A stretch of DNA of 64,000 bases, taken from contig NZ_LT899436.1 of assembly GCF_900198195.1 (NCBI RefSeq), forward strand, positions 124,001 through 188,000, written 5' to 3'. The translations under genes and the position numbers were made by a program. Source of the stretch: Tenacibaculum jejuense. Its GTDB lineage: Bacteria; Bacteroidota; Bacteroidia; Flavobacteriales; Flavobacteriaceae. The notes under the pieces are model-generated. The model was given only the letters and a program-made list of their open reading frames with translations, did not search any database and was not told the origin of the DNA. Below are positions 1 through 64,000 of the stretch, piece by piece. The first letter of the stretch is position 1. Each line of letters opens with the position of its first letter.

Positions 1-49
1 GGAAACAAATTTTACAATAGGTTATTTACTAGAAAAAGAAGGCGTTTAA
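1..49 (+). CDS. 3' end of an upstream gene (partial)
   Basis: From base 2 the plus strand reads as an open frame ending in taa at 47-49, giving a tail that ends LLEKEGV. It may be the last 15 residues of a gene that begins before the window. Too short to identify; the call rests only on the open frame and gene-like composition. Confidence 0.4.
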   Translation, partial: ETNFTIGYLLEKEGV

Positions 50-91
50 TTTTTCTAAGTTAAATTATCTTCACTGAAGTATTACGATATT

Positions 92-113
92 ATTAACGAG
101 TTAACTCGTTAAT
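92..113. promoter_or_regulatory. 22-bp perfect palindrome, likely operator
   Basis: A perfect inverted repeat with half-site attaacgagtt lies 19 bp before the start codon at 133. It ends 6 bp before a weak -10-like octamer (catctttg, 120-127; consensus TAnnTTTG), so a bound dimer would cover the promoter spacer. The size and TTAAC/GTTAA symmetry resemble operators of MarR- or TetR-type repressors; no regulator gene is visible in the window, so the ligand is unknown. Confidence 0.55.
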
Positions 114-132
114 TTTTCGCATCTTTGTTACC

Positions 133-978
133 ATGCGTATTTACCCTATAGAAACCGGAAATTTTAAATTAGACGGTGGAGCAATGTTTGGTGTTGTTCC
201 TAAATCTTTATGGCAAAGAACCAATCCTGCAGATGTAAATAACATGATCGATATGTCTATGCGATGTCTTTTAATTGAAGATGGCGATAGATTAACTTTA
301 ATCGATACAGGAATTGGAAACAAACAATCAGATAAATTTTATGGCTATTATTATTTGTTTGGAGATTTTTCTTTAGATAAATCCCTAGCAGAATTAGGCT
401 TTCATAGAGATGATATTACAGATGTGTTTTTAACACATTTACATTTTGATCACTGTGGAGGAGCTATTCAATGGAATAAAGATAAAACCGGTTTTGAACC
501 AGCATTTAAGAATGCAAAATTTTGGAGCAACAGTCGTCATTGGGATTGGGCTGTAAATCCAAATCCAAGAGAAAAAGCTTCATTTTTGTCAGAAAACATA
601 CTTCCAATAGAAGAAAGTGGTCAATTAAATTTTCTTCATCTAAATGCAAAAGATGATGTCGGTTTTGATGTGTTATTCAAAGACGGACATACAGAAAAAC
701 AAATGTTGCCAAAGATTCAATATAAAGGTAAAACGATTGTCTTTATGGCCGATTTATTACCAACCGTAGGTCATATTCCATTACCTTATGTTATGGGTTA
801 CGACACAAGACCTTTACTTACGCTGAAAGAAAAAGAAGCATTTTTAACAGAAGCAGCAGATAACGAATATTTACTTTTCTTAGAGCACGATGCTCATAAT
901 GAAGTTATTACTGTAAAGCATACTGAAAAAGGAGTTCGATTAAACGAAACATACAAATTTAGAGAGATATTTAATTAA
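133..978 (+). CDS. MBL-fold metallo-hydrolase
   Basis: A 281-residue cytoplasmic protein without a signal peptide. It carries the metallo-beta-lactamase metal motif HLHFDH (H102, H104, D106, H107), preceded by the usual LIDTG strand, and further ligand candidates in KDGH, FMAD and LEHDAH. This fits a dinuclear zinc hydrolase of the glyoxalase II/lactonase/RNase Z-like superfamily; the substrate cannot be told from the sequence. It ends 7 bp before the next gene, so both may share a transcript. A 22-bp palindrome just upstream suggests repressor control. Start chosen because the -10-like box and palindrome end immediately before this ATG. Confidence 0.85.
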   Translation: MRIYPIETGNFKLDGGAMFGVVPKSLWQRTNPADVNNMIDMSMRCLLIEDGDRLTLIDTGIGNKQSDKFYGYYYLFGDFSLDKSLAELGFHRDDITDVFLTHLHFDHCGGAIQWNKDKTGFEPAFKNAKFWSNSRHWDWAVNPNPREKASFLSENILPIEESGQLNFLHLNAKDDVGFDVLFKDGHTEKQMLPKIQYKGKTIVFMADLLPTVGHIPLPYVMGYDTRPLLTLKEKEAFLTEAADNEYLLFLEHDAHNEVITVKHTEKGVRLNETYKFREIFN

Positions 979-985
979 GAGAGAA

Positions 986-2641
986 ATGAAAATGAGAGTA
1001 TACAAACCAATTTTATCTTCAATCGTTTTAGTAAGTTTAGCAAGTTGTTCTTCAACGGCTAACATAAAAAAAATAGTAGTTCCAGCCGGAATCAATAATG
1101 AAGTTTCTATCACTGCAAAAAAAGCAGCATTAACCAATACAGAAAAACAAAACTGGCAACATTTAGATTTAGCTACAGATTCTATTCCAGGAATGAGTGT
1201 TAATAAAGCATACGAATTCTTAAAAGGAAAGAAAGGTGTAGAGGTTATTGTAGGGGTTGTAGATAGTGGAACAGATTTAAATCATGAAGATTTAAAAGAT
1301 GTAGCTTGGACTAACAAAGATGAAATAGCTGGAAACGGTAAAGATGATGACAACAATGGATATGTAGATGACATTCATGGATGGAATTTTTTAGGTGATT
1401 CTTATACAGAACATTTAGAATATGAACGTATTTTAATGAAACCTTCTGTTGCAGATCCTGAAACTTTAGCTGAAGTTAAAGCTTACCAAGCAGAAAAAGT
1501 TAAAGATGCTAAAGAGTTAAAGTTTAATTATCAAAACTATTTATCAGGAATATTATTTGCTGATAAAGCTTTAAAAGATCACTTCAAAAAAGATGAGTAT
1601 ACTTTTGAAGAAGTTGAAGCGATAAAAAATCCTAGTGATGAATTAAAACAGGCAATTGGTGTTGCTATTGGCTTTGTTAAAGCGAATAAAATGACTATGT
1701 CTGGGATTCAAAAAGAATTAAAAAAAGAAATCAAAAAAGCAGAAAAAACAATTAATGGTGATAATCTTAAGAATGATTATCGTACAGTAGTTGGCGATGA
1801 CCCTTACGATATTAATGATAAACCAGGTTATGGTAATGGAAATACAGGACATTCTGAAGAAGGAGAATCTCATGGTTCTCACGTTTCTGGTATTATCGCT
1901 GCCGCTAGAAATAATGGTAAAGGAATGAATGGTGTTGCTACTAATGTAAAAATTATGGCAGTTAGATCTGTTTCAGACGGAGATGAGTATGATAAAGATG
2001 TGGCTTTAGGTATTCGTTATGCGGTAGATAATGGAGCAAAAGTAATTAATACTAGTTTTGGTAAAGCATTTTCACCAAATAAAGAGTGGGTTTATGACGC
2101 GATTAAATATGCAGCAGATAAAGATGTTTTAATTGTAAATGCTGCAGGAAATGATGGGAAAAACATTGACGTTGAAAAAACATTTCCAAATGATTCACAA
2201 GATTTAATTAATGAAATATCTGATAACTTTCTTACTGTAGGAGCAATGAGTGCTAATTACAACAAAGAGTTACCAGCTGCTTTTTCAAATTATGGAAAAA
2301 AGAATGTTGATATTTTTGCACCAGGAGTAGAAATTTACTCAACATATCCAAATAGTACTTACGAGTCTATTAGTGGTACTTCTATGGCTTCACCATCTAC
2401 AGCAGGAGTTGCAGCTTTAATTCGTTCATATTATCCGCAATTATCTGCTAGTCAGGTAAAGAGAATTATCATGAATTCTGGAACTAAAATTAATATGGAA
2501 GTAAACAAACCAGGAACAGGACCAAGATATCGTAAAGAAGTAGAATTAATTCCTTTCGAAAACTTATCAGTTTCAGGAAGAGTTGTAAATGCTTACAATG
2601 CGTTAAAACTTGCAGATAGACTAGTTAAAACAGGAAAATAA
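986..2641 (+). CDS. Subtilisin-like S8 serine peptidase, lipoprotein
   Basis: A 551-residue peptidase with a lipoprotein signal (SLASC, lipidated Cys21). The S8 catalytic triad is visible: Asp93 in VVDSGTDLNH, His296 in SHGSHVSG and Ser466 in SGTSMASP, with the oxyanion Asn389 in NAAGND. About 200 residues separate Asp and His, against roughly 30-40 in subtilisin; the insert (about 135-290) is Lys/Glu-rich and probably helical. It should act as a protein-degrading enzyme anchored in the outer or inner membrane. It follows the MBL hydrolase by 7 bp and is closed by a terminator. Confidence 0.9.
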   Translation: MKMRVYKPILSSIVLVSLASCSSTANIKKIVVPAGINNEVSITAKKAALTNTEKQNWQHLDLATDSIPGMSVNKAYEFLKGKKGVEVIVGVVDSGTDLNHEDLKDVAWTNKDEIAGNGKDDDNNGYVDDIHGWNFLGDSYTEHLEYERILMKPSVADPETLAEVKAYQAEKVKDAKELKFNYQNYLSGILFADKALKDHFKKDEYTFEEVEAIKNPSDELKQAIGVAIGFVKANKMTMSGIQKELKKEIKKAEKTINGDNLKNDYRTVVGDDPYDINDKPGYGNGNTGHSEEGESHGSHVSGIIAAARNNGKGMNGVATNVKIMAVRSVSDGDEYDKDVALGIRYAVDNGAKVINTSFGKAFSPNKEWVYDAIKYAADKDVLIVNAAGNDGKNIDVEKTFPNDSQDLINEISDNFLTVGAMSANYNKELPAAFSNYGKKNVDIFAPGVEIYSTYPNSTYESISGTSMASPSTAGVAALIRSYYPQLSASQVKRIIMNSGTKINMEVNKPGTGPRYRKEVELIPFENLSVSGRVVNAYNALKLADRLVKTGK

Positions 2642-2650
2642 ACATAACAA

Positions 2651-2680
2651 AAAGAGCATTTTGAAATGCTCTTTTTTTAA
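2651..2680 (+). terminator. Intrinsic terminator after the S8 peptidase
   Basis: Stem aagagcatt/aatgctctt with a short loop, followed by a run of T. Confidence 0.8.
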
Positions 2681-2698
2681 TTAATACAATCACAAATA

Positions 2699-4555
2699 AT
2701 GAAAAAAATTCTTTATTCTATTTTATGTTTTGGATTTATTGTATGCGTAACTCATGCACAAAATAAAACTAAGAATAAACATTACTGGCAGCAACAAGCT
2801 GATTATACTATGGATATTGATATGGACGTAAAAACCTATCAATATAAAGGAAAGCAAAAACTTGTATACACCAATAATTCACCAGACGAACTAAATAAGG
2901 TGTTTTATCATTTATACTTCAATGCTTTTCAGCCAAACTCACAAATGGATGCACGTTTGCATACTATTGAAGATCCAGATGGAAGAATGGTTGAAAAAAT
3001 AGGAACTTCTGAAGATGTAAAAACCGTAAGTAGAATTGCAAAATTAAAACCAAATGAAGTTGGATTTGTAAAAGTGAATTCATTACTTCAAGATGGTAAA
3101 AAAGTTTCTTACGAAATTGTAGGTACAATTTTAGAAGTAACATTACATCGTCCTATTAAATCTGGTCAGAAGGCTACTTTTGAAATGGAATTTGTTACTC
3201 AAGTTCCTCTACAAATTCGTAGATCTGGAAGAAATAATAAAGAAGGAGTGGCTTTATCAATGACACAGTGGTACCCTAAAATGGCGGAATATGATTTTGA
3301 GGGTTGGCATACACCTCCTTATATCGCAAGAGAGTTTCACGGAGTTTGGGGAAATTTTGATGTTACATTACACATTGATAAAAATTATGTAGTTGGAGGA
3401 ACAGGAGATCTATTAAACCCTCAAGAAGTTGGGCATGGTTATGAAGATAAAAGCAAACCATTAAAACTTCCAAAAGGAAAAAAATTAACTTGGAAGTTTT
3501 CAGGAAAAGATATTCATGATTTTACTTGGGCTGCTGATCCAGAGTACCAACATGATATTTATAAAATGGAAAATGGAATAGATTTACATTTCTTGTACAA
3601 GAAAACATTAGAGTCTAAATACATTGAAAATTGGAAAAAATTACAGCCAAAAACAGCTGAGTTAATGAAATATTTCAGTGAAAATATTGGTCAATATCCA
3701 TACAAACAATATTCTGTAATCCAAGGAGGAGACGGAGGTATGGAATATGCACAATGTACGTTAATCACAGGACAAAGACCTTGGGGAAGTTTACTGGGTG
3801 TTACAGCACATGAGTTAGCGCATTCTTGGTTTCAATTTTTATTAGCTACAAACGAAATTAAACATCCTTGGGTAGATGAAGGTTTTACAACCTACATATC
3901 TAATAAAGCCATGGATAAAATTACAGGAAGAGGAGCTGTAAATCCAAATAGTGGTTCTTACAGAGGTTATAATTTCTTAGTAAAATCGGGTATGGAGAAA
4001 CCTTTATCTACAAATGCTGACAGATATGAAACTAACAGAGCTTATGGTATCGGAAGTTATAGTAAAGGTAGTATTTTCTTAAGTCAATTAGAGTATGTAA
4101 TTGGTTCAGAAAATGTGGCTAAAACATTAAAGCAATACTTTAAAGACTTTTCATTCAGGCATCCAACACCAAACGATTTTAAACGTGTAGCAGAAAAAGT
4201 TTCCGGAATTCATTTAGATTGGTATTTAAATGAATGGAGTCAAACCACTCACTTTATTGATTATGGAGTTAAAACTGTAAAAGGTAAAGAGATCACTTTA
4301 GAAAGAATTGGAGCAATGCCAATGCCTTTAGATGTAGAAGTTGAATATACAGATGGAACAAAAGAATCTTTCAATATTCCATTAGAAATGATGAGAGGAA
4401 ATAAGCCTACTTCTGCAACTTTATTAAAAGATTGGGGTTGGGCATATCCAACATATACTTTTGAGGCTGCTAAACTAGTAAAAAGTATAGATATAAACAA
4501 AGATGGTTTTATGGCAGATGTTAATCCGTTAAATAATACATTTACTCTAGAGTAG
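2699..4555 (+). CDS. M1 family metallopeptidase (aminopeptidase-like)
   Basis: A 618-residue secreted protein with an N-terminal signal peptide ending near residue 20 (THAQ). The gluzincin site is complete: HELAH at 371-375 with the third zinc ligand Glu394 in WVDEGF, and GGMEY at 346-350 in place of the GAMEN exopeptidase motif. M1 enzymes remove N-terminal residues from peptides. This form belongs with the Bacteroidota periplasmic M1 proteins that lack the large C-terminal ERAP-like domain. It stands alone between two terminators. Start is the only ATG giving a full signal peptide. Confidence 0.9.
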   Translation: MKKILYSILCFGFIVCVTHAQNKTKNKHYWQQQADYTMDIDMDVKTYQYKGKQKLVYTNNSPDELNKVFYHLYFNAFQPNSQMDARLHTIEDPDGRMVEKIGTSEDVKTVSRIAKLKPNEVGFVKVNSLLQDGKKVSYEIVGTILEVTLHRPIKSGQKATFEMEFVTQVPLQIRRSGRNNKEGVALSMTQWYPKMAEYDFEGWHTPPYIAREFHGVWGNFDVTLHIDKNYVVGGTGDLLNPQEVGHGYEDKSKPLKLPKGKKLTWKFSGKDIHDFTWAADPEYQHDIYKMENGIDLHFLYKKTLESKYIENWKKLQPKTAELMKYFSENIGQYPYKQYSVIQGGDGGMEYAQCTLITGQRPWGSLLGVTAHELAHSWFQFLLATNEIKHPWVDEGFTTYISNKAMDKITGRGAVNPNSGSYRGYNFLVKSGMEKPLSTNADRYETNRAYGIGSYSKGSIFLSQLEYVIGSENVAKTLKQYFKDFSFRHPTPNDFKRVAEKVSGIHLDWYLNEWSQTTHFIDYGVKTVKGKEITLERIGAMPMPLDVEVEYTDGTKESFNIPLEMMRGNKPTSATLLKDWGWAYPTYTFEAAKLVKSIDINKDGFMADVNPLNNTFTLE

Positions 4556-4581
4556 AGATATTATCATTTTTAAAATATTAG

Positions 4582-4616
4582 GCGGTAAAAACGAAAAGTT
4601 TTTGCCGCTTTTTTTC
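4582..4616 (+). terminator. Intrinsic terminator after the M1 peptidase
   Basis: Stem gcggtaaaaac/gtttttgccgc with one G-T pair, then seven T. It lies just before the glnS promoter. Confidence 0.85.
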
Positions 4617-4628
4617 TTTATAAATAAT

Positions 4629-4636
4629 TACTTTTG
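4629..4636 (+). promoter_or_regulatory. glnS -10 box (TACTTTTG)
   Basis: Exact match to the Bacteroidota TAnnTTTG box, 19 bp before the ATG at 4656. A TTTG at 4601-4604 lies 24 bp upstream, slightly far for a -33 box, so only the -10 is called. Confidence 0.65.
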
Positions 4637-4655
4637 CTCTTTAATCGTATTGAAA

Positions 4656-6344
4656 ATGTCAGAAGAAAAAAAATCACTCAATTTTATTGAACAAATCATA
4701 GAAGAGGATTTAACTAATGGAATGAAAAAAGAAAACTTACGTTTTCGATTTCCACCAGAACCTAACGGATATCTTCATATTGGGCATACAAAAGCTATAG
4801 GAATAAGTTTTGGTTTAGGAGAAAAATATAATGCTCCTGTAAATTTACGTTTCGACGATACCAATCCAGCTAAAGAAGAGCAAGAGTATGTAGATGCAAT
4901 TAAGAAAGATGTTTCTTGGTTAGGATATCAATGGGAAAATGAATGTTATTCTTCAGATTATTTTCAACAATTATACGATTGGGCAGTTCAGTTAATTAAA
5001 GACGGAAAAGCTTATGTAGATAGTCAAACTTCTGAAGAAATGGCTGAGCAAAAAGGAACACCAACAGAACCTGGTGTAGCTAGTCCGTATAGAGATAGAA
5101 CTGTAGAAGAGAACTTAGAGCTTTTCACTAAGATGAAAAATGGTGAGTTCGAAGAAGGTGAACATGTACTTCGTGCAAAAATAGATATGGCGTCTCCTAA
5201 TATGTTATTAAGAGATCCATTGATGTATAGAATTTTAAAGAAATCTCACCACAGAACTGGAAACGATTGGGTGATTTATCCTATGTACGACTGGACACAC
5301 GGTGAAAGTGATTATTTAGAGCAAATTTCTCACTCTTTATGTTCTTTAGAATTCAAGCCACATCGTGATTTATACAACTGGTTTAGAGATCATGTTTATG
5401 AGTACAGTAAAAACGATTTTCCTTTAGTTCCAAAACAACGAGAGTTTTCTAGATTAAACTTAAGTTATACGATTATGAGTAAGCGTAAATTACTTAAGCT
5501 AGTTGAAGAAGGAGTTGTTTCTGGTTGGGATGATCCAAGAATGCCAACAATTTCAGGTTTACGTAGAAGAGGTTATACTCCAGCTTCAATCAGAAACTTT
5601 ATTGAAACAGTTGGGGTTTCAAAAAGAGAAAATATAATCGATGTTGCATTATTAGAATTCAAAATCAGAGAGGATTTAAATAAAAATGCAAATAGAGTTA
5701 TGGCGGTTCTAAATCCAGTGAAATTGGTCATTACTAATTATCCAGAAGATAAAGAAGAAATTCTAATTGCAGAGAACAATCCAGAATTAGATGCGGGTTC
5801 TAGAGAAGTTCCTTTTTCTCGTGAATTATATATAGAAAGAGAGGATTTTAAAGAAGAAGCAAATAGAAAGTACTTTAGACTAACTTTAGGTAAAGAAGTT
5901 CGTTTAAAAAACGCCTATATCATAAAAGGAGAGAGCTGTGTGAAAGACGACGAAGGAAATATTACTGAAATACATTGTACATATGATCCTTTAAGTAAAT
6001 CTGGAAGTGGTACTGAAGAAAGTAAACGTAAGGTAAAAGGAACATTACACTGGGTATCTAAAAAGCATGCAATTTCTGCGGAAGTTAGGGTATATGATAG
6101 ATTATTTTCTGATGAAGCTCCAGATAGTCATAAAGACAAAGATTTTATGGAGTTTTTAAATCCTGATTCTTTAAAAGTGATTAATGCTTTTGTTGAACCA
6201 AGTTTAGTTAATTCTAAAGTTGGAGAAAGATTTCAATTTCAACGTTTAGGATATTTTAATGTTGATGATGATAGTACCAAAGAACGTTTAGTTTTCAATA
6301 AAACTGTAGGTTTAAGAGATACTTGGGCAAAGGTTAACAAGTAG
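4656..6344 (+). CDS. glnS: Glutaminyl-tRNA synthetase
   Basis: A 562-residue class I synthetase that charges tRNA-Gln. The signature HIGH is at 41-44 in PPEPNGYLHIGH, and the second ATP motif appears as MSKR near residue 274 in TIMSKRKLLKLV. The C-terminal half is the beta-barrel anticodon-binding region of GlnRS. The open frame extends upstream to 4602, but that part contains the terminator T-tract and the -10 box, so the start is placed at the ATG at 4656 (MSEEKKSLNF). Presence of GlnRS means that Gln-tRNA need not be made by transamidation. Confidence 0.95.
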   Translation: MSEEKKSLNFIEQIIEEDLTNGMKKENLRFRFPPEPNGYLHIGHTKAIGISFGLGEKYNAPVNLRFDDTNPAKEEQEYVDAIKKDVSWLGYQWENECYSSDYFQQLYDWAVQLIKDGKAYVDSQTSEEMAEQKGTPTEPGVASPYRDRTVEENLELFTKMKNGEFEEGEHVLRAKIDMASPNMLLRDPLMYRILKKSHHRTGNDWVIYPMYDWTHGESDYLEQISHSLCSLEFKPHRDLYNWFRDHVYEYSKNDFPLVPKQREFSRLNLSYTIMSKRKLLKLVEEGVVSGWDDPRMPTISGLRRRGYTPASIRNFIETVGVSKRENIIDVALLEFKIREDLNKNANRVMAVLNPVKLVITNYPEDKEEILIAENNPELDAGSREVPFSRELYIEREDFKEEANRKYFRLTLGKEVRLKNAYIIKGESCVKDDEGNITEIHCTYDPLSKSGSGTEESKRKVKGTLHWVSKKHAISAEVRVYDRLFSDEAPDSHKDKDFMEFLNPDSLKVINAFVEPSLVNSKVGERFQFQRLGYFNVDDDSTKERLVFNKTVGLRDTWAKVNK

Positions 6345-6431
6345 AACTAATTCTATTTGTTAATTTCTGTTTATTGTAAATTTTATAATTATAGCTACTT
6401 AATTGCGTTAAAAAAATAGAAATAATATAGT

Positions 6432-6439
6432 TATTTTTG
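6432..6439 (+). promoter_or_regulatory. -10 box (TATTTTTG) for the TonB-domain gene at 6510
   Basis: Matches TAnnTTTG, about 70 bp before the start codon; no convincing upstream TTTG at the right distance. Confidence 0.45.
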
Positions 6440-6509
6440 TTTTTTAACATAATTTATGTAATTTAGTAATCCCAATATTATTAATTACCAAGTATAAATC
6501 CCCCCTAAA

Positions 6510-7181
6510 ATGAAAGATTTACGTTGGTTACTTTTATGTTTGTTGTATGCGCAAATAGTAACATCTCAGTCGAATAAAACTTGTGAAAAGCAAAAAACGA
6601 TTTTAATTGAAGATCTCAATTATATAAATAAATGTAAAGTAGAGAATAAGTTTGATAAAAATCAATCTGCTAGGCGAATAGTTTTAGGTTTTAATGCTCA
6701 AAAAAGACGTTTTTTAAGAAAACGAAGAAAAGAGTTAGCTAAAACACTCAATTCAATCACTTCCAAAGGAATTTCAAAAGAAAAAAATGCTGAATTATCA
6801 GTCAATGTTGATATTTCAGACTCAAAAGAAGTTTTCACTTTCCAAAATGTAGATAAATTACCAGTATTTGAAAACTGTACGAATTCAAGCGATAACTTAA
6901 GATGCTTTAACGTTTCTATAGGAAGTTTTATACAAGAAAACTTTGAATATCCAGAAGAAGCTATAGAAGATGAAATCGTGGGTAAAGTAACCATTAATTT
7001 TATCATCAATAAAGAAGGTAAAGTTGAGGCTATTGAAGCTACAAATGAAAACAATGAAAAGAATATTTTAACAAAGTATAGCAAACAATTGATATCTAAA
7101 TTATCTAGAGTAAAGCCTGCGGTAAAAAATGGAAAACCAGTAGCCGTGTCTTATGAATTATATTTAGATTTTTCTCTATAA
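6510..7181 (+). CDS. Secreted TonB C-terminal domain protein (family member 1)
   Basis: A 223-residue protein with an N-terminal signal sequence ending near TSQ, followed by a conserved region: a Cys pair (TCEK...NKC), the helix-like IEDLNYINKC and a basic motif KRRFLRKRRK. Residues from about 115 form a TonB C-terminal domain, with the Bacteroidota-type second Cys pair (ENC...CFN) and the GKVTINFIINKEGKV strand. Usual TonB proteins keep an uncleaved inner-membrane anchor and a Pro-rich spacer; neither is evident here. Homologous to the proteins at 11579, 15348 and 35318, but not next to a receptor gene. It is the most divergent of the three long members. Confidence 0.8.
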   Translation: MKDLRWLLLCLLYAQIVTSQSNKTCEKQKTILIEDLNYINKCKVENKFDKNQSARRIVLGFNAQKRRFLRKRRKELAKTLNSITSKGISKEKNAELSVNVDISDSKEVFTFQNVDKLPVFENCTNSSDNLRCFNVSIGSFIQENFEYPEEAIEDEIVGKVTINFIINKEGKVEAIEATNENNEKNILTKYSKQLISKLSRVKPAVKNGKPVAVSYELYLDFSL

Positions 7182-7220
7182 AGAATAGTAAATATTGAAG
7201 CATATTATATAACAAACAAA

Positions 7221-7247
7221 AAAAAGAGACTTTTAAGTCTCTTTTTT
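7221..7247. terminator. Bidirectional terminator between convergent genes
   Basis: Stem aaaaagagactt/aagtctcttttt with a 2-base apex, A-rich on the left and T-rich on the right. It serves the TonB gene ending at 7181 and the minus-strand gene ending at 7246. Confidence 0.85.
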
Positions 7248-8856
7248 ATTTTATAGTAAAGTTTAAGTTAGAAATCCAATTTGCTCTTAATTCAGGAAGT
7301 TCGTCAGGATAATATAGAATACGTTCTGGTAATTTTTTTTCTAAATAATTTCCAGTATCCCAAATACCATTGTTGTTTTTATCAATGATGGCTCTAATAC
7401 TATATGATTCAGGTATTAAAGAATTGAATTCTACTTTGCCTGAAGTTTTTAAAATCTGTTTTTTGTAAACTTCATTGTTTTTTAGCAATTCAATAATAAC
7501 CGGAGACTCTACTTCTTTATTTACATTTAAAATGATACTTCCGTAATCTTCAGTTTCTCGAGTAGAAAATGTATAAGTAAGAGTATCTTTAGATTTTACT
7601 TTAAATATATCCTCTATGGCATTAGGAAGTGCTGTAAATTTGTACGGTGTCTTCATCTTTTGCTTAAAAAGAACACTCAATTTGTTGTTTGAAGTCATTT
7701 TTAATGTATGAGCAACTTCAGTAGTATCGCCAGTATTCACCAATGAAAATTTTGAACTGTCAAAATTTCGAATAGGATTATTAGTCATTAACATGAGGGT
7801 ATCTCCTATGTGTAAAGTACTTTTGATATTAGGCGAAATGGAAAGAGAATCTAATTTCTTTTTTCTTAAGAAAACGGTGGCTGTATCTATCGATGTATCT
7901 TCTGAAATTATAAAATTTAAAGAATCTAGCTTTTTTTCAGAGAAATACCAATAATTTAGAGTGTCTTTATCTTTTTCAAATTCAGTTTTGAACATAAAAT
8001 CTTCAGGAACTTTTGATAATAGCTTTACAGTCATGTTTTTTTGATTACCAGTGTATCCAAACTGAATCTTTCCTTTGCTTACTTCCTTTCCTCGTTTAAA
8101 AATATATGGTTGAACTTCTTTAAAAAGTACAATAGGTGATTTTATTATGCTGTCTTTAGGTAGGTATAATGTGTCCTTTAAAAAACCTATTTTGTCTGTT
8201 CTGGAGTTAAATTTATAATCAGAAACAGATTCATCTATAGCCATTAAAAAATATTTGCCTTCAGCAAGATTGGTAAATTTATAATTTATAGAATCATATG
8301 TTCTTGTAACATAATCTGGTTTTCTCTTGTAAACAATAGAATCGTTGTAAGTAGAATCAATTTTATATAATAAAACACTGTAATTTTTCTTGGCTTCTTG
8401 TATTTTTATATCCTTTACAGATCCTTCAATAGCTAAAGAGTCAATAAAATTTCCTGTCGAAAAGATATATTTAAAGTTTTCAAGAGGATTATTTTCATTA
8501 TTATCCTGAATTGAATTTCCAAAATTAAATGTGTAGGTAGTGTTCTCTTTTAAAGTATCTAAAATTTTAATGTTTATATACTTACTAGGTGTTCCTTGTG
8601 GAGTTATTAAAGGTTCATTTTTAAAAGGAGGAGAAATAATTAATTGTTTATTTAAGTCTTTTAAAACGATGTACTCATCAAAATAAATACGAATGTTATC
8701 ATCATTGAAATTCAAGGATTCGTACGCCGGTTCTGCAGAAATTAATATCGGTGCATCTTCATCTTTAGGTCCGCCATCAGGCCTTCCTTTTCTTGCACAA
8801 CTGGTAAAGATTAAACTAAAGCTTAAAAGAAAAAGTATAAGATTATAATGCTTCAC
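7246..8856 (-). CDS. Ig-like (Big_5/SbsA-type) domain lipoprotein
   Basis: A 536-residue lipoprotein (signal MKHYNLILFLLS, lipobox FTSC) followed by GGPKDEDAP, a sequence typical of Bacteroidota proteins with an N-terminal SbsA Ig-like (Big_5) domain. The rest is beta-rich, and the C-terminus contains DKNNNGIWDTG, a calcium-loop-like or prealbumin-like segment. Function is not known; surface or periplasmic. I place the start at the GTG at 8856: the longer frame would begin at a TTG (8880) that is part of the -10 box TACTTTTG. The gene lies 18 bp or more downstream of comF on the same strand. Confidence 0.8.
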   Translation of the reverse strand: MKHYNLILFLLSFSLIFTSCARKGRPDGGPKDEDAPILISAEPAYESLNFNDDNIRIYFDEYIVLKDLNKQLIISPPFKNEPLITPQGTPSKYINIKILDTLKENTTYTFNFGNSIQDNNENNPLENFKYIFSTGNFIDSLAIEGSVKDIKIQEAKKNYSVLLYKIDSTYNDSIVYKRKPDYVTRTYDSINYKFTNLAEGKYFLMAIDESVSDYKFNSRTDKIGFLKDTLYLPKDSIIKSPIVLFKEVQPYIFKRGKEVSKGKIQFGYTGNQKNMTVKLLSKVPEDFMFKTEFEKDKDTLNYWYFSEKKLDSLNFIISEDTSIDTATVFLRKKKLDSLSISPNIKSTLHIGDTLMLMTNNPIRNFDSSKFSLVNTGDTTEVAHTLKMTSNNKLSVLFKQKMKTPYKFTALPNAIEDIFKVKSKDTLTYTFSTRETEDYGSIILNVNKEVESPVIIELLKNNEVYKKQILKTSGKVEFNSLIPESYSIRAIIDKNNNGIWDTGNYLEKKLPERILYYPDELPELRANWISNLNFTIK

Positions 8857-8877
8857 AAAGGTATATTTAAACGTATT

Positions 8878-8885
8878 CAAAAGTA
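8878..8885 (-). promoter_or_regulatory. -10 box (TACTTTTG) for the Ig-like lipoprotein gene
   Basis: Perfect TAnnTTTG on the minus strand, 21 bp before the GTG start at 8856. It contains the TTG that could be mistaken for a start codon. Confidence 0.6.
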
Positions 8886-8898
8886 GTAAAAAAAAGCC

Positions 8899-9579
8899 TT
8901 AGACTTTTAATGTATATGCCATAGTAGCGATGCTAATAGAAATGTTTTTTGTTTTTAATAAAGCCTTAACACACGATTCTAAAGTAGCTCCAGTGGTAAT
9001 AACGTCATCAACAAGGAGAATGTGTTTGTCTTCGTAAAAACGAGTATCTAGTAAAGTGAACTTAGTAGAACTCTCATTGTAGCGGTCGTATCTTGATTTT
9101 TTTGTTTGAGTCGAATTGTCAGAAACTCTTACTAGTAGACTTTCATCATAAGATACATTCAATTGTTTAGCAATACATTTTGCAAAAGCAGAGACTTGAT
9201 TATATCCTCTTTTTTTAAACTTTTTTTTATGCAATGGAACAGGAATCACATAGTCAATATTTTTAAATAAATTGTGTTTTCTTATTTTATGTGAAAACCA
9301 TTCTCCTAAAAAAACACCAACATCTTCTCTTTTTTTATATTTAAGATGATGTATTAATCTTTGTGTACTCGTATTCCTTTCATAATAAAGCAAAGAAGAG
9401 AATTTTTTGACCTCTAAACTTTTAAGAATATTGGTTGTAAAAATGTCATTATCATCAACAATAGGTAAGTCGTTTTTACAGTTACTACATAAGATAATTT
9501 CATTTGAAAACAGATGGTTTTCACAATTTATACATAAATTAGGATAAAAAATATCCAATAAATCCTTTAAAAAGCGCAT
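8899..9579 (-). CDS. comF: ComF family phosphoribosyltransferase-like protein
   Basis: A 226-residue protein with the ComF layout: an N-terminal zinc-ribbon-like set of cysteines (C16, C19, C31, C34) and a C-terminal type I phosphoribosyltransferase fold with the PRPP loop LLVDDVITTGATLESC near 188-204. In Bacillus and Haemophilus, ComF is needed for DNA uptake and binds the PriA-like helicase or single-stranded DNA machinery; in Bacteroidota the role is less certain. It is divergent from the methyltransferase at 9625 with 45 bp between them. Confidence 0.9.
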   Translation of the reverse strand: MRFLKDLLDIFYPNLCINCENHLFSNEIILCSNCKNDLPIVDDNDIFTTNILKSLEVKKFSSLLYYERNTSTQRLIHHLKYKKREDVGVFLGEWFSHKIRKHNLFKNIDYVIPVPLHKKKFKKRGYNQVSAFAKCIAKQLNVSYDESLLVRVSDNSTQTKKSRYDRYNESSTKFTLLDTRFYEDKHILLVDDVITTGATLESCVKALLKTKNISISIATMAYTLKV

Positions 9580-9624
9580 ATTTGCTTAGCAATTTTTTGA
9601 TAAATTTAAAAAAATAATACTTAC

Positions 9625-10188
9625 TTGGGAAAGAAACTTAATTTCTTTAAAGAAGCTGTTTTAACTGCAAAAACATCAGGAACTATAACGCCGAGTTCTA
9701 GATTTCTTGCTGAAAAAATGCTTAAAGGAATAAATTTTAATAATATAAATTTAATAGTTGAGCTAGGATCTGGAAACGGAGTTATTACAAAACATATTTT
9801 AGATAAACTTCAACCCAATAATCATTTAATATGTTTCGAGATTAATGAAATGTTTTATCAGGAATTATTAAAAATAGAACATCCACAATTGACAGTTTTA
9901 AATACGTCTGCAGAATTTTTAATAGCTGAAATTCAAAAGCAGGGTTTTAAAAATGTGGATAGTATTATTTCTAGTTTGCCATTATCTATTATACCAAAAG
10001 AAATTTCGCAGAATATATTAAACGAATCGTATAAGTCGCTAAATTCTAATGGTACTTATGTGCAGTTTCAATATACATTAGACTACTACAAAAAATTAAA
10101 AAAATTATTTGGTAAAGAAAATGTGCGTCTAAAATTTGAAGCTTTAAATATTCCACCTGCATTTATTTACAAATGCACAAAGAAATAA
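9625..10188 (+). CDS. Class I SAM-dependent methyltransferase, TTG start
   Basis: A 187-residue Rossmann methyltransferase. The SAM motif I is VELGSGNGVIT (about residues 45-55), and the N-terminus SGTITPSSRFLAEKM resembles phospholipid N-methyltransferases and rRNA adenine dimethylases. SSLPLSI stands where such enzymes have the NxPY-like catalytic motif IV. The frame is closed by a stop at 9607-9609, no ATG occurs before residue 32, and the conserved N-terminal motif needs an earlier start, so translation probably begins at the TTG at 9625. Substrate unknown: lipid or RNA are both possible. Confidence 0.75.
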   Translation: MGKKLNFFKEAVLTAKTSGTITPSSRFLAEKMLKGINFNNINLIVELGSGNGVITKHILDKLQPNNHLICFEINEMFYQELLKIEHPQLTVLNTSAEFLIAEIQKQGFKNVDSIISSLPLSIIPKEISQNILNESYKSLNSNGTYVQFQYTLDYYKKLKKLFGKENVRLKFEALNIPPAFIYKCTKK

Positions 10189-10201
10189 TTTTTACAATTT
10201 G

Positions 10202-10209
10202 TACTTTTG
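10202..10209 (+). promoter_or_regulatory. hflX -10 box (TACTTTTG)
   Basis: Perfect TAnnTTTG with only 6 bp between its last base and the ATG at 10216, which predicts a leaderless or nearly leaderless mRNA. Confidence 0.55.
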
Positions 10210-10215
10210 CTCTCT

Positions 10216-11406
10216 ATGATAGAAACGAGAGAAGCAATATCTGAGAAAGTTGTTTTAATAGGAGTAATAACTCAGCATCAAGATGAAGACAAAGCAAATG
10301 AATATCTTGATGAATTAGAGTTTTTAACTCACACTGCAGGAGGTGTTCCTGTAAAACGTTTTTTACAAAAATTAGACAAACCTAACCCTAAAACTTTTTT
10401 AGGATCTGGTAAACTAGATGATGTAAAAGCATTCATTGAATCGAACGGAGTTGGTACTGCTGTTTTTGATGACGAATTATCGCCTGCACAATTAAGAAAT
10501 ATAGAAAAGGTTCTAGATTGTAAAATCTTAGATAGAACAAACCTTATTCTCGATATTTTCGCAAGTCGAGCACAAACTAGTTCTGCAAAAACTCAAGTAG
10601 AATTAGCACAATATGAATATTTACTGCCAAGGTTAACGCGAATGTGGACTCACCTCGATAAACAAAAAGGAGGTATAGGTATGAGAGGACCTGGGGAAAC
10701 AGAAATAGAAACAGACCGTCGTATTATTAGAGATAAAATTACGTTGCTAAAGAAAAAGCTACAAACTATAGATAAACAAATGGCTGTTCAGAGAAAGAAC
10801 AGAGGTAGAATGGTTCGTGTTGCTTTAGTTGGATATACGAATGTTGGTAAATCCACATTAATGAACGTAATAAGTAAAAGTGATGTTTTTGCAGAAAATA
10901 AACTTTTTGCGACTTTAGATACAACTGTTAGAAAAGTAGTGGTTAAAAACGTTCCTTTTTTACTTACAGATACTGTTGGTTTTATTAGAAAGTTACCAAC
11001 ACAATTAGTAGAATCGTTTAAATCTACTTTAGATGAAGTAAGAGAAGCAGACTTATTAATTCATGTTGTTGATATTTCTCATCCAAATTTTGAGGAGCAT
11101 ATTGCTTCAGTAAATAAGATTTTAGATGAAATTGATAGCGCAAATAAGCCAACAATAATGGTTTTCAATAAGATTGATGCTTATACACATGAAACAATTG
11201 ATGAAGACGATTTAGTTACCATTAAAGGAAAGGAGCATTATACTATCGAAGATTGGAAAAGAACTTGGATGAATGATTTAGAGAAGAAAGCTTGTTTTAT
11301 ATCCGCCACGGAAAAAGAAAATATAGAGAATTTCAAAAATGTGGTTTATGATGAAGTTGTAGCCATTCACTCAAAAATATTCCCATATAACAATTTCTTG
11401 TATTAA
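10216..11406 (+). CDS. hflX: GTPase HflX
   Basis: A 396-residue GTPase that binds the large ribosomal subunit and splits stalled or stress-halted ribosomes. The N-terminal HflX domain has the glycine-rich GMRGPGETEIE linker segment (about 155-165). The G domain shows G1 GYTNVGKST (206-214), G2 region DTTVRK, G3 DTVGFI and G4 NKID. The frame is open to a TTG at 10207, but that codon is inside the -10 box, so ATG 10216 (MIETREAISE) is chosen. Follows the methyltransferase by 27 bp. Confidence 0.93.
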   Translation: MIETREAISEKVVLIGVITQHQDEDKANEYLDELEFLTHTAGGVPVKRFLQKLDKPNPKTFLGSGKLDDVKAFIESNGVGTAVFDDELSPAQLRNIEKVLDCKILDRTNLILDIFASRAQTSSAKTQVELAQYEYLLPRLTRMWTHLDKQKGGIGMRGPGETEIETDRRIIRDKITLLKKKLQTIDKQMAVQRKNRGRMVRVALVGYTNVGKSTLMNVISKSDVFAENKLFATLDTTVRKVVVKNVPFLLTDTVGFIRKLPTQLVESFKSTLDEVREADLLIHVVDISHPNFEEHIASVNKILDEIDSANKPTIMVFNKIDAYTHETIDEDDLVTIKGKEHYTIEDWKRTWMNDLEKKACFISATEKENIENFKNVVYDEVVAIHSKIFPYNNFLY

Positions 11407-11502
11407 ATTCATTTTTCGGTATTAAAATTGTTGAATATGTATTATAAATAGCAAAAAATGTATAAAAAATCAATTTCAGGTGTACTGATAAGATATTTTT
11501 TT

Positions 11503-11510
11503 TACTTTTG
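11503..11510 (+). promoter_or_regulatory. -10 box (TACTTTTG) for the first TonB/receptor pair
   Basis: Perfect TAnnTTTG about 68 bp before the ATG at 11579. No good TTTG is seen 20 bp upstream. Confidence 0.55.
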
Positions 11511-11578
11511 CAAGTGGAACATAGCGTAAATTTAGTAAACTTATTAAACTTTGTTTAAAAGTTTTAACTCCCCAACTT

Positions 11579-12304
11579 ATGAGAAAATACATATATATAG
11601 CATTTTTCATGTTTTCTTTAAGTGCCTTATCCCAAGGTAGTAATGAAACATGTGATACACCAGAGAGTCCTATAGAAGATTTAAATAGTATAACAAAATG
11701 TACAGTTAAACCTTCGAAAAAAGGAAAAGACAAAAAGTCTAGACAAATCTCTGTTCGTGTATCTGCCCCAAAAAGAAGATTTTTAAAGAAAAGAAAGAAA
11801 CAAGCAGCAACAGAAGCAAATAGCTTAAACAGTACTGGTGTTTCTGCGGTAAATCATTCTTCAGATATTACCAAAACACTAAAGCTAAAAACAAATTTAG
11901 CAGCCTTAACAAATACTTTATCTAAAGAAGAGATTCGTAGTGCTCAAAAGTTTAGTAGTGTAGACAATATTCCTGCTTTCCCAGATTGTTCTGGAGAATA
12001 TGGCGGAGATCAATTAGATTGTTTCAACAATGAAATGATTGGTCATATACAAGAGCACTTTAGTTATCCTAATCAAGCAATGATTGATAAACTACAAGGA
12101 GAAGTTTGGGTGCGTTTCATTATAGATAAAGATGGTAACGTTACCAATATTAAAGCTTTAGGTCCAAAAGGAGGTAAAATTCTTAAAGACGAAGCTATTA
12201 GAGTAGTTTCTAACTTACCTAAATTTAAACCAGCAACAAAAGCAGGAAAGCCAATATCTGTAAAATATGGTTTTCCAATCAACTTTTCTTTAGAAGATAA
12301 CTAA
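11579..12304 (+). CDS. Secreted TonB C-terminal domain protein (family member 2)
   Basis: A 241-residue protein with a signal peptide ending near residue 18 (ALSQ), then the shared N-terminal block: TCDTPE, IEDLNSITKC, and the basic motif RVSAPKRRFLKKRKK. A linker rich in Ser, Thr and Asn follows. The TonB C-terminal domain occupies about 130-241, with the second Cys pair (PDC...DCFN), EVWVRFIIDKDG and LPKFKPA. The receptor gene starts 53 bp downstream, so the two should be co-transcribed. TonB domains contact the TonB box of outer-membrane receptors; the apparent lack of an inner-membrane anchor leaves the energy coupling unclear. Confidence 0.85.
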   Translation: MRKYIYIAFFMFSLSALSQGSNETCDTPESPIEDLNSITKCTVKPSKKGKDKKSRQISVRVSAPKRRFLKKRKKQAATEANSLNSTGVSAVNHSSDITKTLKLKTNLAALTNTLSKEEIRSAQKFSSVDNIPAFPDCSGEYGGDQLDCFNNEMIGHIQEHFSYPNQAMIDKLQGEVWVRFIIDKDGNVTNIKALGPKGGKILKDEAIRVVSNLPKFKPATKAGKPISVKYGFPINFSLEDN

Positions 12305-12357
12305 TAATTTAGTAACTTTCTTCTCAGTAAAATTCAATTAATCAAAATTTATAAGCA

Positions 12358-15180
12358 ATGGTCAAAAAATTACTTATGCTGCTTTTTATATCAAGCAGTT
12401 ATTTTTTGTTTGCACAGACAGAAGTTAAAGGTTTAGTGTTCGATGAATACTTAGAACCTTTTCCCGGAGCAACTGTAAAAACAAGTGAAGGCAAAACAAC
12501 AAGTTCTAATTTTGATGGTGAATTTGTAATTAAAGTAAAAAAGTTCCCCGTAACAATTACAGTATCTTTAGTAGGTTATCAAACCGAAAACATTCAAGTA
12601 ACGAGTGCAGACGATGATTTAAATGTTATTCTAAAAGAAACATTGGGATTAGATCAAGTAGTAGTTTCTGCATCGAGAACTCCTGAACGAGTTATAGAAT
12701 CGCCTGTAACGATTGAAAGAATTGGAGCAAACGAAATAAAAAACACGCCTTCAGTAAATTTTTACGAAAGCTTAGGAAATTTAAAAGGAATTGATGTATT
12801 AGCAGATAGTTATAATGTAAAAACTATAAATTCTAACAGAGGTTTTGCAAACACACTTAATGTTCGTTTTATACAGTTGGTAGATGGTGCTGAAACTACG
12901 GTGCCGATCTTAGATTACTCTTTCGGTAATACTTTTGGATTAAATGAATTGGATGTTAAAAATGTCGAGATCCTTCCTGGTGCAGCTTCTGCATTATATG
13001 GGGCAAATGCCTTTAACGGTATCTTATTAATGACAAGTAAAAACCCATTCGATGATGCTGGAGTAAGTACATATTTTAAAACAGGTGTTACAACACAAGA
13101 AGACAGAGGTCAATCTCAGTTTTACGATGTTGGTATTCGTTTAGCGCATAAATTTTCAGATACATTTGCTGCAAAAGCTAACTTTACATATAGTGCAGGA
13201 GAAGAATGGTTAGCAAATGACAAAAGAAATTCTACTGGACAAGGAGGTGACATTATAGAAGGTACACCAGATGTTAATGGTTTAGATTATGATGGAGTAA
13301 ATGTTTATGGAGACGAGATAAGTTTACCATTAACAAGAATCGCTAGAATTGCTGGTGTTACAGATCCTGCTCTTTTAGGTGCCTTTGAAGGTATTAATAT
13401 TGCAAGGAGAGGTTATGCTGAATCTGAATTATTATTAGGTGATACAGACGCAAAATCATTATTATTTGATGCTGGATTATATTTCAGACCATGGAAAGAT
13501 GATACAGAAATAATTTTATCATCAAAGTTTAATTTACTAGACAATTATCTTCACGCTAGTAACAGATATATTCAGAAAGGTGCATTTATTAAACAGTATA
13601 AATTAGAGGTTAAAGGAGATAACTATTTTGTTAGAGGTTATTTGTCTAGAAATAATGCAGGTCAAACTTGGGATTCAAGATTAGCTGGTATCGCTTTAAA
13701 TGATAGATGGTTAAATAATCAAAATTATTATGGTCAGTTTGCTTCAGAATTTTTTCAGTTGATCAGTCCTTTAAATCCTAACGCTTTACCTATCGAACAA
13801 GCAGCTTTAGAGGCAAGATCTAGAGTTGAAGCAAATAGATTACAACCAGGAACAGATGCGTTCAGGGCAGCAGTAACAGATATTACAAATACTCCTGTTA
13901 GTGAAGGTGGAGCAAAATTAGTAGATAATTCAGGATTTTTGAATGTAGACGCAAACTATAACTTTGCAGATAAAGTAGATTTTGCCAATATTCAAGTTGG
14001 AGGTAGTTATAGAAAGTACTTTTTAGATTCAGGTGGGGAAATATACACTGATGATAATGGAGAAATTGCCTACAGACAATTTGGTATATATACTCAACTT
14101 CAGAAAAAACTTTTAGATGACCGTTTAAAGTTAACAGGTACTGTTCGTTACGATAAGTCTGATAACTTCGATGGTAATTTTTCACCGCGTTTCTCAGTTT
14201 CGTATGCTGCAGGTGAAAAAAGAGATCATAACTTCAGATTTGCATTCCAGACAGGATTTAGAAACCCAACAACACAAGATCAGTATATAGGTTTACAGTT
14301 AGGAGCAGATAGAGTATTCTTAGGTTCTGTAGAGGAAAATTTGGGTAGAGAAGTTACAGAAGTAACTTCAAGAGCCTTCACAAACTTCACTACGACTTTA
14401 TCAGGAGAAGATGCCTTCAGTAATTCTTACACTGCTAGTTCTATTGAAAGATTTGCGCAAACAGGAAATGATTCAGATTTAGAAAAAGCGGAGTTAAATT
14501 TTGTTACGCCAGAGATTGTACGTTCGTTCGAATTAGGGTATCGTGGTGCTGTAAATTTGGCTGATAATCTTTTTGAATTTGATATTGTAGGTTTTTATAA
14601 CTTACATACAGATTTCATTACTACAAGAGATGTTTTTGTTCCTTTTTATGGAACAGTTAATTCTACAGATGTTCCTGCGGGTGCTCCAGCTAATGGAATA
14701 GACGCGATTAGGAATCAAGATATTTTAAGATATGTAATTAGAACTAACACAGATTCAGAAATAGATACTTATGGTTTTTCTGCTGGTTTTAATACAAAAG
14801 TATTTAATGGATTTGATCTTGGTGCAAGTTATGCTTTTGCTGATTTTAAGTCTGATGGTAAAGATCCAGAGTTTAAAGAATCATTTAATACACCTAAGCA
14901 CAAAGTAAAAGTTCAATTCGGTCATAGTCGTTTATTCAAAAACTTTGGATTTAACATCAATGCTCGTTGGCAAGATGCTTTCTTATATGAGTCGTTTTTC
15001 ATTGATGCTATTGTAGAAGAAAGAACAGTCTTAGATGCGCAAATAAACTATGGAATTCCAGCATTAAAATCTATTTTTAAAGTTGGTGGAACAAATTTAG
15101 GAGGAAAAGACTACGTAAGTGTTCCTGGTACAGGAACTATAGGTTCACAATATTATATTTCTTGGGTTATTAATAACTAA
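12358..15180 (+). CDS. TonB-dependent receptor (pair 1)
   Basis: A 940-residue outer-membrane receptor. Signal peptide about 1-20 (FLFAQ), then a carboxypeptidase-regulatory-like beta domain (about 22-92) starting VKGLVFDEYLEPFPGA. The plug begins near LDQVVVSASRTPERV (about 98) and contains the NVEILPGAASALYGANAF segment typical of plugs. The remaining ~700 residues are alternating beta strands of the 22-strand barrel, ending YYISWVINN. Substrate unknown; no SusD-like lipoprotein lies nearby, which argues against a glycan-utilisation locus. Homologous over its whole length to the receptor at 16115. Confidence 0.92.
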   Translation: MVKKLLMLLFISSSYFLFAQTEVKGLVFDEYLEPFPGATVKTSEGKTTSSNFDGEFVIKVKKFPVTITVSLVGYQTENIQVTSADDDLNVILKETLGLDQVVVSASRTPERVIESPVTIERIGANEIKNTPSVNFYESLGNLKGIDVLADSYNVKTINSNRGFANTLNVRFIQLVDGAETTVPILDYSFGNTFGLNELDVKNVEILPGAASALYGANAFNGILLMTSKNPFDDAGVSTYFKTGVTTQEDRGQSQFYDVGIRLAHKFSDTFAAKANFTYSAGEEWLANDKRNSTGQGGDIIEGTPDVNGLDYDGVNVYGDEISLPLTRIARIAGVTDPALLGAFEGINIARRGYAESELLLGDTDAKSLLFDAGLYFRPWKDDTEIILSSKFNLLDNYLHASNRYIQKGAFIKQYKLEVKGDNYFVRGYLSRNNAGQTWDSRLAGIALNDRWLNNQNYYGQFASEFFQLISPLNPNALPIEQAALEARSRVEANRLQPGTDAFRAAVTDITNTPVSEGGAKLVDNSGFLNVDANYNFADKVDFANIQVGGSYRKYFLDSGGEIYTDDNGEIAYRQFGIYTQLQKKLLDDRLKLTGTVRYDKSDNFDGNFSPRFSVSYAAGEKRDHNFRFAFQTGFRNPTTQDQYIGLQLGADRVFLGSVEENLGREVTEVTSRAFTNFTTTLSGEDAFSNSYTASSIERFAQTGNDSDLEKAELNFVTPEIVRSFELGYRGAVNLADNLFEFDIVGFYNLHTDFITTRDVFVPFYGTVNSTDVPAGAPANGIDAIRNQDILRYVIRTNTDSEIDTYGFSAGFNTKVFNGFDLGASYAFADFKSDGKDPEFKESFNTPKHKVKVQFGHSRLFKNFGFNINARWQDAFLYESFFIDAIVEERTVLDAQINYGIPALKSIFKVGGTNLGGKDYVSVPGTGTIGSQYYISWVINN

Positions 15181-15201
15181 AAGAAACGTTGAAATAATCA
15201 T

Positions 15202-15233
15202 AAAAAGAGAGGTAACTACCTCTCTTTTTTTTT
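15202..15233 (+). terminator. Intrinsic terminator after receptor 1
   Basis: Stem aaaagagaggta/tacctctctttt with a 2-base apex, then T9. It separates the two TonB/receptor units, so each is its own transcript. Confidence 0.85.
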
Positions 15234-15260
15234 GTTATCTACATTAAAATAATTGAATAT

Positions 15261-15292
15261 TTTGTTTTTTATTAAAAATAAATGTACTTTTG
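15261..15292 (+). promoter_or_regulatory. Promoter of the second TonB/receptor pair (TTTG-N20-TACTTTTG)
   Basis: TTTG at 15261-15264, 20 bp, then TACTTTTG at 15285-15292: both boxes and the spacing fit the Bacteroidota housekeeping promoter. The ATG at 15348 follows after 55 bp. Confidence 0.75.
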
Positions 15293-15347
15293 CGCCCTGA
15301 AAGAACCAATTCAGCTACTACGAAGTAAAATAGTAAATGTTAAAAGT

Positions 15348-16088
15348 ATGAAAAAAGTTTATTTACTTGTAGTATTATTGTTATCCCTAAATAGTTTCGC
15401 CCAGGACACATGTGACACGCCTGAGGAAAATACTATTGAAGATTTAAATAGTATTACAAAATGTTCTATCAAACCAGCTAAGAACAAGAAAGACAAGAGA
15501 AGTAGACAGATTACAGTTCGTGTATCTGCATCTAAAAGAAGATTTTTAAAGAAGAGAGAATCTAGAAAAAAACTTGCAGTTTCTGGAGCAAGTACTCTAA
15601 ATTCTTCTGGGGTTTCTACAGTTTCAAATAACTCTGGAATATCAAGTAAACTTTCATTAAAAAAGAAATCAGCTTCAAGTAATATAGCCGCTTTAACTAA
15701 CAGTTTATCTGAAGAAGAAGTTAGAAAGGCAGATCGTTTCAATACAGTTGATAAAATACCTGCATTTACCAATTGTAGTTTAACTAAAAAAGGCGAAATG
15801 ATTGATTGTTTCAATTCTGAAATGATGTTACATATTCAGAAACATTTTAGATATCCAGCAGAAGCAGTAAGAAACACTGTTGAAGGCGAAGTATGGGTGC
15901 GTTTTATTATCGACAAGAATGGAGAAGTAAAAAACATCAAAACTCTAGGGCCAGAAAATGCTGAAATCTTAAATGAAGAAGCAAAACGAGTAGTAACTAA
16001 ATTACCAAAATTTACTCCAGCAAGAAAAGATGGAAAGCGTGTAGCTGTAAAGTACGGTTTCCCAATAAACTTTTCTTTAGAAGAATAA
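15348..16088 (+). CDS. Secreted TonB C-terminal domain protein (family member 3)
   Basis: A 246-residue homologue of the protein at 11579. The signal peptide MKKVYLLVVLLLSLNSFAQ is followed by DTCDTPE, IEDLNSITKC and the basic RVSASKRRFLKKR. The linker is Ser/Lys-rich; the TonB domain (about 140-246) has the second Cys pair (TNC...DCFN), EVWVRFIIDKNG and FPINFSLEE. The frame opens at 15282, but that stretch overlaps the promoter, so the ATG at 15348 is the start. It precedes its receptor by 26 bp. Together the two genes duplicate the unit at 11579-15180. Confidence 0.85.
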   Translation: MKKVYLLVVLLLSLNSFAQDTCDTPEENTIEDLNSITKCSIKPAKNKKDKRSRQITVRVSASKRRFLKKRESRKKLAVSGASTLNSSGVSTVSNNSGISSKLSLKKKSASSNIAALTNSLSEEEVRKADRFNTVDKIPAFTNCSLTKKGEMIDCFNSEMMLHIQKHFRYPAEAVRNTVEGEVWVRFIIDKNGEVKNIKTLGPENAEILNEEAKRVVTKLPKFTPARKDGKRVAVKYGFPINFSLEE

Positions 16089-16114
16089 ATTCCCAATCCT
16101 TAATATAATTTAAA

Positions 16115-19024
16115 ATGTTTAAGAGACAATTAGTAATGATTGTTTTCATGCTATGCGCTATACCAATGTTTGCGCAAGTATTGAAAATTAAAGGTGTGGT
16201 CTATAATGAATATTTAGAACCATTTTACAATGCTAAGATAACAAGTGGATCAAACTCTGCAGTATCTGATATTAATGGTAATTTCGAAATTGCTATTAAA
16301 GGTGCATTACCACAAACCATTGAAATTTCTGCATTTGGTCACCAAACTGAATATGTAGATATTGAAAGAGAAGGTCAAAAGATTAATGTAATCTTAAAAG
16401 AGAACTTATTATTAGATCAAGTTGTAATTTCTGCATCGAGAGTTCCGGAAAGAATTATTGAATCTCCAGTAACTATCGAGAGATTTGGTTTAACAGATAT
16501 TAGAAGAACTTCATCAAATTCTTTTTATGATGGTTTAGCTAACTTAAAAGGAGTTCAATCTAGAGAAGGTAGTTATGGTTTTAAATCTATCAACACAAGA
16601 GGTTTTGCTGATTTCAGTAATTCTAGATTTGTACAAATGGTAGATGGAATGGATACTGCCGCACCAGCATTAAACTTTAGTGCAGGAAACCTTTCAGGAG
16701 TTAATGAATTAGATATTAATAACGTTGAAGTTTTACCAGGTGCATCTTCTGCATTATATGGAGCGAATGCCTACAACGGTATCATGTTAATGAACACTAA
16801 AAATCCTTTTGATTTTACAGGAATTAGTACAGTATTTAAAACAGGTTATACTAGTCAAGATTTAGCAGGAGACAATCTTTTTTATGATTTATCTGCTAGG
16901 TTAGCATACAAGTTTAGTGATGCTTTCGCTGCTAAGGTTAATTTCTCATATTTTGAAGCTACAGAATGGTTAGCTAATGACGAGAATAGTAAATTAATTG
17001 ATTCTAATGAGATTGTAAATGTAATTGGTGATTTCAGACCATTAGATTACGATGGTGTTAACATTTATGGAGATGAATTTAACAACAGTATTAGTGTTCA
17101 AGATATAGGACGTAGATTTTTCAATGTAAACTTACCACAAGATGCTAGAATCAGAAGAACTGGTTTTGCAGAACGTGATTTATTAGTAGATGATAAATCT
17201 AAAAACTTAAAGTTTTCAACTTCATTTCACTACAGACCTTTTAAAGACGAGTCTTTAGAGTTAATTTTAGCTACAAGATTAGCAATGGGTGATAATTTAT
17301 TACAAGGAAACTCTTCTAGATTCTCTCAAAGAAACTACTACATTGGTCAATCTAAGTTTGAAGTAAAAGGAGATAACTTTTATGTAAGAACATATTATAC
17401 CAGAAATGATGCAGGAAGATCTTATAATTTAGATATTACTGGAGCTTTACTTACTGCAAGATCATCAGCTGGTAATACTTTAGGAAGTTGGGGTGTTGAT
17501 TACTTAATTGGATTAAATGACAATGGTGTAGATTTTAATAATCTTACGGCCGATCCTGATATTTTACAAGCTGCGAGAGAGTATGCTGATAGTTTTACTT
17601 TGCAGCCTGGAAGTCCTGGTTTTAACACAGAATTTGAAAATATTACATCTACTCTAATCACACAGGGAGGAAGTAGAATATATGATAGAAGTTCATATGC
17701 ACACATCGATGGTAATTACAACTTCACAAGTTTAATTAACGATTGGGCTGATGTACAAGTTGGAGGATCATTTAGACAATACAATCCTGATTCTAAAGGA
17801 ACTATTTTTAATGATGGAACACAACCTATTACAGTAAGTGAATATGGTGTATATTCTCAAATTCAAAAGAAATTATTAGATAACAGATTAAAGTTAACAG
17901 CTTCTCTTCGTTATGATAAATCTCAGAATTTTGACGGAAATTATTCTCCACGTTTTGCGGTAAATTATGCACTAGGTGAAGATAAGAATCACATCATTAG
18001 AGCATCTTTTCAAACAGGTTTTAGAAACCCAACAATTCAAGAACAGTACTTATTCAATCAACCAGGAAGGAAAATTAATGTTGGTACATCAAAAGCAAAC
18101 TTAGATAGAGTTGCAATTGGTCAAGATATTACATTAAATGTATTAGGAGTTCCTACTGTTATCGACGGTGTAATTTCTGGAGATGATATTATCAATAACT
18201 CATTACTTACTGAAACTGTATTTACAGACTTTACTTATGTAAAATCAGAGTATGAGGAAATTAAGCCTGAAGAAGTACAAACAATCGAATTAGGATATAG
18301 AAGTATGTTCGGAATTACAGATACGAATAACATTAATGTTGATATTAATGGTTTCTATAGTTTTCACAACGATTTCGTATTCTTCCAAGATATTGTAACT
18401 CCAAAGTTAGGTCAGGTTTATCCTTTTGGAAACAGACAATTAACACCAGAAGAATTAGCTGATCCGTTGATCCAAGCAGGTAATATAGTTGATGGAGTTT
18501 TAGTTTGGGATGCTTTTGCTCAATATGCATTTACAAATTTAGGACCATCAGGAGAATTATTAGTTCAAGAATTTAATATTGTAACTAACAGTAAATCTAG
18601 AGTAAATTCTTATGGAGCTAGTATTGCTTTATCAACTAAGATTTTTGAAGGTTTCGATTTAGGATTAAACTATAGTTATATAGATTTTACTTTTGATGAT
18701 AAAGATAACGGATTCTTTGAGCCGAATTTTAACACACCAAAGCATACTGTAAAAGCTCAATTTGGAAACAATAATTTATTCAAGAATTTTGGTTTCAATG
18801 TTAATGCTAGATGGTTAGATAAATACAGATGGGTGTCTCCATTCGTTAAAGGATATGTAGACTCAAGAACAGTATTAGATGCGCAATTAAACTATAGAAT
18901 TCCATCTATCAAATCTAAATTCAAAATTGGAGGAACTAACTTATTAGGAAAAGAATTCCAAGTAGCTCCAGGAACAGGAAATATTGGTAGTTTATACTAT
19001 TTCTCTTGGACAATTAACGATTAA
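16115..19024 (+). CDS. TonB-dependent receptor (pair 2)
   Basis: A 969-residue receptor with signal peptide (about 1-20, MFAQ), carboxypeptidase-regulatory-like domain beginning IKGVVYNEYLEPFYNA, a plug starting near LDQVVISASRVPERI and a C-terminal beta barrel ending YYFSWTIND. It aligns with the receptor at 12358 throughout (for example the plug segments SALYGANAY and SALYGANAF), but barrel loops differ in length and sequence, suggesting a changed ligand. Carried substrate unknown. Closed by a terminator at 19051. Confidence 0.92.
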   Translation: MFKRQLVMIVFMLCAIPMFAQVLKIKGVVYNEYLEPFYNAKITSGSNSAVSDINGNFEIAIKGALPQTIEISAFGHQTEYVDIEREGQKINVILKENLLLDQVVISASRVPERIIESPVTIERFGLTDIRRTSSNSFYDGLANLKGVQSREGSYGFKSINTRGFADFSNSRFVQMVDGMDTAAPALNFSAGNLSGVNELDINNVEVLPGASSALYGANAYNGIMLMNTKNPFDFTGISTVFKTGYTSQDLAGDNLFYDLSARLAYKFSDAFAAKVNFSYFEATEWLANDENSKLIDSNEIVNVIGDFRPLDYDGVNIYGDEFNNSISVQDIGRRFFNVNLPQDARIRRTGFAERDLLVDDKSKNLKFSTSFHYRPFKDESLELILATRLAMGDNLLQGNSSRFSQRNYYIGQSKFEVKGDNFYVRTYYTRNDAGRSYNLDITGALLTARSSAGNTLGSWGVDYLIGLNDNGVDFNNLTADPDILQAAREYADSFTLQPGSPGFNTEFENITSTLITQGGSRIYDRSSYAHIDGNYNFTSLINDWADVQVGGSFRQYNPDSKGTIFNDGTQPITVSEYGVYSQIQKKLLDNRLKLTASLRYDKSQNFDGNYSPRFAVNYALGEDKNHIIRASFQTGFRNPTIQEQYLFNQPGRKINVGTSKANLDRVAIGQDITLNVLGVPTVIDGVISGDDIINNSLLTETVFTDFTYVKSEYEEIKPEEVQTIELGYRSMFGITDTNNINVDINGFYSFHNDFVFFQDIVTPKLGQVYPFGNRQLTPEELADPLIQAGNIVDGVLVWDAFAQYAFTNLGPSGELLVQEFNIVTNSKSRVNSYGASIALSTKIFEGFDLGLNYSYIDFTFDDKDNGFFEPNFNTPKHTVKAQFGNNNLFKNFGFNVNARWLDKYRWVSPFVKGYVDSRTVLDAQLNYRIPSIKSKFKIGGTNLLGKEFQVAPGTGNIGSLYYFSWTIND

Positions 19025-19050
19025 AAATAACTTTTTAGTTCATATATATA

Positions 19051-19079
19051 AAGTCTGTGCATTTTGCACAGACTTTTTT
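19051..19079 (+). terminator. Intrinsic terminator after receptor 2
   Basis: Stem aagtctgtgca/tgcacagactt with a 3-base loop and a T-run. Confidence 0.85.
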
Positions 19080-19386
19080 CTTTTACAAAAGATGTAAGAG
19101 GTTGTAAATACATTACTAATAAAAGTATGATTAAAACTATAAAGTAGTCTTAAATTAATTTATAAAGCTCTTTATTAAATAAAGTAAGTTCGATAAGATA
19201 ATTTAAGTTTATCAAAATTATGAGTTCGAATAATTTTTGATAGAAAATCGTATCGTAAGAGATTATTATGAGTACTGAAAAGATTAGTTACGATATAAAA
19301 TTCTTAAAGAATTTCAATCTAACTTACATTCAATAGTAATCTTTTTGTTTTGAATATTACTGTATTTACGATATATGTAGATAAAA
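19080..19386. other. Intergenic stretch with no recognised gene
   Basis: About 300 bp of AT-rich DNA between two terminators. The longest ATG frame noticed is 22 codons (19269-19337), without a convincing ribosome site. No promoter box, tRNA or repeat recognised. Confidence 0.5.
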
Positions 19387-19417
19387 AAAACACGATTATT
19401 TTTTAATAATCGTGTTT
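19387..19417 (-). terminator. Terminator of the CNNM/CorC-type gene
   Basis: Hairpin acacgattatt/aataatcgtgt; on the minus strand it is followed by eight T. It lies 26 bp past the stop codon at 19443. Confidence 0.75.
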
Positions 19418-19442
19418 CTATATGGTAAGATAAATTATAATG

Positions 19443-20516
19443 TTATTCTATAATTCCTAATCTTTTTGCTCTTTGTTCCCAGCTTTTTCTCGCTAAATTT
19501 TGAAGATTAGCTACATTATCACTTTCATCCATAATTTCTAAACCTAATAATGTTTCTATTACATCTTCTTGAGTCACTAAACCACTAACAGAACCATACT
19601 CATCAACAACTAAAGCTATGTGTTCTCTTTGTTCAATTAAGTTTTCAAAAAGTTGAGGAATTGGTAGATCTCTTTTCGTAATAATAATATTTCTCTTAAT
19701 TGTTTCTAATTTCTCTTCCCCTTTACCTCTTATTATCGCTTCTAAGAGCTGATCTTTTAAAAAATACCCAACTATATTATCACTACTATCAGAATACAAA
19801 GGAATGCGTGAAAAACGCAAGTTAGCATTCTCATCAAAAAAAGATTTTATAGTTTGAGACGCATCTGCGGTTTTTAATACTGTTCTGGGAGTCATAATAT
19901 GCTTGGCAGCTACCTCTTTAAAGCTCAGCATATTTTTAATTACTTTACTTTCATTTTCTTGAAATACTCCTTCTTTTTCTGCAATTTCAGTCATGGCAGA
20001 AAAATCTTCTCTACTTAAAACACTAGCACCATGTCCGCCCTTACCAAACATTTTAGTAAAAAGCTGTAATACCCAAATAATTCCTGTGTATTTTAAAACT
20101 GTAATTAATATGTTAAGTGTAGTTGTTGTAACTCCAGCTAAAGATTTCCAGTATGTAGCACCAATAGTTTTAGGTATAATTTCTGAAGCGACTAAAATTA
20201 GAATAGTCATAATTGCAGAAACAATAAATACTCCACTGAAAATTCCCGAAGATTCTTCTCCTTTAAATACAGTTTCTGCCTGAGAACCTACTAAAATTGC
20301 ACCAACTGTGTGTGCTATTGTATTTAAAGTCAAAATAGCAATTAAAGGTTTATCTACATCTTTTTTAAGTTTCTCTAATCCATTAGCAAAAGATTTACCT
20401 TCATTCTTTTTTAAGTTAACAAAAGTTGGTGTTACACTCAATAATACTGCCTCAAGAATTGAGCATAAAAAAGAAAAAAGTATTGATATTGTTCCGTAGA
20501 AAAAAAGTAGTCCCAT
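19443..20516 (-). CDS. CNNM/CorC-type (DUF21 + CBS) membrane protein
   Basis: A 357-residue integral membrane protein. The N-terminal ~180 residues have several hydrophobic segments of the CNNM transmembrane (DUF21) domain, including SEIIPKTIGATYW. A paired CBS domain follows (from about MTPRTVLKT to the EYGSVSGLVTQEDVIETLLG segment). The family (Mpf, CorC, MgtE-unrelated CNNM) is linked to magnesium or cobalt export and stress resistance. The protein ends soon after the CBS pair, so the C-terminal CorC/HlyC domain present in ~430-residue relatives is absent. Older annotations call such proteins hemolysins without good reason. Confidence 0.87.
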   Translation of the reverse strand: MGLLFFYGTISILFSFLCSILEAVLLSVTPTFVNLKKNEGKSFANGLEKLKKDVDKPLIAILTLNTIAHTVGAILVGSQAETVFKGEESSGIFSGVFIVSAIMTILILVASEIIPKTIGATYWKSLAGVTTTTLNILITVLKYTGIIWVLQLFTKMFGKGGHGASVLSREDFSAMTEIAEKEGVFQENESKVIKNMLSFKEVAAKHIMTPRTVLKTADASQTIKSFFDENANLRFSRIPLYSDSSDNIVGYFLKDQLLEAIIRGKGEEKLETIKRNIIITKRDLPIPQLFENLIEQREHIALVVDEYGSVSGLVTQEDVIETLLGLEIMDESDNVANLQNLARKSWEQRAKRLGIIE

Positions 20517-20535
20517 TTTTAAATTTTTTGTAAAA

Positions 20536-20568
20536 ATAAAAAAACCCCAAGGATATGAAATCTTGGGG
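20536..20568 (-). terminator. Terminator of the DUF3078 gene at 20593
   Basis: Hairpin ccccaag/cttgggg, followed on the minus strand by a run of T (the A-run at 20538-20544). Confidence 0.75.
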
Positions 20569-20592
20569 CGTATATTTTGTTAAATTTTCGTG

Positions 20593-21504
20593 TTAGAAAG
20601 CATAACTTAAACCTAATAACCAGTATGATTGAAGTCTAGTTGGAGTACTTTCTAAGCTAGCAAAGCTAGTTAATGGTGAATTAAACGTTTCTTGTCTGTT
20701 GTTTCTTAAACCAGATTCTAATCCTACACCAATTCCTTTCCAAATATTAAACCCTAAAGAGTTTATCCAAGTCCAGTTTGATAAATCAGAAGATTTATAA
20801 CTCTGAAATGTAGAAAAGTTAGATCTAAATTTAAGTTTTCCAATTGTTCTATTATAATCTGCAACAATTTTAGCACCTAAAGAAGAATCGAATGATGTAC
20901 CAGAACTGCTAAATACAAAGTTGTAGTTAATCGGGTGAACAACAACTACTAATTCTTTTAAAGGAGTCCAAGTAGCACCAACTCCTACATCTAAATACCC
21001 AGGGTCATTAAAGTTTTCAATAAAAGAAGTTCTATATTCTCCTAAAGTAGATACGGCTAAGGTTTTAGTTAATTTATAACCAAATAAAGATGTAATTGTG
21101 AACACATCTGTAGTTCCACGGAAATTAGTATCATCATTTGGGTCGTCTTTATCATCAATTTTTACCCAACCTAAATTCAAGTTTCCTGAGTTTCTCCAGA
21201 AATACTTTTCACGATCTAAATTTGCAGTTCCGTTTACTGTAATTCCGATGTTACCTGCAGATGAGTTTGGTACAGCATTAGAAAACCAATCGTTAAACCC
21301 AGAGAAATTGGCTCCGATTGTTCCAAATGTACTAAACTTCCAACCAGGGAAAGCATCAATTTTCGCTTGTAATGCATCTACCTCTCCTTGCAATTTTGCA
21401 ACTTCGGCAGCTTTCTTAGACTTTTCAGCTTTTAATTCTTCAACAGTTTGAGAAAATGAAAAATTACTTATTAATAAAGCTACAGCTATAACTAATTTTT
21501 TCAT
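20593..21504 (-). CDS. DUF3078 family outer-membrane-like protein with N-terminal coiled coil
   Basis: A 303-residue secreted protein. After a signal peptide (about 1-19, SFSQ) comes a short coiled coil (VEELKAEKSKKAAEVAKLQ onward, to about residue 50), then a beta-rich DUF3078 domain with the typical W-rich start (GWKFSTFG, NDWFSN) and alternating strands ending in Tyr-Ala-Phe, as in barrel proteins. Function is unknown; membership rests on recognised sequence pattern. Homologous to the neighbour at 21582, which lacks the coiled coil. Confidence 0.75.
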   Translation of the reverse strand: MKKLVIAVALLISNFSFSQTVEELKAEKSKKAAEVAKLQGEVDALQAKIDAFPGWKFSTFGTIGANFSGFNDWFSNAVPNSSAGNIGITVNGTANLDREKYFWRNSGNLNLGWVKIDDKDDPNDDTNFRGTTDVFTITSLFGYKLTKTLAVSTLGEYRTSFIENFNDPGYLDVGVGATWTPLKELVVVVHPINYNFVFSSSGTSFDSSLGAKIVADYNRTIGKLKFRSNFSTFQSYKSSDLSNWTWINSLGFNIWKGIGVGLESGLRNNRQETFNSPLTSFASLESTPTRLQSYWLLGLSYAF

Positions 21505-21554
21505 GTTTTTTAATTATTTTGATTTTATGATATTCGTCTCTAATAGACTTAAGA

Positions 21555-21562
21555 CAAATATA
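21555..21562 (-). promoter_or_regulatory. -10 box (TATATTTG) for the gene at 20593
   Basis: Perfect TAnnTTTG on the minus strand, about 50 bp before the ATG at 21504. Shows that the two DUF3078 genes can be transcribed separately. Confidence 0.5.
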
Positions 21563-21581
21563 TATCTAAAAAGTCACTTAA

Positions 21582-22430
21582 TTATATAACATAATTTAAT
21601 CCTAGTCCAAATAATTGCTTGAATTGAACTCTAGTTGAAGCATTATCATCAATAATAGTATGGAAGCCCAAATTGGTAGATAAATACTTGTTAATTTTCA
21701 TTAACAGGTTGATTTGATAGTCGATATCAATATTTTCAGGTTGATCTAAATAATCGGAATAAAGTGCAAAAATGTTTTCCATAGAAATATTTTTTGCCAA
21801 ATTAAATTTGTAGTAGGAAGAAAGATTAAAACCTAAACTAAAACTAGAGTTTTTACCTTCATCAACACCAAAACGACCAGAAAACTTATCAGATACAAAA
21901 GTAAAACGAGAAGCAGATGGCGTAATATTTACATATTTAGTTTCAGATTTCTTCCATAACATTCCTGGTCCAAAACTTAAGTAAGCAGGTGAAAACGGAT
22001 CAGAAATTACAACTTTAGGGTCTTTTGTGTAATCAAAACCTCTAGTAAATTGAGTTCTTAGGTTACTAAGAAAAGAAAAGTACCAATAGTTTTTAGATTT
22101 GTAACCCAATAACATATTATACTCTAATCGATCATCAGTTTTACGAGTTCCTTTGTCGTCTACATAACTTAAACCATAATTGGTAGTAATTTTGTTATCC
22201 CAGTTCCAATTATCTTTTTTATAATTTAAATCTTGAACGATATTTATATTACCTGCAACCGTATTTGCTCCACCAGCTGTCCAATTAGAAAAAGTAGATT
22301 GGTTTAGAAGAAAAGTAATTTTTGTATTAAACTTCCAATCTTTTGGAATACTATCCTTTTTCTTTTCTTGTTCTTGAGAGAAAACAAAAAAACTTACACT
22401 AAGACAAAAAAACAATAATACTTTTCTCAT
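21582..22430 (-). CDS. DUF3078 domain-containing protein
   Basis: A 282-residue secreted protein with signal MRKVLLFFCLSVSFFVFSQ and a DUF3078 domain: WKFNTKITFLLNQSTFSNW, TAGGANTVAGNINI and many amphipathic strands ending in YVI, which suggests an outer-membrane beta barrel. Function unknown. The frame extends to 22460, but the added residues come from the remnant of a DUF2480 duplicate, and the signal peptide begins cleanly at the ATG at 22430. Confidence 0.82.
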   Translation of the reverse strand: MRKVLLFFCLSVSFFVFSQEQEKKKDSIPKDWKFNTKITFLLNQSTFSNWTAGGANTVAGNINIVQDLNYKKDNWNWDNKITTNYGLSYVDDKGTRKTDDRLEYNMLLGYKSKNYWYFSFLSNLRTQFTRGFDYTKDPKVVISDPFSPAYLSFGPGMLWKKSETKYVNITPSASRFTFVSDKFSGRFGVDEGKNSSFSLGFNLSSYYKFNLAKNISMENIFALYSDYLDQPENIDIDYQINLLMKINKYLSTNLGFHTIIDDNASTRVQFKQLFGLGLNYVI

Positions 22431-22444
22431 ATAAAAACAATAAT

Positions 22445-22656
22445 ATTCATTTCTTTTCAAAATAGTGGAACTGTAGATCTCACCATAGGTGATGGATTTA
22501 ACTACAGATTGAATTTTTGAAATTAATAGAAGGTATATATTTTAGGAACTCACTTATTACTAAAATCATTAATAATTAAAGATTTATCCTAAAAAAGTGC
22601 CTAAAGATAAGGTATTTATAGTTTCTGCAAAAACAGACCCTGTTAGTTCAAAAAAG
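22445..22656 (-). pseudogene. Decayed duplicate of the DUF2480 3' end
   Basis: This stretch aligns without large gaps to 23191-23400, the 3' part of the DUF2480 gene. Shared words include gatggattt and the 16-base tgaatttttgaaatta. Read on the minus strand, it gives LLISKIQSVVKSITYGE against LLISKIQPVAKSIMYGE in the intact gene. An extra T near 22531 shifts the frame, and stops interrupt it. It is therefore a non-functional remnant of a partial duplication, now separated from the intact gene by the small peptide gene at 22868. Confidence 0.8.
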
Positions 22657-22867
22657 AAAAACTTATAAATCTACTTTTAATTATTTACATTATACTATTC
22701 TTAATTCTAGTTTTGTTTCTTCATTTCTCGTATTCAACTAGAACTGAAAAGTAATGCATATGTGTTTTTTAATTAAATATTCTTAAAAGTGTTAAAAGTT
22801 CACAAAAAAGCTTTTCTATTAATTTTTTACTTTATTTTAGTTACTGTTAACTAAAAAAATAATGATA

Positions 22868-23047
22868 ATGAAAAGTATTTTTAATTTAAAAAATGTGAAA
22901 GTTTTAGAAAAAGAACAACAAGTATTAGTAACTGGAGGAGGTGAACCTACTATGAATCGCAAATGCAAACAATTTGATCCTTATAAAAAATATCGTCCTA
23001 CTCATGAAGATTTAGAACTTTGTGAAACAGTAGTGACTTTAGGTTAA
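22868..23047 (+). CDS. Small double-glycine leader peptide (bacteriocin- or RiPP-like precursor)
   Basis: A 59-residue peptide (61 from the alternative ATG at 22862). The first ~24 residues have the pattern of Bacteroidota double-glycine leaders: hydrophobic and Lys residues, KVLEKEQQ, then VTGGG. Cutting after Gly-Gly would release a ~34-residue hydrophilic core with two Cys (in RKCKQ and ELCET) that could form a disulfide. Such leaders are removed by C39 peptidase-containing ABC exporters; no exporter or modification enzyme is in the window. It is on the plus strand against its minus-strand neighbours and has a strong terminator. Confidence 0.65.
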   Translation: MKSIFNLKNVKVLEKEQQVLVTGGGEPTMNRKCKQFDPYKKYRPTHEDLELCETVVTLG

Positions 23048-23063
23048 TCTTTTAGCCGATATT

Positions 23064-23107
23064 AAAATAGAGCGTTCTTCGATCGAAGAACGCTCTATTT
23101 TTTTGGT
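23064..23107. terminator. 38-bp perfect palindrome acting as terminator
   Basis: Half-site aaaatagagcgttcttcga and its exact complement, centred at 23082/23083, then a T-run on the plus strand and its mirror on the minus strand. It ends the peptide gene at 22868 and could also end the DUF2480 transcript from the other side. Confidence 0.85.
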
Positions 23108-23190
23108 TTTAATTGTTATTTCAAAACCTTAAGTTATTATACTGCTTTCAATAATCAGGATAGTTAAATTCTCTTTTATATATTGAAGTA

Positions 23191-23697
23191 TTACTTTTTT
23201 CTAAATAAAGGCACAGTTGAACAAGCTTCTCCATACATGATGGATTTTGCCACAGGTTGAATTTTTGAAATTAATAGAGGATATGCACTTTCAGGAATTG
23301 GTTTGTTACTACAACCTTTAATAATTACAGGTTTATCTTGAAATATATCTAACGGTAACGTATTTATGATTTCTGAAAAAAGAACAGTCTCTAATAGTTC
23401 TAAATTTCCAATAACTACTTTTTTTGCGAATTGATTTAATTCTGTCGAAACTAAAAGATAAGCCCAAGAAGGAATAATAGCATCAGTAGCACAATACAAA
23501 GCAACATAAGTTCCATCATACTGAGACCAATCGTGATTTTTCACATGTTCCCTAAAATCTTTTTCTTTAAGTAATAAACCTTCAAATAACCAATCAGAAA
23601 TATCAAAAAGCACACGCTTTCCTTCAACATAATAATCTTCAAGATCAAAAGTTACTAATTTACTGTTGGCTACTCTATTTACTATTTCGTCTGCCAT
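23191..23697 (-). CDS. DUF2480 family protein
   Basis: A 168-residue cytoplasmic protein, Bacteroidota-specific, with the conserved C-terminal segment KPVIIKGCSNKPIPESAY. Function unknown; constant linkage to sufE and a SufT-like gene suggests a link to iron-sulfur assembly, which is inference. It starts 1 bp after the stop of the SufT-like gene, so the two are translationally close. Its 3' part was duplicated at 22445-22656. Confidence 0.85.
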   Translation of the reverse strand: MADEIVNRVANSKLVTFDLEDYYVEGKRVLFDISDWLFEGLLLKEKDFREHVKNHDWSQYDGTYVALYCATDAIIPSWAYLLVSTELNQFAKKVVIGNLELLETVLFSEIINTLPLDIFQDKPVIIKGCSNKPIPESAYPLLISKIQPVAKSIMYGEACSTVPLFRKK

Positions 23698-23698
23698 T

Positions 23699-24019
23699 TT
23701 ATAACATTCCTAATTCTAATTTAGCTTCTTCACTCATCATTTCTCTTGTCCAAGTAGGATCAAAAGTGATTTCAACTTCACAATCGTTAATTTCTTTTAA
23801 CGTTTTAACTTTGTCTTCTACTTCAATAGGTAACGTTTCTGCAACAGGACAGTTAGGTGAAGTTAATGTCATTAAAATTTTTGCATCATTTTCTTCAGAT
23901 ACAAAAACATCATAAATTAACCCTAGTTCGTATATATCTACTGGTATTTCGGGATCGTAAATAGTTTTTAAAACTCTAACGATTTTATCTCCTAAATCTT
24001 CTAATTGTTCGTCTGTCAT
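23699..24019 (-). CDS. SufT/MIP18-like (DUF59) iron-sulfur assembly protein
   Basis: A 106-residue single DUF59 domain: YDPEIPVDIYELGLIYDV and the conserved Cys57 in TSPNCPVAE. DUF59 proteins such as SufT, PaaD and eukaryotic MIP18 help maturation or transfer of Fe-S clusters. The neighbouring sufE agrees with this. It lies 4 bp after the lipoprotein gene on the same strand. Confidence 0.9.
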   Translation of the reverse strand: MTDEQLEDLGDKIVRVLKTIYDPEIPVDIYELGLIYDVFVSEENDAKILMTLTSPNCPVAETLPIEVEDKVKTLKEINDCEVEITFDPTWTREMMSEEAKLELGML

Positions 24020-24023
24020 AATA

Positions 24024-24845
24024 TTAAAGTTCTTTATAAAAATATTCGGTAATGTAAGTATGTCCTCCTAATCCAGCTTTGAAGGAAGATTTTACTAAAT
24101 ATCCATTTCCATCATAACTGTTTTCAATTGTATCAACAAAAGACAGTTCTCCATTATCCTTAAATTTTTGTTGCTCTATTACGTTGTTTGTATTAGGCCG
24201 TCCAATACCAAGTCTTTCAAAGAATCCATTAGAAACACCTTCAGCAACACTTTTATTTAGTTTAAAAATAGGTTTAAAGTATGGTATTCTTGAGTATGGG
24301 TTATTCAAATTGTCGTATTTTACTATTTTATAACCAGATATATATTCTCCAGTTTGATTAATTTTTACAGTATTATCTGTAATAAATTCATTTATTTCAG
24401 AATAATTAGGGCTTCCTGAAGTAGAAAATACCTGTACTACTTTATTATTAGAATTGTAAATGATTTCTTTTTCAAAAGTTACAATTCCACTAGATAAATA
24501 AGTTGAGTTTTTAATTTTTGTTATGTTTTCAACAGTATAGCTTAATTCAATTTTTTCAAATAATTGATTTCGTTTAAAATATTCTATAAGAACTATTTTA
24601 TCATTTTCATAAGAAAAAATATAATATTCAACTAGTTCTTCATCACTAATAATATCAGTCCTTATTAACCTATTGTCCTCATCATAGCTATAATTTTTTT
24701 CATATTTTGAATATTCACGACCTTGGTAGTAATCAATATTAATTGATTTTAAAGGCACTTTGCTTAATTCTATTTGCTCAGATTGTTCAGAATCATTACA
24801 TGATATATGTATTAATACAATGAGCAACAAAAAATACTTTTTCAT
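24024..24845 (-). CDS. Hypothetical lipoprotein within the suf operon
   Basis: A 273-residue lipoprotein: signal MKKYFLLLIVLIHISC with lipidated Cys16. The mature part has repeated SYDEDNRL, FSYENDKI and NSNNKV segments, a loose YD-repeat-like beta pattern frequent in Bacteroidota lipoproteins. Function unknown. It sits between sufE (2 bp away) and the SufT-like gene (4 bp away), although a surface or periplasmic lipoprotein has no evident part in cytoplasmic cluster assembly; it may have been inserted secondarily. Confidence 0.75.
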   Translation of the reverse strand: MKKYFLLLIVLIHISCNDSEQSEQIELSKVPLKSINIDYYQGREYSKYEKNYSYDEDNRLIRTDIISDEELVEYYIFSYENDKIVLIEYFKRNQLFEKIELSYTVENITKIKNSTYLSSGIVTFEKEIIYNSNNKVVQVFSTSGSPNYSEINEFITDNTVKINQTGEYISGYKIVKYDNLNNPYSRIPYFKPIFKLNKSVAEGVSNGFFERLGIGRPNTNNVIEQQKFKDNGELSFVDTIENSYDGNGYLVKSSFKAGLGGHTYITEYFYKEL

Positions 24846-24847
24846 TA

Positions 24848-25267
24848 TTAAATTTTTGCTTGCTGAGCAATAGCATACATTTTAATTTGCTTTACCATAG
24901 ATACTAGTCCGTTTGCTCTAGTCGGACTTAAATGTTCTTTTAATCCAATTTTATCAATAAACTTTGTGTCAGCTTCAAGTATTGCTTTTGGAGTTTGGTC
25001 GGAATATACACGTAATAATAACGCAACAATTCCTTTTGTAAGAATAGCATCACTATCAGCTGTGTAGGTAATTTTATCACCATTAATTGCAGAATGCATC
25101 CAAACTTTCGATTGACATCCTTTGATTAAATTTTCATCTAATTTATAGTCTTCTGCTATAAGAGGTAATGATTTACCTAATTCAATAATATACTCGTATC
25201 GCTCCATCCAGTCTTCAAACATTGAAAACTCATCAATAATTTCTTCTTGTATTTCTTTGATAGTCAT
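24848..25267 (-). CDS. sufE: SufE family cysteine desulfuration protein
   Basis: A 139-residue SufE. SufE accepts sulfur from the SufS persulfide and passes it to the SufBCD scaffold; the acceptor Cys51 is in GCQSKVW. The C-terminal segment GLKEHLSPTRANGL is also typical. First gene of a four-gene minus-strand operon (sufE, lipoprotein, SufT-like, DUF2480) with a -10 box at 25318-25325. SufS and SufBCD are outside the window. Confidence 0.92.
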   Translation of the reverse strand: MTIKEIQEEIIDEFSMFEDWMERYEYIIELGKSLPLIAEDYKLDENLIKGCQSKVWMHSAINGDKITYTADSDAILTKGIVALLLRVYSDQTPKAILEADTKFIDKIGLKEHLSPTRANGLVSMVKQIKMYAIAQQAKI

Positions 25268-25277
25268 TTTTTAGAAC

Positions 25278-25285
25278 TATTTTTG
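25278..25285 (+). promoter_or_regulatory. -10 box (TATTTTTG) for the PfkB kinase gene
   Basis: Perfect TAnnTTTG, 57 bp before the ATG at 25343. It faces the sufE promoter so that the two 5' ends overlap. Confidence 0.5.
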
Positions 25286-25317
25286 CACTTTACAAATTGT
25301 TTTGTGCAGTTATTGTG

Positions 25318-25325
25318 CAAAATTA
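25318..25325 (-). promoter_or_regulatory. -10 box (TAATTTTG) for the sufE operon
   Basis: Perfect TAnnTTTG on the minus strand, about 50 bp before the sufE ATG at 25267. Confidence 0.5.
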
Positions 25326-25342
25326 CTGATAAAAATTAATAA

Positions 25343-26269
25343 ATGGGTAAACTATTAGCGGTTGGAACTGTTGCCTTTGATGCAATAGAGACACCTTTTG
25401 GTAAAACTGACAAAATATTAGGAGGTTCGGGAACTTTTGTTGGTTTAGCAGCTTCACAATTTGGAGTAGAAACAGGAGTAGTATCTGTAGTAGGAGGAGA
25501 TTTTCCTCAATCATATTTAGATATGATGCAGAACAAAGGAATTGATACTACTGGTATCGAGATTGTAAAAGATGGTAAAACTTTCTTTTGGAGTGGAAGA
25601 TATCACAATGATATGAACTCTAGAGATACTTTAGTTACAGAACTAAATGTTTTAGAAACTTTTACACCAGTTGTACCTGATGCATTTAAAGATGCTGAAG
25701 TGGTAATGTTAGGGAATTTGCATCCATTAACACAAGCTTCAGTTTTAGATCAAATGAATGAGCGTCCGAAATTAGTTGTTTTAGATACAATGAATTTCTG
25801 GATGGACATTGCATTAAGTGATTTACATGAAGTGTTAAAGAGAATTGATGTAATTACAATTAACGATGAAGAGGCTCGTCAGTTAAGTGGAGAATATTCT
25901 TTAGTAAATGCTGCTAAGAAAATTCACGAAATGGGACCAAAATATGTGGTGATTAAAAAAGGAGAGCACGGAGCTTTATTATTTAATGATGATAATATGT
26001 TCTTTGCACCAGCTTTACCATTAGCTGAAGTTTACGATCCAACTGGAGCAGGAGATACTTTTGCAGGAGGTTTCTGTGGATATTTATCTAAAACAGGAAA
26101 TTACTCTTTCGAAAACATGAAGAACGCGATTATTTATGGATCTAATTTGGCGTCTTTCTGTGTTGAAAAATTTGGAACACAACGTATGGAAGAATTATCC
26201 AAAGATGAAGTTCAAAATCGTTTAGAAGCTTTTAAGAAACTGACACAATTTAATATAGAATTAGTATAG
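25343..26269 (+). CDS. PfkB family carbohydrate kinase
   Basis: A 308-residue ribokinase-fold kinase that phosphorylates a sugar or nucleoside with ATP. The C-terminal PfkB signature DPTGAGD is at 232-238 with catalytic Asp238, and the N-terminal GGSGTFVGLAASQFG matches the substrate-binding glycine region. The exact substrate is not evident. It is separated by a terminator from the amidotransferase gene downstream. Start fits the ATG with the family's first strand (GKLLAVGTVAFD). Confidence 0.9.
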   Translation: MGKLLAVGTVAFDAIETPFGKTDKILGGSGTFVGLAASQFGVETGVVSVVGGDFPQSYLDMMQNKGIDTTGIEIVKDGKTFFWSGRYHNDMNSRDTLVTELNVLETFTPVVPDAFKDAEVVMLGNLHPLTQASVLDQMNERPKLVVLDTMNFWMDIALSDLHEVLKRIDVITINDEEARQLSGEYSLVNAAKKIHEMGPKYVVIKKGEHGALLFNDDNMFFAPALPLAEVYDPTGAGDTFAGGFCGYLSKTGNYSFENMKNAIIYGSNLASFCVEKFGTQRMEELSKDEVQNRLEAFKKLTQFNIELV

Positions 26270-26270
26270 A

Positions 26271-26299
26271 AAATCCGCGCTTTTTTGCGCGGATTTTTG
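26271..26299 (+). terminator. Intrinsic terminator after the PfkB kinase
   Basis: GC-rich stem aaatccgcgc/gcgcggattt around six T, then TTTTG. Confidence 0.85.
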
Positions 26300-26332
26300 T
26301 TTCAAACACACAACACAACTTAAAGAAGAATA

Positions 26333-28231
26333 ATGAGTGATTTTTTAAAGCACGAATGTGGTATCGCATTAGTTAGGTTAAAGAAACCGCTTCAATTTTA
26401 TAAAGAAAAATACGGTACAGCTTTTTACGGTTTAAACAAGTTATACTTGTTAATGGAAAAGCAACATAATCGTGGACAAGATGGTGCTGGTTTAGCTAGT
26501 ATTAAATACAATGTTGAACCAGGAACGAGATATATTAGTAGAATTCGTTCCAATAAAAATCAACCAATTCAAGATATTTTTGGTCAAATCAACAATAGAA
26601 TCAATGATATTTTTGAGAAAAATGAAGATAAATTAGATGATGTAGCTTGGCAAGAAGAGAACATGCCATATATCGGAAATCTTTTCTTAGGACACGTTCG
26701 TTACGGTACTTTTGGTGGAAATAGTATTGAAAATGTACATCCGTTTTTACGTCAGAGTAATTGGAAACATAAAAATCTAATTGTAGCAGGAAACTTTAAC
26801 ATGACAAACTCTAAAGAGTTAATGAAAGAGTTAATTACTTTAGGTCAACATCCTAAAGAAGCTACAGACACCGTAACTGTAATGGAAAAGATCGGACATT
26901 TTTTAGAAGATCAAGTTGCAGATACATACAAAAAAGCAAAAGCAGCTGGTTTTAATAAAAGAGAAGCTTCTCCTTTTATTGAAGAACATTTAGATATTCA
27001 GAGAATTTTAAAGCGTTCTTCTAGAAATTGGGATGGTGGTTATGCAATGGCAGGTTTATTAGGTCATGGAGATGCTTTTGTATTACGAGATCCTTCAGGA
27101 ATTCGACCAGCATTTTGGTATGAAGACGAAGAAGTTGTAGTGGTGGCTTCAGAAAGACCAGTAATTCAAACTACATTTAATGTTCCTATCGATGAAGTAA
27201 AGGAATTACCAAGAGGTAAAGCTTTAATCATTAAGAAAAATGGAAAAACTACAGTAGAAAAAGTAATGAAAAAGCGTGAGAAGTTATCTTGTTCTTTCGA
27301 ACGTATTTACTTTTCTAGAGGTAGTGATGCAGATATTTATCAAGAAAGAAAAAATTTAGGAAAGTTTGTGTTTCCTGAAGTTTTAAAGTCTATTAATGAC
27401 GATATTTCAAACTCTGTTTTTACTTACATTCCAAATACAGCAGAAACTTCTTTTTACGGAATGATGGAAGCTGCTGAAGATGTATTAAATCAACAAAAAA
27501 CAGCTGAAATTTTAGCAGGAGGTGGAAAGCTTTCTGCTCAAAGGGTAACTGAAATTTTATCGGAAAGACCACGTTTTGAAAAAATAGCAATCAAAGATGC
27601 TAAATTAAGAACGTTTATTGCAGATGATAACAGTCGAGACGATTTAGTAGCTCATGTTTACGATGTAACATATGGTGTAGTTAAACCTACAGATAATTTA
27701 GTAATTATAGACGATAGTATTGTTAGAGGAACAACACTAAAGAAAAGTATTATTAGAATTTTAGATCGTTTATCACCTAAGAAGATTGTTGTTGTTTCTT
27801 CTGCACCACAAATTCGTTACCCAGATTGTTATGGTATCGATATGGCTAAAATAGGAGACTTCATTGCTTTTAAAGCCGCTTTAGAATTATTAAAAGAAAC
27901 AGATCAATATCATGTTGTTGGTGAAGTTTACGAAAAATGTAAAGCTCAAAGATTAAATGAAGATAAAGACATAGTAAACTTTGTAAAAGAAATTTACGCT
28001 CCATTTACACATGAGCAAATTTCAGCTAAAATTGCTGAAATGTTAAAAACTGAAGAAGTAAATGCAGATGTAGAAATCATTTACCAAACTGTAGAAGGTT
28101 TACATAATTCTTGTCCAGATCATAAAGGAGATTGGTACTTCACAGGAGATTACCCAACGCCTGGAGGTCATAGAGTAGTTAATGAGGCATTTATTAATTT
28201 CTACGAAGGAAATAATAAAAGAGCGTATTAA
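26333..28231 (+). CDS. Amidophosphoribosyltransferase (PurF-type)
   Basis: A 632-residue protein with an N-terminal Ntn glutamine amidotransferase domain (Cys9 in HECGIALV, then KQHNRGQDGAG and GHVRYGTFG) and a phosphoribosyltransferase domain with the PRPP loop IIDDSIVRGTT. PurF makes phosphoribosylamine from PRPP and glutamine, the first step of purine synthesis. It is longer than the ~480-510 residues of classical PurF, and Cys9 would have to be exposed by removing eight residues. Bacteroidota carry such a long form; I cannot tell whether this genome has a second, classical purF, so no symbol is assigned. Confidence 0.85.
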   Translation: MSDFLKHECGIALVRLKKPLQFYKEKYGTAFYGLNKLYLLMEKQHNRGQDGAGLASIKYNVEPGTRYISRIRSNKNQPIQDIFGQINNRINDIFEKNEDKLDDVAWQEENMPYIGNLFLGHVRYGTFGGNSIENVHPFLRQSNWKHKNLIVAGNFNMTNSKELMKELITLGQHPKEATDTVTVMEKIGHFLEDQVADTYKKAKAAGFNKREASPFIEEHLDIQRILKRSSRNWDGGYAMAGLLGHGDAFVLRDPSGIRPAFWYEDEEVVVVASERPVIQTTFNVPIDEVKELPRGKALIIKKNGKTTVEKVMKKREKLSCSFERIYFSRGSDADIYQERKNLGKFVFPEVLKSINDDISNSVFTYIPNTAETSFYGMMEAAEDVLNQQKTAEILAGGGKLSAQRVTEILSERPRFEKIAIKDAKLRTFIADDNSRDDLVAHVYDVTYGVVKPTDNLVIIDDSIVRGTTLKKSIIRILDRLSPKKIVVVSSAPQIRYPDCYGIDMAKIGDFIAFKAALELLKETDQYHVVGEVYEKCKAQRLNEDKDIVNFVKEIYAPFTHEQISAKIAEMLKTEEVNADVEIIYQTVEGLHNSCPDHKGDWYFTGDYPTPGGHRVVNEAFINFYEGNNKRAY

Positions 28232-28251
28232 TTAAAAACGCATTATATTTT

Positions 28252-28284
28252 AAAAAACGACTACTTTTAAAGTAGTCGTTTTTT
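28252..28284 (+). terminator. Intrinsic terminator after the PurF-type gene
   Basis: Stem aaacgactactt/aagtagtcgttt and a T-run. Confidence 0.85.
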
Positions 28285-28367
28285 AGTTAAAAAGTATTCC
28301 TCTCATGAATTAGAACTCAAATAAATTGTTTTACATTGGCTTACCAAAAAGTTTTAAAAAGAGCCAG

Positions 28368-29303
28368 ATGAGTTTAGAAGAAAAAACAATCGATTATAAA
28401 CAAGTTTTAGAAAATTTATATATAACCATAGCTTCAGAAGAAAATAAAGGCGCAATAGCTACATATATACCAGAATTAGCTAAGGTAGATGCAAAAAACT
28501 TTGGTGTTTGTTTTTTATCTACAAAAAATGAAGAATATGGTGTAGGAAATTGGCAAACAAAATTCTCCATTCAAAGTATTTCAAAAGTTTTGTCGCTAAG
28601 TATCGCGTATCAAATCTTTGGAGATAAAATTTGGGATCGTGTTGATGTTGAACCTTCGGGAACGCCTTTTAATTCTCTTGTTCAATTAGAATCTGACGCA
28701 GGAATTCCTAGAAATCCTTTTATGAATAGTGGCGCTATGGTTATTTGTGATATGTTGGTGAGCTATTATGAAAATCCTAAAGAAGATTTTTTAGTAGCAG
28801 TTAGAGAATTATGCAGTTCGAGTGAAATTAGATACTCTGAAGCAGTTGCAAAATCTGAAGCTTCTGTTGGATACAGAAACAAAGCTTTGTGTAACTTTAT
28901 TAAATCTTTTGGAAATATTGAAAATGAACCTGAAGAAGTATTGGACTTTTATTTTCATATCTGTGCAATCGAAATGAGTTGTCAAGAATTATCAAAAGTA
29001 TTTATGTTTTTGGCTAATCCAAATTTTACGACATCAAAAGGAAGCAAAGTATTAAGTTTAAGTAAGACTAAAAGAGTGAATGCAATTATGCAAACTTGTG
29101 GTTTTTACGATGAATCTGGAGAGTTTTCTTTTCGAGTTGGTTTACCTGGAAAAAGTGGTGTAGGTGGAGGAATTGTTGCGATTTATCCTGATAAATATTG
29201 TATAACAGTTTGGAGTCCGAAACTGAATGAAAAAGGGAATTCATACCGAGGAATGAAATTTTTAGAAGCCTTCACAACAGAAACCGAACAGTCTATATTT
29301 TAA
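28368..29303 (+). CDS. glsA: Glutaminase
   Basis: A 311-residue glutaminase of the serine beta-lactamase-like fold that releases ammonia from glutamine to give glutamate. The catalytic SxxK is S70-I-S-K73 in FSIQSISKV, and the family segments NPFMNSGAMV, MQTCGFYDESGEF and LPGKSGVGGGI are present. The frame opens at a TTG at 28326, but the family starts at the ATG at 28368 (MSLEEK). The glpQ-like gene follows after 19 bp. No dedicated regulator is visible. Confidence 0.92.
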   Translation: MSLEEKTIDYKQVLENLYITIASEENKGAIATYIPELAKVDAKNFGVCFLSTKNEEYGVGNWQTKFSIQSISKVLSLSIAYQIFGDKIWDRVDVEPSGTPFNSLVQLESDAGIPRNPFMNSGAMVICDMLVSYYENPKEDFLVAVRELCSSSEIRYSEAVAKSEASVGYRNKALCNFIKSFGNIENEPEEVLDFYFHICAIEMSCQELSKVFMFLANPNFTTSKGSKVLSLSKTKRVNAIMQTCGFYDESGEFSFRVGLPGKSGVGGGIVAIYPDKYCITVWSPKLNEKGNSYRGMKFLEAFTTETEQSIF

Positions 29304-29322
29304 AAGTCAAATACTTAGATTT

Positions 29323-30306
29323 ATGAAACTTTTTAGTTTATCGCTAATATTTTTAATCTTATGTTCATGTAAAACCAGTGAAAAACAAATTTCAAAAACT
29401 ATGGAGAAAAAAATTGTTGTAGCTCATCGTGGAGCGTCAGGATATGTACCAGAACATACAATGGAAGCCAAAGCTATGGCTTATGCAATGCATCCAGATT
29501 ATATAGAACAAGATTTGGTATTAAGTAAAGACAATGTTCCTGTGGTGATTCATGATATTCATTTAGATGAAGTAACCAATGTTGCTGAAGTATTTCCGGA
29601 TAGAAAAAGAAAAGATGAACGTTATTATGTAATTGATTTCACTTTTGAGGAAATTCAACAATTAAAAGTATATGAGCGATTCGATCATAAAACAGGAAAA
29701 CAATTTTACCCAAATCGCTTTCCCAAAGGAAAAGGAAATTTTAGATTGCATTCATTTCAACAAGAAATTGAGTTAATTCAAGGTTTAAATCAAAGTACAG
29801 GCAATCATATTGGAATTTATCCAGAAATAAAAGACCCAGCATTTCATCACGAAAATGGAAAAGATATTGTAAAAATAACCTTAGAAATTCTTTCAGAATA
29901 CGGTTACAAAACAAAAGCTGATAAATGCATTTTTCAGTGCTTTGATGCTAAAGAGTTAGAGCGTATTCGTAAAGATTTAAAATCTGATTTATTCTTAATT
30001 CAACTGATAGAATTTCCTGAAGAAACGAAGAATCTACAACATTTTGCAACTTATGCAGACGGAATAGGACCTTGGTATAAGCAAATAATTGATAAAAAGG
30101 TTGATGATAAGTGGCAATTTACTTCTTTAGTTGAAGATGCTCATAAATTAGGTTTAAAAGTTCATGCATATACGTTTAGAGCAGATCAATTAGGTGATTT
30201 TTCTTCATTTGAAGAACATGTAAATACGTTGCTTTTCGAAGCTAATATTGATGGATGTTTTACAGATTTTCCAGATAAAGTAATAAAAGTGCTAGAGGAA
30301 AATTAA
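29323..30306 (+). CDS. glpQ: Glycerophosphodiester phosphodiesterase, lipoprotein
   Basis: A 327-residue periplasmic enzyme that splits glycerophosphodiesters to glycerol-3-phosphate and an alcohol. Lipoprotein signal (LILCSC). Catalytic features of the GDPD TIM barrel: H35-R36 in HRGASGYVPEHT, E62 and D64 in YIEQDLVLSKD, and His77 in VVIHD. Bacterial GlpQ needs calcium held by these acidic residues. Likely co-transcribed with glsA and ended by the terminator at 30326. Confidence 0.92.
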   Translation: MKLFSLSLIFLILCSCKTSEKQISKTMEKKIVVAHRGASGYVPEHTMEAKAMAYAMHPDYIEQDLVLSKDNVPVVIHDIHLDEVTNVAEVFPDRKRKDERYYVIDFTFEEIQQLKVYERFDHKTGKQFYPNRFPKGKGNFRLHSFQQEIELIQGLNQSTGNHIGIYPEIKDPAFHHENGKDIVKITLEILSEYGYKTKADKCIFQCFDAKELERIRKDLKSDLFLIQLIEFPEETKNLQHFATYADGIGPWYKQIIDKKVDDKWQFTSLVEDAHKLGLKVHAYTFRADQLGDFSSFEEHVNTLLFEANIDGCFTDFPDKVIKVLEEN

Positions 30307-30325
30307 ATAAATAATTCACAAAAAA

Positions 30326-30358
30326 AGTCTTAACAATACAGTTAAGACTAATTTTTTT
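30326..30358 (+). terminator. Intrinsic terminator after glpQ
   Basis: Stem agtcttaac/gttaagact, loop of six, then T7. Confidence 0.85.
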
Positions 30359-30501
30359 CAATAGTGTCCCCCCGAACAACTATGAACCTACTTGTTAGAC
30401 AACAAAAAAATGTAAAAGTCACAAATTTTCAATACGAATATTAATTCAGTTCGAGCGATACTTTAATCGTAACATTAATTCTTGGTGTTTTTTACTATCA
30501 T

Positions 30502-30521
30502 TATACTTTATTTAAAGTATA
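30502..30521. promoter_or_regulatory. Inverted repeat just before the SH3-like lipoprotein gene
   Basis: Half-sites tatacttta and taaagtata separated by 2 bp, ending 6 bp before the ATG at 30528. It may be an operator or an mRNA hairpin covering the ribosome site; nothing else supports either reading. Confidence 0.35.
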
Positions 30522-30527
30522 CAATCA

Positions 30528-32021
30528 ATGGATTTTTTTAAGTACACTATTCTTTTTGCTTTTATTCTGATGTTTATGTCTTGTAAAATGAATAAGGAAG
30601 AGACTTTAACACAGAAAAACGTTACTATTTCTTATCAATTGAATGAAGGAGAAGATCATTGTAGTAAACAATTACTAGCGAGTGTAGATGGTAAAGAACA
30701 AGTGATTGTTGATTATGATGAGAACCTTTACTTATACATTCAATTACAGGATGATTTTAACAACGATGGAGCTTTAGATATTTTATTAGAAGACAGAAAA
30801 GGTTGTCATAATAAAGGGGAATACAGTTATTTGAGTCATGAAGGGAGTTCTTATTTTATAATTACCTATGATGGTGAGAAATTTCAAAGAACAGAAGCAG
30901 TAGGAAAAGCATGGAACGGAATAGAAATGGAACTGAAAGAAGGAAAATTTCATTTTACTATAGAAACGCATGCAACTAGTATTTATAGTAATACAGAACA
31001 ACTTTCTTGTAATGATAAAGAGGAAACTTTTGTGCTTGAAGATTATCAATGGAAAAGAGTTTCTGTAGATCAAGTGAGTAAAAGAGAAGCAATCAAAGAG
31101 GTCAGCTGTCAAGAGCTTATCGATGATTCATCAGTAGTTGAGGCTAGAGAATATATCGATTTTGATTTTGATAATGATGGTTATGGCGATCAATTGATTT
31201 TAACCTATAATAAAATTACCAAAGGATTTGATGATTTTGATATGCGTTTGTACAGAGGTAACCCTCAAAGAATACAAATTCCGAAAAGAAGTGCTAAAAG
31301 AGTTGGTGTTTTAGCCTCTAAAACGAACGGAGTTAATGATTTGGTAATTGATTGTGATGAAATTCTTGTTTGGAATGGAAAGAAATACATATACAAACCT
31401 AAAATTGCTCCAAGTAATACTTATAAAGTTTTTGCTGAAAATGGTTTACTTATTCGTGATCAGCCAGCTTCTTATGGTGATGTAATTGGTAAATTTGATT
31501 ATGGTAATGAGATAACCATTCTTGAAAAGACCGATATAGAAATGAAATATAAAGATAAAGAAGGCGAATATCCTATTGAAGGCTATTGGTATAAAACAGA
31601 ATTTCTAAATAAAGAAACAAATACAAAAAGGTTAGGATATGTATTTAGTGGATTTTTAATTAATTCCGATTATTATTCTATGTTTAGTGATTGGTATTTA
31701 ATGGGTATTTCTAAAAAAGGAATTGTATTGCGTTTACATGGACAATGTCATTATACGTATCCAGTAAAAGTTATTTCTGATACTGAAGTAGAACTCATAT
31801 GGTCTCAAGATATGGATTGTAAATTTAAAAGTGGTCTAGGAGATGATTTCGGGTTACAACATGTTCCAGAAAAAGGAAAACCTTTTGCTAAATTTACTTG
31901 GAAAGGAGATACTTTAGATGCTAAATATTATTATCCTGAATGGATTAAAAAGTACAACGAAAACTACCCAGCTGTTTTTGTTCAAAAATATCATTTAAGT
32001 TATTCATCTTTAATTGATTGA
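30528..32021 (+). CDS. Lipoprotein with central SH3-like domain
   Basis: A 497-residue lipoprotein (lipobox MSC at Cys19). The first part has DDFNNDGALDILLED and, near residue 210, DFDFDNDGYGDQLIL, two calcium-binding-like loops of the type seen in VCBS/FG-GAP or EF-like repeats. An SH3b-like segment follows at about 300-380 (TYKVFAENGLLIRDQPASYG), and the C-terminus is unassigned. Bacterial SH3 domains often bind peptidoglycan or peptides. Function unknown; it stands alone. Confidence 0.7.
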   Translation: MDFFKYTILFAFILMFMSCKMNKEETLTQKNVTISYQLNEGEDHCSKQLLASVDGKEQVIVDYDENLYLYIQLQDDFNNDGALDILLEDRKGCHNKGEYSYLSHEGSSYFIITYDGEKFQRTEAVGKAWNGIEMELKEGKFHFTIETHATSIYSNTEQLSCNDKEETFVLEDYQWKRVSVDQVSKREAIKEVSCQELIDDSSVVEAREYIDFDFDNDGYGDQLILTYNKITKGFDDFDMRLYRGNPQRIQIPKRSAKRVGVLASKTNGVNDLVIDCDEILVWNGKKYIYKPKIAPSNTYKVFAENGLLIRDQPASYGDVIGKFDYGNEITILEKTDIEMKYKDKEGEYPIEGYWYKTEFLNKETNTKRLGYVFSGFLINSDYYSMFSDWYLMGISKKGIVLRLHGQCHYTYPVKVISDTEVELIWSQDMDCKFKSGLGDDFGLQHVPEKGKPFAKFTWKGDTLDAKYYYPEWIKKYNENYPAVFVQKYHLSYSSLID

Positions 32022-32054
32022 TGTTTCGGGTTAATTTTATGATTTTTCAGAAAA

Positions 32055-32777
32055 TTAGAGTTCTAAATCTTGTTTAAACTTTACAGATTGTCGCCTAGAA
32101 ACTTCTACTTCTGTAGCGTTTATCATAGTGAATTTTAATTTTCCATTAAACCAAGGAGTTACATTTTTAATATGATTTAAATTTACAATCTGTTGTCTGT
32201 TTACTCTAAAAAAGGCGTTTGTAGGTAATCTATTTTCTATTTTATTTAATGATTTGTAAATCAAAGGTTTTTTGTCTTTGAAATATACGCGAGTGTAATT
32301 TCCAACAATTTCAAAAAGTGTTATGTCTTGTATGGCGACCATCCAACAATCTTCACCGTCTTTTAAGAAAACTTGGCTCGTTGGAGTAAACTGTTTTTGA
32401 GGGTTTTTCTCTACGTTTTCCTCTATTTCAATTCGATCTATAGCTTTTTGTAATCGATCTTTATTAATTGGTTTCAATAAATAATCGAATGCGTTGTATT
32501 CAAAAGATTTTATTGCGTATTCATCGTAGGCTGTGGTGAAAATTACTTTTGGAATTTCATCTAACATTTCCAATAATTCAAATCCATCTTTTTCTGGCAT
32601 GTTAATATCTAGAAATAGAATATCAGGAAAAGTTGTATTAATCATTTCAAAAGCATTATCAACATTTTCTGCCTCGCCAATTACTTCAATGAGTTGATGC
32701 TCTTTTAATAAAAGTTGTAATTCTTTTCTTGCTAATCTAGAATCTTCAACAATAATAGCTTTTAAAGTAGTTTTCAT
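32055..32777 (-). CDS. LytTR family response regulator
   Basis: A 240-residue regulator. The receiver domain has acidic E11-D12 and phospho-acceptor Asp57 in LFLDINMPEKDG, with Thr near 81 (IFTTAYDEYA) and Lys near 103 (LKPI). A LytTR DNA-binding domain follows (about 135-238; FFRVNRQQIVNLNHI). It overlaps the histidine kinase gene by 4 bp and should be its partner. LytTR proteins bind paired direct repeats near -35 of target promoters; targets are not identifiable here. Confidence 0.93.
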   Translation of the reverse strand: MKTTLKAIIVEDSRLARKELQLLLKEHQLIEVIGEAENVDNAFEMINTTFPDILFLDINMPEKDGFELLEMLDEIPKVIFTTAYDEYAIKSFEYNAFDYLLKPINKDRLQKAIDRIEIEENVEKNPQKQFTPTSQVFLKDGEDCWMVAIQDITLFEIVGNYTRVYFKDKKPLIYKSLNKIENRLPTNAFFRVNRQQIVNLNHIKNVTPWFNGKLKFTMINATEVEVSRRQSVKFKQDLEL

Positions 32778-33826
32778 AATGGGAGTTTTATGTGAGCAAT
32801 TACTTGGTCTTCCGTCTCATTCAAATTGAAACTAGCATTATTTCCATATAAAATCTGAAGACGATCACTAATATTTTTCAATCCGATTTTCGTAGATGAT
32901 TTTCCCTTTTCAATCTGACCCGTATTAGCTACTTTAATACAAAGATTTTTATCTTCTTCAGAAATATCAAGTTGAACAACACCTCCTTTTTTTTGCTGAG
33001 AAATTCCATGTTTAATTGCATTTTCAATAAGCATTTGAATAATCATTGGAGGAATTTCTTGATTGAGTAAGTCTTGATCTAGATTTTCTATATAAGTTAA
33101 TCGATCTTCAAACTGAATGTAAGAGAGTTCGATATAGTTATGTACCATTTCTAACTCATCTTTAACTTTAATCGTACTATCACTACTCTTAGAAAGAGAA
33201 TACCTAAGCAATTCTGATAATCTAGTAATCATATCTCTAGCTTTTTCTACATCTTCTAACATCAATCCGCGAATATTGTTTAAACTATTAAACATAAAAT
33301 GAGGATTAATTTGTCCTTTTAAGGTATTTAATTGTGAGTCTTTTAAAGAACTTTGCAGTTTTAAATACTCAACACGTCTCTTTTCAGAATTTACAATAGT
33401 TTTAATACTGATGTAAAAGAGTGCCCAAAAAAGAATAAATAAGAAAATATTAAGGAACGTAGATACTGTCATAATATGATTTTTAGCATCTAAACCTTTT
33501 TGATGAACTAAATTATAAGCGACGTATGATAAACCGATTAATGATACAGCATAACTTGTAGAAGTTGTGAAATAGGCAATAATAACTTTCCTAGACTCTT
33601 TTTTTAAGGTATTTAAGGATTGTAAAAAACTCTTTATATAGTTTCTAAATATAGTGCTCCAAAAAACACCTAAAATAAAAAACAGTAAAGTTTCAATGAT
33701 AATATATTTCTTTGTCAATCTATCAGAATTGCTAAGATATTTACCATATCCGTTTAATAAAGATGGAATTCCCCAACCTACAATTTGTAAAGTCCAGAAT
33801 AGGAATTGCTGCGATTTTTTATGCAT
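32774..33826 (-). CDS. LytS-type sensor histidine kinase
   Basis: A 350-residue membrane kinase. Four hydrophobic segments lie in the first ~145 residues. The His_kinase domain has phospho-acceptor His176 in GQINPHFMFNSLNNIRGL, followed by the ATPase domain (PPMIIQMLIENAIKHG as N-box and KIGLKNISDRLQILYG). It forms an operon with the response regulator at 32055. No extracellular sensor domain is present, so the signal is probably sensed in the membrane. Confidence 0.92.
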   Translation of the reverse strand: MHKKSQQFLFWTLQIVGWGIPSLLNGYGKYLSNSDRLTKKYIIIETLLFFILGVFWSTIFRNYIKSFLQSLNTLKKESRKVIIAYFTTSTSYAVSLIGLSYVAYNLVHQKGLDAKNHIMTVSTFLNIFLFILFWALFYISIKTIVNSEKRRVEYLKLQSSLKDSQLNTLKGQINPHFMFNSLNNIRGLMLEDVEKARDMITRLSELLRYSLSKSSDSTIKVKDELEMVHNYIELSYIQFEDRLTYIENLDQDLLNQEIPPMIIQMLIENAIKHGISQQKKGGVVQLDISEEDKNLCIKVANTGQIEKGKSSTKIGLKNISDRLQILYGNNASFNLNETEDQVIAHIKLPL

Positions 33827-33922
33827 AAAATATTAGCGCTTAAAGTAAAGATACTATTCTTAGCAGAAATGAACTACCTCGATACAAGTATTGAAGAATT
33901 ATTCTTGGTTATCAATCTGCGA

Positions 33923-35032
33923 TTAAAAACGTTTTAAAATCCAGTCTTTTATCACGACCAATGCATCTTCAGAAAATGTTTCTTCAATGGTTGCATATTC
34001 TTGAATGCTGCCTGTTTTTGCTTTTTGAAATAGATGATTAAATCCATCTAACTCAATAAACTCTGCATCTTTATTTTTTGCTTGTTTAAGAGCAGTCTTT
34101 ATTCCGTTTAAATTTAATTGAGAAAGTACTTGTACATCTTTTGAACCATTTAATGCTAAAAACGGACAAGTAATTTTTGAAAGATATGCCTTAGGATCTG
34201 TTCTAAGAAAGTTCAACATCCATTTTGAGTTAATTGCTTTTATTTGAGCATCAATTACTGGTTTTGTTAACTGCATTAATAATGGACTGTTAGGATCTGA
34301 TTTTTTTTGTTCCGCTAAAAATGAATGAATTTTAGTAGCAATAGTTAAAGAATCTTTTCCTTGTTGAGCAATTTCGTACATCTTACCAGCCAACTTTTCA
34401 TTTTTATCAATGAATTCGGCAGGAACATTTCTAAGTTCCATAGTTTTTCTAGATTGTGTTAATAGAACTTCAACCCCATCTACTCCTGGTCCAGCTAACG
34501 AAACAACAAATGCTAAATCGTTACTTTGAGAAGCTGTAATCGCAGCTATTAATGAACCTTCACTGTGTCCTATTAAGCCAATTTTTTTTGTGTCAATTAA
34601 ATTTCCTTTGGTTTTTAAAAAAGCAATCGCTCCTAAAACATCATCAGCAAAATCATGACTAGTAGCTCCTTTGAATTTTCCTTCAGATTTGGCAATTCCG
34701 CGATCATCAAAACGTAACACAGCAATTCCATTTTTAGTTAGATAATCCGATAATACTAAAAAAGGGCGATGATTAAACTGTTTTATTTCACTATTTCTAT
34801 TTTGTGGACCCGATCCAGATATTAAAATAGCAACAGGTGGATTTTTTTTGTCTTTAGGCAAGGTTAAAGTTCCGGCTAATTTAAAATCTGCTTTACCACT
34901 TTTAAAAGTTACATCATTTACTTCATATGGAAATGGAGCTACAGGATCTTGTGGTCTTTTTTCAGACTGAGCAAAAACAGAAAATAAACCAGATAAAAAG
35001 TATAAGAGAAGTAGTATAAGTAAACGTATCAT
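33923..35032 (-). CDS. Secreted alpha/beta hydrolase
   Basis: A 369-residue enzyme with a signal peptide ending near residue 21 (FAQS). Nucleophile Ser157 in GHSEGS, an acid candidate in LNGSKDVQV and His in DGFNHLFQ. Motif ISGSGPQNRN and RFDDRGIAKSEG match the esterase/peptidase-like hydrolases (often labelled S9 or EstD-like) found in Bacteroidota. Periplasmic; substrate unknown. It is a single gene with free flanks. Confidence 0.85.
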   Translation of the reverse strand: MIRLLILLLLYFLSGLFSVFAQSEKRPQDPVAPFPYEVNDVTFKSGKADFKLAGTLTLPKDKKNPPVAILISGSGPQNRNSEIKQFNHRPFLVLSDYLTKNGIAVLRFDDRGIAKSEGKFKGATSHDFADDVLGAIAFLKTKGNLIDTKKIGLIGHSEGSLIAAITASQSNDLAFVVSLAGPGVDGVEVLLTQSRKTMELRNVPAEFIDKNEKLAGKMYEIAQQGKDSLTIATKIHSFLAEQKKSDPNSPLLMQLTKPVIDAQIKAINSKWMLNFLRTDPKAYLSKITCPFLALNGSKDVQVLSQLNLNGIKTALKQAKNKDAEFIELDGFNHLFQKAKTGSIQEYATIEETFSEDALVVIKDWILKRF

Positions 35033-35317
35033 AATTAAAGTTTTTTTAGCTAAACTAGGTATGTAATCTTGTTTTTTAGTTAAAAATATGATGAGTGGTA
35101 AAATAGAAGTATAAACGGTAAGTACAAAATATGAAATTCCTAAAATACTATAAATAAAGGGTTTCTCTGAAATTTCAACTGATTTTTTTCCCTTTCAACG
35201 TTAATTTTTCCCTCTCATCTATGTTTTTTTTAATAAGAATTGATATTGAAGGTTATTTGTAGTGTTGTTACAAATCAACAAGAATAAAATTTACAACCAC
35301 TATTAAATACCTTTATT

Positions 35318-35947
35318 ATGATTTTAAAAAGAATATTAATTTTAAGTTTTAGCATTTTATCAAGTTTAACATTATTCGCACAAGAAGATCTTTGTACTAG
35401 CCCTTCTTCTGGAGACGATCTTTTAATGGAATTAAATGCAATTAGTAAATGTCATGTAGAAGAAAAGAAGGAAGTTGTTTTACCAAAAAGAAATAGATAT
35501 TTAAGAGTTAGAAATAATAGCTATTATGCCAACTTAAGAAAAAGTATAAGAACGTTAAAGAAAAGTATGAAGGAACCTGCAAAAGAGGTTATAACAAAAG
35601 AAATATATCTTGGAGAAGCAACTAAAGAGCCTGTTTTGTTACTAGCTGATAAAAAGAACAGAGGAGGTTTAAAAGAAACACTTAAAAGCTATATTAACGA
35701 TAATTTGGTTTATCCAGCTTCTTTAAAAGATAAAAATATTGAAGGAATTGTATGGAGTAGCTTTGTAATTGATGCTAATGGAGGCGTTAAAAACATAGTA
35801 ACTTTAGGACCAATTGGAGGTAAATTGTTTGAAGAAGAAGCTTCTAGATTAATAAAATCCTTACCTAAATTTACTCCAGGAGAGTTAGATGGTGAACGTG
35901 TAAATGTTAAACATTTAATGGCGATAAAATTTGAGATGAGCAAGTAA
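35318..35947 (+). CDS. Secreted TonB C-terminal domain protein (family member 4)
   Basis: A 209-residue protein with signal ending near LFAQ and the N-terminal Cys pair (LCTSP...NAISKC) with MELNAISKC matching IEDLNSITKC of the others. The basic region after it is present but the KRRFLKKR motif is altered (RYLRVRN). The TonB domain is about 115-209 (EGIVWSSFVIDANGG, LPKFTPGELDG). The second Cys pair typical of the other three is missing. No receptor gene follows; the next gene codes for an LRR/T9SS protein. Upstream 285 bp hold no recognised promoter box. Confidence 0.78.
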   Translation: MILKRILILSFSILSSLTLFAQEDLCTSPSSGDDLLMELNAISKCHVEEKKEVVLPKRNRYLRVRNNSYYANLRKSIRTLKKSMKEPAKEVITKEIYLGEATKEPVLLLADKKNRGGLKETLKSYINDNLVYPASLKDKNIEGIVWSSFVIDANGGVKNIVTLGPIGGKLFEEEASRLIKSLPKFTPGELDGERVNVKHLMAIKFEMSK

Positions 35948-36077
35948 ATTGAATGTGTTTTAATTTTTTTCTATAAACACTTAACGTTACAAAATAAATA
36001 ATTTGTTAATCAGTAGGAACTTAAAAATAATTTTAACGACTTTTGTTATTCTCTAATAAAAAAAGTTGAAGAAAATT

Positions 36078-37262
36078 ATGAAAAATAGATTGCTACTAAC
36101 AATTACAATATTGTCTTTAAAGATTGGCTTTAGTCAAATCATCGATTTCCCTGATGCAAATTTTAAAAGTGCATTACTACAACAATCACCATCAATTGAT
36201 ACAAACAATGACAGTGAAATTCAAATTTCTGAAGCTCTAGCTACAAAAAACATTATAGCTTCAGCAAAAAGAATTTCTGACGTTACAGGATTAGAAGAGT
36301 TTAAAAATCTTGAAAGGTTAAATTTATTTAATAACCCAATAACAAGTATTAGCTTAACTAACCAGACTAAACTTAAATTGTTAGATTTAACTTTTACAGA
36401 CATTACAGAACTAAATTTATCTACAAACAAAGATTTAATTTCTTTAGCTATATCAAATACATCAATAAGTAAAATAGATGTATCAAACTTAAATAAATTA
36501 GAGCTTTTAAATGTTTCAAGAACCGATTTAAGTAGTATTGATGTTTCGAATAATTTGAGTTTATTAAATTTAGAAATCAACTTTACAAAAATAAATTCAT
36601 TAGAAATTTCTAGTAATTCTATGTTAGAATTTCTGAGTTTTAGAGATACTAAAATTTCAAGTTTAGATTTTTCACTGCTACCAAATTTAAAATCGATTAA
36701 TGTTAGTGATACTAAATTTACTAGTTTAGATTTCTCTAATAATCCACGGTTATGTAGTTTGAGTGCTAAAGATTGTTCTTTTTTAGAGTATATCATAATT
36801 AAAAACGGCAATAATCAAGCTTTAGCCAAAAACCAAGGATGTTCAGTTTCCTATAGTATTGGAGGAGGATCTTCTATAACTTCAGGAATATTTGCTGATA
36901 AAGGAAATCCTAATTTAAATTTTATTTGTGTAGATGACGTTTCATTTGCACAAAGGAATTTTGATTTGATTCCAGCTCAAACACAACTTATAAGTGATTG
37001 TAGTTCTTTAAGTATTAATGAGTTTTCTTACGAAGAGAATATTCAAATATTTAGTCCGGTTTCAGAAACTTTAGAAATACAAGGAGATCTGAATTTAAAG
37101 CGTATTGAAATCTATAATATCCAAGGAAAAAAAGTAATGGATTCTAATTTAGATTCCAATGAAAAAACAGTTTCAGTAGGTGTTCTACCAACAGGATTTT
37201 TTACTGCTCTAATCACTACTTTAGATAAGAGAAAAATAACACGAAAATTTTTAAAACGCTAA
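36078..37262 (+). CDS. Secreted leucine-rich-repeat protein with T9SS sorting tail
   Basis: A 394-residue protein with signal peptide (LKIGFSQ). Residues about 55-240 hold some eight or nine leucine-rich repeats of ~21 residues (LDLTFTDITELNLS, LNVSRTDLSSIDVS). The last ~75 residues (NEFSYEENIQIFSPVSETLEI to RKITRKFLKR) match the Por-secretion-type tail that directs proteins through the type IX system. It should be exported to the surface. The frame opens at TTG 36066; ATG 36078 gives the clean signal peptide. Confidence 0.85.
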   Translation: MKNRLLLTITILSLKIGFSQIIDFPDANFKSALLQQSPSIDTNNDSEIQISEALATKNIIASAKRISDVTGLEEFKNLERLNLFNNPITSISLTNQTKLKLLDLTFTDITELNLSTNKDLISLAISNTSISKIDVSNLNKLELLNVSRTDLSSIDVSNNLSLLNLEINFTKINSLEISSNSMLEFLSFRDTKISSLDFSLLPNLKSINVSDTKFTSLDFSNNPRLCSLSAKDCSFLEYIIIKNGNNQALAKNQGCSVSYSIGGGSSITSGIFADKGNPNLNFICVDDVSFAQRNFDLIPAQTQLISDCSSLSINEFSYEENIQIFSPVSETLEIQGDLNLKRIEIYNIQGKKVMDSNLDSNEKTVSVGVLPTGFFTALITTLDKRKITRKFLKR

Positions 37263-37283
37263 CTATTAAGCATTGTAATTTTT

Positions 37284-37988
37284 TTACTCAGTTAATGTAT
37301 CTGTACCCAAATAGCCGTCGTTTTTATTGTAATACCAAGCTCTAACTTTTGGCATTTTTATTCCGTTTATAGTTGTTTCATCAGAAAGTAAAATATATTC
37401 ACCGCTATCTTTAGTTGCTTTGAAAAACTGATATACTTCCATTGCATAAGTTTTCGGATTGAAATAAAAATACCAAGTATCTTTTCCTACGTTCGCATCG
37501 TAAGTGGCTTTTAAAACCAAATATTCTTTTCCTTTAAAAGTTCTTTTTTCAACGTTATTATCTATAATAGTACCGTTATCTTTTAGCTTCATAGGCAAGC
37601 CATACAAATAGGTGTAATAGTTTTTAAATAAATGAGCTCTATCACAACTCAATTTGTGTTCTTTTTTTACAGCTGCTGAAGGATTTTCATTGCCGTTAAA
37701 AGACATTGTGCAAATTCCTTTATCAAGAGTATATTTTGTTGTGTTTTCGCCTCGTTTTGCTTCTACAGAAAAAAATTCATTAGGTAAATCAATTTCAATT
37801 TCACTATCTCTTTTTGAACTATTAGGTGTAGTCATGGTAATGTTTAATTTACCTTTAAAAGTTTTCCAGTTTCCTTCTGGATCATGATATTGAATAGTTT
37901 TTTCTAGTAATTCTTTACCTGTAATATTTTGAGAAGTAATTGAAACTGAAAAAAGGAAAAATAGAAAAGCAGTAAGATATTTAAACAT
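37284..37988 (-). CDS. DUF6503-like periplasmic protein
   Basis: A 234-residue secreted protein, signal ending at ITSQ. The mature part follows the pattern of DUF6503 (ELLEKTIQYHDPEGNW, then a lipoprotein-carrier-like antiparallel sheet, ending TINGIKMPKVRAWYY). Fold resembles outer-membrane lipoprotein carrier proteins, but that is inference. A distant relative occurs at 50066. It runs convergently with the LRR gene (21 bp between stops). Confidence 0.7.
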   Translation of the reverse strand: MFKYLTAFLFFLFSVSITSQNITGKELLEKTIQYHDPEGNWKTFKGKLNITMTTPNSSKRDSEIEIDLPNEFFSVEAKRGENTTKYTLDKGICTMSFNGNENPSAAVKKEHKLSCDRAHLFKNYYTYLYGLPMKLKDNGTIIDNNVEKRTFKGKEYLVLKATYDANVGKDTWYFYFNPKTYAMEVYQFFKATKDSGEYILLSDETTINGIKMPKVRAWYYNKNDGYLGTDTLTE

Positions 37989-38020
37989 GTATTTGGCTTT
38001 AAGAGAGGGAAATTAATAAA

Positions 38021-38044
38021 AAATCCCGCACCAGGCGGGATTTT
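38021..38044 (-). terminator. Terminator of aspS
   Basis: Stem aaatcccgc/gcgggattt with a 5-base loop; on the minus strand it lies past the aspS stop and is followed by T-rich sequence. Confidence 0.75.
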
Positions 38045-38140
38045 ATTTATAGAATTCTTTTTTCATTTTTAAAGCTTTAAAAACGAAAATTAAAAGTCTT
38101 TTCTTTTGATTCTTACAGCGAAACAGTCTAGTTTCTATAC

Positions 38141-39901
38141 CTAAGCTTCCTCCTGAATATCTAATTGAATACTCAATTCTTGTAATTGTCCATTATCAAT
38201 TGTTGCAGGTGCATCAATCATAACGTCTCTACCAGAATTGTTTTTAGGGAACGCAATAAAATCACGAATAGTTTCTTGTCCGCCTAAAATAGCAACCAAA
38301 CGATCTAAACCAAAAGCTAAACCTCCATGAGGTGGTGCACCATATTCAAAAGCGTCCATTAAGAAACCGAACTGAGCTTTCGCTTCTTCTTCGGTAAATC
38401 CTAAATGCTTGAACATAATTGCTTGTGTTTCTTTATCGTGAATACGAATAGATCCACCTCCGATTTCGTTTCCGTTTAAAACTAAATCATAAGCATTTGC
38501 TTTTACAGCTCCTGGATCTGTATCTAATAATTCGATCTGACCTGGTTTTGGAGAAGTAAATGGATGGTGCATTGCATGATAATGTCCAGTTTCCTCATCT
38601 AACTCTAATAAAGGGAAATCAACAACCCATAACGGAGCAAATTCATCTGGTTTACGTAAACCTAAACGCTCAGCTAATTCCATACGTAATGCACTTAATT
38701 GTGCACGTACTTTATTCGTGTTTCCAGATAAAACACAAATTAAATCTCCAGGTTTTGCTCCAGTAACTTCTGCCCATTTTGCTAAATCTTCCTGATTGTA
38801 GAATTTATCTACTGAAGATTTAAAACTTCCGTCTTCGTTACATTTCACATATACCATTCCTAAAGCTCCAACTTGCGGACGCTTTACCCAGTCGATTAAT
38901 TTATCTATTTCTTTACGAGTGTAAGAAGCAGCACCAGGAACAGCAATTCCTACTACTAACTCTGCACTATTAAATACTTTAAAATCTTTATGTTGTGCAA
39001 CTTCGTTTAATTCACCGAATTGCATTCCGAAACGAATATCTGGTTTATCATTTCCGTATAAACGCATAGCGTCATCAAAAGACATTCTTGGGAATTTATC
39101 AACTTCAACTCCGTTAATCTCTTTTAATAAATGACGTGTCATTCCTTCGAAAATCTCTAAAATATCTTCTTGCTCTACAAACGACATTTCGCAGTCTATT
39201 TGCGTAAATTCAGGTTGACGATCGGCACGTAAATCTTCATCTCTAAAACACTTTACGATTTGGAAATATTTATCAATTCCACCAACCATTAACAATTGCT
39301 TGAATGTTTGTGGCGATTGTGGTAAAGCGTAAAACTGACCAGCGTTCATACGAGAAGGCACTAAGAAATCACGCGCTCCTTCTGGTGTAGATTTAATTAA
39401 ATATGGAGTTTCCACATCAATAAACCCTTTGTCAGATAAATATTTACGTACTTCCATCGATACTTTATGACGGAATAATAAACTGTTTTTAACAGGATTA
39501 CGACGAATATCTAAATAACGATATTTCATACGAATATCTTCTCCACCGTCAGTTTCATCTTCAATCGTAAATGGAGGTAATTTTGCATCGTTTAAAATTG
39601 TTAAGTCAGAAACTAAAACTTCGATGTCTCCAGTTTCTAAGTTAGGGTTTTTAGAAGCTCTTTCGATTACCGTTCCTTTTACTTGAATAACGAACTCTCT
39701 ACCTAAGGTTTTTGCTTTTTCAATAAGATCTTTTGAAGTTCTCTCTTCATCAAAAATCAATTGTGTGATTCCATAACGATCTCGTAAATCAACCCAGATC
39801 ATAAAACCTTTATCTCTTGATTTTTGAACCCATCCAGCAAGGGTAACTTCAGTATTAATATGCGATGCTCTTAATTCACCGCAAGAATGCGATCTATACA
39901 T
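38141..39901 (-). CDS. aspS: Aspartyl-tRNA synthetase
   Basis: A 586-residue class IIb synthetase. It has the N-terminal OB anticodon-binding domain ([23 protein letters not shown]), the motif 2 region [19 protein letters not shown], a bacterial GAD insertion domain (about 280-400) and motif 3 [13 protein letters not shown]. It charges tRNA-Asp. The GAD domain places it in the bacterial type. -10 box TAAATTTG lies 20 bp before the ATG. Confidence 0.96.
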
Positions 39902-39921
39902 TTTTGATAATTTTAGATGCG

Positions 39922-39929
39922 CAAATTTA
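39922..39929 (-). promoter_or_regulatory. aspS -10 box (TAAATTTG)
   Basis: Perfect TAnnTTTG on the minus strand, 20 bp before the aspS start at 39901. Confidence 0.55.
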
Positions 39930-40073
39930 GGTATAATAGTTTTGAGTTTAAAAGTTCTAAAGTTTAAAAGTTATAAAATGTAATATTTTGAGATATTATA
40001 AACGATTCCTGAGTTTTTCGAAGTAGTAGTGAAGTAATCTGCCTATTAAAGAAAAATATGTAAATATTTTTTT

Positions 40074-40173
40074 GGCGTTTCCCTGTGGGTCGGGCTTTCC
40101 ACTATATCTTTTGATTACCATTTCTGTCATTCAGAAATGGTAATCAAAAGGATGCCATTTCAATCCCTAACGC
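40074..40173. repeat. Palindromic ~100-bp intergenic element
   Basis: Bounded by gcgtt (40075-40079) and aacgc (40169-40173) in inverse orientation. Inside is a perfect 19-bp stem, cttttgattaccatttctg at 40108-40126 paired with 40132-40150, around a 5-base loop. The flanking words gggtcgggctttcc and caatccctaacgc are ones I recall from intergenic repeats in many Flavobacteria. It sits between aspS and the toxin gene, more GC-rich than its surroundings. Identity as a dispersed repeat is from memory, not from comparison within this window, where only one copy is visible. Confidence 0.6.
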
Positions 40174-40264
40174 AAGCTTATTTTTACCTATAAGTCAGAT
40201 TTCAAAAACCTGTGAGGTCTAAAAATATTTCTTGACCCTTATGCTTAATCATATTACAGTTTTA

Positions 40265-40296
40265 TTTGTTTTATGTTTGAATTGTTGCTACATTTG
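40265..40296 (+). promoter_or_regulatory. Promoter of the toxin operon (TTTG-N20-TACATTTG)
   Basis: TTTG at 40265-40268, 20 bp spacer, TACATTTG at 40289-40296, 21 bp before the ATG at 40318. Fits the Bacteroidota consensus in both boxes and spacing. Confidence 0.75.
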
Positions 40297-40317
40297 TTGA
40301 AAATAAAAATAATCGCT

Positions 40318-42462
40318 ATGCTATCATTTAAAACACTTGATGAACTTCACGAGTTCAATAAAAAGAGCTTTGCGCAAATCTCAGGAATAAAAAAAATAGA
40401 ACAACCCGAGAGTCCATTCCAAGAAGGTTCTTTTGATGATCTAAAATTTCATGCACGACCGCATGAAGTTTTTAATATTGATCGGAACACTTACAAGAGT
40501 ATTGATTTTGCTGATAAATTTTTACCATACATTAAAAAATATTATAAAGGAAAAGGAATGTGGATGTATGACGGTGCTGAGTTATTTAATGGATTAAAAA
40601 AGGCAGAAAGAAAATTATTCACTTTTGATGACCATGAATATTTAATCAGCCTAATTAATTACACATATCCAAAAGGAGTATTAGCACAAGAAAGAAAAGA
40701 CCGAATACAGGTTTCTGAAAATGAAGTGTTAACATTTGTTGAAGTAGATGAAAACGAAACTATTGATGTGTCCTTTAAATTTGGAAAACGATTTAAAAAC
40801 TATTTAAAGAAATCTTTGGAAAATAGTAAGTCAATAGTATCTACAGATTCATTAGAAAACAAAATCTACCAAACGGATAAAAAAAAGTTTCAAAGTTTTT
40901 TTAATAAAGAGTTAGTGCATGATAATATGATGCGTTATGTTCTTAATACTTTGGAAGTTGAAAGTGAGGCAACTGAGCTAGCTGAATTCAATGTTCTTTT
41001 TTCGAAAAAAGTAGTTTTTTTTATGGAAGATTTTACCATAGCTGGTAAATACAAACCATATGTTTTTATTGAAAGATCTCAGAGAGATGTACAATTAAAA
41101 ACAGACACTACAATTAATGAAGGAGTTAAAATAGCTCCTAAACCCAATGAAATTTATATTTGGTTAGTACATAAAAGCAGTTCTTTTATAAAAGTTCAAT
41201 TAGGAACCAATATTGCTAGAGATCTAAAAGAAAAAGAGATAACGCAAGACTCTATTGAACGACTAATCATTAATGAAATTAAAGCTGAATTAAATACTAA
41301 TATTTACAGTAAAAGAATTATTGATAGAGCTACTAACAGAGGTCTTGGAGATGCATTAATACAGTTATGGATTTTAGAGAGAAAAGAAAGTAGTGAGTTA
41401 AATACTGAAATATTTAATACAAACCCTGCTTTATTTCTTGCTTTGCAAGCAGCCAACTTTGCTGTAGAAAAAATTGAAAGTTATAAATTCAAGGAACATC
41501 ACTGGAATCCAAAGTTGGAAAACTATCTCCCTCTTATTGAAAGAGACACTTTATTTAACGCCAAGGTTTGTGGTTTTATTAATGGAATTATAGATGAAGC
41601 CAAAGCAATACCTGAAATGCTATCTCTTTTCACTAAAATATTGGGGAGTGAAAAAGAGAAAGAAGCATTTATAAACGGACTTAAAAAATTATTTGAAGAA
41701 GGTATCTTTCAAGCGATCATTGAAGGTGCTACTCAAGAATATAGAAGAGCTATCCAAGAAGGGAACGTTGAACGACTTTATTACAACTTGGCTCATGATG
41801 CTATACAAATTGTATCTTTGTTGACAGGTATTTTTCAATTAGTAAATGGAGTCGCTGGGTTTATTAATTTTTCAAAAAAAGGGCTTCAATATATTAAACG
41901 TTATGGTAAAAAAGCTATTGACGATTTAAAATTATTTAACAAAAAGGAAATTGAAGAAATCTTTGATGATTTAGATTTACAAGTTAACTCAAAGAAAACA
42001 GAACAGTTCAAACAATTTGTAAAAAAATGGAAAGGAAAAAGCATAGCTAATCTGACGAAAAAAGAAATAGTTAAAAATTTACAAGGGTTTACCGAACAAG
42101 CTAATAGAATAGCAAAATTGATTGATGATGGAGAAATGGTTATTAAGATATTAGAAGACACAGATTTTGAACAAATTTTAATGGATTTTGGAGACACTCT
42201 TGACGAAGCTAAAGCTACAGCAGCCTTTAATATTGGGGATGAAAATTATTTTAGAGCCTCTAAACCTGTAGATGAATTTATGAGTGAAATTGTACACGAA
42301 GGAACCCACACTTTAGATAACCTAAGTGGATTTAAAGGAGACGTATATCAATTAGAAAAACGTGCGTTTTTTCACGAAAGGGCATTCCAAAAAGCTGTCA
42401 AAATAAATGTAGATCATGAAGAAATTAATGATTTACTTGATTTTATATATTTAAATTATTAA
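40318..42462 (+). CDS. Putative polymorphic toxin with C-terminal HExxH zincin domain
   Basis: A 714-residue protein with no signal peptide and no T9SS tail. The first ~480 residues are Lys/Glu-rich and unassigned. A hydrophobic stretch follows at about 498-520 (IQIVSLLTGIFQLVNGVAGF), as in pre-toxin regions. The C-terminus has HEGTH at 660-664 and downstream Glu candidates (E680 or E687 in LEKRAFFHERAF), the pattern of gluzincin-like metallopeptidase toxins. A row of small genes follows 13 bp later. The frame opens at 40273, but this overlaps the promoter, so ATG 40318 is chosen. The toxin reading is inference; delivery route unknown. Confidence 0.6.
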   Translation: MLSFKTLDELHEFNKKSFAQISGIKKIEQPESPFQEGSFDDLKFHARPHEVFNIDRNTYKSIDFADKFLPYIKKYYKGKGMWMYDGAELFNGLKKAERKLFTFDDHEYLISLINYTYPKGVLAQERKDRIQVSENEVLTFVEVDENETIDVSFKFGKRFKNYLKKSLENSKSIVSTDSLENKIYQTDKKKFQSFFNKELVHDNMMRYVLNTLEVESEATELAEFNVLFSKKVVFFMEDFTIAGKYKPYVFIERSQRDVQLKTDTTINEGVKIAPKPNEIYIWLVHKSSSFIKVQLGTNIARDLKEKEITQDSIERLIINEIKAELNTNIYSKRIIDRATNRGLGDALIQLWILERKESSELNTEIFNTNPALFLALQAANFAVEKIESYKFKEHHWNPKLENYLPLIERDTLFNAKVCGFINGIIDEAKAIPEMLSLFTKILGSEKEKEAFINGLKKLFEEGIFQAIIEGATQEYRRAIQEGNVERLYYNLAHDAIQIVSLLTGIFQLVNGVAGFINFSKKGLQYIKRYGKKAIDDLKLFNKKEIEEIFDDLDLQVNSKKTEQFKQFVKKWKGKSIANLTKKEIVKNLQGFTEQANRIAKLIDDGEMVIKILEDTDFEQILMDFGDTLDEAKATAAFNIGDENYFRASKPVDEFMSEIVHEGTHTLDNLSGFKGDVYQLEKRAFFHERAFQKAVKINVDHEEINDLLDFIYLNY

Positions 42463-42475
42463 AAATAAGTAAAAG

Positions 42476-42862
42476 ATGAAACCAGAAATAAGAGTAATTA
42501 TTAATGAATTAATTGAATTTGATAAAACTAGAAAACCAAAAAAATCTTTGAATAACGTTTATGAAAAACAAGGAGAGCGAAATGTTTATGTACTTAATGG
42601 AAAAATATTATTATGGCATAAAAAAGTATTTCTAAATTTAGAGTTACCAGAAAAATATGACATATCAGAACATAAAAAACTACAAGAAAAATTTAAAAAC
42701 TTTTTTGAATATTGTCCTGATATAAAAAAGGTTTTTTCATTCCATGGAGATCATATTGGATGGTCAAATGATGTATCAGAAAATGAACAGCAAGAAATAA
42801 GAGACTATATTCATGAAAACCATAAAGTACCTGTAAGAATTAGAATCAACAAAAAGTCATAA
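42476..42862 (+). CDS. Putative cognate immunity protein
   Basis: A 128-residue soluble protein with no recognised domain. It starts 13 bp after the toxin gene, the usual place for an immunity gene. Charged, with the segment YCPDIKKVFSFHGDHIGW. If the toxin call is right, this is the first candidate for the neutralising partner. No signal peptide, so it would act in the cytoplasm. Confidence 0.55.
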   Translation: MKPEIRVIINELIEFDKTRKPKKSLNNVYEKQGERNVYVLNGKILLWHKKVFLNLELPEKYDISEHKKLQEKFKNFFEYCPDIKKVFSFHGDHIGWSNDVSENEQQEIRDYIHENHKVPVRIRINKKS

Positions 42863-42985
42863 TAATTTTAAGATTCATTAAGTTTCTTTTAATTCTTCTG
42901 TAATTCTTTTATCATAAGTGAATGAATTTAATTCTAGAACAAGGTAATTGTCTAAAAATCAAAACGTTACATTAAAAATAATATT

Positions 42986-43354
42986 ATGGATTATAAAAGT
43001 AAAATAAAAGAGATAGAAGATGAAGTGCATCAAATGATGGAAAACAGAAAAAAATGGTCTCCAAAGAAGAAACAAGAAATAGAAGCTAAAGAATTAGAAA
43101 TTACAAAAAGAGTCAAAGAAAAGTTAGATGAAAATAATATTCCAAAAAGAAGTATATTTTCTTATCTATATGAAAATCGTCTTTTAAAAGATGGAACAAC
43201 AAAGAAAACAGTTTTAATTACAAGTATGAGTGAACCTAAATTTGGTAAAAAACAGACTGTTATTTCTGACTTAGAAACTTTAGAGATGCTTTACGTACAA
43301 ACGGATGTTACTCGTTTTATGGATATTGAAGATTATTTTACTCCTAGAAAGTAA
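42986..43354 (+). CDS. Small hypothetical protein, immunity-array member
   Basis: A 122-residue protein, not recognised. The first ~55 residues form a likely helical coiled coil (KSKIKEIEDEVHQMMENRKK). The 123 bp before it contain no clear promoter, so it may be read through from the toxin. Position among small genes suggests an orphan immunity role; no direct evidence. Confidence 0.5.
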   Translation: MDYKSKIKEIEDEVHQMMENRKKWSPKKKQEIEAKELEITKRVKEKLDENNIPKRSIFSYLYENRLLKDGTTKKTVLITSMSEPKFGKKQTVISDLETLEMLYVQTDVTRFMDIEDYFTPRK

Positions 43355-43437
43355 GCATTATTTCAACACAACAGATCACTTTATCTCTGAAAGATGAAAC
43401 CAAAAATAAAATTTCATCAATCAAAGAATTATTTTTA

Positions 43438-43790
43438 ATGAATAAATTAAAAAGAAATTTGATGACTCAAATCTGGGAGTTATATGATTTAGACTCATTA
43501 GAAGACGCAGTATTTAATAATGATTCTGCTGAATATTTGAAAGATGCTTATGATTTACAAGAAATAAAAAAATAGGATATTCTCCATATTTGCAAGAAGC
43601 AGATGGAATTTTATTCTGTGTAATAGATAATGAGCATGGTGAACCTATTTTAGGTACTATATCTCAAATAACAATTCCGAATAAGATTATTAAGCATATG
43701 TACTTTAATGGACAAATACTTGTTTATAGTGATTTTGAAAGTATTGAAAATCTAATTGCTTTTATTCAAGAAAAATATCCAATTCAATAA
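43438..43790 (+). pseudogene. Small gene split by a frameshift in an A7 run
   Basis: A 45-codon frame from ATG 43438 stops at 43575 (DAYDLQEIKK). A second frame continues directly: read with one more A in the run at 43566-43572, the protein goes on as IGYSPYLQEADGILFCVIDNE to 43790 (EKYPIQ). The joined product would be about 116 residues, the size of its neighbours. Open sequence with coding character also extends upstream to 43348 without an ATG, so the 5' end may be lost too. Either a decaying immunity gene, a phase-variable one, or a sequencing error in the homopolymer. Confidence 0.6.
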
Positions 43791-43869
43791 AAAGATTAAA
43801 GGTCTTTAAAATGATAAAAAGCTTAAGCTTATTCCTTATGTAAATATCAATTTTATATTTAATAAAACA

Positions 43870-44136
43870 ATGTCCATCAGTTTAAACACAATACATAATA
43901 AACTAGAAGAACAAGGATATAAATCTTTTGTACGTAAAAATGATAATGAAAAATGGATTATAGCAGGAATACATGGTTCTAATACAAATTTTAAATTTGG
44001 GTCAGCTTTTCAAATAAGAATAACACAAAATCAAATTTTACTTTCTTATTTAGTGGGGCAATCAGCTGTAAACAAAGATTTCACTTCTTCAAAAGAGCTT
44101 TTTAAATATCTTAAAGAGAAATTTACTATTGAATAA
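43870..44136 (+). CDS. Small hypothetical protein, immunity-array member
   Basis: An 88-residue protein without recognised domains. Its C-terminus (QNQILLSY...SKELFKYLKEKFTIE) resembles the C-terminus of the split gene upstream (NGQILVYS...LIAFIQEKYPIQ), so they may be distant relatives. It ends 11 bp before the next gene. Confidence 0.55.
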   Translation: MSISLNTIHNKLEEQGYKSFVRKNDNEKWIIAGIHGSNTNFKFGSAFQIRITQNQILLSYLVGQSAVNKDFTSSKELFKYLKEKFTIE

Positions 44137-44147
44137 CAATTCAAAAT

Positions 44148-44423
44148 ATGAATGAACAAGATATCATAAAAAAAGTAAAAAAACACCTTGAAAAAAGACT
44201 TAATAGCATAGATGAATCACGAATAAGTTATTCAGGAATTAGACAAAATGCTCCTACTACTAATCCTAACGAAAGTAAGGATTTACACCTAACACATTAT
44301 TCATTAGAAAATATTGAAGGAAATCCATATACAACGAATATCTATACTGTAGCAATAGATGTGAAAACTGAAAACTTAGAATATATTTTAGGTCAGAATA
44401 TAATGGAGAAAATAGAAGAATGA
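44148..44423 (+). CDS. Small hypothetical protein, immunity-array member
   Basis: A 91-residue protein, not recognised; an N-terminal basic helix (DIIKKVKKHLEKRL) and a beta-rich rest. Its stop overlaps the start of the next gene by 4 bp (atga), so the two are translationally coupled. Confidence 0.55.
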   Translation: MNEQDIIKKVKKHLEKRLNSIDESRISYSGIRQNAPTTNPNESKDLHLTHYSLENIEGNPYTTNIYTVAIDVKTENLEYILGQNIMEKIEE

Positions 44424-44770
44424 AAAAGAGATTCACTTATGTAGGTTATATTAAAATAGAGTACCAACCTTTAATTTCCTTGATGAGAGAAATGCTAATT
44501 TCATCAAAAGTTAAAGAGAGATACGCTGCAGATATTGAAAAAGAAATTAATTATAAAGATGAAAAATTAGATATATATATCCATGAAGATGGAAATAATG
44601 GTTTTTTAATTGATATTGAATTGTTAGGTTCGTTTGTAGAAGCAAATGAATTCATTAATAACTTTACAAAAAAGCTTAGAGAAAAAAATATCACACATCA
44701 ATTTGAATGGAGTGGAGTAGGTGAAAATGATGAAGAAGTAGGAGAAGAGTATGAAATTTCATTTCCTTAA
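44420..44770 (+). CDS. Small paralogous immunity-like protein, copy 1
   Basis: A 116-residue acidic protein. With copies at 44791 and 45166 it forms a three-gene family: INYKDEKLDIYIHEDG, then a FVEANEFINNFTKKLREKNI helix and an acidic tail. No domain recognised. Its last 152 bp including the flank are nearly identical to copy 3. Coupled by overlap to the gene before it. Confidence 0.6.
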   Translation: MKKRFTYVGYIKIEYQPLISLMREMLISSKVKERYAADIEKEINYKDEKLDIYIHEDGNNGFLIDIELLGSFVEANEFINNFTKKLREKNITHQFEWSGVGENDEEVGEEYEISFP

Positions 44771-44788
44771 GCTAAAAGATAAAGAAGT
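44637..44788 (+). repeat. 152-bp direct repeat, copy A
   Basis: Same sequence as 45384-45535 with about four mismatches. Covers the 3' third of the immunity-like gene and its downstream flank. Confidence 0.9.
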
Positions 44789-44790
44789 TA

Positions 44791-45156
44791 ATGAATAACA
44801 TATATATAAACGGAAGTATTGAGGTAACAAATAAAAAGTTGTATAGCATTTTAAATGAGATTGAGGAAATTAATAATTCAAAATTAGAATTAAAACTTAA
44901 AGATTTTGGTTATGAAATTAATTATAAAGATGAAGAGATGTATTTTTATATTCATGGTAATGAGGAAGAAGATGAAAATGAAACAATAATTTTTGATTGT
45001 GAATTAAAGCAAGATTTATCTTATGCTCATAATTTTGTTTCTACAATTGTAGGTAAATTAAGAGAAAATAATATTGGGTATTTCAATTTTGAATATGGAT
45101 ATGGAGACGGAAAAGGGAATGATCTTGGAGAACAGTTTGAAGTTTCTTCCGAATAG
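44791..45156 (+). CDS. Small paralogous immunity-like protein, copy 2
   Basis: A 121-residue acidic relative of the 44420 protein: EINYKDEEMYFYIHGNEEEDE and HNFVSTIVGKLRENNIGYF. It is much diverged from the others and does not share the 152-bp repeat, though it lies between its two copies. Starts 20 bp after copy 1. Confidence 0.6.
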   Translation: MNNIYINGSIEVTNKKLYSILNEIEEINNSKLELKLKDFGYEINYKDEEMYFYIHGNEEEDENETIIFDCELKQDLSYAHNFVSTIVGKLRENNIGYFNFEYGYGDGKGNDLGEQFEVSSE

Positions 45157-45165
45157 ATTAATTAT

Positions 45166-45517
45166 ATGAAAAAAACATACATATATAATGGTTATTTAGA
45201 AACTAACCTTGATTTTATTAAAGAAATTTTAATATCATTTCTACCAAAGAAAAAAGATAAGAGATCGATTTGCTATAGATATAGAAAGGGAAATAAAATA
45301 TGAAGATGACTTTTTAGAAATTTATAGTCATAATTATTTTGAAAAAGGTGTTTTATTTCAAGTTGAGTTGAAAGGAACTTTATTAGAAGCAAATGAATTC
45401 ATTAATAACTTTACAAAAAAGCTTAGAGAAAAAAATATCACACATCAATTTGAATGGAGTGAAGTAGATGAAAATGATGAAGAAGTAGGAGAAGAGTATG
45501 AAATTTCATTTCCTTAA
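45166..45517 (+). pseudogene. Small paralogous immunity-like gene, copy 3, frameshifted
   Basis: Begins ATG AAA AAA like copy 1 (MKKTYIYNGYLETN), but the frame reaches a stop at about 45300. After a 1-base shift near 45260 the coding continues as FAIDIEREIKYEDDFLEIY to GEEYEISFP, ending at taa 45515-45517. The 3' part is almost identical to copy 1. As it stands it cannot make the full protein. Confidence 0.75.
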
Positions 45518-45535
45518 ACTAAAAGTTAAAGAAGT
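45384..45535 (+). repeat. 152-bp direct repeat, copy B
   Basis: Partner of 44637-44788, 747 bp downstream, in the same orientation. Confidence 0.9.
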
Positions 45536-45643
45536 GTCTTTGATGCGCAAATTTAACTATAATTGTTAGTTTGTAAAAAATTACTATAGTTTAGTTTTTA
45601 AGTTGAATTATCTATTTTTTTGTATTTCTAAAACATCGGAGAA

Positions 45644-45988
45644 ATGACACTACAAGAATTCAAACATAAATTACAAAACGAACCTACTACAATAGATTTT
45701 TCAGAAACAATAGCGGTAATTGAAGACAATTATAACTTTACTCCTTCAGCATTTAAAAATGGAGTTTTAGAAAATGAAGTTTCTCAAAATCAGGGTTCAT
45801 GTAAAGTATTTTCATTTGCAATTCAAGAAGGACTTACACAAGAGGAAACCTTAGCTTGTTTCGGACAATATTATGCTGAAGTTGTTAATGAACCTAATGG
45901 AACTGGTCATCAAAATATCAGAAACTTTATGAATACTGGTTTTGAAGGATTGAGTTTTGAGAATGAAACATTAACAAAGAAAAGCTAA
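45644..45988 (+). CDS. HopJ-family protein
   Basis: A 114-residue protein matching the small HopJ family (IDFSETIAVIEDNYNFTPSAFKNG, NQGSCKVFSFA, GTGHQNIRNFM). Named after a Pseudomonas effector, but the family is widespread in bacteria without type III secretion, so no effector role is implied. Function unknown. Closed by a terminator; marks the return from the accessory island to core genes. Confidence 0.85.
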   Translation: MTLQEFKHKLQNEPTTIDFSETIAVIEDNYNFTPSAFKNGVLENEVSQNQGSCKVFSFAIQEGLTQEETLACFGQYYAEVVNEPNGTGHQNIRNFMNTGFEGLSFENETLTKKS

Positions 45989-46016
45989 ATAGTTATTTAA
46001 AAATCAAATAAAGAAG

Positions 46017-46047
46017 ATCGTTCTTGTGCTAAAAGAACGATTTTTTT
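46017..46047 (+). terminator. Intrinsic terminator after the HopJ-family gene
   Basis: Stem atcgttctt/aagaacgat, 7-base loop, then T7. Confidence 0.85.
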
Positions 46048-46084
46048 AGTTTTATAGATAAATTCTAATGAAAATTTAAGAATC

Positions 46085-46720
46085 ATGTATAACGTATCGA
46101 GTTATAAAGCTAAGAATGAACAAGAAATTCTAGATTTTATCAAAGAATATCCTTTCGTTCAAATTACAGGTGTGAATGAAAAAGGGAAACCAGTTGCCAC
46201 TCAAATTCCTGTAATTGTAGAAAAGCGAAATGATGATTTGTACATCGTAGGGCATATGATGAAAGAAACAGATCATTGTAAAGCGTTTCAAGAAAATCCA
46301 AATGTATTATCGGTTTTTACTGGACCTAATGGATACGTTAGCGCTTCTTGGTGTGTGAGTCCAAACAAAGGTTCAACTTGGAATTATATGAGTGTTCATG
46401 CAGAAGGAAAAGTTTCTTTTTTTGAAGGAGAAAAGTTAGTGTCTTTAATGAAAACATTTACATTGCTTCATGAAAATGGAAATGAGAATTCACCAACAAT
46501 TTATGATAATTTATCAGATAGTTACACCAATAAATGGATGCCATACATTACAGGATTTGAAATTAAAGTGGATTGTTTAGATACGGTGTTTAAATTAAGT
46601 CAAAGCTTAGATGAGCAAAGTTATTTAAATGTAATTGCTGAGCTAGAGAAACGTGGAGGAAGAGATTCTTTTTTAGCAATGGAAATGCAAAAGAGAGTTT
46701 CAGAACTGTTTTCTGAATAA
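46085..46720 (+). CDS. PaiB-like FMN-binding protein
   Basis: A 211-residue protein of the split-barrel flavin-binding fold: FVQITGVNEKGKPVATQIPV, YVSASWC and the late FKLSQSLDEQSY, which matches the PaiB pattern. Bacillus PaiB is described as a repressor of sporulation and protease genes, but most relatives are simply FMN-binding; the name does not prove regulation. The M50 gene starts 15 bp after its stop. Confidence 0.82.
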   Translation: MYNVSSYKAKNEQEILDFIKEYPFVQITGVNEKGKPVATQIPVIVEKRNDDLYIVGHMMKETDHCKAFQENPNVLSVFTGPNGYVSASWCVSPNKGSTWNYMSVHAEGKVSFFEGEKLVSLMKTFTLLHENGNENSPTIYDNLSDSYTNKWMPYITGFEIKVDCLDTVFKLSQSLDEQSYLNVIAELEKRGGRDSFLAMEMQKRVSELFSE

Positions 46721-46735
46721 TTGTAAATGTAGAAA

Positions 46736-47437
46736 GTGATTTCAAAAAAGTTAGATTATACGATTTTAATTGTAGCAGTTGCCATATTTCTATTGTTACA
46801 GTTACCATATTTTGTTCAAATACAATATCCTTTTAGGCTTTTAGGAACATGGTTTCATGAAATGGGACATGGATTAACCGCTCTTTTAACTGGAGGCAAA
46901 TTTCATTATTTAGAAATCTATCAGAATGGTGGAGGTGTAGCTTATTCTTCAGTAACGAATCGATTTTTACCTATTTATCTTTGTAGTGCGCTTACAGCAA
47001 CGGGTGGGTTGTTCGGTCCTGCTATTTCAGGAAGTATTCTAATTATGTCGGCTAGATCACAAAAACATGCTGCAATTATGTTACGAATTCTGACAGGAGT
47101 CATGATTCTATCTTTAATTATATGGATTCGATCGTACTGGGGAATTGTTGTTTTAGGAGCTATTACTATAGCGTTAATTGTTATTATGTTTTTAAAAAAT
47201 AAAAAGATTGAAACAATTACTGTTTTGTTCTTAGGGTTACAATGTATTTTAAGTACTTATCTTCAGTTTAATTATTTATTTACAAAGGAATTTGAACGTA
47301 ACGGACAAACAATGACCTCCGACACACAAAATATTGCAGCCAATACATTTGGAACTTATTGGATGTGGGGAGCTCTTATTTTTATACTTAGCGGAATTAT
47401 GCTTTATAAGAGTGTAAAATTTTATTTAAGAAAATAA
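46736..47437 (+). CDS. M50-like membrane metallopeptidase, GTG start
   Basis: A 233-residue multi-pass membrane protein with HEMGH at 41-45 in GTWFHEMGHGL, as in the M50B-like family. The second metal ligand of site-2 proteases (an NxxPxxxxDG-type motif) is not obvious. About five or six hydrophobic segments follow. Starts at GTG 46736; no ATG lies before the HEMGH region. Its stop codon abuts the stop of the convergent AGCS gene, with no base between. Confidence 0.8.
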   Translation: MISKKLDYTILIVAVAIFLLLQLPYFVQIQYPFRLLGTWFHEMGHGLTALLTGGKFHYLEIYQNGGGVAYSSVTNRFLPIYLCSALTATGGLFGPAISGSILIMSARSQKHAAIMLRILTGVMILSLIIWIRSYWGIVVLGAITIALIVIMFLKNKKIETITVLFLGLQCILSTYLQFNYLFTKEFERNGQTMTSDTQNIAANTFGTYWMWGALIFILSGIMLYKSVKFYLRK

Positions 47438-48799
47438 CTACGAACTTTTTTCAGCTTTTAATCTCGTAAAATAATCGTTTGCAGCTCTTTTTACTTTAGG
47501 AGCTAATATTAAGGTAGAAAGTACGGTTGGTATTGCCATTAAAGCATAGCCACTATCAATTAAATTAATTACGAAATCTAATTTTACGTTTGCAGCAATT
47601 ACTATAGCAGCTATGTAAATGTAATTGTAATACTTCCCAATTTTTGTATTGGTTAAAAAACATAAACAAGAATATCCGTAGAAAGAGTATGTAAATAAAG
47701 TTGAAAAAGCGAAAATTAAAACACAAATAGTTAATATAATACTACCAATTCCATAAGGTAAAACAGAATCAAAAGCAGTTAATGTTAATGATATTCCATT
47801 TCCCTTAAAGCCTTTCCAAATACCAGAAGCCAGTATAGCTAAAGCTGTAAGCGTACAAACAAGTAATGTGTCTATAGCTGGTCCTAACATAGCTACCAAA
47901 CCTTCACGAATTGGTTCATTAGTCTTTGCCGTTCCGTGCATCATTGGCGCTGTTCCTAAACCAGCTTCATTAGAAAAAGCAGCTCTTTTCACACCAGTAA
48001 TAATCAGAGCACCTAATGTTCCACCCATAACTGCATTTCCTGAAAAAGCATCCGTAAAGATTAAAGAAAACATACTAGGAATATTTTCAATTTTTAAAAT
48101 TAAAATAGAAAGCACAGTAATTAAATAAATAGCTACCATCACAGGAACTAACTTACCTGCAATTTTTCCAATTCTTTTAATTCCTCCAAAAATTACCAAA
48201 GCAGTAATAATTCCGATAGTAATCCCCAATAATAATTTAGAAGTTTGAATATTGCTTTCATTTACTTCAAAAACATCAATTAAAGTTTGTGTTAACTGAT
48301 TGGCCTGAAATGCAGGTAGTGTACCAATTAATCCTGCTGAAGCAAAAAACAGCGCTAAAGGCTTCCATTTTTTTCCTAAACCTTCTGTAATTACATACAT
48401 TGGTCCGCCTTTTACATTTCCATCTTCATCTTTTCCACGGTACATTATAGATAAACTACAAGTAAAAAACTTTGTTGCCATTCCTACAAAAGCACTTACC
48501 CACATCCAAAAAATAGCACCAGGTCCACCAGTAGCAATTGCAATAGCAACTCCACTAATATTTCCCATACCAACAGTTGCAGCAATGGCAGAAGATAAAG
48601 CTTCGTAATGTGAAAGATCTCCTGGAGAATTATGTTTGTCGTATTTTCCTCTTAGAATATTTACAGCATGACCTAAATATCGGAAAGGAACTAAACCAGA
48701 ATAAATAAATAAAATTAAACCACCACCAATAAGGAGTATTAATAAAGGAAAACCCCAAACCCAAGAAGAAAATTCTGCAACTAAATCTTGCATATTCAT
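47438..48799 (-). CDS. Alanine or glycine:cation symporter (AGCS family)
   Basis: A 453-residue inner-membrane transporter with about eleven hydrophobic segments. AGCS signatures include GMGNISGVAIAIATGGPGAIFWMW and KRAAFSNEAGLGTAPMMHG. The family couples sodium or proton entry to uptake of alanine or glycine. The gene ends exactly where the M50 gene ends on the other strand. Confidence 0.93.
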   Translation of the reverse strand: MNMQDLVAEFSSWVWGFPLLILLIGGGLILFIYSGLVPFRYLGHAVNILRGKYDKHNSPGDLSHYEALSSAIAATVGMGNISGVAIAIATGGPGAIFWMWVSAFVGMATKFFTCSLSIMYRGKDEDGNVKGGPMYVITEGLGKKWKPLALFFASAGLIGTLPAFQANQLTQTLIDVFEVNESNIQTSKLLLGITIGIITALVIFGGIKRIGKIAGKLVPVMVAIYLITVLSILILKIENIPSMFSLIFTDAFSGNAVMGGTLGALIITGVKRAAFSNEAGLGTAPMMHGTAKTNEPIREGLVAMLGPAIDTLLVCTLTALAILASGIWKGFKGNGISLTLTAFDSVLPYGIGSIILTICVLIFAFSTLFTYSFYGYSCLCFLTNTKIGKYYNYIYIAAIVIAANVKLDFVINLIDSGYALMAIPTVLSTLILAPKVKRAANDYFTRLKAEKSS

Positions 48800-48996
48800 A
48801 AAAGTTGTTTTCAGCGAAAGTACTATAATTAAAGATTTTTTTGTATATTGAAAAGGTATTTTAATTGTAGGCTCAATTACAATTTGTCGACTTTCTTTCT
48901 ATATTCAACGATTTAAAACAACCATTAATCGAACGAAAAAGAGAAAACTCTAAGTCATTTTTATTTTTACGATGTTAAATTTTTATCCCCCTTGCA

Positions 48997-49896
48997 ATGA
49001 AAGTTTTAAACAACTCTTCGGTGAAAAAAGTATTGAATTTTTCACCAGCAATTCTTTTAATTTTATTAGTTATCTATTCTTTTAATACTCATGAGAACAA
49101 AAATGAGTTAGAAGACGAATTTTTCAAAGAGAAAAAACTACTCCAAAACGAACTCAATAAAATTGTAGCAGACTACAAAGAAATTACTTCTAAAAAGAAG
49201 TGGTTAACAAAAAGAGTGGTTAATGGTATGAATAAAATCATAGCTTTAAAAGACTCTGTAGAACAACTTGAAAAAGTAAATTATGACTTACTGTTTAAGT
49301 ATTCATTAAAAATTACAAAACTTGAACGTGAAAATAGAAAGTTGTTTTTAAAAGTAGAATCATTACAAAAGCAAAACACAAAATTACGTAGTGAAAATAC
49401 ACAAGTAAAAAAAGATCTTCAAGCCGAAGAAAAATCATTCAGTTCTTTAGTTGCAGAAAACAAAAAGTTGAAAAGAGAAGAGCTAGCTTTAAAACGTAAA
49501 GTAAATATTGCAGGGACAATAGAAATTAGTTCTGTTCTTGTTGAAGCTCTAAAAGAAAAAAGTAATGGTAAATACACAACAACCAATCGCTACAAGAAAA
49601 CAGATGCATTTAGAATTAAGTTTGACATTTTACCTAATGAATTAGCAAATATTGGAAATCGCGAAATCTTTGTTCAAATTTTAGATGATCACAATAACAC
49701 TGTCCCTTCTGAAAAAAGTGGTTCTAAAAACGAAATATCATATAATGACCTTATTAGTATAGATTATGATAGAGAAAAAATTAGTGTGGTTTCTTTAGTT
49801 TCTGTAGACCGAGCTTCTATGAACGAAGGAGATTATACAGTAAACGTATACATCGGTAAAAGAAAGGTGGGTAAATCAATCATAAATCTTAGATAG
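48997..49896 (+). CDS. Membrane-anchored coiled-coil protein
   Basis: A 299-residue protein with one N-terminal transmembrane segment (about 14-28, FSPAILLILLVIYSF), a long coiled coil (about 33-165; NRKLFLKVESLQKQNTKL) and a C-terminal beta-rich domain (about 175-299; FRIKFDILPNELANIGN). Topology puts the coiled coil and head in the periplasm or, if reversed, the cytoplasm. Function not recognised. A single gene with its own long terminator. Confidence 0.75.
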   Translation: MKVLNNSSVKKVLNFSPAILLILLVIYSFNTHENKNELEDEFFKEKKLLQNELNKIVADYKEITSKKKWLTKRVVNGMNKIIALKDSVEQLEKVNYDLLFKYSLKITKLERENRKLFLKVESLQKQNTKLRSENTQVKKDLQAEEKSFSSLVAENKKLKREELALKRKVNIAGTIEISSVLVEALKEKSNGKYTTTNRYKKTDAFRIKFDILPNELANIGNREIFVQILDDHNNTVPSEKSGSKNEISYNDLISIDYDREKISVVSLVSVDRASMNEGDYTVNVYIGKRKVGKSIINLR

Positions 49897-49920
49897 AATA
49901 AATTAATTACATACAAATAA

Positions 49921-49966
49921 AATACTGAAGGGTTACTTTAATTAAAGTAACCCTTCAGTATTTTAG
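49921..49966 (+). terminator. Long perfect hairpin terminator
   Basis: A 20-bp perfect stem (49921-49940 with 49943-49962) around AT, followed by T. Could also stop transcription from the other side. Confidence 0.85.
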
Positions 49967-50065
49967 GCTTATATCCATTTTTGAAGTTGTACTAATAAAA
50001 TTATTTGATTTACTTGTAAGTTACTCCAAAAAAATAGACTAGTATTGATAAAAACAAACTAAACA

Positions 50066-50857
50066 ATGAAAAAAACTTTTTTAGGCGGAATAATTTTAAT
50101 GACATCATTATTTGCGATTTCATGCCAATTAAAAACAGAAGAAAAGAAAGAAGAGATAAAGAAAGAAGTAGAAATTGCAGTTTCTGAAGGAGATAAAATA
50201 ATTAATGAAGCTATAAAAGCTCACGGAGGAAACTTGTATGATAACGCATATTATAGCTTTATTTTTCGAAAAAATGAATATTCATTTAAGAACTCAGAGA
50301 ATTCTTACATCTATACAGTAAAAAGAAAAGTAGAGGATAAAATTGTAGAAGATATTTTAGATAATGGAAGTATTACTAGAACAATTAATGGAGAATCTGT
50401 AGAACTTAATGAGAGAGATAAATTAAGATATTCTGAAGCTTTAAATTCAGTAATATACTTTGCCACACTTCCTTATAAATTGAATGACGCTGCGGTTAAT
50501 AAAGAATTTAAAAGAGAAGTAACAATTAAAAACGAAACATATAAAATTGTACAAGTTACCTTTAATCAAGAAGGTGGAGGGAAAGATTTTGAAGATCAGT
50601 TTTATTACTGGGTAAATTCTAAAACCCATACGATTGATTATTTAGCTTACAACTACAAAGTAAATAATGGAGGTGTACGTTTTAGAAGTAGTTACAATAA
50701 AAGAAATATTGGAGGAATTATTTTTCAGGATTATATAAATTATAAAGCCGAAGTAGGAACTCCTTTGTCAGAGTTACCAAAGTTATATGAAGAAGGAAAG
50801 TTAAAAGAACTTTCAAAAATTGAAACAGAAAATGTAGTTAACTTAAACAGTAACTAA
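50066..50857 (+). CDS. DUF6503-like lipoprotein
   Basis: A 263-residue lipoprotein (FAISC lipobox). After a Lys/Glu-rich tether, the domain starts INEAIKAHGGNLYDNAYYSF and has a carrier-like beta sheet with KTHTIDYLAYNY and FRSSYNKRNIGGIIF. Distantly related to the protein at 37284. Function unknown. The cupin gene follows after 13 bp, so the two are likely co-transcribed. Confidence 0.75.
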   Translation: MKKTFLGGIILMTSLFAISCQLKTEEKKEEIKKEVEIAVSEGDKIINEAIKAHGGNLYDNAYYSFIFRKNEYSFKNSENSYIYTVKRKVEDKIVEDILDNGSITRTINGESVELNERDKLRYSEALNSVIYFATLPYKLNDAAVNKEFKREVTIKNETYKIVQVTFNQEGGGKDFEDQFYYWVNSKTHTIDYLAYNYKVNNGGVRFRSSYNKRNIGGIIFQDYINYKAEVGTPLSELPKLYEEGKLKELSKIETENVVNLNSN

Positions 50858-50870
50858 AAGCATAAGAATT

Positions 50871-51233
50871 ATGTCAAAAGTAATTAATATTAAAGACAAG
50901 TTTAGTCTATTTACAGATCAATGGTCTCCAAAAAAAATAGCTGAACTCAACGGTCAACAAGTCCTGCTAGCTAAAATAAAAGGAGAATTTGTTTTTCACA
51001 AGCATGATAATGAAGACGAGCTTTTTATGGTGATTAAAGGACAATTACAAATTGATTTAGAAGATAGTTCTGTAACTGTAAATGAAGGAGAGTTTTATGT
51101 TGTACCCAAAGGTGTTTTACATAAGCCTGTTGCAAAAGAAGAAGTACATATTTTACTTTTTGAACCGTTATCCACTAAACACACAGGAGATGTTACTGCA
51201 GATATAACTGTTGAGACATATGAATCTATTTAA
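50871..51233 (+). CDS. Cupin domain protein
   Basis: A 120-residue single-domain cupin. Motif 1 is HKHDNEDELFMVIKGQL with His, His and Glu metal ligands, and motif 2 is EGEFYVVPKGVLHKPVA with the last His. Such proteins are small metal-binding barrels acting as isomerases, dioxygenases or sensors; the substrate is not evident. Co-transcribed with the DUF6503-like gene. Confidence 0.88.
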   Translation: MSKVINIKDKFSLFTDQWSPKKIAELNGQQVLLAKIKGEFVFHKHDNEDELFMVIKGQLQIDLEDSSVTVNEGEFYVVPKGVLHKPVAKEEVHILLFEPLSTKHTGDVTADITVETYESI

Positions 51234-51339
51234 AGTGTTTTTAAAACGATAAAAACAATTCATCGATAAAAAATTACCGTTAATCTAAAGTTAAAATACT
51301 AGATATCGAATGATGAAATAATTATCCCTTAAAGCTTTA

Positions 51340-51489
51340 TACTTTTGAAGTGTTAATAGTTCAAGAAATAACGAAAATTTAATAATCCCAATTTAAGTTT
51401 TGTTTTTTCATTTTTAAGTTATAAGGTTTACTTTTAAAACCTAACTCAACCCTTTTGCAAGCCCCAAATGTAAAAGGGTTTCTTTTTTT
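51340..51489 (+). ncRNA. Putative small RNA, unit 1, with -10 box and terminator
   Basis: A -10 box TACTTTTG at 51340-51347 predicts a transcript from about 51353. A terminator at 51448-51489 has a stem aacccttttgca/tgtaaaagggtt (one G-T pair), a C4-containing loop and a T-run. No ATG frame of note lies between. The unit resembles unit 2 in the same order: box followed by AAGTGT, a gttttgttttttcatt block (51397-51412), and a terminator whose loop has CCCCAA. Expected length about 137 nt. I do not recognise the family. Confidence 0.6.
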
Positions 51490-51612
51490 ATAGATGTAGA
51501 TTAATGAGTTAACTTTTAGAGTTTTATTTCATTCGTCGAAGAAATTAAACAGCTTGTCTACAGATAAAAATCCATAGGTCGAATAAGATCATTTTTTTCT
51601 AGAAAACCAAAC

Positions 51613-51760
51613 TATATTTGAAGTGTAAATAAGTGATATACATGAAAGTATTCCTTATAGTTTTGTTTTTTTCATTATAAAAAAATAAATGAAGGTTTTT
51701 TAAATTTATTTGGTTGATTAAATTAATCCTTTTGCATCCCCAATTGCAAAAGGATTTTTT
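51613..51760 (+). ncRNA. Putative small RNA, unit 2, with -10 box and terminator
   Basis: A -10 box TATATTTG at 51613-51620, again followed by AAGTGT, predicts a transcript from about 51626. A gttttgtttttttcatt block at 51660-51676 and a perfect 12-bp terminator stem aatccttttgca/tgcaaaaggatt (51725-51756) with loop tccccaat and T6 follow. A 12-codon frame, MKVFLIVLFFSL (51642-51680), overlaps the block but has no counterpart in unit 1. Length about 135 nt. The terminator touches the stop codon of the convergent gene at 51759. Confidence 0.6.
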
Positions 51761-52154
51761 ATTTTATTACGATTCCTCTTTTATTTAATGATGGAACCAT
51801 ACGTAAAGCTCCTTCCTTTATTGTATTAGCTTGGAATACAAAAGTTTTTTCTTGAATTTGATTTCCTTCAAAAAATGAAACTTGAAATCTGTTAGATAAA
51901 CCAAACACATCAGGGTGTATCATTTCTATTTTAGCAAAGGAATTTGCACCAAGCTGATGTATTTTCTTTCTAAAAACTGTAGTAGTTTTTGTTTCAGAAA
52001 AACCTTGAGAAACGATCATAATCATGTCTAAAGCCACTTCTTTTTTATTAATAAGATAAACATACCAATCATCTGTGTTATGTGTCTCATTATGCTCTAA
52101 AACCACAGCCATTTCAATCCCAGTAACCTCAGGAATTACAATATCTTTTTTCAT
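51759..52154 (-). CDS. Conserved hypothetical protein next to pheS
   Basis: A 131-residue soluble protein (MKKDIVIPEVTGIEMAVVLEHN...), a conserved Bacteroidota family usually found beside pheS. It has no synthetase motif, so labels taken from pheS would be wrong. Beta-rich; function unknown. It lies 88 bp downstream of pheS on the same strand. Confidence 0.75.
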   Translation of the reverse strand: MKKDIVIPEVTGIEMAVVLEHNETHNTDDWYVYLINKKEVALDMIMIVSQGFSETKTTTVFRKKIHQLGANSFAKIEMIHPDVFGLSNRFQVSFFEGNQIQEKTFVFQANTIKEGALRMVPSLNKRGIVIK

Positions 52155-52242
52155 GTATTAATTCTTAAAAATTAAAAAGTTGTAAAACTCAATTAAAATC
52201 ATTGAAATTTCACAACTCTTATTTATAAATATGTTTCTAAAG

Positions 52243-53262
52243 TTAAATCACCGATTTAAATTGTTCTAAGAAACGAACATCATTTTCGTAAAACATTCTA
52301 ATATCTGGAATTTGATATAAAAGCATCGCAATACGTTCTATACCCATTCCAAATGCATACCCAGAATATTTTGTAGGATCAATATTACAGTTTTTAAGTA
52401 CGTTTGGATCAACCATGCCACATCCCATAATTTCTAACCAACCTGTACCTTTTGTGATTCTGTAATCAGTTTCAGTTTCTAATCCCCAGTAAATATCTAC
52501 TTCAGCACTTGGCTCGGTAAATGGGAAATACGACGGACGTAATCTGATTTTAGATTTACCAAACATTTCCTTAGTAAAGTATAATAAAGTCTGCTTTAAA
52601 TCAGCAAAAGAAACATCGGTATCAATGTATAAACCTTCTACTTGATGGAAAATACAATGTGCTCTTGCGGAAATATCTTCGTTTCTAAAAACCCTACCTG
52701 GAGAAATTGTTCGGATTGGTGGCTCGTTTTTTTCCATGTAACGCACTTGTACAGAAGAAGTATGTGTACGTAACAATGTGTCAGGATTTTTTTCAATAAA
52801 GAAAGTATCCTGCATATCTCTTGCTGGATGATATTCAGGAAGATTTAAAGCTGTAAAGTTGTGCCAGTCATCTTCTATTTCCGGACCTTCAGATACAGTA
52901 AACCCTATTCTGTTAAAAACTTCAATAATTCGATTTTTAACAATAGATATAGGATGTCTCGAACCCAATTCAATAGGTTCAGATGGTCGAGTTAAATCTC
53001 CATAAACACCTTTATCTTCAATTGCACTTTCTAATGCTTCTTTTAAAGTGTTTACTTTTTCCTCAGCAGATTTCTTTAAAAGATTAATTGTTTGTCCGAA
53101 TTCTTTTTTTTGTTCGTTAGGAACATTTTTAAATTCAGCAAATAAATCCTTTAAAATACCCTTGCTACCAAGGTATTTAATTCTGAAATTTTCAATTTCT
53201 TCAGGAGAAGAAGTTTCAAAATTTTTAACTTCATCAATTAACCCTGTAATCTTTTCTAACAT
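52243..53262 (-). CDS. pheS: Phenylalanyl-tRNA synthetase alpha subunit
   Basis: A 339-residue subunit of the alpha2-beta2 class II enzyme. After an N-terminal coiled coil (about 1-85) comes the catalytic core with [19 protein letters not shown], the motif 2 region [20 protein letters not shown] and motif 3 [13 protein letters not shown] [13 protein letters not shown]. The partner pheT is not in the window. -10 box TAAATTTG lies about 19 bp before the ATG. Confidence 0.96.
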
Positions 53263-53281
53263 AATCCGTCAAATTAGGTGG

Positions 53282-53289
53282 CAAATTTA
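53282..53289 (-). promoter_or_regulatory. pheS -10 box (TAAATTTG)
   Basis: Perfect TAnnTTTG on the minus strand, 19 bp before the start at 53262; the same octamer and spacing as aspS. Confidence 0.55.
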
Positions 53290-53391
53290 ATATTTTTTAC
53301 TGAAATAGGCTGGTAAATTATATCAACGACTACAACGTTTTCGTATCAGCAAAAAAAGGTCTTTTTTAGACCATCAAATTAGTTAATTAGT

Positions 53392-53399
53392 TATATTTG
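53392..53399 (+). promoter_or_regulatory. gdhA -10 box (TATATTTG)
   Basis: Perfect TAnnTTTG, 43 bp before the ATG at 53443. No TTTG at the expected upstream position. Confidence 0.5.
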
Positions 53400-53439
53400 T
53401 ACATTATTTTTATAAAAAAAACATTTTTAGAATAGTTAA

Positions 53440-54786
<1,347 letters not shown>

Positions 54787-54814
54787 GAATTATTCTTTAA
54801 TTAAAAATAAGCAG

Positions 54815-54845
54815 AAGCTCATCTTTTTTAGATGAGCTTTTGTAT
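54815..54845 (+). terminator. Intrinsic terminator after gdhA
   Basis: Stem aagctcatct/agatgagctt with a T5 loop and a short T-run. Confidence 0.75.
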
Positions 54846-54873
54846 TTTGTGGATATTATGAAAAAATCTATCC

Positions 54874-55716
54874 ATGAAAAAAATTAAAAACATCAAAATA
54901 TCAAGCACATTTGAAAAGCCAATTTTACTTGATGTATTCTACAAGTCTAATCATCAAAAAAAAGATGTGATAATTTTTTGTCATGGTTACAAAGGTTTTA
55001 AAGATTGGGGAGCTTGGGATTTAATGGGAGAAGCCTTCGCAGAAGCTGGTTTGTTTTTTATGAAGTTTAATTTTTCTCATAATGGAACGACTACAGAAAA
55101 CCCTTTAGAGTTCGGAGATTTAGAAGCTTTTGGAAATAATAATTATTCAAAAGAGTTAGACGATTTAAACAAAGTAATTGATTGGTGTTCTCAAGAAGAA
55201 AAGTTTAAAAATGAAATAAATGAAAATGCTATAGCGCTTTTAGGCCATAGTAGAGCTGGAGGAATTGTTTGTATTAAAGCTGAAGAAGATCCTAGAGTGA
55301 AAAAAGTAATTTCTTTAGCAGGAGTTTCAGATTATAAGCGAAGAACAGCCACTACAGGTGAATTAGAATCTTGGAAAAATGATGGTGTTAAGTATATTTT
55401 AAATGGAAGAACAGGTCAGCAAATGCCACATTTTTATCAGTTTTATGAAGATTTTATTGCTAATGAAGACCGATTAACTATTAAACGAGCAGTAAAGAAT
55501 TTAAAAATTCCATTTTGTATTATCCATGGTAATGCAGATACATCAATAGCCATTTCAGAAGCCGAAGATTTACTTAGTTGGAATCCATCAGCAGCGTTTC
55601 ATATTATAGAAAATGCAAATCATGTTTTTGGAGCTAAACATCCTTGGTTAGAAGCTAAAGCGCCAAGTGATTTACAGAAGGTAGTTGCTATTTGTAAATC
55701 ATTTTTAGGGAACTAG
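54874..55716 (+). CDS. Alpha/beta hydrolase
   Basis: A 280-residue cytoplasmic hydrolase without signal peptide. Oxyanion segment FCHGYKGFKDWG, nucleophile Ser126 in LLGHSRAGG, and acid/His candidates in HGNADTSI and NANHVFG. Similar to dienelactone-hydrolase- or BAAT-type esterases of the prolyl-oligopeptidase superfamily. Substrate unknown. Single gene; the next 172 bp contain only a small hairpin around 55850. Confidence 0.85.
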   Translation: MKKIKNIKISSTFEKPILLDVFYKSNHQKKDVIIFCHGYKGFKDWGAWDLMGEAFAEAGLFFMKFNFSHNGTTTENPLEFGDLEAFGNNNYSKELDDLNKVIDWCSQEEKFKNEINENAIALLGHSRAGGIVCIKAEEDPRVKKVISLAGVSDYKRRTATTGELESWKNDGVKYILNGRTGQQMPHFYQFYEDFIANEDRLTIKRAVKNLKIPFCIIHGNADTSIAISEAEDLLSWNPSAAFHIIENANHVFGAKHPWLEAKAPSDLQKVVAICKSFLGN

Positions 55717-55888
55717 CTGTTTCATTGAGCAAACGGATTTTCACATTCTTTTAGAATGACTATATTTACAAATCGATAAGAAAAAAAAGTATATTTTTTA
55801 TCTAATTAAAAATCAAATAAATATAATTAATTTCTTGATGCTGATGTGAACATCAGATTTAAGAGATTATTACACAAATACATAAATT

Positions 55889-57328
55889 ATGGGTTGTAGC
55901 AGTTGCTCAACTAACAAGAATGGCGTTCCTAAAGGATGTAAGAGTAACGGAAATTGCGGTACGGGAACATGCGGAAGTGGAAATAAATTAGCTGTTTTTG
56001 ATTGGTTATCAAACATGACTTTACCAACAGGTGAAGCTCCATTTAATATATACGAAGTACGTTTTAAAAACGGAAGAAAACATTTTTACAAGAGTAATCC
56101 TAAGATGAGAATTTCTATGGGAGATGTGGTTGCTGTAGAAGGTTCACCAGGTCACGACATAGGTATCGTCTCACTTGCAGGTGAACTTGTAAAAGTGCAA
56201 ATGAAAAAACGTAAGGTAGAACAAGATAGTGAAGACGTAAAAAAGATCTATCGTAAGGCCACTCAAAAAGATATAGATGTTTGGCAAAACGCACGAGACA
56301 GAGAATTGGAAACTCAACGAAAAGGAAGAGAAATCATTAGTAAACTTGGTTTAAAAATGAAATTATCTGATGTTGAATTTCAAGGAGATGGAAATAAAGC
56401 GACTTTTTATTACACTGCAGATGATCGTGTAGATTTTCGTCAATTAATTCGAGATTTAGCTAGTGCATTTTCTATTCGAGTTGAAATGAAGCAAGTTGGA
56501 ATGCGACAAGAAGCTGCACGTTTAGGTGGAGTTGGTTCTTGTGGTAGAGAATTATGTTGTTCTACTTGGTTGACAGATTTTAGAAAGGTAAATACCGCTG
56601 CCGCGAGATATCAGCAATTATCTTTAAATCCTTTAAAATTAGCTGGTCAATGTGGAAAATTAAAATGCTGTTTAAATTTTGAATTAGATTCTTATTTAGA
56701 TGCACTAGAATCTTTTCCGAAACAAGATGTAGTTTTAAAAACGGAGAAAGGAGAAGCGATTTTTGTGAAAATGGACATCTTTAAAAAGCTGCTTTGGTAC
56801 ACATACAAAGAAGAAAAGATGAAATGGTTCAAGCTATCTCTAGATCAAGTTACTGAAATTATTGAATTGAATGAAGGTAATGAATTAGGTTCTCCGTTAG
56901 AAGACTATGCTTCTGAGATAGAAGAGGAAGTGGAGGTTAGCTTTGAAAATGTTGTGGGTCAAGATAGTTTAACTCGATTCGATACTCCTAAAAAACCACG
57001 TCGTAATAAGCGAAGAAGGAGGAATCAGAACCAAAAGAACAATTCGAATTCAAACCAAAAATCGCCAAATAACAATTCTAAAAAACAAGCGCCAAAGCAA
57101 GGACAAAAACAGAAGCCTAGGCCAAAGAATACGAAACAGGCAAATAATCAAGAGAAAAATTCGAATCAAAAAACACAGCAAAACAAAAAAAGAAATCCAA
57201 ACAGAAAACCGGATAATCAGAATACTCCAAAGAACAATAACAACAACAAACAGAATTCGAATCAACGAAGAAATAATAAAAGAAGAAACAATAACGGAAA
57301 CAAAAATGCAAAGACTAATAAACAGTAA
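55889..57328 (+). CDS. PSP1-domain protein, RicT-like
   Basis: A 479-residue protein with a Cys-rich start (GCSSCSTNKNGVPKGCKSN), a PSP1 domain with CGRELCC (about 217-224) and CGKLKCC (about 254-260), and a disordered tail from about 360 made mostly of Asn, Gln and Lys. In Bacillus, RicT (YaaT) with RicA and RicF holds Fe-S clusters and directs RNase Y in RNA maturation; the cysteine motifs agree with this. The tail is longer and simpler than in Bacillus and may bind RNA. Its end overlaps the gldH start by 23 bp. Confidence 0.87.
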   Translation: MGCSSCSTNKNGVPKGCKSNGNCGTGTCGSGNKLAVFDWLSNMTLPTGEAPFNIYEVRFKNGRKHFYKSNPKMRISMGDVVAVEGSPGHDIGIVSLAGELVKVQMKKRKVEQDSEDVKKIYRKATQKDIDVWQNARDRELETQRKGREIISKLGLKMKLSDVEFQGDGNKATFYYTADDRVDFRQLIRDLASAFSIRVEMKQVGMRQEAARLGGVGSCGRELCCSTWLTDFRKVNTAAARYQQLSLNPLKLAGQCGKLKCCLNFELDSYLDALESFPKQDVVLKTEKGEAIFVKMDIFKKLLWYTYKEEKMKWFKLSLDQVTEIIELNEGNELGSPLEDYASEIEEEVEVSFENVVGQDSLTRFDTPKKPRRNKRRRRNQNQKNNSNSNQKSPNNNSKKQAPKQGQKQKPRPKNTKQANNQEKNSNQKTQQNKKRNPNRKPDNQNTPKNNNNNKQNSNQRRNNKRRNNNGNKNAKTNKQ

Positions 57329-57806
57329 AAATATAGTATACAAGCTATTAATACTACTGGTTTTGACCTCTTGTGATTCCAAAGGGATTTTCGATAATTA
57401 TAGAACTGTAAACAAAGGAAAATGGGAAATTAACACTCCAGTAACTTTTCAATTTACAGTAAAAGATACTTTAGCAAATAAGAATTTATTTATCAATATT
57501 AGAAATAATAACGATTACGAGTTTAGCAATCTGTTTCTAATTACAAAGTTAAAATTTCCTGATGGTCATTTTCTAACAGATACTTTAGAGTACAATATGA
57601 CTGATAAAAAAGGGAATTTTTTAGGAACTGGTTTTTCCGAAATAAAAGAAAATAAACTGTTTTATAAAGAACAAATATTATTTCCTGCAGTAGGAGACTA
57701 TCAATTAGAAGTTTTTCAAGCCATGAGAAAAAATGGAGAAGTATTAGGTGTACAAGAACTTGAAGGAATTACTGATGTAGGATTTAGAATTGAAAAAATT
57801 GAATAA
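57306..57806 (+). CDS. gldH: Gliding motility lipoprotein GldH
   Basis: A 166-residue lipoprotein (lipobox LTSC) with the GldH sequence: IFDNYRTVNKGKW, TVKDTLANKNLFINIRNNNDYEFSNLF and VGDYQLEVFQAMR. In Flavobacterium johnsoniae GldH is needed for gliding motility, with the GldKLMN/T9SS machinery. Starts inside the ricT-like gene and precedes the PBP by 3 bp: a tight operon. Confidence 0.9.
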   Translation: MQRLINSKNIVYKLLILLVLTSCDSKGIFDNYRTVNKGKWEINTPVTFQFTVKDTLANKNLFINIRNNNDYEFSNLFLITKLKFPDGHFLTDTLEYNMTDKKGNFLGTGFSEIKENKLFYKEQILFPAVGDYQLEVFQAMRKNGEVLGVQELEGITDVGFRIEKIE

Positions 57807-57809
57807 ATT

Positions 57810-60101
57810 ATGAGTGAAAAAAAGACTATAAGCTTTAGATCCTATATAAAGTGGTTTTGGGGATTATTACTAGGAGGTATTTTATCAATATGCTTGGTGT
57901 TTTTATTCGCCTCTTGGGGAGTTTTAGGTAAATTACCAACTTTTGAACAATTAGAAAATCCGCAGAACGATCTAGCTACAGAAATCATTTCTTCTGATGG
58001 AAAAACAATTGGAAAATATTATTTAAAAGCGAATAGAACTCCAATAAAATATAAAGATTTACCAGATAATTTAGTGAAAGCTCTAGTAGCTACAGAAGAT
58101 GAACGTTTTTACGAACATTCTGGTATTGATTTTAGAGGTTTAGCAAGAGCTATTGCCAAATTAGGTAAAGGTGGAGGAGCTAGTACAATTACCCAACAGT
58201 TAGCTAAAAATTTATTTACTAAAAGAGCTTCTTCAAATAAAATAAAGAGAATAATTCAGAAGGTAAAAGAATGGGTGATTGCAGTTCGTCTGGAACGACA
58301 GTACACAAAAAAAGAAATCATTACGATGTATTTAAATACTCAAGATTTTATTTTCAATGCTGTAGGTATTCGTTCTGCTGCGCGCATTTATTTTGGTAAA
58401 GAGCCTAAAGATTTAGATTTACAAGAGTCAGCAATTATTGTTGCTATGTTGAAAAATCCTCGACAATTCAATCCAAATAGAAAGATTTCAAAGAAGAAAT
58501 CTCTAAACCGAAGAAATGTCGTGTTTGCTCAAATGCTAAAAAATGGATTTATAACACAGCAAGAGAAAGATTCTTTACAAAAGCTACCTTTAAAGATTAA
58601 ATTTACTCCAGAGAGCCATAGTGATGGTTTAGCAACATATTTTAGAGAGCATTTAAAAAAGTTTTTAAAAGATTGGGCAAAGAAAAATCCAAAAGCTGAT
58701 GGTGAGTTGTATGATATATATAAAGATGGATTAAAAGTTTATGTTACTATAGATTCTCGTATGCAGCAATATGCCGAAGAAGCTATGACAGAGCATATGT
58801 CGAATCTTCAAAAATATTTTTTCGCAGAGCATAAAAAGAATAAGAATGCACCATTTTATGACATAGAACGAGATGATATAAGAAAGATTATCAACAGAGC
58901 AAAAACAAATTCCGATCGTTACAAAAGAATGAAAGCTGCTGGAAAATCTGATAAAGAAATTGAAAAAGCATTCAACACCAAAACAGATATGACTGTTTTC
59001 TCTTGGAAAGGAGATAGAGATACAGTAATGACACCTTACGATTCTATTCGTTATTATAAATACTTTTTACGTTCTGGTTTAGTTTCTATAGAACCACAAA
59101 CAGGTCATATTAAAGCTTGGGTTGGTGGAATTAATAATAAGCACTTTAAATATGAAGCTGTAGACCAGCAAAAGCGTCAGGTTGGTTCTACTTTCAAACC
59201 TTTTGTGTATGCAACAGCAATTAACCAATTAAAAAGATCACCTTGTGATAAATTGCCAAATACGCCATATACAATTCCTAAAGAAAAATATGGAATGGAT
59301 GACGATTGGACACCAAAGAATGCTGGGAATAAGTATGGAGGTGAATTAACATTACAACAAGCATTAGCTAAATCGGTAAATGTAATTACCGCTCGTTTAA
59401 TTGATGAAGTTTCTCCAATAAACGTAGCACGTTTAGCGAAGTCGGCAGGTATATCTACAGAATTTCAAGCAAATCCTTCTATTGCTTTAGGAGCTATAGA
59501 TTTAACGTTGTTAGAGATGACAAGCGCATATTCAACATTTGCAAATAAAGGAATGCGCGTAACACCAATATTCATTACACAAATAGAAGATAAAAATGGT
59601 ACAGTACTAGAAACTTTTGTGCCAAAAACAAAAGAAGTTCTAAGTGAAGAATCTGCTTACGTAGCATTAAACTTAATGGAGGGTGTTACTAAATTTGGTT
59701 CTGGAGCAAGATTACGAAGTAAATATACTAGACCAAAATTTATTACAGGTTATCCATATGAATTCAATAATGCTATAGCTGGAAAAACGGGAACAACTCA
59801 AAATCAATCAGATGGTTGGTTTATGGGAACTGTTCCAAATTTAACAACTGGTGTTTGGACAGGTGGTGAAGATCGTTCTATACATTTTGTAGGTTTAGAC
59901 AAAGGAGGAGGAGCATCAATGTCGTTACCTACTTGGGCTATTTTTATGCGTAAATGTTATGCAGATAAATCGCTTAAAATTAGTAAAGCTGATTTTGAGG
60001 AGCCAAGTGATCTTTCTATTAACGTAGATTGTAAAAAGCATGAAGAAAAGAAAGATGAAAAGAAAGATGCTGAAAAAGTTCAAAATGCAGATGATTTCTA
60101 A
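57810..60101 (+). CDS. Bifunctional penicillin-binding protein 1A-type
   Basis: A 763-residue class A PBP with one N-terminal membrane segment (about 14-36). The glycosyltransferase domain has ATEDERFYEHSGIDFRG (catalytic Glu near 95) and ASTITQQLAKN. The transpeptidase domain has the SxxK motif in VGSTFKPF (Ser near 457), SVN-type motif in KSVNVITA, and KTG in GKTGTT (about 656). It polymerises and cross-links peptidoglycan in the periplasm. Follows gldH by 3 bp. Lys/Glu-rich tail. Confidence 0.93.
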   Translation: MSEKKTISFRSYIKWFWGLLLGGILSICLVFLFASWGVLGKLPTFEQLENPQNDLATEIISSDGKTIGKYYLKANRTPIKYKDLPDNLVKALVATEDERFYEHSGIDFRGLARAIAKLGKGGGASTITQQLAKNLFTKRASSNKIKRIIQKVKEWVIAVRLERQYTKKEIITMYLNTQDFIFNAVGIRSAARIYFGKEPKDLDLQESAIIVAMLKNPRQFNPNRKISKKKSLNRRNVVFAQMLKNGFITQQEKDSLQKLPLKIKFTPESHSDGLATYFREHLKKFLKDWAKKNPKADGELYDIYKDGLKVYVTIDSRMQQYAEEAMTEHMSNLQKYFFAEHKKNKNAPFYDIERDDIRKIINRAKTNSDRYKRMKAAGKSDKEIEKAFNTKTDMTVFSWKGDRDTVMTPYDSIRYYKYFLRSGLVSIEPQTGHIKAWVGGINNKHFKYEAVDQQKRQVGSTFKPFVYATAINQLKRSPCDKLPNTPYTIPKEKYGMDDDWTPKNAGNKYGGELTLQQALAKSVNVITARLIDEVSPINVARLAKSAGISTEFQANPSIALGAIDLTLLEMTSAYSTFANKGMRVTPIFITQIEDKNGTVLETFVPKTKEVLSEESAYVALNLMEGVTKFGSGARLRSKYTRPKFITGYPYEFNNAIAGKTGTTQNQSDGWFMGTVPNLTTGVWTGGEDRSIHFVGLDKGGGASMSLPTWAIFMRKCYADKSLKISKADFEEPSDLSINVDCKKHEEKKDEKKDAEKVQNADDF

Positions 60102-60141
60102 AGCATAAACGATACAAACAAAACAAACAACTGAATTATAA

Positions 60142-60843
60142 ATGATTAACAAAAAAGTAAATAATGTCCAAGAAGCATTGGAAGGCGTTTCAAGTGGAAT
60201 GACTTTAATGCTTGGAGGTTTTGGATTATGCGGAATTCCTGAGAATGCGATTACTGAATTAGTAAAATTAGGAGTAAATAATTTAACCTGTATTTCTAAC
60301 AATGCCGGAGTAGATGATTTCGGTTTAGGATTATTATTACAGAATCGTCAAATAAAAAAAATGATTTCTTCTTATGTAGGAGAAAATGATGAATTCGAAC
60401 GTCAAATGCTTTCTGGAGAATTAGAAGTAGAGTTAACACCTCAAGGAACTTTAGCAGAGAAATGTAGAGCAGCTCAAGCTGGTTTTCCTGCGTTTTATAC
60501 TCCTGCAGGCTACGGAACAGAAGTAGCAGAAGGTAAAGAAACTAGAGAGTTCGACGGAAAAATGTATGTTTTAGAACCTGCATTTAAAGCAGATTTTGGT
60601 TTTGTAAAGGCTTGGAAAGGAGATGCTGCTGGAAATTTAATTTTCAAAGGTACATCAAGAAATTTCAACCCTAATATGTGTGGAGCGGCAAATATTACTG
60701 TCGCCGAAGTAGAAGAGTTAGTTCCAGTTGGTGAGTTAGATCCAAATCAAATTCACATTCCTGGAATTTTTGTACAACGTATTTTTCAAGGAGAAAAATA
60801 TGAGAAGAGAATCGAACAACGCACAGTAAGACAAAGAAACTAA
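60142..60843 (+). CDS. scoA: 3-oxoacid CoA-transferase subunit A
   Basis: A 233-residue alpha subunit with GGFGLCG (25-31), the CoA-binding glycine loop, and [20 protein letters not shown]. With subunit B it moves CoA from succinyl-CoA to acetoacetate, in ketone-body or branched-chain use. The B gene starts 2 bp after its stop. Confidence 0.93.
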
Positions 60844-60845
60844 TC

Positions 60846-61502
60846 ATGGCTTTAGATAAAAACGGAATAGCAAAACGAATAGCAAAAGAAGTTAAAAACG
60901 GATACTATGTAAATTTAGGAATTGGAATTCCAACTTTAGTAGCCAATTTTGTGCGTGACGATATAGAAGTTGAATTTCAAAGTGAAAACGGTGTTTTAGG
61001 AATGGGACCGTTCCCGTTTGAAGGAGAAGAAGATGCAGATATTATTAATGCCGGAAAACAAACAATAACTACTTTACCAGGTGCAAGTTTCTTTGATTCT
61101 GCAACAAGTTTTTCTATGATTAGAGGAAAACACGTTGATTTAACCATTTTAGGAGCTATGGAAGTAGCCGAAAATGGAGATATTGCAAACTGGAAAATTC
61201 CAGGAAAAATGGTAAAAGGAATGGGAGGAGCAATGGATTTAGTTGCTTCTGCTGAAAATATTATTGTAGCTATGATGCACACGAATAAAAGAGGTGAATC
61301 TAAGCTATTAAAAAAATGCTCTTTACCCTTAACTGGTGTTGGTTGTGTAACAAAAATTGTTACAAACCTAGCAGTCTTAGAAATTAAAGATCATACTTTC
61401 CATTTGGTAGAAAGAGCTCCTGGAGTTTCTGTAGAGGAAATTCAAGCTGCAACTCAAGGAACTTTAGTTGTGAATGGAGACGTTCCAGAAATGGATATTT
61501 AA
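60846..61502 (+). CDS. scoB: 3-oxoacid CoA-transferase subunit B
   Basis: A 218-residue beta subunit. The catalytic glutamate is E47 in QSENGVLGMGP, which forms the acyl-CoA thioester; GIGIPTLVA and MGGAMDLV also fit. Co-transcribed with scoA and closed by the terminator at 61525. Confidence 0.94.
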   Translation: MALDKNGIAKRIAKEVKNGYYVNLGIGIPTLVANFVRDDIEVEFQSENGVLGMGPFPFEGEEDADIINAGKQTITTLPGASFFDSATSFSMIRGKHVDLTILGAMEVAENGDIANWKIPGKMVKGMGGAMDLVASAENIIVAMMHTNKRGESKLLKKCSLPLTGVGCVTKIVTNLAVLEIKDHTFHLVERAPGVSVEEIQAATQGTLVVNGDVPEMDI

Positions 61503-61524
61503 ATAAATAAAAAATACAATTAGA

Positions 61525-61557
61525 AGCAATCTTATAATAGTAAGATTGCTTTGTTTT
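61525..61557 (+). terminator. Intrinsic terminator after scoB
   Basis: Stem agcaatctta/taagattgct with a 6-base loop and a T-rich tail. Confidence 0.8.
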
Positions 61558-61583
61558 AAAATTAGATTCTAATAAAAAACAGA

Positions 61584-62345
61584 ATGAAAGTAATTTCATA
61601 TAACGTAAACGGAATTCGTGCTGCTTTAAAAAAAGGTTTTTTAGAGTGGTTGCAAGCTGCTAATCCAGATGTAATTTGTATTCAAGAAACAAAAGCACAG
61701 AAAGAACAATTAAATGCTGAAGATTTTGAAGCTGCGGGTTATCCGTATCAATACTGGTTTTCTGCAGATAAAAAAGGATATTCTGGTGTTGCTGTTTTTT
61801 GTAAAAAAGAACCTAATCATGTAGCTTATGGCACAGGCATAGAATCTATGGATTTTGAAGGAAGAAATATTCGTGTAGATTACGACGAAGTATCTATTAT
61901 GAGTATGTATTTACCATCAGGAACCAATAGTGATCGATTGGAATTTAAATTCAACTACATGGATGAAATCCTAGAATATGCTTCAGAATTAAGAAAAACA
62001 ATTCCAAATTTGGTAATCTGTGGAGACTATAATATTTGTCATGAAGCGATAGATATTCATAATCCAAAAATGAAAGGTGTTTCAGGTTTTCTTCCAGAAG
62101 AAAGAGAATGGTTAAGCAAGTTTATTGATAGTGGATTTATCGACAGTTTCCGTTATTTAAATCCAGAACGTCAAGAATACTCTTGGTGGAGTTATAGAGC
62201 GAATGCAAGAGCTAATAATAAAGGTTGGCGATTAGATTATTGCATGGTAACAGAACCCTTAAAAGAAAAGATTTCTAGAGCCTATATTTTACCAGAAGCA
62301 AAACATTCTGATCATTGTCCAGTTGCTGTCGAATTTCAATTTTAG
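61584..62345 (+). CDS. xth: Exodeoxyribonuclease III / AP endonuclease
   Basis: A 253-residue member of the exonuclease-endonuclease-phosphatase fold. NVNGIRAA, Glu35 in CIQETKAQ, the GDYNICHEAID segment and the terminal SDHCPVAVEF carry the metal and catalytic residues. It acts on abasic sites and 3' ends in base-excision repair. The transglycosylase gene follows after 16 bp. Confidence 0.94.
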   Translation: MKVISYNVNGIRAALKKGFLEWLQAANPDVICIQETKAQKEQLNAEDFEAAGYPYQYWFSADKKGYSGVAVFCKKEPNHVAYGTGIESMDFEGRNIRVDYDEVSIMSMYLPSGTNSDRLEFKFNYMDEILEYASELRKTIPNLVICGDYNICHEAIDIHNPKMKGVSGFLPEEREWLSKFIDSGFIDSFRYLNPERQEYSWWSYRANARANNKGWRLDYCMVTEPLKEKISRAYILPEAKHSDHCPVAVEFQF

Positions 62346-62361
62346 TCACGTATACATTTTA

Positions 62362-63708
62362 ATGAAAAAGTTCTTTGTCTTAAGCCTATTTAGTATTGCT
62401 AATCTTTTTGCTCAAAATCAACCTGTTGATTCTATTAAAGAGATTGATTTAATTACTAAAACTATAATCCGCAAGGATTCTATTCCAAACTCAGCATCAG
62501 ATTCAATTCCACAAAAGAAATTGATTGTAAAGGAACGTTATACAAACGACGATTTAAAGCGAATAGATAGCTTATTAGTGGAAGCAAAATTGTATTCTCC
62601 ACTTTTCGATAGTGTTCCTTACATTATCAATGACAAAGATTTAGTAACTAATGTAACACCTGTTGTTACCCCAGAATTACTAAAAGAACGATTAGCATTA
62701 ATTAATCAAGAAACTCCATTTAACTTAGCTTTTAATCCTGCTTTAGAGCGTGTTATTAATAACTATTTAAAATACCGAAAGAAGTATTATCCTGCACTAA
62801 TGTCTAGAGCAAAATACTTTTTTCCAATGTTTGAAAGATATTTAGATCAATATGATATTCCATTAGAAATGAAATATCTAGCGATCGTAGAATCTTCGTT
62901 AAGACCACAAATTAAATCAAGAGTTGGCGCTACCGGATTATGGCAATTTATGTACGGAACAGGAAAGCAGTATAAACTTGCTGTAAACTCTTATGTTGAT
63001 GAACGTCAAGATCCTGTTAAATCTACCATTGCAGCATGTAAATATCTTACTTTTTTACACGGACTTTTTAATGATTGGGATTTAGCTTTGGCGGCTTATA
63101 ATTCTGGTCCAGGAAATGTATTGAAAGCTATCAAAAGATCTGGAGGATATAGAAATTACTGGAATATTCGTCCGTTTTTACCGAGAGAAACAGCTGGTTA
63201 TGTTCCTGCGTTTTATGCTACAATGTATATTTTTAAATATGCAGATGAGTTAGGTTTGTATCCAGAAAGTCCAAAAATATTTAACTTTCAAACAGATACA
63301 ATTCAGGTAAAAAGAACTGTTTCTTTTGATCAAATAGCAGAGAAGATAGATATAAATACTGAAATGCTTTCTTTTTTAAACCCACAGTATAAAATCGATA
63401 TTATACCTTTTGTAAAAAAGAAGAAATTCTCAATACGTTTACCTAGAAACAAAACAATTGATTTCTTAGAGAAAGAAAAAGAAATTTATGCATTAGCTGC
63501 TGCTGAAGATTCATTGAGAGAAAAACCTTTACCAAAATACTTTGAAATGGATAAAAGAATTCGTTACAAAGTAAGGTCTGGAGACTATTTAGGTAAAATT
63601 GCAATTAAATTTGGAGTTCGAGTTAAAGATATAAAACGTTGGAATAATATGAGAAATTCAAATTTAAGAGCAGGGCAACGTTTGTATATTTATCCGAGAA
63701 GAATGTAA
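62362..63708 (+). CDS. Lytic transglycosylase with LysM (MltD-like)
   Basis: A 448-residue secreted peptidoglycan enzyme. Signal peptide ending LFAQ; SLT domain with catalytic Glu near 176 in VESSLRPQIKSRVGATGLWQFM and AYNSGPGN; a C-terminal LysM (about 397-447; YKVRSGDYLGKIAIKFGV, ending RLYIYPRR). It cuts glycan strands to anhydro-muropeptides. The longer frame to 62323 overlaps xth, so the ATG at 62362 with a clean signal is chosen. MltD of E. coli has two LysM domains; only one is clear here. Confidence 0.9.
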   Translation: MKKFFVLSLFSIANLFAQNQPVDSIKEIDLITKTIIRKDSIPNSASDSIPQKKLIVKERYTNDDLKRIDSLLVEAKLYSPLFDSVPYIINDKDLVTNVTPVVTPELLKERLALINQETPFNLAFNPALERVINNYLKYRKKYYPALMSRAKYFFPMFERYLDQYDIPLEMKYLAIVESSLRPQIKSRVGATGLWQFMYGTGKQYKLAVNSYVDERQDPVKSTIAACKYLTFLHGLFNDWDLALAAYNSGPGNVLKAIKRSGGYRNYWNIRPFLPRETAGYVPAFYATMYIFKYADELGLYPESPKIFNFQTDTIQVKRTVSFDQIAEKIDINTEMLSFLNPQYKIDIIPFVKKKKFSIRLPRNKTIDFLEKEKEIYALAAAEDSLREKPLPKYFEMDKRIRYKVRSGDYLGKIAIKFGVRVKDIKRWNNMRNSNLRAGQRLYIYPRRM

Positions 63709-63759
63709 AAGGTACGCTTTTTGATTAATCAAATAAAAGGTCTAAAAAAACTAACTATT

Positions 63760-64000
63760 ATGAATAAAATATTAATATTATTTGTTGCTTCTCTAGCGCT
63801 CTTTAGTTGTAAGAGAAGTAGTAAAGCTGATATAATTTTACCAAGATCTACTGGGAATACGAATGAGATTTTGGTAGTTATGAAAAGTGCCGATTGGCAT
63901 GGAAAACCAGGTGATGAAATTAGAACTGTTTTTGGTGAGCATCAAGTGGGGTTACCACAACCAGAAACATTACTTTCAGTAAACCAAATTGATCATTCAG
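63760..64000 (+). CDS. DUF4837-like lipoprotein (5' part, cut by window end)
   Basis: ATG at 63760 opens a frame to the end of the window: MNKILILFVASLALFSC (lipobox FSC) followed by PRSTGNTNEILVVMKSADWHG, as in DUF4837 proteins of Bacteroidota. About 80 residues are visible. Family assignment is from memory. Lies 51 bp after the transglycosylase on the same strand. Confidence 0.7.
   Translation, partial: MNKILILFVASLALFSCKRSSKADIILPRSTGNTNEILVVMKSADWHGKPGDEIRTVFGEHQVGLPQPETLLSVNQIDHS

Follow-up and report, generated by a model that had tools for sequence, protein, structure and literature searches.

The gene at positions 40318–42462 of the window, the 64,000-nucleotide stretch of the Tenacibaculum jejuense genome that was analysed, encodes a 714-residue protein of the polymorphic toxin type, and is followed by a run of small genes extending to position 45517, all on the forward strand. 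The arrangement is real and not the product of chance, since the toxin and five of the eight small genes have homologues at comparable positions in other genomes. The locus is probably an antibacterial polymorphic toxin island whose toxin is delivered and perhaps belongs, as an outlier, to the regulon of a separate type of locus that is built around an unnamed protein of ∼1,200 residues (A4). The first-pass annotation had read the region as a polymorphic toxin with a poly-immunity array, and the modular swaps and sister-toxin immunity genes described below point the same way. Heterogeneous polyimmunity loci of polymorphic toxin systems are described by Zhang et al. (2012, PMC3482391), and the likeness extends to the constant N-terminal region, the exchangeable C-terminal enzyme and its cognate immunity gene, the tandem of unrelated immunity genes including orphans, and the occurrence of the tip as loose cassettes. 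The window locus differs in that its N-terminal region, its tip and its first immunity gene have no Pfam or NCBIfam family over the cut-off and no PADLOC model.

Two in-frame start codons are present. ATG 40318 is preferred over the upstream ATG 40273 because relatives begin with the residues encoded there, and because a TAnnTTTG box (40289–40296) is located between the two. This box, which we take to be the Bacteroidota −7 promoter element, is aligned in all six of the toxin upstream regions compared. The 714-residue frame with a C-terminal HEGTH motif and downstream glutamate is as originally described, and inspection by eye agrees with the earlier account of a hydrophobic stretch just N-terminal of the toxin tip and of no visible signal peptide.

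The toxin comprises a carrier and a tip. Residues 1 to ∼553 recur in Tenacibaculum with other C-terminal ends, which are C39-peptidase-like, Tox-MPTase4 (PF15640, in the sister toxin L003) and JAB-like, so the swapped C-terminal domains that the first-pass annotation had proposed to look for in related genomes are present. The sister toxins L003 and L037 align with the window protein through residue 553, and then diverge. Comparison with these relatives indicates a conserved carrier of ∼553 residues bearing exchangeable tips, several of them peptidase-like. The carrier is based upon two modules. Module A (residues 1–215, 40318–40962), delimited by block identities and search matches, is also present in proteins with unrelated bodies (P0016–P0020). 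Module B (residues 216–553, 40963–41976) is conserved up to the swap point, ending in the hydrophobic pre-toxin stretch, and is predicted to be mostly helical beyond about residue 300 in a structure model of low confidence. A sequence search of the PDB gave no match to the N-terminal region, and no known secretion or delivery domain was found in it over the cut-offs of Pfam, NCBIfam and PADLOC, as the first-pass annotation had anticipated. This negative bears on the route of export, and leaves the modularity of the toxin untouched. The further suggestion of a new trafficking route is plausible, with indirect support from signs of an undescribed phage-derived type of locus (see below).

The tip (residues 554–714, 41977–42462) was identified in 32 proteins including the window toxin itself. 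The H, E, G and final H of the HEGTH motif (residues 660–664, 42295–42309) do not vary among the 20 aligned tips, and nor do Glu680 and Glu687 downstream. The AlphaFold model of the tip has a pLDDT of 93, and its structural neighbours include a list of metallopeptidases; these make a zincin-like fold likely for the HEGTH domain, although Foldseek taken alone gave no match with E < 0.001. The tip is modelled as a zincin-like domain. It resembles Tox-MPTase4 and its kin as a small HExxH metallopeptidase tip, but none of the 20 aligned tips matches the PF15640 profile at E 0.1. The last ∼165 residues recur in other flavobacteria behind different N-termini, and of the 32 proteins with this tip, 30 do not occur in the set of 20 N-region proteins. 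The tip is probably a protein-cutting toxin directed against rival bacteria.

The first small gene (42476–42862, 128 aa) has a homologue directly behind all seven of the other tips that were read, in six loci (one tip each in L004, L017, L018, L019 and L057, and two in G322). As the constant companion of the tip it is likely to encode its antidote, and on these comparisons is the likely cognate immunity gene. Profiles of this family also match within the A4 loci of T. jejuense itself (G000), G002 and G045 (E values of 8e-18, 2e-11 and 4e-17, respectively), where control profiles made from two other array genes gave no match.

Much of the remaining array has its counterparts behind other toxins of the same carrier type. 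The gene at 42986–43354 (122 aa), an intact orphan of immunity type, has counterparts behind sister toxins, one in G165 (two places behind the toxin, 87% identity) and one in G067 (57%). It is followed by an immunity-type fragment (43438–43575) with 36–41% identity over 36–39 residues to three genes of the G002 A4 locus (E 1e-4 to 8e-6). The next three genes correspond to the immunity genes of a C39 toxin of T. agarivorans with 87–90% identity, while the C39 toxin itself is absent here. The gene at 43566–43790 is broken, lacking its first residues, and is 88% identical over residues 14–90 to the gene directly behind the C39 toxin; that at 43870–44136 (88 aa) is 87.5% identical to the second gene behind it (and 59% to one behind the C39 toxin of G002), and that at 44148–44423 (91 aa) is 90% identical to the fourth. 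The array thus holds the likely cognate gene, three immunity genes of a sister toxin (two intact, one broken) and the one intact gene shared with loci of other sister toxins, together with the fragment and three paralogues. By comparison with these loci, it appears to include antidotes to sister toxins that have been retained without the toxins themselves. The first-pass annotation had asked whether the small genes occur beside homologues of the toxin; they do, both behind other tips and behind the T. agarivorans sister toxin.

The paralogues form the 3′ end of the array, at 44420–44770 (116 aa), 44791–45156 (121 aa) and 45169–45517. The first is 34% identical to the second and 57% identical to the third, which has no through frame and was searched with X at its stops; it is one of the two broken genes of the run that had been noted originally. 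In the loci compared, no relatives of the three were found beyond the window, and a function in immunity is therefore only putative for them.

A degenerate copy of an operator-like motif (AACATTTTACA type) lies at 40247–40258, where it aligns with more distinct copies in the upstream regions of sister toxins. The motif is one of the A4-repressor region and was trained solely on A4 intergenic regions. The window copy is weak when taken alone, 34 of 240 background upstream regions having a best score as high. At least three such sites are present upstream of five of six orphan N-domain toxins, compared with one of 240 background regions.

A4 is linked both to the tips and to the genomes that carry the N-domain. 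The protein collection contains 1944 homologues of it, with no assigned function among the entries listed, and searches of 148 Chryseobacterium and 146 Tenacibaculum genomes found it in 123 and 27 of them, respectively. Of the 18 tip-carrying Chryseobacterium genomes, 17 have A4 upstream of the tip, on its contig and strand and less than 12 kb away (gaps of 2.4–11.7 kb, median 3.9 kb). In the Tenacibaculum search set A4 occurs in all six genomes with the N-domain and in 21 of the remaining 140 (Fisher p = 2.4e-5, uncorrected for phylogeny). The A4 locus would be phage-derived, its plan comprising a divergent repressor, A4, toxins, an immunity array and fibre-like proteins, often with a CHAP endolysin and a holin; the Tenacibaculum loci contain the repressor, toxin, immunity and fibre-like genes, with endolysin and holin in most of those read. 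That of T. jejuense (G000:C1:4549001-4570682) encodes an S24-type repressor and a protein ending in a YwqJ deaminase, along with an immunity gene of the 42476–42862 family. An N-domain toxin in G073, and a zincin-tip toxin in G045, are placed behind the lysis and fibre genes of the A4 locus. Holin, endolysin and (by reading) spanin-like genes occur in the A4 loci of G073, G045, G165, G002 and L004; no such cassette adjoins the window toxin. One Chryseobacterium A4 locus adjoins a contractile tail that is seemingly headless. A4 has a sheath, a tube-like protein and a tape measure as neighbours in G322 and in two IMG/VR contigs, with baseplate proteins also in G322. By eye, neither a terminase, portal or integrase nor a clear head gene was recognised in the 65 kb of G322 that were read.

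Among the rivals to delivery by the A4 system the main one is that Afp-like extracellular contractile injection systems (eCIS) carry the toxin as cargo, with the N-domain as the loading signal. These are likewise phage-tail-derived, some are known to have toxins with immunity genes (PMC8213781), and T. jejuense has two clusters. Within the genus set, a sheath profile matches five of the six genomes with the N-domain and 31 of the remaining 140 (Fisher p = 0.0036), and the fibre-like proteins of A4 loci start, by eye, much like the T. jejuense eCIS protein at 3668618–3669886. The window toxin, however, is neither in nor beside an eCIS operon, being located at 164 kb in a genome whose eCIS sheaths are at 985 and 3,679 kb, and no N-domain toxin adjoins an eCIS cluster in any of the loci read. 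When the genes of toxin loci were compared by BLAST with three eCIS regions, only genes flanking the clusters were matched, and the one-contig genome G165, whose N-domain toxin shares 82% identity over 553 residues, lacks any sheath or tube match. We consider carriage by eCIS rather unlikely. It is improbable, too, that the locus is an orphan relic of recombination with an undelivered toxin and an array that is a mere immunity reservoir. The two broken genes and the fragment, the weak operator-like motif, the absence of an adjacent delivery gene and the internal stop in the sister toxin copy of G067 would all suit such a relic, but the toxin frame and the neighbouring immunity gene are intact, the motif residues are kept and the promoter box is aligned.

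Export as an effector of a T6SS or T9SS is disfavoured, and very unlikely. VipB of T6SSi was found in none of 147 genomes and TssC of T6SSiii in 12 of 147, G073 being the only N-domain carrier among them (TssC is absent from G002, G045, G067 and G165), and T. jejuense has a match to neither. T9SS export has been proposed for TANFOR (PMC7073777), another Bacteroidota class with exchangeable toxin ends and downstream immunity; there, a signal peptide and T9SS-substrate neighbours are usual, whereas neither was seen for the window toxin, the signal peptide being judged by eye, and no sorting domain or other family was matched over the cut-off. Up to E 1 the toxin matched nothing in NCBIfam, a library that may not include a TANFOR model. 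Finally, zincins are common and the gene is surrounded by housekeeping genes, but a metallopeptidase serving in housekeeping or defence, with small neighbours that have nothing to do with it, is scarcely credible, given that tip and carrier are exchanged independently, that small genes move with the tips, and that PADLOC was negative.

On the preferred reading, that of a delivered antibacterial toxin island, the toxin may be produced upon induction of the A4 locus and might leave the cell through lysis, possibly on a tail-like particle. Within the target cell the tip would bind zinc via His660, His664 and a downstream glutamate, and then cleave protein. Kin would be protected by the product of 42476–42862, and the array would shield against the toxins of relatives. 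We suggest much more tentatively that Flavobacteriales possess a widespread, undescribed weapon derived from a headless phage tail and armed with toxins, under an S24-type, SOS-like repressor in Tenacibaculum. A4 could load or carry exchangeable enzyme toxins, the product could be released by the lysis cassette, and scattered orphan toxins such as that of the window, which have their own operators and a second type of N-domain, could be loaded in trans. The holin, endolysin and spanin-like genes beside toxins in several A4 loci recall type 10 secretion and lysis-cassette release (PMC10847048 and related work), from which these loci differ by A4, the fibre-like genes and the S24-type repressor, and the window toxin by its lack of an adjoining cassette. 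The sheath, tube-like and tape measure genes beside A4 are shared with R-type tailocins, but here toxins and immunity genes adjoin. Exchangeable enzyme toxins are not known from typical R-tailocins.

The locus adds a carrier domain and two protein families, one of HExxH toxins and one of immunity proteins, all lacking a Pfam model. The toxin appears to belong to a weapon system of phage origin, as yet undescribed, that is widespread among flavobacteria. Should A4 act as a loader or form part of a particle, this would be a delivery route for warfare in a major environmental phylum of a kind not found in the literature surveyed, and the operator motif would provide a direct means of listing the outlying effectors of the system.

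The toxin gene lies at 40318–42462 of the window, which is bases 124001–188000 of the genome G000 (that of T. jejuense, one contig of 4.61 Mb). As the first-pass annotation stated, it encodes 714 residues with an HEGTH motif (residues 660–664) and downstream glutamates, and a run of small genes follows. Two of the three loci from named records matched by the toxin are from Tenacibaculum. Residues 1–553 (the carrier, or N-domain) have 80–82% identity in loci L003 and L037, beyond which the sequences diverge; identity is 66% up to toxin residue 561 in L015 and 37% up to residue 552 in L016. For L002 (T. agarivorans, 56% identity) and L014 (64%) the BLAST alignments extend to residues 651 and 616 respectively, into the differing ends of those proteins. 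Exchange of C-termini behind a common N-terminal region, raised in the first-pass annotation, is thus found, with a Tox-MPTase4 end on L003 (E 6e-9), Peptidase C39-like ends on L014 (E 8e-8) and L002 (E 3e-5); the end of L016 reads by eye as JAB-like (HNHPGG..D). Across the N-domain alignment, Pfam assigns C39 to 5 of 21 rows, Tox-MPTase4 to three and Het-C to one. The N-region is present in 20 proteins, five of which (P0016–P0020) have in common only about the first 215 residues, so residues 1–215 are the widest module and 216–553 a second. Residues 545–714 occur in 32 proteins including the window toxin, 30 of them outside those 20, and in L019 and L057 the tip (the C-terminal HEGTH domain) has no carrier in the same ORF. 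Sequence comparison thus shows the toxin to be modular; a zincin fold for the tip is supported.

Residues 41–226 and 223–330 weakly resemble the structures of TPM domains (PG_0361 and BA42). A central W.P..Y.P..NAF.CG.yNG region, recognized by eye, is common to the window toxin and toxins with unrelated N-termini, at L018:7865–9541, L019:4920–7181 and L020:1416–3476 (the last also by BLAST against L014, L003 and L018).

The association with small genes extends to homologues of the toxin: the family of the first small gene, 42476–42862, stands directly behind seven of seven tips, six other tip loci having been compared. Its homologues adjoin the tip downstream in L004, L017, L018, L019 and L057, and lie 10–11 bp behind both tips of the genome G322 (profile E 1e-37 and 1e-27). 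The comparison shows a consistent pairing of tip and companion gene. The family is also found within loci containing the large protein A4 in G000 (4559224–4559622), G002 and G045.

The array comprises this intact, likely cognate immunity gene, five more intact small genes, one fragment and two genes with broken frames, in keeping with the two broken copies originally described. Four small genes lie behind the C39 toxin of T. agarivorans (L002). The first is 88% identical to 43566–43790 (broken in the window), the second 87.5% to 43870–44136 and the fourth 90% to 44148–44423; by this comparison the window retains antidotes of a sister toxin but not that toxin's C39 tip. The gene at 42986–43354 has 87% identity with one located two places behind the toxin of G165, and 57% with a gene behind that of G067. 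For the last three genes the loci compared contain no relatives, and their role is suggested by position. Elsewhere, a long SUKH-like small-gene array (by eye) lies behind an A4-linked toxin in G045 (L039:404–9718), like a homogeneous polyimmunity locus. On an IMG/VR contig (L057:18293–20746) a loose zincin tip and immunity gene are followed by repeated HELMH-motif ORFs with small genes, apparently a repository of toxin cassettes.

A4 (~1,150–1,350 residues) is found repeatedly a short distance upstream of toxin genes: in L004, L018, L020, L019 (cut by the locus end), G073 and G045; examples are L038:3941–7492, L039:12057–15557, L018:2928–6989 and G000:C1:4565833–4569585 (L048/L049). It carries the motif ADYRKVEQ..CYV.GEVSHIENIMAREYKERSTRRL, and its neighbours are toxin, immunity, fibre and lysis genes. 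Three members scanned gave no convincing Pfam match, and there was no match in the PDB. There are 1944 homologues; the named ones among the matches listed are mostly flavobacterial, and most bear the label 'hypothetical' or 'unknown function'. The N-domain occurs in 7 of 146 genomes of the genus set, which is taken to be Tenacibaculum; the count becomes six on leaving out G011, whose match is weak and covers only part of the model (E 4.8e-5, positions 406–593). A4 is present in 27 of the 146, G011 among the positives: all six N-domain genomes and 21 of 140 others (Fisher p 2.4e-5, uncorrected for phylogeny and genome size). In the genus of G091, taken to be Chryseobacterium (148 genomes), the tip is found in 18 and A4 in 123; because A4 is so common there, co-presence weighs little, but closeness does count. 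Among the matches listed, 17 of these 18 genomes have A4 upstream of the tip at 2.4–11.7 kb (median 3.9 kb), both genes sharing contig and strand; in the eighteenth, G223 (~360 contigs), they are on separate contigs. These comparisons of gene order show linkage of tip and A4.

VipB of T6SSi is found in 0 of 147 genomes, and TssC of T6SSiii in 12 of 147, G073 being the only N-domain carrier among them. G000 has two Afp-like eCIS clusters (L025–L028), at C1:966001–987631, near a DUF4157-type-like ORF (by eye), and C1:3663159–3681995. The eCIS sheath profile matches 36 of 146 genomes and five of the six N-domain genomes, a Fisher p of 0.0036 (likewise uncorrected) against 2.4e-5 for A4. The sixth, G165, an N-domain carrier assembled as a single contig, matches neither the sheath nor the tube profile.

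In G165, G002, G073 and G045 the A4 locus begins with a divergent repressor, A4, a toxin-like protein of 746–874 residues and immunity-type genes. Next come a CHAP endolysin, a holin and the fibre-like proteins, three or four in number, and then a protein with a membrane anchor that we read as spanin-like. The CHAP and Phage_holin_4_1 assignments come from Pfam for G073 and from similarity for the other loci. The next gene after the spanin-like one is an N-domain toxin in G073 (15 bp behind) and an 889-residue zincin-tip protein in its place in G045. The G000 locus (C1:4549001–4570682), which succinate dehydrogenase genes adjoin (by eye), holds a Peptidase_S24 repressor (E 4e-9), A4 and an 851-residue protein with a YwqJ-deaminase end (E 4e-6), together with immunity-type genes, a pair of fibre-like genes and a protein of 934 residues; it gave a match to CHAP and none to holin. 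The locus of G067 looks reduced. Beside the Tenacibaculum A4 loci compared, fibre-like genes were the only tail genes seen. A4 adjoins a tail-sheath protein in two IMG/VR contigs and G322, recognized by DUF2586 in Pfam (L057), similarity (L056) and phrog_907 (G322). In G322 a tailocin-like contractile tail set lies beside A4 and toxins (L062:5973–17310, with L063–L065), near a umuC-like gene (by eye). PHROGs identify further neighbours of A4 there as tube-like, tape-measure, baseplate hub and tail proteins, although one of the PHROGs matched by the tube-like protein bears the label 'major head protein'. The set looks headless, since inspection of 65 kb by eye recognized neither a portal, terminase or integrase gene nor any additional head gene.

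The operator-like motif TGTAAAATGT or its complement is present in six of six A4–repressor intergenic regions and four of seven toxin upstream regions, the seventh (L016) being a 15-bp gap within a cluster. With a matrix trained solely on the A4 regions, the six orphan toxin upstreams were scored against 240 other upstream regions, which may include some overlapping them. The best site was equalled or exceeded by one background region for each of L003, L002 and L015, three for L037 and five for L014, and each of these five has at least three sites at score 8 (1 of 240 in the background). Co-regulation of the sister toxins with A4 loci is thus supported. The best site upstream of the window toxin is unremarkable (34 of 240 as high), with one site at score 8, and a degenerate motif copy aligns with the sites of the sister toxins. 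Control by an A4 repressor is a candidate here, and the weakest link.

The tip would kill by proteolysis and the product of 42476–42862 would protect the producer, while the toxin might be released by lysis and loaded on a particle. Polymorphic toxin architecture is of a known kind, as described in PMC3482391, and the literature searched contained no description of the carrier, tip and immunity families or of their link to A4 loci.
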